Source: a virus. From it: a stretch of 40,633 nucleotides of DNA. Under the pieces are notes generated by a model. The model was not told the origin of the DNA. It saw only the letters and a list, made by a program, of their open reading frames with translations, and searched no databases. This document shows, piece by piece, positions 1 through 40,633 of the stretch. Numbering within the stretch: the stretch's first letter is position 1; each line of letters opens with the position of its first letter. A program made the position numbers and the translations under genes. The stretch lies in IMG/VR virus record IMGVR_UViG_3300006903_000008, positions 1 through 40,633 of that record. The stretch is one strand, 5' to 3'.

Positions 1-60
1 GCGCGATGTCGACGGGCGGTGCGATCGCCACGGGCGGCGTCCTCGAATGGCGGAACGGCC
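1..60. repeat. Terminal direct repeat, left copy (circle closure)
   Basis: These 60 bases are identical to the last 60 bases of the window (40574-40633). The repeat lies inside one open reading frame on the minus strand that continues without interruption when the ends are joined. It is therefore best explained as assembly overlap of a circular or circularly permuted molecule, not as a biological terminal repeat. Confidence 0.95.
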
Positions 61-973
61 GCTCGATCCATCGCTCCGAGGCCAGCGCCAGGGCGAACAC
101 GGCGACGGTGGCCACGATCCAGCGCACCGGGTCGATGACGCCACGCTGGGGGTCGACGAGCCCGATCGCAAGCATCTGCCACAGGTAGAGCCCGTAGCTG
201 ATCTGGCCGATCCGGACCAGCGGGCGCCACGACAGCCACCCGGGGCGCGCAGTCGCGACGAGCACGAAGCCCGAGACGGCGGCGGCAGTCAGCCCGATCA
301 GCATCGAGTCGGGCTCGAGCACCGTGACCAGGGCCACGATGCCCCACGCCGCGACGGCGACGAGCTGGGGCAGGCGCAGCGGCACGAACGCAAGGACACA
401 GCCCCACAGGATCGAATCGGCGCGTACGTCCGGCCGGTTGTAGGTCAGCGGACCACCCGGAAGCGACAGGCGAATCGCCATCGACGCAGCGATGCCCGCG
501 AACAGCACGGCGAGGAGCGAACGCCGGCCACGGGCAAGCAGGAACAGCCCGGGCCAGAGGAGGTAGAAGATCTCCTCGACTGACAGGCTCCAGGTGCCAT
601 TCAGGAACGTGAGCGGCTGCCCGAACGCGGTGGCGATGCTGGCGCCGTAGCCGAGCACCACGACGGCATCGCGCGCCCACTCCTCTGCTCGCCCGAAGAT
701 GAAGATCTGGACGAGCCCGACCACCGCGACCAGGGCGACGAGGGCCGGCACGAGCCTTCGGATCCGCCTGATGTAGAAGGCGCGCAGGTCGACGTGCCCG
801 GTCGACGTGATCTCCTGGCGCAGGAGGCTCGTGATCAGATAGCCCGACAGCACGAAGAACAGCGTCACGCCGGCGACGCCGCCGCCCTCGAGGTACGGCA
901 GATGCAGGTGGGCGGCGATCGTCAGGACGATCGCGATGCCGCGCAGACCGTCGAGCTCTGGTCGGTAGGTCAT
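1..973 (-). CDS. Acyltransferase 3 family (OafA/YrhL-like) membrane protein; crosses the window ends
   Basis: The gene runs off the left edge. Joining the ends completes it with a TGA at 40533-40535, giving 337 residues, a usual size for a stand-alone acyltransferase-3 domain. The protein starts MTYRPELDGLRGIAIVL and has the family's Arg-x-x-Leu-Asp-Gly-Leu-Arg-Gly opening, an early His (AAHLHL), a LFFVLSGYLI segment, a SVEEIFYLLWPG segment and about ten hydrophobic helices. The family moves acetyl or other acyl groups across the membrane onto O-antigen, peptidoglycan or other surface glycans. The ATG overlaps the stop of the small membrane gene upstream (ATGA), and both lie downstream of the repressor on the same strand. 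It is therefore probably expressed in the lysogen and changes the host surface (lysogenic conversion). Acceptor and donor cannot be read from sequence. Confidence 0.9.
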   Translation of the reverse strand, partial: MTYRPELDGLRGIAIVLTIAAHLHLPYLEGGGVAGVTLFFVLSGYLITSLLRQEITSTGHVDLRAFYIRRIRRLVPALVALVAVVGLVQIFIFGRAEEWARDAVVVLGYGASIATAFGQPLTFLNGTWSLSVEEIFYLLWPGLFLLARGRRSLLAVLFAGIAASMAIRLSLPGGPLTYNRPDVRADSILWGCVLAFVPLRLPQLVAVAAWGIVALVTVLEPDSMLIGLTAAAVSGFVLVATARPGWLSWRPLVRIGQISYGLYLWQMLAIGLVDPQRGVIDPVRWIVATVAVFALALASERWIERPFRHSRTPPVAIAPPVDIA

Positions 974-1065
974 CGCTTCCGCCGGCGCATCGAGACCGAG
1001 ATCATCATGCCGATGACACCGATCCCGGCGAGGATCAGCAGGCCGTAGCCGATCAGCTGGTCCAT
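970..1065 (-). CDS. Small single-span membrane protein (31 aa)
   Basis: The product has one hydrophobic helix (LLILAGIGVIGMMI) followed by a basic tail (MRRRKR), which suggests a membrane peptide with a cytoplasmic C-terminus. A strong ribosome site, GGAGGG, lies four bases before the ATG. Its TGA overlaps the ATG of the acyltransferase, so the two are probably translated together and the peptide may assist or anchor the acyltransferase. The family is not recognised. Confidence 0.6.
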   Translation of the reverse strand: MDQLIGYGLLILAGIGVIGMMISVSMRRRKR

Positions 1066-1091
1066 CGGGCCCTCCGGTTATCCACAGCCTG

Positions 1092-1108
1092 TGACAGCCG
1101 AGCTGTCA
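1092..1108. promoter_or_regulatory. Perfect inverted repeat, candidate operator
   Basis: TGACAGCCGAGCTGTCA has perfect 7-base arms around a 3-base centre. It lies about 30 bases before the small membrane gene and acyltransferase. The half-site TGACAGCC recurs at 8691-8698, and a looser TGACA-CTGT arrangement is found before the repressor. It may be the site of the phage repressor or of a host regulator. Confidence 0.45.
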
Positions 1109-1146
1109 GCGGTCGTCCACATCGAGGTGTGGTAAGTCGGGGATAA

Positions 1147-1160
1147 GTGACTTGAGTCAC
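1147..1160. promoter_or_regulatory. Inverted repeat GTGACT-TG-AGTCAC
   Basis: Two 6-base arms flank a 2-base centre in the non-coding part of the lysogeny operon. The arm GAGTCAC also occurs in the integrase arm-type repeats at 12512-12536. This may be chance or a shared binding protein. Confidence 0.35.
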
Positions 1161-1309
1161 AGTCAGGGTGGCGACCATACTCCCCCGCTCGAGGGCGAGT
1201 CGGTGCCCCGCCGGCAAGATGGGGATGCTCTCGATGGCTCGATACACCACGCAGGCCGCGGTTCTCGCGGCGATGGATCGCGACATCGACCTCGCGGTCA
1301 CGACGGCGA

Positions 1310-1714
1310 TCAGCCGGCTTCGCGCTCTCGGCGAATGGTCCGGGCCACCTGGCGGCCTGCTCGCCGGTAGAGCTGGAGCTCCCGCTCGGTCAGCTGCTCG
1401 GGCCGGATCAGGTCGACCGGCTCGACCCCAAACAGGGCGCAGAGCCGACTGATCTCCCACGCATCGGGTGCGTGGTCCCCCGCCTCCCACCGTCTGACCT
1501 TCGCCTCGCTCACCGCCGCACCGAGCTTCGTCAGCTCGTTCGCCAGATCGGCCTGGCTGCCGGTGCCGTGATCGACCCGCAGCGACAGGATCGTGGCGCC
1601 AAGCGTGCGCTTGAACGTCGTTTCTGCGCTCTCGACCACGTCGGCGACCGTAGCCGCCGGGAGTGCCTGTAGCCACAGCGACTTCTGCCGGTAGGTAACA
1701 GTGGCGGATGTCAA
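1310..1714 (-). CDS. HTH (XRE-type) repressor-like protein
   Basis: The product (134 aa with this start) has a C-terminal-half helix-turn-helix of Cro/CI type: GSQADLANELTKLG, then VSEAKVRRWEAGDHAPDAWE and ISRLCALFGVEPVDLI. The order QADLA...VRRWEAG is the usual XRE recognition pattern. The gene is the first of the minus-strand operon and is read divergently from the early genes starting at 1759, which is the classic place for the lysogeny repressor. I chose the TTG at 1714-1712 because AGAGG lies five bases upstream. A GTG at 1729 and another at 1639 are in the same frame. The N-terminal 45 residues are not recognised, and there is no LexA-like peptidase domain, so induction by self-cleavage is not expected. 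Confidence 0.72.
   Translation of the reverse strand: MTSATVTYRQKSLWLQALPAATVADVVESAETTFKRTLGATILSLRVDHGTGSQADLANELTKLGAAVSEAKVRRWEAGDHAPDAWEISRLCALFGVEPVDLIRPEQLTERELQLYRRAGRQVARTIRREREAG
1696..1713. promoter_or_regulatory. Candidate operator between divergent operons
   Basis: Read on the minus strand this is TGACATCCGCCACTGTTA, which resembles the repeats at 1092-1108 and 8691-8711 (TGACA, a CCG core, then CTGT). It overlaps the chosen start of the repressor and lies just before the promoter of the early genes, where an autoregulatory site is expected. Confidence 0.3.
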
Positions 1715-1723
1715 AAGTCCCTC

Positions 1724-1752
1724 TTGCACTCTTCCGTCAGTTTTGCTAGTTT
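1724..1752 (+). promoter_or_regulatory. Early promoter, apparently giving a leaderless mRNA
   Basis: TTGCAC (1724-1729) and TAGTTT (1747-1752) are separated by 17 bases. The -10 box ends only six bases before the ATG at 1759, so transcription would begin at or next to the start codon. No ribosome site precedes that ATG, as expected for a leaderless message. This AT-rich pocket stands out in a very GC-rich genome. Confidence 0.6.
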
Positions 1753-1758
1753 GCAGCC

Positions 1759-1983
1759 ATGACCGACGGACGCAAGACCTACGCGCAGTTGCTGGTGGAG
1801 GAACGCACCGGCCGGGACCTCCTCGAGGTGCTCCGGGACCTGTACGTCGACAAGCGGCACAGCCAGCGAGAGATCGCCGCGGCGCTCTCGGCGAAGGGCG
1901 CACCGGTGAGCCGGGCCCTCGTCAGCGAATGGCTCCGCGAGCTCGGCATCACCCGTGACGACCGACCGGCGGTGGCGCTGTGA
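1759..1983 (+). CDS. Small helix-turn-helix protein, first early gene
   Basis: The 74-residue product has a helix (LLEVLRDLYVDK), then a helix-turn-helix (HSQREIAAALSAKG, VSRALVSEWLRELGI) similar to sigma-like or homeodomain-like phage regulators. It is the first gene read away from the repressor and starts directly at the predicted promoter, a position typical of Cro-like or early activator proteins. Its stop overlaps the next start, so it leads a five-gene early operon. The specific function is inferred from position only. Confidence 0.7.
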   Translation: MTDGRKTYAQLLVEERTGRDLLEVLRDLYVDKRHSQREIAAALSAKGAPVSRALVSEWLRELGITRDDRPAVAL

Positions 1984-2189
1984 GCCTCTACGAGCGGATC
2001 CACGGCGTGCGCCTCTGCACCGAGTGCCAGGTCCACGAGGCCGTCCAGGACGGCGCGCTGTGCTCCGACTGCCTCAACGCCTATCTGAGCAAGACACGGC
2101 CGCCGGCCCTCCGCGAAGCCGCCTGGCTGACCCGGGCGAAGGCCCAGCCGCACGGCCTGGCTCGCGCGATCGATCGGAGCGCCGCGTGA
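1980..2189 (+). CDS. Small zinc-ribbon protein (69 aa)
   Basis: The GTG start overlaps the previous stop. Two Cys pairs, CTEC and CSDC, are about 20 residues apart and would bind one zinc ion. The C-terminal half is basic and helical. No family is recognised. It is one of several small Cys-pair proteins in the early region. Confidence 0.65.
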   Translation: MSLYERIHGVRLCTECQVHEAVQDGALCSDCLNAYLSKTRPPALREAAWLTRAKAQPHGLARAIDRSAA

Positions 2190-2332
2190 GCCGGCCCCTG
2201 CCGCGCTACCCGCGGCAGGCCGACCGGGATCGTGCGGGCGCGGCTGCGGGCTGGATCGCCCTCGGGATCCTGCTGCTGGTCATGGGCCTCGCGTTCTACG
2301 CCGTCCTGCATCTGGCAGGGCTGGTCCCGTGA
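2186..2332 (+). CDS. Small single-span membrane protein (48 aa)
   Basis: A basic N-terminus (RPLPRYPRQADRDR) is followed by one hydrophobic segment (WIALGILLLVMGLAFYAVL). The GTG start overlaps the previous TGA, and the stop overlaps the next GTG, so it is part of a tightly coupled early operon. It may act at the host membrane early in infection; the function is unknown. Confidence 0.55.
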   Translation: MSRPLPRYPRQADRDRAGAAAGWIALGILLLVMGLAFYAVLHLAGLVP

Positions 2333-2511
2333 TCCGCCTCGAGGACGTCTTTCCCGATCTGCCGCGCCGCGGATGGCCGGGGCGCCGACGGGCGATCGCC
2401 CGCGAGCTCCTGCACGGCACGGTGGAGTTGATCACCTTCCTGCTCATCGTCGCGGCCCTGCTGGGCTGCGTGCTCCTGGTCGCCGCGTCGACGGACACGT
2501 TGCCGCGATGA
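2329..2511 (+). CDS. Small membrane protein (60 aa)
   Basis: A charged N-terminal half is followed by a single hydrophobic helix (ELITFLLIVAALLGCVLLVA) near the C-terminus, as in a tail-anchored protein. It starts on a GTG overlapping the stop of another single-span protein. Two adjacent membrane peptides in an early operon suggest superinfection exclusion or interference with host division, but nothing in the sequence proves this. Confidence 0.55.
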   Translation: MIRLEDVFPDLPRRGWPGRRRAIARELLHGTVELITFLLIVAALLGCVLLVAASTDTLPR

Positions 2512-2609
2512 CCGACCCACATTCGGCGATCGACCAGCCGACGCCCGCCGCCGCGGGAACTGCCGTCGGGGATCGCCAGCTGCTCCGCGCGAACCGGAGC
2601 GGCCCCTAG
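2508..2609 (+). CDS. Very small protein (33 aa), unknown
   Basis: The ATG overlaps the previous stop (ATGA). The frame encodes a short Ala/Pro-rich hydrophilic peptide with no motif. Coding is supported only by the coupled start and by the hairpin that follows the stop, so it may not be a real gene. Confidence 0.35.
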   Translation: MTDPHSAIDQPTPAAAGTAVGDRQLLRANRSGP

Positions 2610-2615
2610 CGCGGC

Positions 2616-2647
2616 TGCCTGAGCCTGGCTCCCTGCGGGCTCAGGCA
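2616..2647 (+). terminator. Hairpin after the first early operon
   Basis: TGCCTGAGCC and GGCTCAGGCA form a perfect 10-base stem around a 12-base loop, seven bases after a stop codon. There is no T-tract, so it could be a factor-dependent terminator, an mRNA stabiliser or a processing site rather than a classical terminator. Confidence 0.5.
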
Positions 2648-2696
2648 CCGCCATTCCACACACGTCAGCCATGCAGCGCCCCCAGAGGAGGAACCA

Positions 2697-3653
2697 GTGG
2701 CCACCGCCACGCAGGCCAAAGGTACGAGCGCCCCACGCAACACCCGCAAGGTCGGCACGCGCCGGCTGTACGAGTGGCGCGCCCCCGACTCGACGGTAGG
2801 ACAGGAGCCCGAGCGGTACTGGTCGGTCACCACGCTGATCAAGTCGGGCGTGCCTTCGCCCGCGCTCACCTACTGGGGCATGCGCGAGGTCGCGAGCTAC
2901 GCGGCGGTCAACCACCGCGTCCTCGCCGCGATGCTGGAGGCGGTCCGCGTCCGCAAGACGCCAGGCGGCCTCGCCATCGTCACGGATCCCGACGCCGTCA
3001 CCGGTGCGATCGACTGGCTCAAGGAGTCGCCCTGGCGCGAGCGCAACCGGAAGGCCGACATCGGGACCGCGGTCCACGCCGCCGTCGAGGCCCACATCCT
3101 CGGCGTGCCGTGGCCGGAGCCCGAGGAGGGCACCGAGGGCCACCTGGCCCAGTTCGCGCGCTTCATCGAGGCGTTCCACCCCGTCTTCGAGCTCGCCGAG
3201 GCGTCGGTCTACAGCCGGACCGCGAAGTACGCCGGCACCCTCGACTTCATCGCCACGATCCCCGGTCGCGGCCGGGCGCTGATCGACACGAAGACGGCCG
3301 GCTCGGGCGTGTACCCCGAGGCCGCCCTGCAGCTGGCCGCCTACCGGTATGCGGAGTTCATCGGGCTGCCCGACGGCACCGAGGCGCCGATGCCCGCGGT
3401 CGACGGCTGCGCGGTCCTCTGGCTGCCCGGTGGTGACGATCCCGACGGCTGGGCGCTGATCCCCGTCGTCGCCGACGAGCAGGTCTACCGCTCGTTCCGA
3501 CACGTGATCGAGGTCGCGCGCTGGGCGGAGGAGCTGTCCAAGAGCGTGATCGGCCAGCCGCTGCCGATCCCATCCGATCCCGCGACCGCCGAGCTGTTCG
3601 CCCCAGCCGAGCTCGACGCGCCCGTCGCGACACCCGAAGGAGCAGTCGCATGA
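2697..3653 (+). CDS. Cas4/RecB-like PD-(D/E)XK exonuclease
   Basis: The 318-residue product carries the ordered motifs of the Cas4/RecB nuclease branch: GTAVHAAVEA with His at about 127, GTLDFIAT with Asp at about 183, LIDTKTA with Asp 197 and Lys 199, and QLAAY with Gln 212 and Tyr 216. Related phage enzymes degrade DNA ends and work with an annealing protein during replication or recombination. I see no four-Cys iron-sulfur cluster of the true Cas4 type. The GTG start follows a strong GAGGAGG site six bases upstream. It heads the replication operon and its stop overlaps the ATG of the Gp3-like gene, so the two products probably act together. Confidence 0.82.
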   Translation: MATATQAKGTSAPRNTRKVGTRRLYEWRAPDSTVGQEPERYWSVTTLIKSGVPSPALTYWGMREVASYAAVNHRVLAAMLEAVRVRKTPGGLAIVTDPDAVTGAIDWLKESPWRERNRKADIGTAVHAAVEAHILGVPWPEPEEGTEGHLAQFARFIEAFHPVFELAEASVYSRTAKYAGTLDFIATIPGRGRALIDTKTAGSGVYPEAALQLAAYRYAEFIGLPDGTEAPMPAVDGCAVLWLPGGDDPDGWALIPVVADEQVYRSFRHVIEVARWAEELSKSVIGQPLPIPSDPATAELFAPAELDAPVATPEGAVA

Positions 3654-4861
3654 CCGCCGAGACATTGCCCGCCGTCCGCCAGCCAGGTCCGATCGCCGAC
3701 GGCACCGCCCTCGGGATCCAGCGCCGCTTGCTCGAGATCGGCAGGATCAGGCTGGGCGAGAAGGGCACGAAGGGCGAGCCGAAGGCGATCTCGAAGTTCC
3801 GCCTGACGTCGCGATCGCGCGTCGTGCTCGAGGCGGCCGCTCGCATCTACGGCGGCACGGTCCGGCCATGGGCCGGTGCTCCCGACGAGGGCAGCTTCGA
3901 GCTGTACACGACCAGCGACACGCTCGACGTCATGGTCCCGCCGACGATCGCGGCGTACAGCCAGTTCTTCGAGGAGTGGTCCGGCGGGACCTGCAACCTG
4001 CGCTGCGACGGGCGCATCGAGCAGATCTCGGGCAAGGCGTGCGATCACGGCGAGCACGAGGGCATGAGCGTCACGACGCGCGTGTCGGTCATCCTGCCGA
4101 AGCTGCCCGGCCTGGGCGTGTTCCGTCTCGAGACGAAGGGATGGAACGCGGCTTCGACCCTGCCGTCCTCGCTCGAGCTCATCGGCGCCGTCGGGCGCTG
4201 GGTGCCGGCGGTCCTCCGCCTCGAGCACCGCTCGTCCCGCACGCGCGACGAGAAGGGCAAGGTCCTGACCCGGCGCTTCGTCGTGCCGGTCATCGACCTC
4301 GTCGCGGCGACCTTCGGCGACATGCTCGCGATGGGCCAGGCGACCGACGAGTACCCCGAGCTCGGCGGCGGGCCGGGATCACTCGCCCTGCCTCCCGGCC
4401 CGTCCCAGCCGCGCGGCGGGACGCGCGTCGCGCGACCGGACATGGCGCCCGAGCCACCGCTCGAGGACGAGGCACCGCCCCTCGCGACGTCCGCGGCCGC
4501 CACGGGCGGCTTCCCGGTCGCCGAGGATGACGTCTTCGCCGCCGAGCCGGCTTCTGAGCCCGAGGCGAAGGCGACCGAGCCCGTCGACGACCTGGTCGAG
4601 CGGATCCGCGAGGCGGCCCTGGGGTCAGGCCTCGAGGGCGACCCGTCGCCGGAGCAGCGCGAGGCCCTGGCGCACCTGTTCAAGGGCTTCCACATGAGCG
4701 TGACGCTGGCCGGGCTCAAGACCGTCTTCCCCGATGGCGTCAAGGGCCAGCAGGCGAAGCTCTCGGCCGCCCAGGCGGCGGCGATCCTCACCGTCGCCGG
4801 CAAGCTCGACCGCGATGCGCTCCAGGCGACCTGGACGGAGCTGTCGGGAACGCCGCTGTGA
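3650..4861 (+). CDS. phiC31 Gp3-like family protein (annotated recombination directionality factor family)
   Basis: The first 225 residues match my memory of the Gp3-like family: RRLLEIGRIRLGE near the N-terminus, then FRLTSRSRVVLEAAARIYGG, WSGG with Cys residues, a VSVILPKLPGLGVFRLET segment and a closing RRFVVPVIDL. In phage phiC31 the founding member switches the direction of a serine integrase. This phage has a tyrosine integrase, and the gene is coupled to a nuclease, so a general role in DNA recombination or annealing is more likely. A Pro/Ala/Glu-rich linker (about 230-305) leads to a helical C-terminal region. The family call should be tested with a profile search. Confidence 0.7.
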   Translation: MTAETLPAVRQPGPIADGTALGIQRRLLEIGRIRLGEKGTKGEPKAISKFRLTSRSRVVLEAAARIYGGTVRPWAGAPDEGSFELYTTSDTLDVMVPPTIAAYSQFFEEWSGGTCNLRCDGRIEQISGKACDHGEHEGMSVTTRVSVILPKLPGLGVFRLETKGWNAASTLPSSLELIGAVGRWVPAVLRLEHRSSRTRDEKGKVLTRRFVVPVIDLVAATFGDMLAMGQATDEYPELGGGPGSLALPPGPSQPRGGTRVARPDMAPEPPLEDEAPPLATSAAATGGFPVAEDDVFAAEPASEPEAKATEPVDDLVERIREAALGSGLEGDPSPEQREALAHLFKGFHMSVTLAGLKTVFPDGVKGQQAKLSAAQAAAILTVAGKLDRDALQATWTELSGTPL

Positions 4862-5112
4862 CGCTCCGAGACGCCGCGCGTCGCCTGCAGGCAATCGCCT
4901 CGGACATCCGCGATGTCGCCGGGCGCCTGGATGGCCCCGAGCCCGTCCGCTGGGCCGCGGCGCGGGACCTGCGCTCGACCGCGTTCAACCTCGAGGCGCA
5001 CGCGGTCATCGCCGAGCGCAAGGGCATCGAGGCGGGCGAGCCGGATCCAGATGACCTCAGCTGGATCGCCACCGCGGCCCCGGGCGAGATCACCGAGGTC
5101 ATGGGTCGGTGA
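4858..5112 (+). CDS. Hypothetical helical protein (84 aa)
   Basis: The GTG start overlaps the previous TGA. The sequence is mostly amphipathic helix (ARRLQAIASDIRDVAGRL, then RDLRSTAFNLEAHAVIAER) with an acidic C-terminus. No family is recognised. It is part of the run of overlapping early genes. Confidence 0.6.
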   Translation: MTLRDAARRLQAIASDIRDVAGRLDGPEPVRWAAARDLRSTAFNLEAHAVIAERKGIEAGEPDPDDLSWIATAAPGEITEVMGR

Positions 5113-5297
5113 GCTCGCACGCCAAGCGCCGCCAGCAGCGCTGGACCCGACGCGCGAATGGGCGGACGAGCCATGGCGTCGCACGCCGACTCCGGACCGT
5201 CGATGTCGGCCCGCCGGCCTGCAAGTGCGAGTGGCTGCCCGGGCTCGGGGTCGATAGCGCGGGCTGCCCGCTCCACGGCGATGGGAGCCCGGCGTGA
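5109..5297 (+). CDS. Small basic Cys/His protein (62 aa)
   Basis: A strongly basic N-terminus (AKRRQQRWTRRANGR) is followed by a compact CKCEWLPGLGVDSAGCPLH cluster whose three Cys and one His could bind zinc. Such short proteins are common in actinophage early regions, and their function is unknown. The start and stop both overlap neighbouring genes. Confidence 0.6.
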   Translation: MSSHAKRRQQRWTRRANGRTSHGVARRLRTVDVGPPACKCEWLPGLGVDSAGCPLHGDGSPA

Positions 5298-5611
5298 AGC
5301 CCGAGCTCTCCGCCGCGATCTTCGCCGCCCGTGAGCTCGCCTGGCAGCCGCACGTCAACCTGTCCGACAAGAAGCGGTACGCGCACCGTCTCGAGGTCCA
5401 CCAGCGCCTCGTCGACGCGCTGTCGAAGACGACCGCGCTGAGTGCGAACGCCAGCCCCGAGCTGCGCTACCTCGTCGAGGCCATCCACCGCGTCGCGGCG
5501 TGTTCCTGGGCGAATCGCATGGGCGCGCCGTACTACGCGCGGAAGCAGGCGGTCGCCGAGCTCCGAGGGTGCCTGCTGGCCTATGACCGGAGCCGCGAGG
5601 TCGCGGCATGA
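5294..5611 (+). CDS. Hypothetical helical protein (105 aa)
   Basis: The GTG start overlaps the previous stop. The product is all-helical in appearance, with no hydrophobic span and no recognised motif. The middle segment LRYLVEAIHRVAACSWANR is the most conserved-looking part. It is cotranscribed with the nuclease and Gp3-like genes. Confidence 0.6.
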   Translation: MKPELSAAIFAARELAWQPHVNLSDKKRYAHRLEVHQRLVDALSKTTALSANASPELRYLVEAIHRVAACSWANRMGAPYYARKQAVAELRGCLLAYDRSREVAA

Positions 5612-5850
5612 GCATCGTGTCGTCGCGCGAGGAGCGCCAGGAGGCCACGAAGCGGGCCACCGAGGAGACGAGCGAGCAGCTGCGCGCCGACCTCGAGTAC
5701 TGGACGGTCGCGAAGCTCGACCACCACAAGAGCTGGCTCGAGCTGACCGAGCAGCGTGGGCGCATCGCGGAGCTGTACAGCGAGGCCGACGCCTGGGTCG
5801 ACCTGATCGCCGAGGAGCTGCACCGCCGGCGCAATGAGGCACTGACGTGA
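5608..5850 (+). CDS. Hypothetical coiled-coil protein (80 aa)
   Basis: The whole protein is charged and helical, with heptad-like spacing in EETSEQLRADLEYWTVAKL and EQRGRIAELYSEADAWVDL, which suggests a dimer-forming coiled coil. The ATG overlaps the previous TGA. The function is unknown. Confidence 0.6.
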   Translation: MSIVSSREERQEATKRATEETSEQLRADLEYWTVAKLDHHKSWLELTEQRGRIAELYSEADAWVDLIAEELHRRRNEALT

Positions 5851-6044
5851 AGCCCCGGGTCAGCTGGCTCGCCGGCGACGCCGCAGGGCTCGGCCACGCG
5901 CGATTCGGGAGCGAGCCTCGGACCGCGTGCGGCGAGCGCGCGATCGATGCCCGCCACGCCTGGCCGATCAGGGCTCGCTGCCCGATCTGCACAGCTGCCG
6001 TGGTGCGGCTGATGAACGAGAAGGCCGCACCAGCGGCCCGGTAG
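5847..6044 (+). CDS. Small zinc-finger-like protein (65 aa)
   Basis: The layout GHARFGSEPRTACGERA, then RARCPICTAAVVRL, is the pattern of a widespread small actinophage protein that places one Cys after RTA and a Cys pair near the C-terminus. It probably binds one zinc. The role is unknown. The GTG start overlaps the previous gene. Confidence 0.6.
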   Translation: MKPRVSWLAGDAAGLGHARFGSEPRTACGERAIDARHAWPIRARCPICTAAVVRLMNEKAAPAAR

Positions 6045-6060
6045 AGGAAGGAGCGAGCAC

Positions 6061-6255
6061 GTGGGCAAGATCGTGGCGTCGTACCTGCTGAAGCTGCACC
6101 TGCACGAGCCGGACGAGGGCACAGCGGGTGCCACCGCCGAGCAGCTCGACACCCTCACCAACGACGACGTCAAGGCGGCCATCGTCGCCGGCGTCGGCAA
6201 GGAGCTCAGCGTCGCCGAGGTCACCGTCAGCCTCATCGAGAGGACGGACGACTGA
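6061..6255 (+). CDS. Hypothetical small protein (64 aa)
   Basis: AAGGAG lies seven bases before the GTG start, one of the few clear ribosome sites in the early region. The predicted fold alternates strands and helices (KIVASYLLKLHLHEP, then LSVAEVTVSLIER) and could be a small ferredoxin-like domain. No family is recognised. Confidence 0.6.
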   Translation: MGKIVASYLLKLHLHEPDEGTAGATAEQLDTLTNDDVKAAIVAGVGKELSVAEVTVSLIERTDD

Positions 6256-6599
6256 TGGCCCAGGACGTGGACGGCGCCGCCATCGGGCGCCTGCGCTCCG
6301 TGTCGGCTGGGATCGACGGCTCGGGCCAGACGGGCATGGACGAGACGCCGCTCGACAAAAAGGTCCTGAGCGACCTCCTCGAGCGCCGGCTCCGGGCGGC
6401 CGACGACGTCGCCGAGGTCCGGAAGACGTTCAAGGAGGCCGACAAGGCGGCGAAGGCGGCGATCGAGAAGCTCGACCTGGCGGACGGCCAGGCGATCCGG
6501 GTCGGTCGCTTCCGGATCACGCGCTCCGCCGTCGCGGCCCGCCACGTCGAGTTCGACACCGACCCGACGTCGCGCCTGACGATCGAGCTCTTCAGCTAA
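6255..6599 (+). CDS. Conserved-type phage protein (114 aa), unknown role
   Basis: After a variable N-terminus comes a coiled coil (KVLSDLLERRLRAADDVAEV), then KTFKEADKAAKAAIEKL and a beta-rich tail (AIRVGRFRITRSAV) ending in a short LTIELFS strand. I recall similar proteins in actinophage replication regions, but no function is known to me. The ATG overlaps the previous stop (TGATG). Confidence 0.6.
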   Translation: MAQDVDGAAIGRLRSVSAGIDGSGQTGMDETPLDKKVLSDLLERRLRAADDVAEVRKTFKEADKAAKAAIEKLDLADGQAIRVGRFRITRSAVAARHVEFDTDPTSRLTIELFS

Positions 6600-6602
6600 C
6601 CC

Positions 6603-7334
6603 GTGCCCACCGTTCGCGACGGTCGCGGCCGCCTGACCGAGTACCGGGTGGATCCCATCGGCTCGCCACCTGGTCCGGTCGAGCGCGCCCAGGTATCGGC
6701 CGCCCGCATGGCGGATTTCGCGGCCGAGCGCGCTGCGCGAGTCGCACCGGCCGCACCGTCACCTGCGCCGGCGAAGCCGAAGAAGCGCACCCTGAACCCG
6801 GTCCGCGCCACTGCCCGTGCCGAGCGCGTCGCGCGCTACCTGGACGCGATCCGGACCAGCGACAGCCACCGCGAGGCTGCGGAGCGCCTGGGCGTCGGCA
6901 AGCACTCGCTCGAGATGTTCGTCTCGGACCTTCGCCGGCGGCGGGAGCTGCCCGACGACGTCGAGGAGCTGCTCAGGCAGCGCAACCCGGCCCGTGGGCG
7001 GCACGGCGGACGCCCCAGGATCAACGGGGCGGCGACGCCCCAGGCCGCACCACAGAGCCAGGAGGCGGACGTCCCGGCGACGGTCGTCGTCGAGCTCGGA
7101 TCCACCGGGGACGCCACCCCGGCCGAGCGAGTTGCCACGCCTCCTGACCCGATCCCGGTTGTGCCGCTGTCGGCCGTCACGATCGAGGAGGCCACCGACG
7201 GAACCGTCCTGCATCTGACCGTCCGGATCGACGCGGCTGAGCTGGCACGCGCCATGGACGGCTGGCCGAACTACACGATCCAGCCCTTCGTGGATGGCCT
7301 GGCTCGGATCGTCGCGGCGGCGGCGAAGCGATGA
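6603..7334 (+). CDS. Helix-turn-helix DNA-binding protein (243 aa)
   Basis: Residues about 75-130 form a helix-turn-helix (ARYLDAIRTSDSHREAAERL, GVGKHSLEMFVSDLRRRREL) preceded by a Pro/Ala-rich segment and a basic patch. The C-terminal third (VTIEEATDGTVLHLTVRIDA, then DGWPNYTIQPFVDGL) looks like a separate small domain, perhaps for dimerisation. Its place before the replication initiator suggests an origin-binding or regulatory role. It starts with GTG three bases after the previous stop. Confidence 0.6.
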   Translation: MPTVRDGRGRLTEYRVDPIGSPPGPVERAQVSAARMADFAAERAARVAPAAPSPAPAKPKKRTLNPVRATARAERVARYLDAIRTSDSHREAAERLGVGKHSLEMFVSDLRRRRELPDDVEELLRQRNPARGRHGGRPRINGAATPQAAPQSQEADVPATVVVELGSTGDATPAERVATPPDPIPVVPLSAVTIEEATDGTVLHLTVRIDAAELARAMDGWPNYTIQPFVDGLARIVAAAAKR

Positions 7335-7420
7335 GCGGCTCGGTCATCCGCTGCGAGCACTGCGGCGCCCAGAACCCGGTCACGCGGACGACCTGCCGTG
7401 CCTGCCGGAGGCCGCTGTGA
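7331..7420 (+). CDS. Mini zinc ribbon (29 aa)
   Basis: A complete four-Cys zinc ribbon, CEHCGAQNPVTRTTCRAC, fills almost the whole protein. The ATG overlaps the previous TGA, and the stop overlaps the next GTG. This spacing of Cys pairs is that of a rubredoxin-like knuckle and strongly supports a real small gene. Confidence 0.6.
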   Translation: MSGSVIRCEHCGAQNPVTRTTCRACRRPL

Positions 7421-7632
7421 GGGAGAGCGCGCTCGTGCAGGGCTACAGCCGCACGCAGGGTGCCGACGACACGCGTGTCGAGGCCCGGCCGTGTGCCTGC
7501 GGAGGCATCGTCCGGGCGGATCCGGCGGCTCCTGGCAGGGGCGTCGCGCAGCACAACGCATCGCCTCGGCATCGCGGCTGGCGCCTCGCCACGGGTCGCC
7601 ACGACCACTGGTGGCAGGAGGAGCTCGACTGA
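7417..7632 (+). CDS. Small Cys/His/Trp protein (71 aa)
   Basis: The middle holds CACGGIVRADP, and the end holds RHRGWRLATGRHDHWWQEEL. Cys and His residues could make a metal site. The pattern of a short Cys motif followed by H-x-x-x-W repeats is common in small phage proteins of unknown use. Start and stop overlap their neighbours. Confidence 0.55.
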   Translation: MRESALVQGYSRTQGADDTRVEARPCACGGIVRADPAAPGRGVAQHNASPRHRGWRLATGRHDHWWQEELD

Positions 7633-8279
7633 TGCCCCGATTCGAGGGCTTCGAGGTCATGGACGTCTCGACATCGCTGCCCAACGACCCGAAGGTCCGC
7701 CGGCTCGCGAGGGAGCATCCCGAGCAGCTCGGGCCCGCCTTCCTGGTCTACGTCGCCACCGTCGCCGACAGCTGGCAGGCCGGGACGAGGCAGTCCTGCG
7801 AGGACTCCTGGCCGTCGTACCTGGGCTTCGACCAGGGCGTCGTCGACGCCCTGAAGGACGTCCGACTTCTCGACGGAAAGGGCCTCGTGCCCCTGAAGAC
7901 TTGGCGCGGATGGTTCGATCCAGCGCGTGAGCGCCGCGAGAAAACACGAGAGAGATGGCGTCGGGCAAATGCCCATCGCCAGCAATCCACAGCTGATCCC
8001 CGATCAGAGGACAGCGACGAGGCAGCGCGGACACCGCGCGGTAGAAACGCGGTTACACAGGCGATCCCGTCCGTACCGATTCCGTCCGAATCAGAATCCG
8101 CCCGTAGCCCTCTAGGTGAATCTTCCCCATCGCGCGAGGCCGACGTCGAGGACGTCTTCGGTGTGGCGGGCGGGCGACGGGCGGATCAGGGAAGCAACGG
8201 ACGGGAGAAGAGCGGGCCGAGCCGGGTCGCTGATGAGCTGCCGGCCATCGCGGCACGGCTCCAGGGATCCAGGCGATGA
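7632..8279 (+). CDS. DnaD-like replication initiation protein
   Basis: The 215-residue product opens with a winged-helix domain of the phage replisome-organiser type: LPNDPKVRRLAREHPEQLG, LVYVATVADSWQAG, and VVDALKDVRLLDGKGLVPLK, then WRGWFDPARERREKTRERWR. The pattern of short helices, a GLL turn and a strongly basic R/K run after W is typical. A long flexible Ser/Glu-rich tail follows. Such proteins bind the origin and load the helicase. The gene is coupled by TGATG to the gene before it and by ATGA to the gene after it. Confidence 0.7.
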   Translation: MPRFEGFEVMDVSTSLPNDPKVRRLAREHPEQLGPAFLVYVATVADSWQAGTRQSCEDSWPSYLGFDQGVVDALKDVRLLDGKGLVPLKTWRGWFDPARERREKTRERWRRANAHRQQSTADPRSEDSDEAARTPRGRNAVTQAIPSVPIPSESESARSPLGESSPSREADVEDVFGVAGGRRADQGSNGREKSGPSRVADELPAIAARLQGSRR

Positions 8280-8650
8280 AGGCCACCGCTGCCTTCGACA
8301 AGGTGACCGGCGGTCGCCCGCTGTCGACGAAGACCCACGAGTGGATCGCCGACCTGGCCGACCGGTTCGGTGATGAGGAGACCGCAGCGGCCATCGAGGC
8401 AGAGGCGTCGGCTGGCTCGTTCGACAAGCTCCTGGGCCGGGTCCGGGATCGTCTGGCGAAGGCACAGCTGCGTGAGGAGCGGAGGGCCCCAACCGAGATC
8501 ACCGGTCGCGAGATGCTAGCCATCGTCCGCGGTGAGCGCGAGGAACCCGACCCCCCCTACGTCTGGGACACGCGCGGTCTGACCGGTGCTGAGTACCACG
8601 AGATCCTGGCATGGCGGGCGGGCCCGCGGAGTGCGCCGTGGCTGGCGTGA
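8276..8650 (+). CDS. Putative replication protein, partner of the initiator (124 aa)
   Basis: The ATG overlaps the stop of the DnaD-like gene. The product is helical (WIADLADRFGDEETAAAIEA, LLGRVRDRLAKAQLREERR) and ends in EYHEILAWRAGP. It may carry the helicase-loader part that is often fused to, or found next to, such initiators, but no ATPase motif is present. Confidence 0.5.
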   Translation: MKATAAFDKVTGGRPLSTKTHEWIADLADRFGDEETAAAIEAEASAGSFDKLLGRVRDRLAKAQLREERRAPTEITGREMLAIVRGEREEPDPPYVWDTRGLTGAEYHEILAWRAGPRSAPWLA

Positions 8651-8753
8651 GGCCAGGGGTGGGGGAGATTCAATTCGTCAATACCCGGGTTGACAGCCGG
8701 GTCGGCTGTTTGATCTCTCTCTCCGGCCGATTCGCGGCCCTCGAGGCCCTCCG
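8651..8753 (+). promoter_or_regulatory. Regulatory gap with hairpin or operator at 8691-8711
   Basis: This is a rare gap in the early genes. ACAGCC (8693-8698) pairs with GGCTGT (8704-8709) around GGGTC, and the stem is followed by TTTGATCTCTCTCT, which could end transcription weakly. The same bases begin with TTGACA, a -35-like box, and share TGACAGCC with the repeat at 1092. A promoter or operator for the RuvC-HerA genes is therefore equally possible. Confidence 0.4.
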
Positions 8754-9299
8754 ATGACCCGGGAGCCGATGGCGTTCGACGCCGAGGGGACCTTGATCGA
8801 GGCGCCCGCCGGCATGACGCGCCTGGTCCTGGCGATCGACCCCGGCCCAACGCGATCGGCCTACCTGGTCCTCGACGTCGAGACGCGACGGCCGGTGAGA
8901 TTCGACATCGTCGACAACGACGAGCTGTTGAGGTTCTGCCGGCACTCGCTGTACCCGCTCGACATCAGCGACGTCGTCATCGAGAAGGTCGAGTCGTTCG
9001 GAATGTCGGTCGGTGCAGAGGTCTTCGAGACCGTCTTCTGGTCCGGGCGCTTCGCCGAGGCCGCCGACGTGGTCGCGACCGTCAGCCGGCTCGGCCGGAT
9101 CCGGATCAAGAACCACCTGTGCCACAGCTCGAAGGCGAAGGACTCGAACATCCGCCAGGCGTTGATCGACCGCTACGGCGGACCCGACGCGATCGGGCGG
9201 AAGGCTGAGCCCGGGCCCCTGTACGGGATCTCGAAGGACGTGTGGTCAGCACTCGCGATCGCCGTGACCCACGTCGACCAGGAGGGCGCCGCGGCATGA
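8754..9299 (+). CDS. RuvC-like Holliday junction resolvase
   Basis: The 181-residue product has the RNase H fold signature: LVLAIDPGPTRSAYLVLD with the first catalytic Asp at about 29, DVVIEKVESFG with Glu 77, and SKDVWSALAIAVTH with Asp at about 162 near the C-terminus. The family cuts branched DNA made during replication or recombination so that genomes can be packaged. An alternative ATG at 8769 is preceded by GGGAG. The next gene overlaps the stop. Confidence 0.8.
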   Translation: MTREPMAFDAEGTLIEAPAGMTRLVLAIDPGPTRSAYLVLDVETRRPVRFDIVDNDELLRFCRHSLYPLDISDVVIEKVESFGMSVGAEVFETVFWSGRFAEAADVVATVSRLGRIRIKNHLCHSSKAKDSNIRQALIDRYGGPDAIGRKAEPGPLYGISKDVWSALAIAVTHVDQEGAAA

Positions 9300-9493
9300 C
9301 TCGAGACGACCAGATCCCGCCCGACGACCCCGGTGCCGAGGTCATCGAGAAGATGAAGCGCCTCGGTCTCGTCCGCGTTCGCGAGGAGGACCTCGACAAG
9401 CCGTGGGGCAAACAGCACCTCGAGCTCACAGAGGCCGGCCGCGCCCACAAGACCCAGCTGATGCGCGAGCATCCCGAGCTGTTCCCCTCGTGA
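9296..9493 (+). CDS. Small winged-helix-like protein (65 aa)
   Basis: The sequence EVIEKMKRLGLVRV, then KQHLELTEAGRAHKTQLMRE, resembles a short winged-helix (helix, then wing of LELTEAG). It overlaps both the RuvC-like and HerA-like genes by four bases. It may be an accessory subunit of one of them. No family is recognised. Confidence 0.6.
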   Translation: MTRDDQIPPDDPGAEVIEKMKRLGLVRVREEDLDKPWGKQHLELTEAGRAHKTQLMREHPELFPS

Positions 9494-11241
9494 TCCGGAT
9501 CGCCAAGGGCCTCGAGCTGCCCGACGACGTCGCGACGCAGTCGATCGCGATCCTCGCCCGCCGTGGCGCCGGCAAGACCTACACCGCCTCGGTCATCGTC
9601 GAGGAGGTCATCCGCGCCGGGATCCCGGTCGTCGTGCTCGATCCGACCGGCGCGTGGTGGGGCCTGCGCACGTCGGCCGACGGCCAGAAGCCCGGGCTGC
9701 CGGTCTACGTGTTCGGCGGCGACCATGCCGATGTCCCGCTCGAATCGGCTGCGGGCAAGGTGATCGCCGACGTCGTCATCGACCACCCGGCTGCCTACGT
9801 CGTCGACCTCTCGGCCTTCGAGTCGAAGGGTCAGGAGATCCGGTTTGCCGCCGACTTCCTCGAGCGGCTGTACCGGGCGAAGAAGCGCGAGACAGGCCCG
9901 CTCCTGGTCGTCGTCGACGAGGCCGACCTCTTCGCGCCGCAGCGCCCGGGCCCGGAGCAGACGCGGACCCTCGGCGCCCTCGAATCGATCGTCCGCCGCG
10001 GCCGGATCAAGGGCCTCGGCGACCTGCTGATCACGCAGCGCGCCGCGGTCCTGAACAAGAACGTCCTGACCCAGACCGAGGTCCTCGTCGTCATGCAGAC
10101 GACCGGGCCCCAGGACCGCGCAGCGATCGACGAGTGGATCGCCGGCAACGGCAGCCGCGAGCAGCGCGATGATGTCCTCGGGTCGCTGGCCGGCCTCGAG
10201 CGCGGCGAGGCGTGGGTGTGGAGCCCGCAGTTCCTCCGCATGCTGCGCCGCGTCCGGATCCGCCAGCGCACGACGTTCGACTCGAGCCGGACGCCCGAGG
10301 TCGGCGAGGTCGCGATCACGCCGCAAGCATTCGCCCAGGTCGACCTCGACAAGCTCGGCGCCCGGATCCGCGCGAGCGTTGAGCAGGCGAAGGCAAACGA
10401 CCCCGCCGAGCTCCGGAAGCAGATCCTCGCCCTGAAGCGCGAGCTCGATCAGCGCCCGACCGAGCAGGTTGTCCAGACCGTCGAGAAGATCGTCGAGGTC
10501 CCGGTCCTCAACGGTCAGGTCGATGAGCTGCGCGAGCGAGCCGAGCGACTTCAGGACGTCGGCGCCTCGGTGGTCGCCGTCGGCACAGACATTCTCGCCG
10601 CCATTGGGCGAGTCGCTGCGGCTCCCCGGCCCGCCGCTCAAGGCCAGCAGGATCGGGGGTCGCGCCCCGCGGGTCGGCTGGTAGAGCGGCGGGCCGAGGC
10701 GCCGCCGCCATCGGCTGCCGGAGGTCTCCCGAGCGAGGCCTCGTTAGGCGAGGCGCGACAGCTGAAGGCGGGCGCTCGCCGGATGCTGTCCGCCCTCGCC
10801 CAGCTCCACCCGACGCCGCTCACGCGCTCGCAGATCGCGACGCTCGCCGACGTCAGCCCGGCCGGCGGGACCTTCTCGGACTACCTGTCGGCGATCCGGA
10901 GCAACGGCCTGATCCTCGAAGAGAACGGCACGATCGCGCTCACGTCCGCCGGCCAGCAGCTCGTCGCCGGCGAGCTCGGCAGCGGCGCGCCGACGCCGCA
11001 GCAGCTGCTCGACCTGTGGGGCCGGAAGCTCAAGGCGGGCGCCAGGCGGATGCTGGCGGTGCTGCACAACGTCTACCCCGACGGCGTCACCCGGGCTGAG
11101 CTCGCTGAGCGTGCCGAAGTCTCGGCAGCCGGCGGCACGTTCAGCGACTACCTGTCATCGCTCCGTCGTAACGGCCTGATCGACGAGTCGGGCGGGCAGA
11201 TCCGCGCCGGCGCGGCGCTGTTCCTGGGCGAGCGTGGCTGA
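9490..11241 (+). CDS. HerA/FtsK-like ATPase with two C-terminal winged helices
   Basis: The 583-residue product has a Walker A motif (ARRGAGKTY, Lys 29), a Walker B motif (LLVVVDEAD, Asp 143 and Glu 144) and the LDPTGAWWGLR and LITQRAAVLNKNVL segments of HerA-like hexameric ATPases. Residues about 300-380 include a coiled coil. The C-terminus holds two copies of a winged-helix unit beginning KAGARRML (about 426 and 515), each with AGGTFSDYLS and NGLI. HerA enzymes move along DNA and usually pair with a NurA nuclease; none is seen here. The neighbours are a RuvC-like resolvase and, farther away, a Cas4-like nuclease. It is the only candidate DNA translocase besides the terminase. Confidence 0.82.
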   Translation: MIRIAKGLELPDDVATQSIAILARRGAGKTYTASVIVEEVIRAGIPVVVLDPTGAWWGLRTSADGQKPGLPVYVFGGDHADVPLESAAGKVIADVVIDHPAAYVVDLSAFESKGQEIRFAADFLERLYRAKKRETGPLLVVVDEADLFAPQRPGPEQTRTLGALESIVRRGRIKGLGDLLITQRAAVLNKNVLTQTEVLVVMQTTGPQDRAAIDEWIAGNGSREQRDDVLGSLAGLERGEAWVWSPQFLRMLRRVRIRQRTTFDSSRTPEVGEVAITPQAFAQVDLDKLGARIRASVEQAKANDPAELRKQILALKRELDQRPTEQVVQTVEKIVEVPVLNGQVDELRERAERLQDVGASVVAVGTDILAAIGRVAAAPRPAAQGQQDRGSRPAGRLVERRAEAPPPSAAGGLPSEASLGEARQLKAGARRMLSALAQLHPTPLTRSQIATLADVSPAGGTFSDYLSAIRSNGLILEENGTIALTSAGQQLVAGELGSGAPTPQQLLDLWGRKLKAGARRMLAVLHNVYPDGVTRAELAERAEVSAAGGTFSDYLSSLRRNGLIDESGGQIRAGAALFLGERG

Positions 11242-11614
11242 CCGCGAGGCCCTGCGCCTCGATGAGGTCGCGCAGCTGCTCGGCGTGCACGTCGAGACGG
11301 CGCGAAAGTGGGCGATCGCCGGCGAGCTGCCCGCCCGCAAGGTCGGCGGGATCTGGCTCGTTGGAGTCACGGCGCTGCGACAATGGCTGCATGGCCGGGA
11401 GGCGGAGGATGCCGGGCGACGGGTCGGTGTACCAGCGGAAGGACCGTCTCTGGGTCGCCCAGATCAGCCAGGGCCCGCGGGGCAACCGGACCCTGACCCG
11501 GCGATACGCCCACTCGAAGGCCGAGGCCCGCGCCCTCCTCGACGAGCTTCGAATCGCCGGCGGGCGGGTCGATCGGCGGACGACCGTTGGCGCCTACCTG
11601 CGCGCCTGGCTTGA
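11234..11614 (+). CDS. xis: Excisionase (MerR-type winged helix)
   Basis: The first 55-60 residues form a typical excisionase domain: LRLDEVAQLLGVHVETARKW, IAGELPARKVGGIWLV, then ALRQWLHG. Xis proteins bend attP/attR DNA and favour excision. The GTG start overlaps the HerA-like gene. The frame has no stop before the integrase ATG at 11391 and continues 224 bases into the integrase. The extra 70 residues are Pro/Arg-rich and look like out-of-frame translation. Either the overlap is real or the domain's true end is set in another way. Confidence 0.75.
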   Translation: MADREALRLDEVAQLLGVHVETARKWAIAGELPARKVGGIWLVGVTALRQWLHGREAEDAGRRVGVPAEGPSLGRPDQPGPAGQPDPDPAIRPLEGRGPRPPRRASNRRRAGRSADDRWRLPARLA

Positions 11615-12506
11615 CGGGCCGGGGCGGACCGTGCTGAAGGCGTCGACCTGGGAGACCTACGAGCTGACCCTGCGCCGGCAGCTGCTGCCTGCGCTCGGCT
11701 CGGTCCCGCTGGCGTCGCTCAGCCCCGAGCACGTCGAGCGCCTCGTCGCCGACCTTGGCGCGACGCTGACGCCGAAGGGCATCCGGAACGTTCTCTCGGT
11801 CCTCGGCCGGATCCTCGCGATCGCCGAGCGGCGCGGCCAGATCGCCCGCAATCCGGTCCGTTTCGTCGAGCCGCCGCGGCCGGCGTTCCGCGAGGAGCGG
11901 GCGGCGCTCACCGCGGCTGACGCCCGGCGGATCCGCGAGGCCGTCACCGGCGACAGGCTCGAGGCGCTGTACCTGGTCACCCTCGCGGCCGGACTCCGCC
12001 AGGCCGAGGTCCTCGGGCTGCGCTGGGTCGACGTCGATCTCGTCGCCGAGCGGATCCGGATCGCGGTGGTCCTCGATCGTGTCGCCGGCCAGTACGTCCT
12101 CGTCGAGCCGAAGACGCGCCGCTCGCGCCGCACGGTGTCGCTGCCGAAGTTCGCGATCGATGCGCTGCGCGACCATCGAGCCCGCCAGCTCGAGGAACGG
12201 GTCGCCGCCGGCGCGCCGACCGAGGACGGCCTCGTGTTCGTCACCGAGGCGGGCCGGCCGATCAGCGCGGGCTGGCTCAGCCACCGCTGGCCGAAGATCG
12301 CCGTGCGAGCGGGACTCGCCGGCGTCACGTTCCACGACCTGCGCCACGGCCAGGCATCGCTGCTGGTCGCCGCCGGCGTCCACCCGCGGGTCGTCCAGGA
12401 GCGCCTCGGCCACGCGACGGTCGCGATGAGCATGGACGTCTACAGCCACGTCGCCGGTGCGTCCGATCGCGACGCTGCGGACCGCCTGCAGGAGGCGATC
12501 GGGTGA
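11391..12506 (+). CDS. int: Tyrosine recombinase (integrase)
   Basis: The 371-residue product has an N-terminal arm-binding part (GDGSVYQRKDRLWVAQISQG), a SAM-like core-binding domain (TVGAYLRAWLDG, STWETYELTLRRQLLPALG) and the catalytic domain. The catalytic residues are visible: Arg in LAAGLRQAEVLGLRW, the beta-hairpin Lys in VEPKTRRSRR, HDLRHG (His-x-x-Arg), LGHATVAMSMDVYSH with the second His and the Tyr nucleophile. It joins attP to the host tRNA gene. The ATG at 11391 was chosen because the family pattern MPGDGSVYQR begins just after it. The attP lies 75 bases downstream of the stop. Confidence 0.93.
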   Translation: MAGRRRMPGDGSVYQRKDRLWVAQISQGPRGNRTLTRRYAHSKAEARALLDELRIAGGRVDRRTTVGAYLRAWLDGPGRTVLKASTWETYELTLRRQLLPALGSVPLASLSPEHVERLVADLGATLTPKGIRNVLSVLGRILAIAERRGQIARNPVRFVEPPRPAFREERAALTAADARRIREAVTGDRLEALYLVTLAAGLRQAEVLGLRWVDVDLVAERIRIAVVLDRVAGQYVLVEPKTRRSRRTVSLPKFAIDALRDHRARQLEERVAAGAPTEDGLVFVTEAGRPISAGWLSHRWPKIAVRAGLAGVTFHDLRHGQASLLVAAGVHPRVVQERLGHATVAMSMDVYSHVAGASDRDAADRLQEAIG

Positions 12507-12511
12507 TCACG

Positions 12512-12572
12512 TTGGAGTCACCGGGTGGAGTCACGGCACCGAGTAGTCGCGGTGAATCACGGTGACTTCACG
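12512..12572. repeat. Arm-type integrase or excisionase binding repeats
   Basis: Related sequences are packed here: TTGGAGTCACCGG (12512), GTGGAGTCACGG (12525), GGTGAATCACGG (12551) and, on the minus strand, GTGAAGTCACC (12571-12561). Similar words lie on the other side of the core (TTGGAGTCCCG at 12657, TGGATTCACGG at 12669), and one lies inside the excisionase gene (TTGGAGTCACGG at 11361). This arrangement around a core is what a lambda-like intasome needs. Confidence 0.7.
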
Positions 12573-12579
12573 ATCAGTG

Positions 12580-12630
12580 TGGCGCGCCCGGCGGGACTCG
12601 AACCCACGACCTTCAGGTCCGCAACCTGAG
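12580..12630 (-). other. attP: attP core: 3' half of a tRNA-Arg gene
   Basis: Read on the minus strand, this has an anticodon stem TCAGG/CCTGA with loop TTGCGGA (anticodon GCG, Arg), variable loop AGGTC, T-arm GTGGG-TTCGAGT-CCCGC, acceptor strand CGGGCGC, discriminator G and an encoded CCA. The matching acceptor strand GCGCCCG and a D-arm are missing from the expected place, so this is not a working tRNA. It is a half-tRNA that would rebuild the host gene after integration. It lies just after the integrase gene. Confidence 0.85.
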
Positions 12631-12710
12631 GTCTCGCCGATCGAATCGGCCGCGATTTGGAGTCCCGCTGGATTCACGGCCCGCCAGAACGGCTCGTGGT
12701 AGCTGCGATC

Positions 12711-13013
12711 GTGACGCGCGAGCCCTGGCACCGGCGGGCCGGGGCCCGACTCCCGGGCGGTCCCGGTGCTGGTGCTGTTCGGGCCGACGGGCGGCGCGAG
12801 GCCACGCGGCATCGGGCGATCGCGGACATCGAATGCTTCCGCTGCGCGGCTCCGGGCTGGGTCGGCGAGCGCGACAAGAACCGCCGCAAGCTGATCGCGA
12901 TCCGCGTTGTCGCCGGAGGCTCGACCCTGGGCACGACGCTGCTGTGCGGCGAGTGCGTCGGTGTGCTCAAGCCGCTCGATCCGGATCCGCTGACCGTCGA
13001 GGCCAGCCCTTGA
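12711..13013 (+). CDS. Small zinc-ribbon protein after attP
   Basis: The recognisable part is the C-terminal half, with Cys pairs CFRC and CGEC about 40 residues apart separated by a strand-rich segment (RKLIAIRVVAGGSTLGTTLL), like a zinc-ribbon or zinc-beta-ribbon. The N-terminal 35 residues are Pro/Arg/Gly-rich. The start is uncertain: GTG codons at 12696 and 12711 and a TTG at 12657 share the frame, and none has a good ribosome site. The function is unknown. Confidence 0.5.
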   Translation: MTREPWHRRAGARLPGGPGAGAVRADGRREATRHRAIADIECFRCAAPGWVGERDKNRRKLIAIRVVAGGSTLGTTLLCGECVGVLKPLDPDPLTVEASP

Positions 13014-13069
13014 CGTAACCGGCCACGGTCGTTCCTGCATGGCAGGCGTGGTTCCCTCCTCCACTGGCC

Positions 13070-13099
13070 GGGCCGGGTGCTCTGCGGGGTTCCCGGCCC
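13070..13099 (+). terminator. GC-rich hairpin before the lysis region
   Basis: GGGCCGGG and CCCGGCCC form a perfect 8-base stem with a 14-base loop in the gap between the zinc-ribbon gene and the late genes. The sequence after it (GCTCCGTCTCG) is not a T-tract, so the hairpin may be a weak terminator or protect the late transcript. Confidence 0.4.
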
Positions 13100-13114
13100 G
13101 CTCCGTCTCGTGAC

Positions 13115-13273
13115 GTGCAGATCCCGGTCGAGGTCGTCCTGGGCCCGTTCGGGGCCCTCGCCCTCGCGCTGCTGTGGATCTGGGACCTCCGCAGGCAGAA
13201 CGCCGCGCTCACGGAACGGCTCAACCGCTTCCTCGACAAGATCGAGGTCGCGCCTCGAGAAGCGTCGAAGTGA
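13115..13273 (+). CDS. Small membrane protein (52 aa)
   Basis: A hydrophobic N-terminal span (VEVVLGPFGALALALLWIW) is followed by a coiled-coil-like cytoplasmic tail (RRQNAALTERLNRFLDKI). This layout resembles small phage membrane proteins found next to holins. The GTG start is the first of a run of overlapping genes leading to the glucanase and peptidase. Confidence 0.55.
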   Translation: MQIPVEVVLGPFGALALALLWIWDLRRQNAALTERLNRFLDKIEVAPREASK

Positions 13274-13449
13274 AGTGGCTGCCTGACGTGATCGAGCGAC
13301 TGCTGGGCCGCGAGCCCGCGACGCCCGAGCTCGAGCGCGCCGACCAGGTGCTCGAGCGCGTCGACTCGATCCGGATCATCGTCCGGCCCAAGAACCGCCG
13401 GGCCCTTGCCGAACTGCGCCGTCTCGCTGAAGGCCATGCGCGTCGATGA
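13270..13449 (+). CDS. Hypothetical small soluble protein (59 aa)
   Basis: The GTG start overlaps the previous stop. The product is charged, with helix-strand-helix character (LERADQVLERVDSIRIIVRP, then RRALAELRRLAEGHARR). There is no membrane span and no recognised motif. By position it may be a regulator or chaperone of the lysis proteins. Confidence 0.55.
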   Translation: MKWLPDVIERLLGREPATPELERADQVLERVDSIRIIVRPKNRRALAELRRLAEGHARR

Positions 13450-13745
13450 GTCCGCTGATCCTGGTCACGATCGCGGTGATCCTCGTCGCGACCCCGCTGT
13501 CGATCCTCGCGTCGATCTTCTGCTGGCAGCTGTACCGCGAGGATCGGACGAATGGGTTGGCGTTGGTCCTCGCCGCCGTCGTGACGGCGACCACGAGCGC
13601 CGGCGTCCTGCTGGCTATCCCGACGCTCTTCTTCGTGACCGGGCATACGCCGCCTTTCGCCGGCCAGCTGGTGCTCGTGGCGATCGACATCCTGCTGCCG
13701 GCGCCGGTCGTGATCGCGGCGTACCTGCGATGGCTGCGTAGATGA
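13446..13745 (+). CDS. Three-span membrane protein, holin candidate (99 aa)
   Basis: Three hydrophobic helices are visible: about 4-28 (LILVTIAVILVATPLSILAS), 36-62 (LALVLAAVVTATTSAGVLLA) and 71-95 (LVLVAIDILLPAPVVIAAYL), with a basic end (RWLRR). Size, topology and the location just before two wall-active enzymes suit a class I holin. The ATG overlaps the previous stop. A second holin candidate lies at 15700. Confidence 0.55.
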   Translation: MSPLILVTIAVILVATPLSILASIFCWQLYREDRTNGLALVLAAVVTATTSAGVLLAIPTLFFVTGHTPPFAGQLVLVAIDILLPAPVVIAAYLRWLRR

Positions 13746-14635
13746 CCCGCCACCGCCTCGAGGTCGTGACCGCGTTCTTCGCCGGCGTCCTGCTCACGCT
13801 CGCCGTGGGGGGTCCGGTCCAGGCGGGCGGCCACAACTGCCGGCCGGCGTGGAAGTGCAACCCACCGACCGCCCGGGTTTCACTGCCCGCCCCGACCGCA
13901 ACCTCGCTTGTACCGACGGTCGCGCCGACGTCGCCGCCCGTCCCGACGCCGCCGCCGACCGCCTCGGCCTACAGCCTCGACGAGGAGTGCTCGGGCCCGG
14001 GGCTCAATCCGGCCTGGTCGGCGCTGTACGGCCCGGGCGACCCCGGCGATCGCCTCGACACCGACACCATGGGCGATCTGCGCCAGGTCTCGGTCGCCGG
14101 CGGGATCTGCACGCTCACCGTCGAACGCAAACAGACACCATCGGGCCGGCCGTTCGCCGGCGCCGCCATGGCGCCCTACGGCACCTTCGGCCAGCGGTTC
14201 GGCACCTACGAGGCGCGGATCCGGTACGACGAGGCGAAGGGCACCTGGCCGTCGCTGTTCCTGCTCCCGGTCGGGCAGAAGGGCCCGTATCCCGAGATCG
14301 ACGTCTTCGAGGCATACGGCGACCCGGCGTGTCTTGGCCCGGGCGCGCTCGTCTCCGCGGTCCACTACGCCGGCGAGATGACATCGGACTACCGCGTCGT
14401 GCCCGTCTCGAGCTCGTCGGGCTGGCACGTCCAGCGGCTCAGCTGGACGGCGGCCGCGGTCACCTTCTCGATCGACGGCGCCGTGACGTTCACGACCGCG
14501 GCGCATGTCCCCCAGGTCGCGATGTACCCGATCGTCGTCGCCGGCGTCGGCGCGAACAACCCGGCCTGCCGCGCCGACGCAACCACCCCATCGCCGCTGG
14601 TGCTGCAGCTCGACTATCTGAGGGTTTCGCCATGA
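13742..14635 (+). CDS. Secreted GH16-family glycoside hydrolase (beta-glucanase)
   Basis: The 297-residue product has a signal peptide (residues 1-28, ending PVQAGG), a Thr/Pro-rich linker (about 40-75) and a GH16 jelly-roll. The catalytic pattern E-x-D-x-x-E is seen in PEIDVFEAYG (Glu 185, Asp 187, Glu 190). The segments FGTYEARIRY and GTWPSLFLLP are also typical of the family. GH16 enzymes cut beta-1,3 or mixed-linked glucans. It overlaps the gene before it and the peptidase after it, so it is made with the lysis proteins and exported by the host's Sec system. It may break a glucan layer or biofilm around the host. The linker style recalls secreted proteins of Chloroflexota and actinobacteria. 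Confidence 0.82.
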   Translation: MTRHRLEVVTAFFAGVLLTLAVGGPVQAGGHNCRPAWKCNPPTARVSLPAPTATSLVPTVAPTSPPVPTPPPTASAYSLDEECSGPGLNPAWSALYGPGDPGDRLDTDTMGDLRQVSVAGGICTLTVERKQTPSGRPFAGAAMAPYGTFGQRFGTYEARIRYDEAKGTWPSLFLLPVGQKGPYPEIDVFEAYGDPACLGPGALVSAVHYAGEMTSDYRVVPVSSSSGWHVQRLSWTAAAVTFSIDGAVTFTTAAHVPQVAMYPIVVAGVGANNPACRADATTPSPLVLQLDYLRVSP

Positions 14636-15252
14636 CCGAGTACCGACCTCGCTGGTATCCCCAGCTCGATGGCTCCCCGCACCAGGGCGACAACTGCGGT
14701 GCCGCGTCGGGCGGGATGCTCGCCGACCGAGCCCGGAAGGGCGCCAAGCCTGCGACGGCGTTCCCGTGGAAGACGGCGATCCGCCCGCAGGCTGATGGGA
14801 CGGGTTGGGTCACGCCGCTGCCGACGATGTCCTCGGCGATCAGGACGTGGTGCACCAACCACTTCAATACGTCGGGCCAATTCGGCCTCTTCGCGAAGTG
14901 GATCCGGGCCGCGTTGAAGGCGATGTACGGCGTCGACACCGGCTACGCGATCGGCGTGCCCTGGTCGACGTTCGTCGCGTTCATCGTCGCCCACCGCGGC
15001 TGCATCATCGCGATCAACTACGCCAAGGTCACGACGCACCGGGCAGCGGCGTTCACCGGTCGCCACTGGCTGATCGTCAACGAGCGCCGCGGCAGTGCGG
15101 CGACCGGCTACGAGTACCTCGTCTACGACCCGCTCGCGGACCACCGCCGGGCGGGTATCCCCCAGGGGCCCCAGTGGTGGTCGGCCGGCGAGCTGCGCCG
15201 CGCCTTCGAGGCGACGACCTCCGAAATCATCTACTCGAACCCGACAGCGTAG
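14632..15252 (+). CDS. C39-like cysteine peptidase, probable endolysin
   Basis: The 206-residue product has a papain-like triad: Cys 22 in GDNCGAAS, His 145 in FTGRHWLIVNERR and Asp 166 in YEYLVYDPLADH. Between them, GCIIAINYAKV is a core strand. The order and spacing match the C39-like peptidase group used in phage lysins to cut peptidoglycan cross-links. It has no signal peptide, so export would depend on a holin. The ATG overlaps the stop of the glucanase, which suggests that the two enzymes attack the envelope together. Confidence 0.7.
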   Translation: MTEYRPRWYPQLDGSPHQGDNCGAASGGMLADRARKGAKPATAFPWKTAIRPQADGTGWVTPLPTMSSAIRTWCTNHFNTSGQFGLFAKWIRAALKAMYGVDTGYAIGVPWSTFVAFIVAHRGCIIAINYAKVTTHRAAAFTGRHWLIVNERRGSAATGYEYLVYDPLADHRRAGIPQGPQWWSAGELRRAFEATTSEIIYSNPTA

Positions 15253-15264
15253 GAGGCTTGAACC

Positions 15265-15492
15265 ATGGGCTACTCGAAGCTCGTCAAGGTCTCGGACCGG
15301 AAGGTGCGGTTCGTCCACCAGCTGAACAGTGACGGCACGGCGTACGCCGAGGACGTCACGATCGAGCTGCAGGAGGGCGTCGACCCGAGCCGGCTCGCCT
15401 ACCTCACGGCCCAGGACGGCAAGGTCGGCATCGCGTCCTGGTCGTTCTCGCCGGCCGACGTTCCGACGGACCTTCTCTTCCCGGAGGAGTAG
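15265..15492 (+). CDS. Hypothetical beta-rich protein (75 aa)
   Basis: AGGAGG lies eight bases before the ATG, one of the strongest ribosome sites in the window, so the protein may be abundant. It is mostly beta-strand (KLVKVSDRKVRFVHQL, VTIELQEGVDPSRLAYLTA). No family is recognised. Confidence 0.6.
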   Translation: MGYSKLVKVSDRKVRFVHQLNSDGTAYAEDVTIELQEGVDPSRLAYLTAQDGKVGIASWSFSPADVPTDLLFPEE

Positions 15493-15495
15493 GCC

Positions 15496-15684
15496 ATGCC
15501 CAAGGACAAGGACGACATCGAGCTCACCGAGAACGAGGCGAAGGCCCATGTCGCCGCGCACGAGAAGGCCCACGGCCACGAGATGAAGGAGCCGCCCGGC
15601 CAGGCCAAGAAGAACGACGTCCCGACCCAGGCCGAGCTCGACGCGGATGTGCCGGTCGGCGAGCCAATCCAACCGGACGACTGA
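15496..15684 (+). CDS. Hypothetical acidic hydrophilic protein (62 aa)
   Basis: The product is charged, without hydrophobic segments, and carries a His/Lys/Glu-rich stretch (KAHVAAHEKAHGHEMKEP) that may bind metal or be disordered. GGAGGAG overlaps the end of the previous gene and serves as its ribosome site. Confidence 0.55.
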   Translation: MPKDKDDIELTENEAKAHVAAHEKAHGHEMKEPPGQAKKNDVPTQAELDADVPVGEPIQPDD

Positions 15685-15699
15685 AAGGAGTCCAGCCCA

Positions 15700-16059
15700 A
15701 TGGAACTGCCCGATCTCACCAACCTGACGTTCCTGCAGCTCGGCACATACCTCGTGCTGATCGCCGCGGCGGACGTGATCTTCAACACCGTGCTCGCCAT
15801 CGTCCACGGCAATTTCAGCGCGGCCTACGTCGCCGACTTCATCCGGACGCACCTGCTGCTGCGGGTGACGGCGATCCTCCTGGTCGCGTCGTTCGGCCAT
15901 GGTGTCCCGGCGCTCGGTGTGCCGGCCATCCCGGCCGTGAACATCGCCGCGGCAGCGGCCCTGGGCGCCTACCTCGCCGAGACGGTGTGGTCGATCAAGG
16001 GCGCGTTCACCGATACCAAGCCCGTCCCGGAGCCGCCGACCCCGACGCCGAGTGGCTGA
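15700..16059 (+). CDS. Membrane protein, holin-like (119 aa)
   Basis: Hydrophobic helices lie at about 13-35 (LGTYLVLIAAADVIFNTVL), 50-68 (LLLRVTAILLVASFGHGV) and 78-100 (VNIAAAAALGAYLAETVW), followed by a Pro/Thr-rich tail. AAAGGAG is nine bases before the ATG. Placement shortly after the endolysin makes it a holin candidate, competing with the gene at 13446. One may be the holin and the other an antiholin or accessory. Confidence 0.6.
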   Translation: MELPDLTNLTFLQLGTYLVLIAAADVIFNTVLAIVHGNFSAAYVADFIRTHLLLRVTAILLVASFGHGVPALGVPAIPAVNIAAAAALGAYLAETVWSIKGAFTDTKPVPEPPTPTPSG

Positions 16060-16617
16060 GTGGCGAACGTCTACCGACGGGGCACGAAGAGCGTCCACCG
16101 CTCGATCCGTGAGGCTGCCCAGCGGTTCGACGTCAACGAGTGCAACCTCGACCCAGGAGGCGAGTGGGGTCCCGTCGTCCCAGCCGGTCCCCGCTGCGAG
16201 GCGTGCTTCGGCGGCGTCCGGACCAGCCGCCGGCCCAATGGTCGGCGTCCTGCGCTGGTCGCTGCGACTGCGGCGGCGGTCTTCGCGGCCTCGGTCGTCT
16301 TCGCGTCGTCGCTGGACGCCCCGGTGAACATCGCGCCGTTCGGGACGGCCAGCCCTTCGCCGACGTTCGCCAGCGTGACGCCGGGGCCCTCGGTGCTCCC
16401 GGCTGCGCCGACATTCGAGCCGGTTCCGACGCTGGGCCCGCTGCCAACGTATCCGCCCGCCCCCACCTTCGGGCCGCTGCCGACCTGGCCGCCGTTCCCG
16501 CCGCTCCCGACCCTGCGTCCGCTGCCCAATCCGAGCCTTCCGCCGCCGCCCCTCATCTGCCGGCATCCGGGGCAGCACGTCGGCGTGCTCGATCCCTGCA
16601 AGTGGCCGCACCAGTGA
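16060..16617 (+). CDS. Membrane-anchored proline-rich protein (185 aa)
   Basis: A basic N-terminal domain contains NECNLDPGGEW and CEACFGG, then comes one membrane span (about 66-84, LVAATAAAVFAASVVFASSL). After it lies a long extended segment built of repeated PLPT, PPxPTFGPLPT and PPFPPL units, ending in ICRHPGQHVGVLDPCKW with two Cys. A rigid Pro-rich rod outside the membrane could span the cell wall, as some lysis accessory proteins do. No family is recognised. It starts with GTG directly after the holin-like gene. Confidence 0.6.
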   Translation: MANVYRRGTKSVHRSIREAAQRFDVNECNLDPGGEWGPVVPAGPRCEACFGGVRTSRRPNGRRPALVAATAAAVFAASVVFASSLDAPVNIAPFGTASPSPTFASVTPGPSVLPAAPTFEPVPTLGPLPTYPPAPTFGPLPTWPPFPPLPTLRPLPNPSLPPPPLICRHPGQHVGVLDPCKWPHQ

Positions 16618-16841
16618 CCAGGAAGCGAGACGTGATCGCACCGGGCCCTCGCGCCGAGGACGACGACGAGATCGCCGCGGCGTTTTTCGGCACGGGCACG
16701 CTGCACCAGCTGACGGAGCCCGAGGCTGACGACCCGCCGGGGATCTGGCTCCCGATGCACCGCAGCGGCAGCCGCTTCGGTGGTTGGCGTCGACGGCCGG
16801 TTGACCCCCCCCCACGCGTCATCGGGTTCCGGCGGCCATGA
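16614..16841 (+). CDS. Hypothetical protein (75 aa) with a C9 run
   Basis: The GTG start overlaps the previous TGA. The middle, EDDDEIAAAFFGTGTLHQLT, is acidic and helical; the end is Arg/Pro-rich. A run of nine C residues lies at 16805-16813. A -1 shift at this run opens straight into the next gene without a stop, so the two may be one gene of about 135 residues if the run is miscounted or slippery. Confidence 0.5.
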   Translation: MTRKRDVIAPGPRAEDDDEIAAAFFGTGTLHQLTEPEADDPPGIWLPMHRSGSRFGGWRRRPVDPPPRVIGFRRP

Positions 16842-17017
16842 ATCGCCACGCCCGCCGCAAGGCAGCCCGCCCCAGCCGAGCCCAGGCATACGCCACGGGC
16901 CTGCAAAAGGTCTGGAACGCCCAGCGCCCGACGCCCGAGGAGGCCCGTGAGCTGAGACGGCGGCGGCTCGCCGACGGCACTTACCCGCTCCCGGCTCCGA
17001 TGGATCCGGCGCGATGA
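16838..17017 (+). CDS. Small basic protein before the HNH gene (59 aa)
   Basis: The ATG overlaps the previous stop. The product is strongly basic (RHARRKAARPSRAQAYATGL, EEARELRRRRLADG) and could bind DNA. Its place before HNH and large terminase is where a small terminase is often found, but it is much shorter than usual and lacks a clear helix-turn-helix. Confidence 0.5.
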   Translation: MNRHARRKAARPSRAQAYATGLQKVWNAQRPTPEEARELRRRRLADGTYPLPAPMDPAR

Positions 17018-17331
17018 GCCTCGACGACCTCCGCGCGCTCTACCAGACCGCCAAGTGGCGGCGGGTCCGGCGTGCGTTCCTGCGCCTCCATCCGATCTGC
17101 GCCTGGCCGGGCTGCGCCGCACGGGCGACCGTCGTCGACCACATCATCCCGCGGTCCCGGGGTGGGGCGACCTGGGATCCGCGGAACTTCCAGCCGTTCT
17201 GCAAGCCCCACCACGACGAGAAGACGGCGCGCGAACAGGGCCGGCGCCGGTCGCGGCCCGCCGATCGCCGCCAGCTCGAGTCGCCGGCGTCCGGCGTCGT
17301 GACCCGCGACTACAGCCGAGGCGTCGCGTGA
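17014..17331 (+). CDS. HNH endonuclease next to terminase
   Basis: The 105-residue product carries a full HNH pattern: CAWPGC, VVDHIIPRSRGG with the catalytic His, DPRNFQPFCKPHHDEKT with the second Cys and the His-His end. It begins with LYQTAKWRRVRRAFL, as many phage HNH proteins beside the large terminase do. In several phages such HNH proteins help the terminase cut genome ends, often at cos sites. Its stop overlaps the terminase start. Confidence 0.85.
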   Translation: MSLDDLRALYQTAKWRRVRRAFLRLHPICAWPGCAARATVVDHIIPRSRGGATWDPRNFQPFCKPHHDEKTAREQGRRRSRPADRRQLESPASGVVTRDYSRGVA

Positions 17332-18818
17332 GCGCGATGGCGGCGCCGGTGCTGAGCCCGATCCACGCCGCGCGCCAGGCGCCCCGACGTCGGGCCAAGT
17401 TGGTCGGCAGCGCCTTGCCGCGGATCGCGCCGCCGCTGCCCGAACGCCACGACCTCGAGGGCTTCCGGCACGAGGCTCGCGGGCTCGGCATCACGCTCAT
17501 GCCCTGGCAGGAGACGGCCGCCTGCTACCTCGAGGCGCAGCGCCGCGACGGGCGTCACCTCTTCGGCGAGGTCGCGATGATCGTCGCCCGCCAGAACGGG
17601 AAGACGACCGAGCTGATCCCGCTCATCACGAAGCGCCTGCGGGCCGGCCGGCGGGTCATGCACACCGCCCAGAACCGGGAGCTGCCGCGCGAGGTCTTCG
17701 GCCAGGTCGCCGACATCCTGGGCGACAGCGGCGAGCTCGCGATGCGCCGCGGCCGCCCGATCATGCCCCGCTTCGCGAACGGCCAGGAGGAGATCCAGCT
17801 CGCGAACGGCGGCAAGTACCGGATCGTCGCGCCGACGCGGGGCGGGGCCCGCGGCCCGGCCAACGACGATGTCATCGTCGACGAGGCCCGCGAGCTCGAG
17901 TCGTTCGAGTTCATCGCCGCGGCGAAGCCGACCCTGACCGCGTCGAAGGACCCCCAGTTCATCTACCTCTCGAACATGGGCGACGAGGAGAGCGTCGTCC
18001 TGACCTCGCTGCGCGATCGCGCCGGCGCGGATCCGCGCCTGGCCTACATCGAGTGGTCGGCCGCGCCGGAGCGGGACGCCGGCGATCGCGACGGGTGGCT
18101 CGAGGCGAACGGCGCGATCGGCCACACGCCGGGCATGCTCGAGTACCTCGCGGACGAATACCGGGCGAACAAGCTCGGCGGGACGATGGCGATCTTCGAG
18201 ACCGAGCACCTGTGCCGCTCGGTCGCGACCCGGCGCGAGCTCCTGGTCAACGTCGGGCTGTGGAACAGCCGCGGCGTCGAGGCCAGCGACATCGGCGATC
18301 CGGTCCGCCCGTTCATGGCCGTCAGCGTCGATCCGGCCGGTCGCCGCGCGTCGGTCGCGATCGCCTGGCGACGGCCCGACGAGAAGGTCGCGCTGCGCCT
18401 CCTCTACGACGTCCCGGGAAGCCCGATCGACACCGACGCCCTGGGCCGTGATCTGCGACGCGACGTGAAGGCCCGCGGGATCCAGCTGACGGGGTTCGAC
18501 TCGCTGACAGATGCCCAGCTGGCGCGGTACTTCCTGCGCAAGGAGCCGATCGTCGGCACGAAGTTCGCCAACGCCTCGGCCCGTTTCGTCGAGCTGATCG
18601 AGTCCGACCGGCTCGTGTGGCACGACGCGGCCGCGGTCGGCAGCGACCTGTCCTGGACGGCGCGCAAGCCGCACGCGGAGACGGGCACGTTCGAGGCCGT
18701 GCGGGCCAACGACGAGCGGCCGATCACCGCGGCCAACGCCGCGATCCGGGCCGTCTGGCTGGCTTCTGAGCCCCGCCGCGCGGCGGTCTCGCGCTCACCG
18801 GGGGCGATGGGCTTTTAG
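17328..18818 (+). CDS. terL: Terminase large subunit
   Basis: The 496-residue product has the packaging ATPase motifs: a Walker A variant in IVARQNGKTTEL (Lys 92) and Walker B in DDVIVDEARELES (Asp 185, Glu 186), followed by the IYLSNMGDEES coupling motif. The RNase H-like nuclease half starts with MAVSVDPAGRRASVAIAW (Asp 335) and includes TGFDSLTDAQLARYF. It cuts and pumps DNA into the prohead. The order HNH-TerL-portal supports a lambda- or HK97-like siphophage. No certain small subunit is present in the window. Confidence 0.92.
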   Translation: MSAMAAPVLSPIHAARQAPRRRAKLVGSALPRIAPPLPERHDLEGFRHEARGLGITLMPWQETAACYLEAQRRDGRHLFGEVAMIVARQNGKTTELIPLITKRLRAGRRVMHTAQNRELPREVFGQVADILGDSGELAMRRGRPIMPRFANGQEEIQLANGGKYRIVAPTRGGARGPANDDVIVDEARELESFEFIAAAKPTLTASKDPQFIYLSNMGDEESVVLTSLRDRAGADPRLAYIEWSAAPERDAGDRDGWLEANGAIGHTPGMLEYLADEYRANKLGGTMAIFETEHLCRSVATRRELLVNVGLWNSRGVEASDIGDPVRPFMAVSVDPAGRRASVAIAWRRPDEKVALRLLYDVPGSPIDTDALGRDLRRDVKARGIQLTGFDSLTDAQLARYFLRKEPIVGTKFANASARFVELIESDRLVWHDAAAVGSDLSWTARKPHAETGTFEAVRANDERPITAANAAIRAVWLASEPRRAAVSRSPGAMGF

Positions 18819-20255
18819 ATGGCCGAGATCTCGCTGCAGAACGCCGCGATCCAGACGCCCGCGTGGTGGCTCAAGCGCCTGCTCGACAAGCTCCGAGCCC
18901 GCGCCGCCGACGCGCGCCGATTCGACGAGTTCCACGAGGGCAAGCAGGGCCTGGCGTTCGCCTCGCAGAAGTTCCGCGAGGTCTTCAGCCAGCGGTATCA
19001 GAACCTGCCGTCGAACCTGATGCCGCTCGTCGTCAACGCGGAGAAGGACCGCCTCATCATCCAGGGCTTCCGCTTCGCGAACCGGCCCCAGGGCGACCCG
19101 GCGACCTGGCGGATCTGGCAGGACAACCAGCTGGACGCGGAGAGCCTGATCGCCCACGAGATCGCGCTCGTGAAGGGCCAGGCGTTCACGCTCGTGGCGC
19201 CATCGCCGGACGGCCCCGTCATCACGATCGAGGATCCGACCGAGGTCATCGTCGAATCGGCGCCGGGCAACCGCCGCCTGCGGCTTGCCGCGCTGAAGGT
19301 CTACCGGGACGACGCCGGCTACATGCGGGCGTACCTGTACCTGCCCGACGGCATTTACCGCTACATCTCGAGGATGCCGGTCCAGGGCGACACGACCGGG
19401 ACGTGGGAATCGATCACCTGGTCGGAGTACGTCGAGGCTGACGCGGTCTTCCCGGTGCCGAATCCGCTGGGTGTCGTGCCCGTGATTCCGCTCACGAACC
19501 GGCCGCGACGCGACGGTTCCGGACGCTCCGAGATCGAGCCCGTCATGGGCAACCAGAACGCGATCAACAAGCTCCGCTTCGACGCCCTCGTCGCCTCGGA
19601 GTTCGTTGCCTTCCCGCAGCGATGGGCGACCAACATCGACATCCCGGAAGACCCGGACACGGGCAAGCCGATCAGCCCGTTCCGGCCCGGCGTCGACATG
19701 ATCTGGGCGCAGCGCCGGCTCGATCCGGAGCAGGCCGCCGAGTACGGCGACAAGCCGCCCCAGCCGGCCTTCGGCCAGTTCCCGTCAGGCGACCTGTCCG
19801 GCTACTTCACCGCGATCGAGAACGAGCTCAGCCTGATGGTCGCGGGCTCGGCGACGCCGTACTACTACCTGTTCGGAGCACCGTCGTCGGTCCCGCCGAC
19901 CGGCGAATCGATCAAGAGCTCCGAGGCCGCGCTCGTCAAGAAGGTCATCGCCCAGGAGCGCCACTTCGGCGAGGGCTGGGAAGAGACGATGCGCCTGGCG
20001 CTCGTCGCCGACGGCCAGAAGGCGAAGGCCCGGACCGACGGCGAGGTCATCTGGGGCGACGAGGAGACGCGCAACGAGGCCGTCCGCACCGACTCGGTCC
20101 TGAAGCAGTACGTCGCCGGGCTCCTGCCGCCCGAGTTCGCGCTCGAGGAGCTCGGCTACAGCCAGCAGGCGATCGCCCGGATCATGGAGCTGCGGCAGCC
20201 GGTCGTCCTGCCGGCGTCGGCGCCTGGTGGCCTAGGCGGGACCTCCGGCGGGTGA
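18819..20255 (+). CDS. Portal protein
   Basis: The 478-residue product matches the SPP1 gp6-like portal family: LMPLVVNAEKDRLIIQGFRF near the N-terminus, a SLIAHEIALVKGQAFTLV core, PLTNRPRRDGSGRSEIEPV, and ESIKSSEAALVKKVIAQERH in the stem or wing region. Twelve copies form the ring through which DNA enters. The ATG follows the terminase stop directly. Portals of this family are often followed by a MuF-type protein; here only an 83-residue gene intervenes before the scaffold. Confidence 0.88.
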   Translation: MAEISLQNAAIQTPAWWLKRLLDKLRARAADARRFDEFHEGKQGLAFASQKFREVFSQRYQNLPSNLMPLVVNAEKDRLIIQGFRFANRPQGDPATWRIWQDNQLDAESLIAHEIALVKGQAFTLVAPSPDGPVITIEDPTEVIVESAPGNRRLRLAALKVYRDDAGYMRAYLYLPDGIYRYISRMPVQGDTTGTWESITWSEYVEADAVFPVPNPLGVVPVIPLTNRPRRDGSGRSEIEPVMGNQNAINKLRFDALVASEFVAFPQRWATNIDIPEDPDTGKPISPFRPGVDMIWAQRRLDPEQAAEYGDKPPQPAFGQFPSGDLSGYFTAIENELSLMVAGSATPYYYLFGAPSSVPPTGESIKSSEAALVKKVIAQERHFGEGWEETMRLALVADGQKAKARTDGEVIWGDEETRNEAVRTDSVLKQYVAGLLPPEFALEELGYSQQAIARIMELRQPVVLPASAPGGLGGTSGG

Positions 20256-20503
20256 GCGCGAAGACCGCGCAGGCCGATCTGCCCGTCCTGCGCTCCTCGC
20301 TCCGTGAGCCTCGGACCCGCCGCGCCATCCGGCGGATGTTGTACGAGGCCCTCGGCCGGCTCGGCCGGGTCGATTCAGTCGACGGCTACGTCGTCGATCC
20401 ACCCGACGGCCCGTTCGCCGATCCGGCCTACGCCGGCGAGGTCGACCGGGACCACTACGCGATCGTCCGCATCCGCGGGCGGGTTTCGCCCCGCGTCCAT
20501 TGA
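20252..20503 (+). CDS. Hypothetical protein between portal and scaffold (83 aa)
   Basis: The GTG start overlaps the portal stop. A basic N-terminal helix (LREPRTRRAIRRMLYEALG) is followed by a small beta-rich part (VDRDHYAIVRIRGRVSP). No motif is recognised. It may be a minor head protein or a remnant of a larger gene in this position. Confidence 0.55.
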   Translation: MSAKTAQADLPVLRSSLREPRTRRAIRRMLYEALGRLGRVDSVDGYVVDPPDGPFADPAYAGEVDRDHYAIVRIRGRVSPRVH

Positions 20504-20506
20504 CAT

Positions 20507-20521
20507 ATGGGAGGCAAATAG
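20507..20521 (+). other. Five-codon upstream reading frame before the scaffold gene
   Basis: The 24-base gap before the scaffold start contains ATG GGA GGC AAA TAG, which encodes four residues and then stops. Its GGGAGG is also the only ribosome site for the scaffold ATG at 20528, with a long 13-base spacing. A ribosome ending here could restart on the scaffold gene. This may be chance or a translation control. Confidence 0.3.
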
Positions 20522-20527
20522 GCAGCG

Positions 20528-21139
20528 ATGACAGAACCACAGTCCGCGGGCGCGACGCCCGTCGCGGGAGGCGCGACGCCTCCACAGACGCCGGCCACGC
20601 CGGCAGCACCGGCCTCCGGTGGCACGACGACACCCGCGACGGGTGATCCGGACGGCCTCGGCGACGCGGGCAAGCGCGCCATCCAGCAGGAGCGGGACGC
20701 CGCCGCGGCCGCGAAGCGCGAGCGCGACGAGTTCAAGCGCCAGCTGGAGGAGCTGCAGAACGCATCGAAGACCGATCAGGAGAAGGCGCTCGTCGCGGCG
20801 AAGAACGAGGGCAAGGCCGAGGTCCTCGGCAAGTACGAGGCCGCGGTTCGTCGTTCAGAGGTGCGCGCGGCGCTCTCGGCAGCCGGGATCGCGAGCAGCG
20901 TGCTCGACCTGGCCGTCCGGGCCGACGAGTTCGCGGGCCTGAAGGTGACCGACGACGGCGACGTCGACGGGCTCCAGGCCGCGGTCGATGCGTTCAAGAA
21001 GGCGAAGCCGGACCTGTTCGGGAAGGCGGGAGCCGGCAACGGCGCTGCGCCCGACTTCGGCGGGGGTCCGCGAGGGACCGCGGCCGGCGCCGGCACCGAC
21101 GTCAACTCGTTGATCCGACGCGCGGCGGGGCGCGCCTAG
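20528..21139 (+). CDS. Capsid scaffolding protein
   Basis: The 203-residue product is the typical phage scaffold: a disordered Thr/Ala/Pro-rich N-terminus, a long charged coiled coil (RDAAAAAKRERDEFKRQLEE, LQNASKTDQEKALVAAKNEG) and a C-terminal part that would bind capsid (LQAAVDAFKKAKPDLFG). It guides prohead assembly and leaves before packaging. It lies directly before the major capsid gene. No protease is encoded nearby. Confidence 0.82.
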   Translation: MTEPQSAGATPVAGGATPPQTPATPAAPASGGTTTPATGDPDGLGDAGKRAIQQERDAAAAAKRERDEFKRQLEELQNASKTDQEKALVAAKNEGKAEVLGKYEAAVRRSEVRAALSAAGIASSVLDLAVRADEFAGLKVTDDGDVDGLQAAVDAFKKAKPDLFGKAGAGNGAAPDFGGGPRGTAAGAGTDVNSLIRRAAGRA

Positions 21140-21166
21140 AAAAGACCCCGACGAAGGGAGTCGTTC

Positions 21167-22111
21167 GTGACCACCTACAACTCGCTGATCAGCCGCACGG
21201 ATGCGGCGGCGCTCATCCCCGAGGAGGTCGCCCGGGAGATCATCCAGGATCTCCCGAAGTCGTCCGCCGCGATGAGCCAGTTCCGCCAGACGCGCATGTC
21301 GCGCGGCCAGCAGCGCCTGCCGGTGCTGTCGGTCCTGCCGGTCGCCTACTGGGTCGACGGGTCCTCGGACACCGCGCTCAAGCAGACCGCCGAGCAGAAT
21401 TGGGGCAACAAGTACCTCGACGCCCGCGAGCTCGCGGTCATCGTCCCGGTCCCCGAGGCCGTCATCGACGACAGCGACTTCGACATCTGGGGCGAGGTCA
21501 AGCCCCGGCTCGTCGAGGCCTTCGGCGCGGCGCTCGACGCGGCGACCCTGATGAACGTGTCCAACCCCTGGCCGCAGACGTACCAGGCGGGCATCGTTCG
21601 CCAGGCGTTCGACAAGGGCAACTACGTCACCGAGGGAACCGGCGTCGACTTCCTCGAGGACATCAACCTGACGATGGGCAAGGTCGAGGACGACGGCTAC
21701 GACGTCAGCGGCTTCTGGGCCCGTCGGAAGGTCAGGGCGCGCCTCCGCGGCCTGCGAGCGACCACCCGCGAGCCGATCTTCCAGGATTCCTCGCAGGGTG
21801 CGCCGGCGAGCATCTACGGCGAGCCCCTCTCCTTCGTCGCGAACGGCCCGTGGGTCAACAACTACGAGCTGATCGCCGGCGACCGGAGCATGGCCATCCT
21901 CGCCACCCGCTCCGACATCAGCTTCAAGATCTTCACCGAGGGCGTCGTGAGCGACGACTCGGGGAACGTCGTGCTGAACCTGATGCAGCAGGACGCGATC
22001 GCGATGCGCGTCGTGGCCCGCTTCGGCTTCGCGGTCGGCGTGCCGGCTACCCTCAATGACCCGTCCGCCGCGGGCTTCCCGTTCGGCGTCCTGGTCAACG
22101 CCGGCTCCTGA
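21167..22111 (+). CDS. Major capsid protein (HK97 fold)
   Basis: The 314-residue product shows HK97-fold segments: an N-terminal arm with ALIPEEVAREIIQDLPKSSA, RLPVLSVLPVAYWVD, KYLDARELAVIVPVPEAVID in the E-loop/P-domain region, VKPRLVEAFGAALDAATLMN in the spine helix and DISFKIFTEGVVSDD in the A-domain. The GTG start is preceded by AAGGGAG. It forms the icosahedral shell. Scaffold and capsid are separate genes here. Confidence 0.9.
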   Translation: MTTYNSLISRTDAAALIPEEVAREIIQDLPKSSAAMSQFRQTRMSRGQQRLPVLSVLPVAYWVDGSSDTALKQTAEQNWGNKYLDARELAVIVPVPEAVIDDSDFDIWGEVKPRLVEAFGAALDAATLMNVSNPWPQTYQAGIVRQAFDKGNYVTEGTGVDFLEDINLTMGKVEDDGYDVSGFWARRKVRARLRGLRATTREPIFQDSSQGAPASIYGEPLSFVANGPWVNNYELIAGDRSMAILATRSDISFKIFTEGVVSDDSGNVVLNLMQQDAIAMRVVARFGFAVGVPATLNDPSAAGFPFGVLVNAGS

Positions 22112-22123
22112 TCTGAGCCGGTC

Positions 22124-22720
22124 GTGACGCTGCCCCTGCTCGGGGACTACCGGGCCCGGTCGATCGCGCTGCCGTCTGACGATGTTGTCGCGCAGGACAT
22201 CATCGACAAGGAGGTCGCGTGGCTCGCCCGCAAGCTCGGTGGTCCCCTGGAGGGGAGCCGGACCGAGTCCTTCCACGTCGGATACACCCGAACCGCCGGC
22301 AAGCTCAGCTTCCGGCGGTTCACCGATGCCGTCACGCTCGTCGACGGCGTCAACACGGTCCCGACGAGCCAGTACCGACTGATCGATCAGGGCTCGGCTG
22401 TCGAGCGCACAGAGCCGAACCTGCCGTGGTGGACCGGCCCGTACGTCGCGGCCACCTACACCCCGAACGATCTGAGCGAGATCGAACGCGCTCTGTACGA
22501 CCTGGTCGCGCTGTCGGTCACGCCCGTCGAGCTCCATAGTTCCGAGCAGATCGGCGCGTACTCCTACTCGGGCGGCGGCACCGGGAATCGCGCGGCCGCT
22601 CGCGCCGTGATCGTCGCCTCGCTCAAGCCGAAGCGCGACCCGCTCGTCTCGCTCGTCGCCGTGAGCCGCAAGCTCGACATCGAGGACCCGGTGATCAACC
22701 GGGCGGAGCTGCCGTTGTGA
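22124..22720 (+). CDS. Head-tail connector (adaptor) protein
   Basis: The gene directly follows the capsid and encodes 198 residues. The N-terminal strand-rich part and the helical part ERALYDLVALSVTPVELHSS are compatible with the gp6/gp15-like connector that extends the portal ring. The assignment relies partly on gene order. It starts with GTG, and its stop overlaps the next gene. Confidence 0.6.
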   Translation: MTLPLLGDYRARSIALPSDDVVAQDIIDKEVAWLARKLGGPLEGSRTESFHVGYTRTAGKLSFRRFTDAVTLVDGVNTVPTSQYRLIDQGSAVERTEPNLPWWTGPYVAATYTPNDLSEIERALYDLVALSVTPVELHSSEQIGAYSYSGGGTGNRAAARAVIVASLKPKRDPLVSLVAVSRKLDIEDPVINRAELPL

Positions 22721-23085
22721 GCTTCGCCGGGCTCCTGGTGCATCCGCTCGCGATCGTGACGCCAGTGCCGACCGCCAGCGACGACGAGTACGGCCAGCCG
22801 GTCCCCGGCACGCCCGAGGTCGTCCAGGTCGCGGGCATGGTCCAGCCGAAGACGGCGCGCGAGATCGCCCAGTCGAACCAGGCGGGCGCGGAGTTCAGCG
22901 ACCACACGATCTTCCTGCTGCCCCGCCACATCGATGCCGCGGCGTACATCCGCGACGACCCGGACGCCGGCCGGCGCTTCGACATCATGGGCATCCGAAG
23001 CTTCGAGTTCGGCAGCCAGCCCCACCTCGAGCTCGACGTGAAGCTCGTCGGCTCGACCGAGGGCCCGACGGTGCCCGGCTCGTGA
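22717..23085 (+). CDS. Head-closure / stopper protein
   Basis: The 122-residue product is a small beta-barrel type: LLVHPLAIVTPVPTASDDEY, VVQVAGMVQPKTAREIAQS, then DHTIFLLPRHIDAAAYI and FDIMGIRSFEFG. The pattern of a P...G...V-x-G-M-V-Q followed by IDAAAYIRD is common in the gp16-like stopper family. It would seal the connector and bind the tail. Confidence 0.65.
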   Translation: MSFAGLLVHPLAIVTPVPTASDDEYGQPVPGTPEVVQVAGMVQPKTAREIAQSNQAGAEFSDHTIFLLPRHIDAAAYIRDDPDAGRRFDIMGIRSFEFGSQPHLELDVKLVGSTEGPTVPGS

Positions 23086-23246
23086 CCGACCGCGGCGGGT
23101 TCAGGCCCGGGCTGCTGGTCCGGATCCTCAGCAGGCTGCACGCCTGGGCGCAGGAACGCGACCAGGCGCGGATCCGGCGCGAGAACCCGGAGTGGTGGTC
23201 GGGCGTCCAGGCCGAATACCGGCGGGCCGATCGGCGCGGGGAATGA
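23082..23246 (+). CDS. Hypothetical small protein (54 aa)
   Basis: The GTG start overlaps the previous stop, and the stop overlaps the ATG of the cytidylyltransferase. The product is basic and helical (GLLVRILSRLHAWAQERDQA, then RRENPEWWSGVQAEYRRA). It marks the boundary between head-completion genes and the glycan cassette. The function is unknown. Confidence 0.5.
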   Translation: MTDRGGFRPGLLVRILSRLHAWAQERDQARIRRENPEWWSGVQAEYRRADRRGE

Positions 23247-23674
23247 TCGCGTACACCGGAGGAACGTTCGACCTCCTCCACATCGGCCATCTCGAGCTCC
23301 TCGCAGCGTGTCGCGAGCTCGCCGGGCCCCGCGGCCGCGTCGTCGCCAGCCTGAACCGTGATGAGTTCGTGGAGCGGTACAAGGGCCGCCGGCCCGTCCA
23401 ACCGTATGCGGTACGCGAGGAGATCCTCCGCGCCTGCAGCCTCGTCGACCTGGTCGTCTGCAACGCGGGCGACGAGGACTCGGGCATCGCGATCGACGTC
23501 GTCCGGCCCGACGTCCTCGTAATCGGCGACGACTGGCGCGATCGCGACTACCTCGGTCAGCTCGGCATCACCGCTGAATGGCTCGCCGAGCGCCGGCTGT
23601 GGATCGAGTACGTGCCCCGGACCCGGGGGACGTCGACGACGGGGATCCGCGCCGGGCTCGAGGCGATCGCGTGA
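23243..23674 (+). CDS. TagD-like cytidylyltransferase
   Basis: The 143-residue product has the nucleotidyltransferase signature GGTFDLLHIGHLELLAACR (HIGH motif) and the second motif RTRGTSTTGIR, close to the RTxGISTT of glycerol-3-phosphate cytidylyltransferase. VVRPDVLVIGDDWRDRDYLG is the usual core segment. Enzymes of this size make CDP-glycerol, CDP-ribitol-like or related activated alcohols from CTP. ADP-heptose-type enzymes share the fold, so the substrate is not certain. It is unusual inside a head-tail operon. A TagB/TagF-like transferase that could use its product lies at 27686. Confidence 0.8.
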   Translation: MIAYTGGTFDLLHIGHLELLAACRELAGPRGRVVASLNRDEFVERYKGRRPVQPYAVREEILRACSLVDLVVCNAGDEDSGIAIDVVRPDVLVIGDDWRDRDYLGQLGITAEWLAERRLWIEYVPRTRGTSTTGIRAGLEAIA

Positions 23675-24345
23675 TCGTCCTGGTGCCGTCCCGTGGTCGG
23701 CCGGCGCGCGCCGCCACGATGGTCGACAGCGTCCGCGCCACCGCCGTCGGCGCCGTCGAGATCCTCGTCCTGGTGGATCCGGACGACCCGGCGCTGCCGG
23801 GCTACCAGGCGCACGAGGGCCTGCCGCTCTTCGAGCTGCCGGAGCCGATGGGCTACACCGCGGCGCTCAACCATGTGGCGCGCCTTGTCTGGGACTGGCA
23901 CGACGCGCTGGGTGCCTTCGGCGACGACGTCGTCTTCCGGACCCTCGGCTGGGACGATCACGTGCGCCACGCGCTGCGCACGCCCGGGCTGGCGTACGGC
24001 GACGACCTGATCCACGGCCGGAACCACCCGTCAGCGGTCTTCATGTCGGGCGCGATCGCCAAGGCGCTCGGCTGGCTCGCGCTGCCGGCGACGACGCACC
24101 AGTGGGCCGATGACGGCTGGAAGCGCCTCGGCCAGGCGACCGGGACGCTCCGGTTCCTCGAGGGCGTCGTCTTCGAGCACGAGCATCCGGGTGTCGGCAA
24201 GGCCGAATGGGACGACACCTACCGCGCCGTCTTCGCCGACGAGCGGGCGAAGGCCGACTACGAGGGCTTCACCTCCTGGGTCGAGACCGGCGGGCTGGAC
24301 CGTGACGCCGCGCTCGTCCGCCAGGTCGTCGAGGCGGCGGCGTGA
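23671..24345 (+). CDS. GT-A glycosyltransferase-like protein (224 aa)
   Basis: The product begins MIVLVPSRGRPARAATMVDS, a nucleotide-sugar-binding strand typical of GT-A folds, followed by VEILVLVDPDDP, EPMGYTAALNHVARL and FGDDVVFRTLGWDDHV. The Asp-Asp near residue 85 could bind the metal-sugar complex. I recall similar proteins in actinophages. The GTG overlaps the stop of the cytidylyltransferase, and the next glycosyltransferase overlaps its own stop. The acceptor is unknown; the fibre encoded just downstream is the nearest candidate. Confidence 0.65.
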   Translation: MIVLVPSRGRPARAATMVDSVRATAVGAVEILVLVDPDDPALPGYQAHEGLPLFELPEPMGYTAALNHVARLVWDWHDALGAFGDDVVFRTLGWDDHVRHALRTPGLAYGDDLIHGRNHPSAVFMSGAIAKALGWLALPATTHQWADDGWKRLGQATGTLRFLEGVVFEHEHPGVGKAEWDDTYRAVFADERAKADYEGFTSWVETGGLDRDAALVRQVVEAAA

Positions 24346-25928
24346 GGACCGTCTTCCTGGTGCCGCGCCGGCCAGACAGCGGGCTGCGCGATCGCCTCTG
24401 GGAGTGGTGCCGCCGGCGATGGCAGGAACAGATGCCCGACGTGCCGATCTACGAGGGCGAGCACCTCGAGGGGCCGTTCAACCGCTCGGCCGCGATCAAC
24501 CGGGCTGCCGGGCTCGCCGACGTCGACGGGCACTGGGATGTCGCGGTCATCATCGACGCCGACGTCTTCCACCCGATCCCGCACGTCCGTGCGGCGATCG
24601 AGAGTGCGGCTGCGGGCAAGGTGACCTGGGCGCACCGGCGCTGGCGCAACGTCGCCGAGCGCCACCTGAGGCGTCTGCTCGCGGATCCCGACACCTTCGG
24701 CCCGGTGCCGGCCGAGGCGCACGACATGGACCTGATCGTCGACGTGACGAACCCGATCAGCTGGTCCTGCTGCGTGGCCGTGCCGCGGGCGACCTTCGAC
24801 GACATGGGCGGGTTCGACGAGCGGTTCCGCGGTTGGGGATTCGAGGACGGAGCGTGGGCAGCGCTCGTCCGGGCGATGTACCCGTGGAGCCGCATCGACG
24901 GCGACATGTACCACCTCGACCACCCGCGCTCCGACGAGCGGATCATCCTCGGCGAGCCGCGCTCGACCGCCAGCGCCGACTACGTCCGCAACGCCCTCCT
25001 CGGCCGGCGCTACATGGTCGCTGCCATCCGGGACCACGCCGCGGGCGACCAGATCGGCGAGGAGCGGCTGTCGCCGGAGATGGTCGCGATCCACGTCCGG
25101 AACCTGACCGCCGACGACGCGAAGTTCCTGACGATGGCCGAGTCGCGACACATGCCCGAGGCCGCATGGCGCACCTGGTGGCCGACGCTCGAGGAGCTGC
25201 GCGACGGGGCCCGGGCGTACCGCGAGGAGCGGTCCCAGCCGAAGGTGACCGTCGTCGTGACGACCGGGGGCGACGAGTCGACCTGGCCGGAGCGGTCGGC
25301 GTACCTCCGGCAATCGCTCGCGTCGCTCAACGAGCGGGTCAGGGGACCGATCGCTCAGCGCGTCGTGTACTCGGACTGGGCCGGCCACCGCGACGAACTC
25401 GTGGCGATCGCCACCGAGGCCGGGTTCTACGTCGCCGGCGAAGGCCACCACGGCTACACCGGCGCCCGCCGACGGCTGTGGACCTACCTGGCGAAGCGGG
25501 CGGTCGGCGAGTTCATCTTCGCGACCGAGGACGACTTCACCTACGACCGCGACGTCGACCTTGCGCCGCTGATGGCCACCCTCGAGGCGGAGCCGACGCT
25601 GCGGCAGATCGCGCTGCTGCGGGGCCCGTACTACCCGCGCGAGCTCGAGGCCGGCGGGGTCCTCGCGACGCTTAAGACACCCCACGAGCTCGTCAACCAC
25701 CGGCCGCACCCGTTCGTCGTGCATCGCGATCATTTCACGGCCAACCCGTCGCTCTTCCGGCGCTCGTTGACCGAGACGCCGTGGCCGTCGGGGATGAGCT
25801 CCGAGCGCCTGTTCGGTGATGCGGTGCTCCGCGATCCGGATGCGCGATTCGCCTACTGGGGCAGCGGCGAAGCGTGGGTGTCACACATAGGCGCCGTCCG
25901 GGCAGACCTCCCCGGCGCTCCGCGCTGA
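24342..25928 (+). CDS. Two-domain glycosyltransferase (tandem GT-A)
   Basis: The 528-residue product holds two GT-A domains. The first (1-270) has GPFNRSAAINRAAG, AVIIDADVFHP with a DxD at 72-74, and GGFDERFRGWGFEDGAWA, as in polymerising or GalNAc-type transferases. The second (about 305-520) has KVTVVVTTGGDES, YLRQSLASLNERVRGP, GARRRLWTYLAKRAVGEFIF and ATEDDFTYDRDVDL. Two active sites suggest addition of two sugars or a repeating unit. The gene ends five bases before the collagen-like fibre start. Mycobacteriophages are known to glycosylate their virions with phage-coded enzymes, which fits this context. Confidence 0.78.
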   Translation: MRTVFLVPRRPDSGLRDRLWEWCRRRWQEQMPDVPIYEGEHLEGPFNRSAAINRAAGLADVDGHWDVAVIIDADVFHPIPHVRAAIESAAAGKVTWAHRRWRNVAERHLRRLLADPDTFGPVPAEAHDMDLIVDVTNPISWSCCVAVPRATFDDMGGFDERFRGWGFEDGAWAALVRAMYPWSRIDGDMYHLDHPRSDERIILGEPRSTASADYVRNALLGRRYMVAAIRDHAAGDQIGEERLSPEMVAIHVRNLTADDAKFLTMAESRHMPEAAWRTWWPTLEELRDGARAYREERSQPKVTVVVTTGGDESTWPERSAYLRQSLASLNERVRGPIAQRVVYSDWAGHRDELVAIATEAGFYVAGEGHHGYTGARRRLWTYLAKRAVGEFIFATEDDFTYDRDVDLAPLMATLEAEPTLRQIALLRGPYYPRELEAGGVLATLKTPHELVNHRPHPFVVHRDHFTANPSLFRRSLTETPWPSGMSSERLFGDAVLRDPDARFAYWGSGEAWVSHIGAVRADLPGAPR

Positions 25929-25932
25929 CCCC

Positions 25933-27609
25933 GTGCTGAGGACCGCCCTCACCGCAGATGCGACGTGGGCCGACCTCGTCGAGCACGAAGCCACATCCCT
26001 GCCCACCGGCTACTACCAGCTCGACGACGAGATCATCCGGCTAGGGCCCGATCAGTACGACACTGGCCGCCCCGTGCGCCGCGGTATTGCCGGCACCGAC
26101 CCCGCCCACCACGACGCCGGCACCCATCTCGTCAGGGTCTTCCCGGCGTTCGTGTCCGACTCGGGCCTGCTTTCCTCGTCAGGTGCTCCGGGCCCAGCCG
26201 GGCCGACAGGACCGACGGGCGACACGGGAGACGCCGGACCAGCCGGGCCGGCAGGACCGACGGGACCAGCCGGCCCACAGGGCGACCCCGGGCCGAAAGG
26301 CGATGTCGGCGTCCAGGGCCCGCAGGGTGCCACCGGATCCGCCGGCGCGACTGGCCCAGCCGGTCCAACCGGACCGCAGGGTCAGCAGGGACTGACCGGA
26401 TCCGCCGGCGCGCAGGGTGCCCAGGGCCCGGCAGGGCCGCAGGGTGATACCGGAGCGACGGGCCCTCAGGGACCTACCGGTCCGCAGGGTTCGACGGGAG
26501 CGACGGGAGCAACCGGGGCGACAGGTGCCACCGGCCCCCAGGGACCGGCAGGCACCGACGCGACGATCCCGGCCGGCGTCATCGTCATGTGGGGCGGCCT
26601 GATCGCCAATATCCCATCTGGCTGGCATCTCTGCGACGGCACGAACGGCACGCCCGATCTCCGCTCGCAGTTCGTCAAGGGCGCCGCGGCCGGGCAGAAC
26701 CCGGGTGCCACCGGCGGCGCCGCGACGCACGGCCACACGGTGACGCAGCCATCCGCCCACGGCGTGCTGGCCCACGCCGGCGCGGCTGTCGCGGACCACG
26801 TCTACACCCAGCCCTCGAATCACAGCGACCACGCCGTCCAGGCGCATTCGGCCCACAGCGGGACCGCGGTCGGGACGAGCGGGTCCTCGACGACGGGGCT
26901 CCTGATCGGGACCTCGGGCGCCGGCAGCGCCCACGGTCACGGTGTCGGCACCCTCGCCGGCGCAGCGTCCGGGGCGGGCAGCTCGCACACGCACGGCGGC
27001 CCGGCCGATCATGCCACGCACAGCCACGACAACCACGGCTTCACGCAACCCACCATCGCCTGGCCGGCCGGCGTCCCGACGCAAGCCAGCCATACCCACG
27101 ACGCGCATACGACAGCCGCCACTGGTTCGTCCGGCACCGCGAAGCTCAGCGGGCCGACCACGCACTCGGCAATCGCGGCGGCCATTTCCTGGCCGGCAGG
27201 CGTTCCTGTGGCCTCGGGTGGCGCGACGACGCCGACGACGCACAGCGCGACGTCGGGCACGGCGATCAGCCACGGCTCGACCGGCGCGGAGGCGGCGCAC
27301 ACGCACACCGCCGGCGCGATCAGCGGCTCGGTCGCCAACGAGTCGAGCCACACGCACGCGGCCGGCGCGATCACCGAACCGAACAGCGGCGCCGGCCACA
27401 ACCACGCCGCCGGATCCGTCACCCAGCCCTCGGCGCACAGCGATCACGCCGCGCTGAGCCACAGTGCCCATTCCGGCGGCGGCGTCGACGCGCACGGCGT
27501 CACCCAGGCGAACCAGCATCCGACCCAGTCGCACAGCGGCGCCGCCGTCGACACGGTCAACAGCGAGCCCGCCTACTACGCCCTGGCGTTCATCCAGAAG
27601 CTCGCCTGA
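25933..27609 (+). CDS. Collagen-like, His-rich tail fibre with collar domain
   Basis: The 558-residue product has an N-terminal virion-attachment part (1-82), a collagen-like Gly-X-Y region (about 84-207, GPTGPTGDTGDAGPAG and so on, rich in Thr, Gln and Pro), a phage tail-collar domain (IPAGVIVMWGG, IPSGWHLCDGTNGTPDLR) and a long Ala/Gly/His-rich part with eight His-x-His motifs (HGH, HTH, HSH, HNH). In T4 gp37, HxH pairs hold iron atoms in the fibre tip, so this region is probably a metal-bound needle. It would form trimers and bind the host. It lies within the glycan cassette rather than at the tail end of the genome. Confidence 0.85.
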   Translation: MLRTALTADATWADLVEHEATSLPTGYYQLDDEIIRLGPDQYDTGRPVRRGIAGTDPAHHDAGTHLVRVFPAFVSDSGLLSSSGAPGPAGPTGPTGDTGDAGPAGPAGPTGPAGPQGDPGPKGDVGVQGPQGATGSAGATGPAGPTGPQGQQGLTGSAGAQGAQGPAGPQGDTGATGPQGPTGPQGSTGATGATGATGATGPQGPAGTDATIPAGVIVMWGGLIANIPSGWHLCDGTNGTPDLRSQFVKGAAAGQNPGATGGAATHGHTVTQPSAHGVLAHAGAAVADHVYTQPSNHSDHAVQAHSAHSGTAVGTSGSSTTGLLIGTSGAGSAHGHGVGTLAGAASGAGSSHTHGGPADHATHSHDNHGFTQPTIAWPAGVPTQASHTHDAHTTAATGSSGTAKLSGPTTHSAIAAAISWPAGVPVASGGATTPTTHSATSGTAISHGSTGAEAAHTHTAGAISGSVANESSHTHAAGAITEPNSGAGHNHAAGSVTQPSAHSDHAALSHSAHSGGGVDAHGVTQANQHPTQSHSGAAVDTVNSEPAYYALAFIQKLA

Positions 27610-27689
27610 TGGATCCGGTCGTCGGGGCGCTGGTCATCGGCGCGCTCCTCGGGGGTCTGTGCGGGTTCCTGCTCGGCCGATCGCGATGA
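27609..27689 (+). CDS. Tiny membrane protein (26 aa)
   Basis: A single hydrophobic helix (VVGALVIGALLGGLCGFLLG) ends in RSR. The ATG overlaps the fibre stop (TGATG), and the TGA overlaps the next ATG, which supports translation. It could tether the neighbouring transferase to the membrane. The function is unknown. Confidence 0.5.
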   Translation: MDPVVGALVIGALLGGLCGFLLGRSR

Positions 27690-28801
27690 GCCTGGACGCG
27701 ATCGCCTGCGAGCGGCAGTTTGTGGACCATCTGGCCCCGGTCTGGCGTCTCCTCCCGCCGATGCACCGGGGCCGCCTTCTGACCACCGAGCAGCTGCTCG
27801 GCCACGCCCGCGGCCTGGGGCTCGAGGCCGACGCGATCGACGCCGACGCCCTGCGCCGGAGCTCGCAACCGCCCCCGGCGAGGCTCGAGGCCGGCCCGAC
27901 GGCGTTCGTCGTCTCGATCGGCGACACGAAGGTCGCGCGGCGGCTCGGCTACCGGCGCTTCGCGTTCATGGAGCATGGTGCGGGCCAGGCATACGCCGGC
28001 GATCGCCACGGCGGCCGCCATCCCTCCTACGCCGGCGGAGGCGACCGCGAGGACGTCGAGCTGTTCCTGGTGCCCAACGAGTACAGCGCCGGGCTGTGGC
28101 GGGCCGCCTACCCGGCTGCACGGGTCGAGATCGTGGGCTGCCCGAAGCTCGAGGACCTGCCGGCGCGCGTTCCGGGCCCGGGCCCGGTCGTCGCGATCAG
28201 CTTCCACTGGCCTGCCTTCACGGCGCCGGAGGCCGGCACCGCGATCGGGCACTACTTCCTCGCCCTGCCGGAGCTCGCGAAGGCGTTCACGACGATCGGC
28301 CACGCGCACCCGAAGGCCGACTGGCCGGCCCGTGTCGAGCGGTACTACCACCGCGCCGGCATCCCGTTCGTCGCCGACTTCGCCGACGTCTGCCGGCAGG
28401 CCGACGTCTACGTCTGCGACAACAGCTCGACGATGTTCGAGTTCGCTGCGACCGGGCGCCCGGTCGTGGTCCTCAACAGCCCGCAGTACCGGCGGAACAT
28501 CCACCACGGCGGCCGGTTCTGGGACTGGGCGACGATCGGGATCCAGGTCGACAAGCCGGCCGAGCTCGTTGGCGCCGTGCGGCGGGCCCTCGAGGATCCG
28601 CCCGATGTCCGCGCCGAGCGGGAGCGCGTTCTCGAGCTCGTATATCCGATCCGGGAAGGCGCTGCGCGGCGCGCGGCAACGGCGATCGTGGATCACTTGA
28701 CGTATCGCGCGACGCTGGCTCCTGATGCCAAACTCGGGCCTCCACACGACCAGCAAGGGCGCGTACTCGCGCATGGTCCTGAACCAGTCGCGGCTCGATG
28801 A
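27686..28801 (+). CDS. TagB/TagF-like CDP-alcohol phosphotransferase
   Basis: The 371-residue product resembles the GT-B half of CDP-glycerol glycerophosphotransferases: FMEHGAGQAY with a likely catalytic His at about 97, TTIGHAHPKADW with His 206-208 and Lys 210, and DVYVCDNSSTMFEFAATGRP followed by VVVLNS. Family members transfer glycerol- or ribitol-phosphate, for example in teichoic acid synthesis. It could use the product of the TagD-like gene at 23243. Other GT-B enzymes share this layout, so the substrate is open. The last 25 codons overlap the next gene by 77 bases, and this C-terminal tail may be dispensable. Confidence 0.72.
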   Translation: MSLDAIACERQFVDHLAPVWRLLPPMHRGRLLTTEQLLGHARGLGLEADAIDADALRRSSQPPPARLEAGPTAFVVSIGDTKVARRLGYRRFAFMEHGAGQAYAGDRHGGRHPSYAGGGDREDVELFLVPNEYSAGLWRAAYPAARVEIVGCPKLEDLPARVPGPGPVVAISFHWPAFTAPEAGTAIGHYFLALPELAKAFTTIGHAHPKADWPARVERYYHRAGIPFVADFADVCRQADVYVCDNSSTMFEFAATGRPVVVLNSPQYRRNIHHGGRFWDWATIGIQVDKPAELVGAVRRALEDPPDVRAERERVLELVYPIREGAARRAATAIVDHLTYRATLAPDAKLGPPHDQQGRVLAHGPEPVAAR

Positions 28802-29198
28802 GGTGACCCTCGCGGTCGCGGATGGTGTATTCGAGGCGGCGCGGACCATCATCGAGCTCGCCGCGCAACGGGCCCCGGACTCGCCGTACGACCCATACCC
28901 GGCCGGCGAGGGCCTGCCGAAGCAGGGCGGCGTGCTCGTGTACGTCGCGAACAAGAAGACCCACGGCTGGTCGATCCGGGGTGACCAGCCCAAGAAGCCC
29001 CGCGCCGTGCGCGATTCCACGAAGGCGCACTCGGTGGTTGCGGTTGCCGGCTTCGGCTTCCCTGCTCGGTTCAACGAACTCGGCACGATCCGTCAGCGGG
29101 CCCGGCCCTTCCTCGCGCCGTCGGCCCGCGAGGTCCAGCCGCACATCCCCGACATCGTCGGTGCGGTGACGCGGCCGAAGCTCGCGGCGATGCCCTGA
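28725..29198 (+). CDS. HK97 gp10-like tail/neck protein
   Basis: The 157-residue product fits the HK97-gp10 family in size and layout: an N-terminal helix (VFEAARTIIELAAQRAPDSP), a central basic segment (VANKKTHGWSIRG) and FGFPARFNELGTIRQRARPF, where a G-T followed by R-x-R-P-F is the family's usual end motif. It helps join the tail to the head. The ATG lies inside the end of the transferase gene. Confidence 0.72.
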   Translation: MPNSGLHTTSKGAYSRMVLNQSRLDEVTLAVADGVFEAARTIIELAAQRAPDSPYDPYPAGEGLPKQGGVLVYVANKKTHGWSIRGDQPKKPRAVRDSTKAHSVVAVAGFGFPARFNELGTIRQRARPFLAPSAREVQPHIPDIVGAVTRPKLAAMP

Positions 29199-29632
29199 TG
29201 CTCGACGCGCCGCAGAAGGACCCGATGGGCACCCTCATCCTCGAGGCGCGTGCCGACCCCGACGTCGACAACCTGGTCGACGGGCGGGTCCGAGGCTTCG
29301 AGCCGGCGAAGGGCGACGCCCTCGGGCCCGGTGAGTACCAGGCGTTCGTGGTGCTCAGCGCCCTCCCGGTGCCGGTCCATCCACAGCTGCCCATCACCGA
29401 CGCGACGTACTCGGTGGCGGCCTACGGGTCGACGCCGCAGAACGCCTGGGCGGTGTGGGGGGCGCTGGTCAAGGCGTTCCACGCGCGCGGTCCCCGGATC
29501 GGCGCGAGCCGGCTCGGCATCTACCGCTCGTGGATGAGCGGTGGCGAACAGGATCGTGATCCCGACACGGATCAACCACTGGTCCGGGGCACGTTGAGGC
29601 TCTTCGGCACGGCCCAGGCAGTGCCGGCATAG
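29198..29632 (+). CDS. Tail terminator protein
   Basis: The gene follows the gp10-like protein and precedes the major tail protein, which is the place of the tail terminator in siphophages. The 144-residue product has the matching alternation of strands and helices: YQAFVVLSALPVPVHPQL, DATYSVAAYGSTPQNAWAVW, then LVRGTLRLFGTAQAVPA. It forms a ring that stops tail-tube growth. Confidence 0.68.
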   Translation: MLDAPQKDPMGTLILEARADPDVDNLVDGRVRGFEPAKGDALGPGEYQAFVVLSALPVPVHPQLPITDATYSVAAYGSTPQNAWAVWGALVKAFHARGPRIGASRLGIYRSWMSGGEQDRDPDTDQPLVRGTLRLFGTAQAVPA

Positions 29633-29638
29633 CGCGGG

Positions 29639-29654
29639 CGCCGGTACGCCGGCG
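29639..29654 (+). promoter_or_regulatory. Hairpin before the gene at 29673
   Basis: CGCCGG and CCGGCG form a 6-base stem around a TACG loop (a UACG tetraloop in RNA), a few bases after the tail-terminator stop and before the AAAGGAG ribosome site. It may reduce read-through or set the relative amounts of the proteins on each side. Confidence 0.35.
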
Positions 29655-29672
29655 GCCGGGCAAAGGAGACGA

Positions 29673-30071
29673 ATGGCGATCGCACCGCCGCGGCGGATGG
29701 TGATCGAGGGCCAGGACACGCTGGTCGTCGAGAGGAAGCCGCCGCTGCCCCAGAAGCTCGACGAGCTGCTGGCCGCGATGTTCGGTATCTGGGCCCGCGA
29801 GGACATCCGGCCCGCCGGTGCGACGACCAGCTGCGAGCAGCTCCGGGTCCACCGCTTCGGCGTGCTGCGCGAGGGCCGGCACCTGGGGCTCGATGGCGAG
29901 CTCCGAGACCTGCGGATCGAGATGTGCCGCTCTTGTGGCGCGACCTGTATCCGCGACATCAGCTACGACCGGATCTCCGGTCTGCCCGTCGGTCGGCGCG
30001 GGCCACTTCGCCGCGACCTGATTTTGGGCTGGTACTCCGGCAAGCGCCGGGCCGGCCGCGAGTACCGCTAG
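29673..30071 (+). CDS. Hypothetical Cys-containing protein (132 aa)
   Basis: A good AAAGGAG precedes the ATG. The product has an acidic helical N-terminal half and a C-terminal half with CRSCGATCIRD, a possible metal site, followed by a basic tail (KRRAGREYR). It is unusual between tail terminator and major tail protein, and it has no recognised family. Confidence 0.6.
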   Translation: MAIAPPRRMVIEGQDTLVVERKPPLPQKLDELLAAMFGIWAREDIRPAGATTSCEQLRVHRFGVLREGRHLGLDGELRDLRIEMCRSCGATCIRDISYDRISGLPVGRRGPLRRDLILGWYSGKRRAGREYR

Positions 30072-30080
30072 GAGGTCGGA

Positions 30081-30629
30081 ATGCCGACAGGAACCGGGAT
30101 CACCACGGACACACCCGCGAATCTCATCGTCGGGGCGGGTGTGCTCCTCCGCGACCACGCCTATCTCGGCGCGACGATCGACAACAACCTCTTCGCCGTC
30201 GAGCGGACGCTGTTCACCCCCGATCTCAACGGGTCGATGTACGACCTGCAGGGCACGGACTACATCAGCAAGAGCCGGCCCCGCATCGAGGCGACCCTGC
30301 CCGAGGTCGGCGCCTCGGTCTTCGGCTCCTCGCTGCCGGGTCTCGGGGTCACCACCCCGGCGCCGGGCATGACCGTCATCGGCGACACAGGCACGCGCCG
30401 CGTGGCCGACGCCGACTACCACGACTACGAGCTCGACGTGCCGCGCCTCAACGGCGGGCAGTTCCAGTTCGAGGTCGACAACGCGATCAACACCGGCAGC
30501 TTCCAGGGTGAGCTGCAGGACTCCGGCCTGTTCGCGCCGCGCCTCGTGCTCAACGGCCGGGCCTCGGTCGATCAGCTGCTCGCGGGCACGTCGCCCTGGC
30601 GGATCCGGATCCTCGACGTCGCGTCGTGA
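30081..30629 (+). CDS. Major tail tube protein
   Basis: The ATG is preceded by AGGAGG five bases upstream, the strongest ribosome site of the tail genes, as expected for an abundant protein. The 182-residue product is beta-rich, with NLIVGAGVLLRDHAYLGATI, GTDYISKSRPRIEATLPEVG and DYELDVPRLNGGQFQFEVDN. It sits two genes before the frameshifted chaperones and tape measure, so hexameric rings of it should build the tail tube. Confidence 0.8.
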   Translation: MPTGTGITTDTPANLIVGAGVLLRDHAYLGATIDNNLFAVERTLFTPDLNGSMYDLQGTDYISKSRPRIEATLPEVGASVFGSSLPGLGVTTPAPGMTVIGDTGTRRVADADYHDYELDVPRLNGGQFQFEVDNAINTGSFQGELQDSGLFAPRLVLNGRASVDQLLAGTSPWRIRILDVAS

Positions 30630-31234
30630 TCGATCCGCTTCCGGTCTTCCTGGCGCTCGGCCTGGGCCTCCTCGCGGGGGCCTGGGCCGGGGCCAGCTAC
30701 GGCCTCCGGCTGGCGGACCGCCGACGGAAGGCACTCGGCGCCCATGCCCAGCTCGCGCGGCTGTGGCCGGCGGAGCTGCCGGTCCGCTCCGCGACGGACG
30801 TCCTCGCCGGCGTCATCCGGGTCGCGCTCGGCGGGACGATCTACGAGCTCCCGGTCCTGCCCCGCGGCGCATCGCGGCGCTGGCTCGAGTCGCTCGACGC
30901 GCGATTCGCGATGCTCGCGAACGACCTCGAGCAGGCCGGCAACGACACGCCCGCGATCATGGTCCGCCTGGTCGCCGAGGCCGATGGGCTGTACGAGATG
31001 CTGCTCGCCTACGACCGCGCCGGGGCCAGCAAGCTCCCAGCGCGCGAGGACATCGACGAGACCGCCACCGACACCGAGATCCTCCGCGCTGTCCTGGAGG
31101 TGTGGCGAGCCGCGAACCCTTTAGCCGCCACCGTCGCCCAGATGAGCGACGAGACGCCCACGACCTCGAGCGCGCCGCCGAGTACGCGGCGGCGACGTAC
31201 GGCTGGGCCCCGGACCGCCTCCAGGCCGGCTTGA
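30626..31234 (+). CDS. Tail assembly chaperone, short product
   Basis: The 202-residue product is read without frameshift. The N-terminus has a hydrophobic stretch (FLALGLGLLAGAWAGASYGL), and the central part is helical (RWLESLDARFAMLANDLEQA, then LVAEADGLYEMLLAYDRAG). After the slippery site at 31117 the remaining residues become Thr/Ser/Pro/Arg-rich, as expected where a second frame is the selected one. The protein coats the tape measure during tail assembly, like lambda gpG. Confidence 0.72.
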   Translation: MIDPLPVFLALGLGLLAGAWAGASYGLRLADRRRKALGAHAQLARLWPAELPVRSATDVLAGVIRVALGGTIYELPVLPRGASRRWLESLDARFAMLANDLEQAGNDTPAIMVRLVAEADGLYEMLLAYDRAGASKLPAREDIDETATDTEILRAVLEVWRAANPLAATVAQMSDETPTTSSAPPSTRRRRTAGPRTASRPA

Positions 31235-31494
31235 CCGATGAGCAGCTGGTCCTCTACTTCGACGCCGCCCAGGACCGCCTCGAGCGCACGACCGAGGCCG
31301 AGTTCGATCGGGCCGTCGAGGCGGTCAGGATCGGCACCGTCTTCGCCCATGACGCGCGCGAGTACACGCGCTGGCGCAACCGCCGCAGGGCGGCCAGCGG
31401 AAAGACCCGCGGTCTCGTCGGCGCTGAGCTCGAGGCCGCGGTGATGCGCATCGCGAAGCTCTTCCCGAACCAGGTCATCCGGGAGACCGCGTAG
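30626..31494 (+). CDS. Tail assembly chaperone, long product made by -1 frameshift
   Basis: A -1 slip on C-CCT-TTA (31117-31123) joins the first frame to a second open frame that continues as AGC CGC CAC CGT and ends at 31494. The second part is well formed: DAHDLERAAEYAAATYGWAP, LTDEQLVLYFDAAQDRLE, EYTRWRNRRRAASG and VMRIAKLFPNQVIRETA. It has no good start of its own. This is the gpG/gpGT arrangement conserved in long-tailed phages. Its stop is followed at once by the tape-measure ATG. Confidence 0.8.
31117..31123 (+). promoter_or_regulatory. Programmed -1 frameshift slippery site CCCTTTA
   Basis: The heptamer fits X-XXY-YYZ in the zero frame (AAC CCT TTA). It contains a TTA codon, which is very rare in this GC-rich genome, and lies where the two chaperone frames overlap. 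After slipping, the tRNAs would re-pair with CCC and TTT. Confidence 0.82.
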
Positions 31495-34272
31495 ATGGCG
31501 TCGATCGGCGACCTCATCCTCCAACTCCTGGTCGACGGCTCGCAGCTGACACCGGCAGTCCAGAAGGAAGCCGCGAAGGCCGGCGACGCCGGCGCGCAGA
31601 CGCTTGGCGCGAAGCTCTCGGGCGGTCTGAAGACGACCGGGATCAAGGCATTCGGCGCGGTCGCCAGCGCCGCGTTCGGGATCGCCACCGCAGGCGCGCT
31701 CAAGCTCGAGGAGATCCAAGCCCGGATCACCGCCGAGACAGGCGCCAGCGCGGACGAGGCGAAGGCCACCGCGAAGGTGATCAACCAGGTCGCCGGCGAC
31801 GAGCGGCTGTCGCTCGAGTCCGTGGCGGATATCGCGATCAAGGTGCGTCGTGACCTCGGGGCGACGGGGCCCGTCGCCGACCAGCTGACCGCCAAGATCG
31901 CCCGTTTCGCCCGCGTGACCCGCCAGGACGGCGGTGCCGCGGTCTCGGACATCGACAATCTCGTCGACGCCTGGGGGCTTTCCCTCAACGACGTCGGCGG
32001 CCTGCTCGACAAGCTGATCGTCTCGGGCCAGAAGTGGGGCGGCTCGATCACCGAGGACGAGAAGGCGCTCGCCGAGATCGCGCCGCAGCTGAAGGCGTTC
32101 AACCTCAGCATCGACGATGGGATCGCCCTGCTCGACCTGTTCAAGGCATCGGGTGTCGATGCGTCCCAGGTGCCGAAGGCCCTGACCTCGGCGCTGCAGA
32201 AGCTCAACGGCAGGCCGCTCAAGGACTTCATCGTCGAGCTCGCCGGCATCGAGGATCCGGCCGCACGGGCCAGGCGCGCGATCGAGGTCTTCGGCACGAA
32301 GGCGGGCGTGCAGCTGGCGAACGCGATCAAGCCGGGCATGAAGAGCCTCGACGATCTCGGCATCACCGCTGCGGAATCGCAGGGAGCCCTCGACAAGGCG
32401 GCCGACGCCCTGGACTCCACCTTCGGCGCGCGCTTCCAGCGGATGCTCAGCCAGGCCGGCGCCAAGCTCCGTGATTTCGGCTCCGACTTCGGTCCGCTGT
32501 TCACCGGGATCGCGTCGCTCGCGTCGCTGGGCGGCGCCATCGGGCTCGACGACTTCGTCAAGAAGTTCGCCGGCAAGCTGGCCGAGGCCGGCAAGGCTGG
32601 CGGCGAGGCTCTGATCGACGCGGTCGGCACGGCGACCGGCGCCGCGGGCACCGTCATCGGCAACCTCATTGCCCAGGCACTCGACCCGCACAACCCGTTC
32701 CTCAACGGCGTCATCGGCAAGACCGCGGCCGCGGCCGGGAGGCTGTGGGGCACGATCTTCGGTGCGGCCGTCGACCTCGCCGACGCGGCCGCCGCCGCGA
32801 TCGGTCGGATTCCGGGCGCGGGCAAGGTCAGCGCGGCGATCGACAGGACGGCATCGTTCCTCGGGACCGGGTTCGGCAAGGCGTTCGGGATCGCCGCGGC
32901 CGCCGGCGCGATCTTCTGGTTCCTCGACGAGTGGAACAAGCAGCGTGCCGGCCTCGCAGTCCAAGGCGAGCAGATCGGCGCGGACATCGCGGCATCGATC
33001 GCCCGCGGCAACCTCGCCGAGCTCAAGCGCCAGCGAGAAGCCGTCGCCCAGGCGCTGCTGAAGCTGACCGTCGACCCCGCCACCGTCGGCCAGTTCGACC
33101 CGCTCAAGCCCTTCCGGACCCTGCTGGCGGGAGACGAGATCGACCGGCTCGGCAAGGAGCTCGGCCAGCTCGACACCAAGATCGCCGCGCTCCAGGCGAC
33201 GACTCAGCAGCCGGTGATCAACCCGAAGGCGTTCCTCGGTCCGCCGGTTCCCGCGGAGCTGCTGCGCAAGCAGGGTGAGCAGGCTGTCGCGGAGATCCTG
33301 AACGGAGCGTCCGGGGCGATCCGGCACGGCGGCACTGGCGTCGTCGACGCGATGGCCCGCCTGCGCAGCCTGACGCTCGCGCAGATCGTCCAGCTGACGC
33401 CCGAGGCGCGCCAGGCGATGGCCCAAGTCTCGCTCGCCCTGGCCAGCGGGATCCGCGACAAGCGATCGGCGATCGATGCCGCGATCGCGCAGCTCAAGAC
33501 CGACATCAAGAACGGGCTCAAGCCGGGGCGCGAGATCGGCCACGACATCGGGCTGCTGCTGGGCCGGGCGATCCGGCGCGGGCTCAAGAGCGCCGATCCG
33601 GAGGTCCGGGCCCAGGCCGAGGGCACGCGCGCCCTGATCGAGGCGCGGCTGATCGAGCTCGTGAAGTCTGGCGGCAAGGCGGGCCAGCAGGTCCTCGACA
33701 AGCTCGCCGACGCGATGAGGTCGAAGGACCCGGCCGTCCGCAACCAGGCAGCACGGACGAAGGGCATCATCGACGCCGCGCTGAAGGCTGAGGGGGGCGC
33801 CAAGTCTCCGGGCGACAAGATCGGCGAGGACCTGGCGACCGACCTCGCGTCGAAGGGGCCGATCGTCGGCCGCGTGGCCTACGCGATCGGCGTCGACATC
33901 GCGCGGAACCTCCGCGCCGGGCTCAAAGGCACGGGCTACGTCCCGCCGTCGTTGCCGTCGACCGGCGGCACACCGACGGTCGGCTCCGGGGGGAAGCAGT
34001 CCGGGAACGTCAATTACCAGCACGGCACGCCCTACGTCCCGACCGACCAGTTCGCGTTCCTGCACCGCGGCGAGGCCGTGCTGACCGCGTCTGAGAACGC
34101 GGCCCGCCAGAGCTGGTCCGGGGGTGTGACGATCGAGAACCTAAGCGTCGACGCCCGTGGCCAGGCCAACCCGGCAGCCACTGGCGCTGCGGTCAGGCAG
34201 GGCGTTGCGGACGCGATGGCCGACGTGCTGCGGTCGCAGGACGCGCGGCTGCCGGTCGGGGTGCGTTCGTGA
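31495..34272 (+). CDS. Tape measure protein
   Basis: This is the longest gene (925 residues) and lies directly after the chaperones. It has a conserved-type N-terminal region (ITAETGASADEAKATAKVIN, LSLESVADIAIKVRRDLGAT, GGSITEDEKALAEIAPQLKA), helical repeats and membrane-active-looking segments (AIGLDDFVKKFAGKL; KAFGIAAAAGAIFWFLDEW). The C-terminal part has YQHGTPYVPTDQFAFLHRGE, the usual end motif of many siphophage tape measures. At about 1.5 angstroms per residue it predicts a tail near 140 nm. It has no clear lytic domain. Confidence 0.92.
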   Translation: MASIGDLILQLLVDGSQLTPAVQKEAAKAGDAGAQTLGAKLSGGLKTTGIKAFGAVASAAFGIATAGALKLEEIQARITAETGASADEAKATAKVINQVAGDERLSLESVADIAIKVRRDLGATGPVADQLTAKIARFARVTRQDGGAAVSDIDNLVDAWGLSLNDVGGLLDKLIVSGQKWGGSITEDEKALAEIAPQLKAFNLSIDDGIALLDLFKASGVDASQVPKALTSALQKLNGRPLKDFIVELAGIEDPAARARRAIEVFGTKAGVQLANAIKPGMKSLDDLGITAAESQGALDKAADALDSTFGARFQRMLSQAGAKLRDFGSDFGPLFTGIASLASLGGAIGLDDFVKKFAGKLAEAGKAGGEALIDAVGTATGAAGTVIGNLIAQALDPHNPFLNGVIGKTAAAAGRLWGTIFGAAVDLADAAAAAIGRIPGAGKVSAAIDRTASFLGTGFGKAFGIAAAAGAIFWFLDEWNKQRAGLAVQGEQIGADIAASIARGNLAELKRQREAVAQALLKLTVDPATVGQFDPLKPFRTLLAGDEIDRLGKELGQLDTKIAALQATTQQPVINPKAFLGPPVPAELLRKQGEQAVAEILNGASGAIRHGGTGVVDAMARLRSLTLAQIVQLTPEARQAMAQVSLALASGIRDKRSAIDAAIAQLKTDIKNGLKPGREIGHDIGLLLGRAIRRGLKSADPEVRAQAEGTRALIEARLIELVKSGGKAGQQVLDKLADAMRSKDPAVRNQAARTKGIIDAALKAEGGAKSPGDKIGEDLATDLASKGPIVGRVAYAIGVDIARNLRAGLKGTGYVPPSLPSTGGTPTVGSGGKQSGNVNYQHGTPYVPTDQFAFLHRGEAVLTASENAARQSWSGGVTIENLSVDARGQANPAATGAAVRQGVADAMADVLRSQDARLPVGVRS

Positions 34273-34646
34273 CGGTCGACGCCTTCCAGCAGCTCGGCTC
34301 GGTCATCGACCTCGTCGCGGCCGACCACGAGGCCTTCGCCTACCCCGAGGCCGCCGTGCTCACGCCGATCCTCAGCGATGGCGCGTCCGAGCGGAACTTC
34401 GTGCTCCAGGGCTCGGGTCTGTCGGCACGCCAGGCGCGGCGATCCTGGGTGGCCGTCCCGACCCCGGACATGCAGACGATCCGCGGCTACTCGAGCAGCA
34501 AGGACCAGGTGACCCTCACCGAGGAGGACGGCACGAGCCGGCCGGTGATCGTCATGGACTTCGCGGCGACCCAACGCTTCGTCGGCTACTGGGATGTCAG
34601 CGCGCGCCTGGTCGAGACGGCGGATCCGACGAGCCCCGGGTCCTAG
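34269..34646 (+). CDS. Tail protein after tape measure (125 aa)
   Basis: The GTG start overlaps the tape-measure stop. The product is beta-rich (NFVLQGSGLSARQARRSWVA, DQVTLTEEDGTSRPVIVMDF, QRFVGYWDVSARLVE). By position it may be part of the distal tail or a minor tail protein that joins tube and tip. No family is recognised with confidence. Confidence 0.6.
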   Translation: MTVDAFQQLGSVIDLVAADHEAFAYPEAAVLTPILSDGASERNFVLQGSGLSARQARRSWVAVPTPDMQTIRGYSSSKDQVTLTEEDGTSRPVIVMDFAATQRFVGYWDVSARLVETADPTSPGS

Positions 34647-34649
34647 CGC

Positions 34650-38737
<4,088 letters not shown>

Positions 38738-38741
<4 letters not shown>

Positions 38742-39832
38742 CCGTCCACCTGCTGGGCCTCGCCCACAGCGAGACCACCGACGAGTTCGCCCACTGCGCG
38801 TACACGCAGCGGACGCGCGACTTCGCGACGCTCCTCGCCAGGGCGGGCGTGCCCGTGGTGCTGTACGGCGGCGAGCGCGACGCCAGCGAGGCCCACCACG
38901 TCCCGCTCGTCACCCGCGAGGAGCAGCGGGCGTTCTGGCCCGACTACGTGCCCGGGCGCGACGTCTTCAACGACTTCCACCCGATGAGCATCGGCCAGGC
39001 CGTCTTCAACACGCGGGCGGCGGCGGCGATCCGCGAGCGCGCCGAGCCGCACGACGTGGTCGCGTTCACGATGGGCACCGCCCAGCAGCCCGCGTGGGGG
39101 TTGCTCGAGCGCGACGACCTGCTGCCGGTCGAGACAGGGATCGGCTACGCGGGCGTGTGGGCGCCGTATCGCGTGTTCGAAAGCTGGGCGTGGCGGAGCT
39201 ACCTCGCCGGCCGGGGGCCGTCCGACCAGGCGCGGCTGTTCGACGCCGTGATCCCCCGGGCGTACGACGCGGCGGACTTCCCGGCGGGCGACGGCCAGGG
39301 CGGCTACTTCGCGTTCGTGGGTCGGTTGATCCAGCGCAAGGGTCCGTCGATCGCCGCCGACGCCTGTCGACGCCTCGGGGCGCGGCTCGTTGTGGCGGGC
39401 CAGGGCGTCGCGAGTGTCGAGCCGGGGAAGATCACCTGCGACGACGGGACGACCCTCACCGGGGACGTGGAGTACGCCGGCCTCGTCGGGCCGGCGGAGC
39501 GCGCCGAGCTCATGGGCGGTGCAATGGCCGTGTTCGCGCCGACGCTGTACCTCGAGCCGTTCGGCGGCGTGTCGGTCGAGGCGCAGCTGTGCGGCACGCC
39601 GGCGATCGTCGCGGCGTGGGGCGGGCTCGTCGAGAACGTCACCGGCGCGACCGGCTTCGCCTGCGCGACGCTGGCCGAGTTCGCGGACGCGGCGGCGCGG
39701 GCGCCGGAGCTCGACCGCGCGACCGTCCGGGAGCACGCACTCGCGACGTGGACTCTCGAGGCGCTGACGACGCCGTGGCTCGACCACCTCGCCCGGCTCG
39801 ACACGCTGTGGACCGACGGCTGGTATGCGTAG
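38738..39832 (+). CDS. GT4-type glycosyltransferase
   Basis: The 364-residue product has the GT-B/GT4 pattern: [55 protein letters not shown] and [20 protein letters not shown], with the E-x(7)-E donor-binding motif (EPFGGVSVE), then [17 protein letters not shown]. The donor is probably a nucleotide sugar. It starts on a GTG overlapping the stop of the second collagen-like fibre, which suggests that the two are used together. It could add sugar to Thr residues of that fibre. Confidence 0.85.
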
Positions 39833-40555
39833 ATGCTGTGGCGACTGCTGGCGGCCGCTCGCGGCGGGGGCGTGGAGCTCACCGTGCCCCTGAGCGCCGA
39901 CCAGATCGCCTTCTGGCAGGACCAAGCCGCCCTGCTCGACCCGCTCGCCTACGAGTTCGTCAAGGGCTCGGCCGTCAGCCGCACCAACTCGGACGGGCGC
40001 CCGTGGTACCTGGTCAACGCGTGGAACGTCGCCGCGGTCAGCCCCGGTGCGCGGCGGTTTCACCGCAGCATCGATGTCGAGCGGGCCACGCCGGTCCCGG
40101 ATGGGGCGACGATCACCACGGCGGCCGACCCGACGTACGACTTCTACGTGTGCAAGCCGAAGACGGTCGTGGACGCCGATGCTCGCTACACGAACGACCC
40201 GATGGGGCTGTGGTTCTCCCGGATGCGCCAGCTCGGCACGCTGCCCCAGTACCACCTCGGCGGAACCGCCACCGACTCGTCGGGCCACAACATCGCGTTC
40301 CCGACCGACTTCGACTACGGGATGCTGCTCGAGGTGAGCGTCATGGACCTCGCGTGGCTGATCCTGTTCTACAGCGACGGCACGACGGGCGTGAACGTCC
40401 TCGGCGAGGTCAGCGACACCGTCGGCATCCGGTGGGCGGAACGGTGCGTCGTGCCGTTCAACCCCGACACGTTCCCGAACATCCGCCTCCAGGGCGTGGG
40501 CTCGGGTTCAGGGGCCGGCAACGCGGTCTACCTCAAGCTCCCGGGCGGCTGGTGA
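39833..40555 (+). CDS. Hypothetical protein at the end of the late operon (240 aa)
   Basis: The ATG follows the GT4 stop directly. The product is beta-rich (VPLSADQIAFWQDQAALLD, YLVNAWNVAAVSPGARRFHR, VSVMDLAWLILFYSDGTTG) and ends in a Gly-rich stretch. It is probably a virion protein such as a fibre tip or decoration. It overlaps the end of the acyltransferase on the other strand by 23 bases. Confidence 0.55.
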   Translation: MLWRLLAAARGGGVELTVPLSADQIAFWQDQAALLDPLAYEFVKGSAVSRTNSDGRPWYLVNAWNVAAVSPGARRFHRSIDVERATPVPDGATITTAADPTYDFYVCKPKTVVDADARYTNDPMGLWFSRMRQLGTLPQYHLGGTATDSSGHNIAFPTDFDYGMLLEVSVMDLAWLILFYSDGTTGVNVLGEVSDTVGIRWAERCVVPFNPDTFPNIRLQGVGSGSGAGNAVYLKLPGGW

Positions 40556-40633
40556 CACCCGATGCGATCGCACGCGCGATGTCGACGGGCGGTGCGATCG
40601 CCACGGGCGGCGTCCTCGAATGGCGGAACGGCC
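40533..40633 (-). CDS. 3' end of the OafA-like acyltransferase (second end copy)
   Basis: The frame that leaves the left edge of the window re-enters here after circular joining, and it ends ARAIASGVTSRPGA then TGA (40533-40535). Only the last 13-14 codons (40533-40573) are unique; the rest repeats bases 1-60. It is the same gene as the one at 1-973 and converges with the last late gene. Confidence 0.88.
   Translation of the reverse strand, partial: PFRHSRTPPVAIAPPVDIARAIASGVTSRPGA
40574..40633. repeat. Terminal direct repeat, right copy
   Basis: It is identical to bases 1-60. It shows that the window is a circle of 40,573 bases cut once inside the acyltransferase gene. Confidence 0.95.

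Follow-up and report, generated by a model that had tools for sequence, protein, structure and literature searches.

A Gp3-like protein coupled to a RecB-family exonuclease in a phage with a tyrosine integrase: a probable recombination partner not tied to serine integrases

At the level of function, we propose that the Gp3-like protein encoded in this phage is probably an OB-fold protein that binds and probably anneals single-stranded DNA (ssDNA), as the partner of the exonuclease encoded just upstream within a recombination and replication module, and that the serine-integrase role of its family is secondary. We infer the ssDNA binding, the annealing, the contact with the exonuclease and the second rank of the integrase role from the gene order, the modelled fold and the distribution of the family described below.

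The DNA analysed, here called the window, is the whole of IMG/VR record IMGVR_UViG_3300006903_000008 (positions 1 to 40,633; 40,633 nt), possibly a fragment. The following features concern the gene pair and its surroundings:

2682..2698, + strand: ribosome-binding site of the GAGGAGG type, just 5' of the exonuclease GTG (read directly from the sequence)
2697..3653, + strand: RecB/lambda-exo-like PD-(D/E)XK exonuclease, phrog_298, 318 aa (ORF, PHROG match, motifs)
3650..4861, + strand: Gp3-like protein, PF18897, phrog_16191, 403 aa (ORF, Pfam and PHROG matches)
4858..5112, + strand: 84-aa ORF of the same operon, with a GTGA overlap with the end of the Gp3-like gene (ORF, sequence)
8754..9299, + strand: RuvC-like Holliday junction resolvase, further along within this early region (phrog_1770, E 1e-15)
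11262..12506, + strand: tyrosine integrase, the only integrase found in the record (PF00589, E 1.8e-23; phrog_1)

The exonuclease gene starts with GTG and the Gp3-like gene with ATG. Stop and start share four nucleotides (ATGA), a GAAGGAG ribosome site lies ahead of the second start, and the 3' end of the Gp3-like gene is in turn overlapped by the gene that follows (GTGA). With these overlaps and a good ribosome-binding site, translation is likely coupled. The Gp3-like gene therefore sits directly behind a resecting-type exonuclease, as genes of RecT, Erf and Rad52 annealing proteins do. The first-pass annotation had described this overlap, to the exact coordinates, in a phage with a tyrosine but no serine integrase; this description held, since PF00589 was found at 11262-12506 and the serine recombinase domain PF00239 was found nowhere in the 40,633-base, possibly partial record.

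Other genes of the record were also of note. Between the resolvase and the integrase, 9403-11241 encodes a 612-aa ATPase with HerA (PF01935) and terminase large subunit PHROG matches and a C-terminus with weak winged-helix matches. A glycosyl hydrolase family 16 domain is encoded downstream of the integrase (13742-14635), and the late region carries two glycosyltransferase genes (24342-25928 and 38558-39832).

The exonuclease matched phage exonuclease phrog_298 (E 1.1e-35) with intact PD-(D/E)XK motifs: GTAVH (aa 123), YAGTLD (178), LIDTK (195) and QLAAY. It had been called a Cas4-like nuclease, which stands for its RecB-like PD-(D/E)XK core and fails for the cysteines: its 318 aa include a single cysteine, too few for the four-cysteine Fe-S cluster that marks a true Cas4, which is ruled out. 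'Cas4' is a naming habit for the phrog_298-type exonuclease family, and the label is loose.

The first-pass assignment of 3650-4861 to the Gp3 family proved firm. Residues 30-216 matched PF18897 (E 1.8e-33, profile 1-189 of 191) at 116.5 bits against a gathering cut-off of 23.6 bits, and phrog_16191 was matched at E 5e-51. PF18897 was the sole match in the Pfam scan: the annealing-protein profiles searched for (PF03837, RecT; PF04404; PF04098) gave none, and neither did PF10991 or PF00436. Thus, a sequence kinship of the Gp3 core with RecT or Erf was rejected as far as the Pfam scan reaches. Within the protein, four parts were distinguished:

3734..4339, + strand: Gp3 core, about aa 29-230, a beta-rich predicted fold with pLDDT about 90 (structure prediction, fold comparison)
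3992..4057, + strand: putative zinc-binding loop, C115-x3-C119-D-G ... C131-x-H133 (from sequence)
4346..4585, + strand: acidic, low-confidence linker, about aa 233-312, with 15 D/E vs 4 K/R (predicted structure, sequence)
4583..4846, + strand: helical C-terminal domain, about aa 312-399 (predicted structure)

Zinc binding by the loop is possible judging from its residues, and its cysteine pattern is kept in the window-type clade and missing from part of the phiC31-type clade.

For the fold, AlphaFold2 gave a pLDDT of 89.8 and a pTM of 0.84 on the core alone, and a pLDDT of 76 on the whole protein. The best match was the solved phiC31 gp3 structure (9teh_I; Z 17.2 over 191-193 residues, Foldseek E about 3e-13 to 4e-13), and the model of the Gp3-like protein thus has the fold of phiC31 gp3. 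Our literature search, with subscription papers mostly outside it, found no paper on the 9teh structures. OB folds made up most of the next matches –above all SSB from bacteria and mitochondria, RPA70 and BRCA2, with MCM as well– at Z of 4.7 or less, and values below 5 outside the family can mirror common topology alone. A few OB-fold toxin subunits (AB5 toxin) appeared in the same list, and OB folds bind ligands other than ssDNA too. A Rad52-like fold was not among the matches listed, where absence excludes nothing. An OB fold of the modelled core is likely. Comparison with RecT, Erf and RPA folds had been suggested as a check, and the outcome points weakly to OB-fold ssDNA-binding proteins (SSB, RPA) rather than to RecT or Erf.

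The association with a nuclease extends across the family. A RecB/Cas4-family nuclease was found upstream in 65 of 66 viral Gp3 loci, and the remaining locus ends at a contig edge. With the exonuclease profile, 62 of the 66 had a phrog_298-type exonuclease upstream in the same orientation, within 40 nt in 27 and within 1 kb in 55. Three loci (L010, L011, L085) have in its place a Cas4-domain exonuclease (phrog_1990) with C-terminal cysteines; these nucleases, from one Gp3 subgroup, have cysteines of the CxYC type (L010:7795-8739, L011:6883-7818, L085:7798-8811). In phiC31 the pair is gp1 and gp3, gp1 belonging to the exonuclease family of the window (phrog_298, 1e-55), and the named phiC31-type phages broadly share the order exonuclease ... 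Gp3 ... resolvase, primase, polymerase. Exonuclease and Gp3 are not always adjacent, with several genes between them in phiC31-type phages, and operon linkage alone does not prove that the two proteins interact. Phage early operons are often kept as blocks, and together with those intervening genes this could speak for a neighbourhood due to shared early-gene inheritance only, with no functional link. We find that scarcely credible, because, despite deep divergence, 65 of 66 loci keep an upstream nuclease, which in some has even been replaced by a different nuclease with a Cas4 domain.

Related modules without a Gp3 were informative on what else may follow this exonuclease. Among the 266 phage records retrieved with the window exonuclease, Gordonia phage Frokostdame and Rhodococcus phage Sleepyhead encode a homologous exonuclease followed by a RecT-like protein (phrog_4171, 2e-45 and 1e-35), and PF18897 is absent from both genomes. 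In Faecalibacterium phage Brigit, a more distant exonuclease also precedes a RecT, and in Clavibacter phage CN1A, which lacks a Gp3, the module holds the exonuclease together with an SSB. Neither PF03837 (RecT) nor PF04404 (ERF) was found in the 51 Gp3-bearing genomes, PF03837 being insensitive for actinophage RecT-like proteins (it missed Sleepyhead). The SSB domain PF00436 was missing from 45 of these 51 genomes and present in six. The suggestion that Gp3 pairs with the exonuclease as annealing proteins do thus gains from the family-wide linkage and from RecT-like proteins in the same slot.

Beyond a linker, the C-terminal domains vary between Gp3 homologues, and some of these domains resemble RecT tails. 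Two tails (L084 and L050) matched the C-terminal part of the RecT-like phrog_4171 (about 295-362 of 392) at 2.4e-5 and 5e-3. We searched three RecT proteins and about 10,500 ORFs with a profile of eleven such Gp3 tails. The source Gp3 proteins and their near copies came first, and Frokostdame gp59 (5e-11) and Sleepyhead gp52 (1.4e-7) ranked right behind; thus, some Gp3 and some RecT cores bear the same tail behind the same exonuclease. The C-terminal domain of the window protein occupies the same position and had no profile match, including none to the RecT-tail profile, and for this reason we claim tail homology for the relatives only. The C-terminal domain of Red beta binds lambda Exo and SSB (PMC8303780), which by analogy suggests partner contact as the role of RecT-type Gp3 tails. 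Two further tails (L013, L014) matched GemA of phage Mu over its N-terminal part (PF06252, about 1e-5). Tails of the GemA and RecT types could serve in protein contact, and with the operon linkage and the deletion phenotype of phiC31 gp3 they would also fit an accessory of replication or of the nuclease –a mediator or loader– acting alongside the exonuclease without binding ssDNA itself. We regard such an accessory as improbable, given the slot exchange with RecT-like proteins and fold matches that drift to ssDNA-binding proteins.

Several Gp3 copies end in an acidic-P(x)F tip like that of bacterial SSB: Eden (DDVPF), Armstrong (EETPF), L062 (DTVPF) and Dubu (PDPEF), as well as Albright, BabyYoda and Celaena (DEPAF). 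The strict form of the tip occurs as background in 15 of 10,526 ORFs, and the tipped copies represent perhaps three lineages. In our locus numbering, L094, L095, L096, L104 and L109 are the tipped Gp3s of Eden, Albright, BabyYoda, Celaena and Armstrong. Such tips, the dominance of SSBs among OB-type fold matches, the lack of PF00436 in most carriers (45/51) and the SSB in the CN1A module would all suit a protein that is the phage's own SSB at the replication fork, without annealing, placed behind the exonuclease by incidental early-operon order. However, the slot is filled in Frokostdame and Sleepyhead by RecT-like annealing proteins, which have the tail module in common with some Gp3s, and not by SSBs, and six carriers hold both an SSB and a Gp3; a plain SSB is thus an unlikely alternative, though one to be taken seriously, to the annealing partner that we favour.

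The Gp3 family takes its name from the phiC31 factor that switches a serine integrase so that the phage can excise from the host chromosome, and its linkage to serine integrases was surveyed across carriers. A profile scan of viral contigs with the family alignment gave 80 Gp3-like loci. Among 50 of the longer Gp3-bearing contigs, 22 had a tyrosine integrase only, 13 a serine integrase only, two had both and 13 neither, which speaks against exclusive linkage. Since contigs may be fragments, complete isolates weigh more. Tyrosine integrases only were found in the isolates mu1/6, VWB, SF3 and MinS1, and in the window; serine only in phiC31, Dubu, Honk, VResidence, Samy and Halsey. Eleven further phiC31-type phages had a serine recombinase in four cases and neither integrase type in seven. 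The complete isolates with a phiC31-type Gp3 and no integrase are Eden, Albright, BabyYoda, SunnyD, Buldak, phiSASD1 and Celaena, which include four with SSB-like tips (Eden, Albright, BabyYoda, Celaena), and six of the seven carry a Gp3 annotated 'recombination directionality factor'. Cluster EB phages are independently reported to have no integrase and no repressor and to be apparently lytic (PMC7302621).

On an unrooted tree of 67 Gp3 cores, counting only starred (well-supported) branches, the minimum was at least eight changes for 'tyrosine only' and at least seven for 'serine only'. Integrase labels were still clustered, since related phages share integrases. Gp3 proteins that are 70-75% identical accompany different integrase types, as in L035 (serine) and L026 (tyrosine) at 75% and L068 (serine) and L069 (tyrosine) at 73%. 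In two records (G002 and G027, those of L009 and L043), recombinases of both the tyrosine and the serine type accompany the Gp3-like gene. The Gp3 family is not tied to serine integrases, which occur in only some of its carriers.

The residues G27 and G119, required for integrase binding in phiC31 gp3, are retained in the window protein. This could be read as a sign that Gp3-like proteins are directionality factors of a general kind, able to switch the tyrosine integrase of a phage such as this as well. We consider that very improbable: both glycines also persist in integrase-free phages and therefore look structural, an excisionase is annotated separately in mu1/6, and the Gp3-like gene sits among replication and recombination genes, away from int. 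With C117 missing in several serine-integrase phages, the integrase-binding residues do not discriminate and were ruled out as a signature of directionality factors.

Taken together, the integrase independence, the family-wide nuclease linkage and the exchange of the slot with RecT-like proteins support the general function as a recombination partner put forward in the first-pass annotation. The weak OB-type fold matches, the lack of PF00436 in 45 of 51 carriers, the SSB-like tips and the plaque defect of phiC31 without gp3 also speak for ssDNA handling, and the SSB in the other six carriers speaks against it. The nuclease is nearly always upstream, whatever the integrase or with none, so the older job of the family was probably ssDNA handling in replication and recombination. 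With the tree unrooted, the idea that the phiC31 role is a special case is plausible. In the mechanism we propose, the exonuclease (2697-3653) would resect DNA ends, and the translationally coupled Gp3-like protein (3650-4861) would bind the exposed single strand through its OB-type core and protect or anneal it, while its linker and C-terminal domain would contact partners. In the window phage it would have no connection with any serine integrase. In phiC31-type phages, Gp3 would additionally have been recruited to bind the serine integrase, leading to excision at the start of lytic replication. More tentatively, and at somewhat less than even chances, the family may be an unrecognised class of phage single-strand annealing proteins, built from an OB-type core, perhaps with a zinc loop, and C-terminal modules that can be exchanged. 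Its partners would be exonucleases of the RecB/Cas4 family, and the phiC31 directionality factor would be a recruited member.

Genome engineering uses the phiC31 integrase and gp3 as standard tools, and the reason that phage proteins so unrelated act as directionality factors is a background question in the field. Should gp3 prove to be, in origin, a recombination partner that binds ssDNA, a shared protein would couple excision to the start of lytic replication. Many 'recombination directionality factor' annotations in integrase-free phages would then be misnomers, and the family would offer candidate recombineering pairs for actinobacteria. A literature search that covered few subscription papers returned no description of the exonuclease module, of the tyrosine-integrase or integrase-free carriers, or of the exchange with RecT.

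Among known systems, phiC31 gp3 and phiBT1 gp3 are directionality factors that share the Pfam family and the modelled fold (9teh_I, Z 17.2) with the window protein, and phiC31 has a phrog_298 exonuclease upstream. They differ in length (244 aa, against 403 aa with a linker and a helical C-terminal domain), with about 20% core identity, and the window phage has a tyrosine integrase; the serine integrase that a serine-integrase directionality factor should have in the same phage is absent from the record, possibly a fragment. A dual role of phiC31 gp3 is already suspected: phiC31 without gp3 formed zero plaques, and the authors inferred a replication role besides excision (PMC3836970; repeated in PMC5311408). 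Bxb1 gp47 is likewise a serine-integrase directionality factor, which the phage also requires to replicate its DNA (Savinov 2012, as reported in PMC3836970), although it is evolutionarily unrelated (PMC5311408) and represents an independent recruitment.

The Streptomyces phages mu1/6 (gp13-gp14), VWB (gp8-gp9) and SF3 (gp48-gp49) carry the same pair of exonuclease and long Gp3-like protein, adjacent or nearly so, with a tyrosine integrase and a RuvC-like resolvase downstream; their Gp3s are about 30-35% identical to that of the window and are annotated 'hypothetical protein'. SynExo modules (lambda Exo-Red beta, RecE-RecT; Frokostdame gp57-gp59) also place an exonuclease ahead of an ssDNA-handling partner with a C-terminal module, and the exonuclease family of the window recurs in Frokostdame and Sleepyhead, although the Gp3 core has no sequence match to RecT. 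By analogy, the closest counterpart in organisation is the DUF2800 nuclease - Gp2.5 (DUF2815) - polA module (PMC8093625), in which a PD-(D/E)XK nuclease goes with an annealing protein that binds ssDNA and has an OB fold, and which has no separate ssb; the Gp3-like protein did not match PF10991 in the Pfam scan, and the likeness between the two modules is one of organisation.
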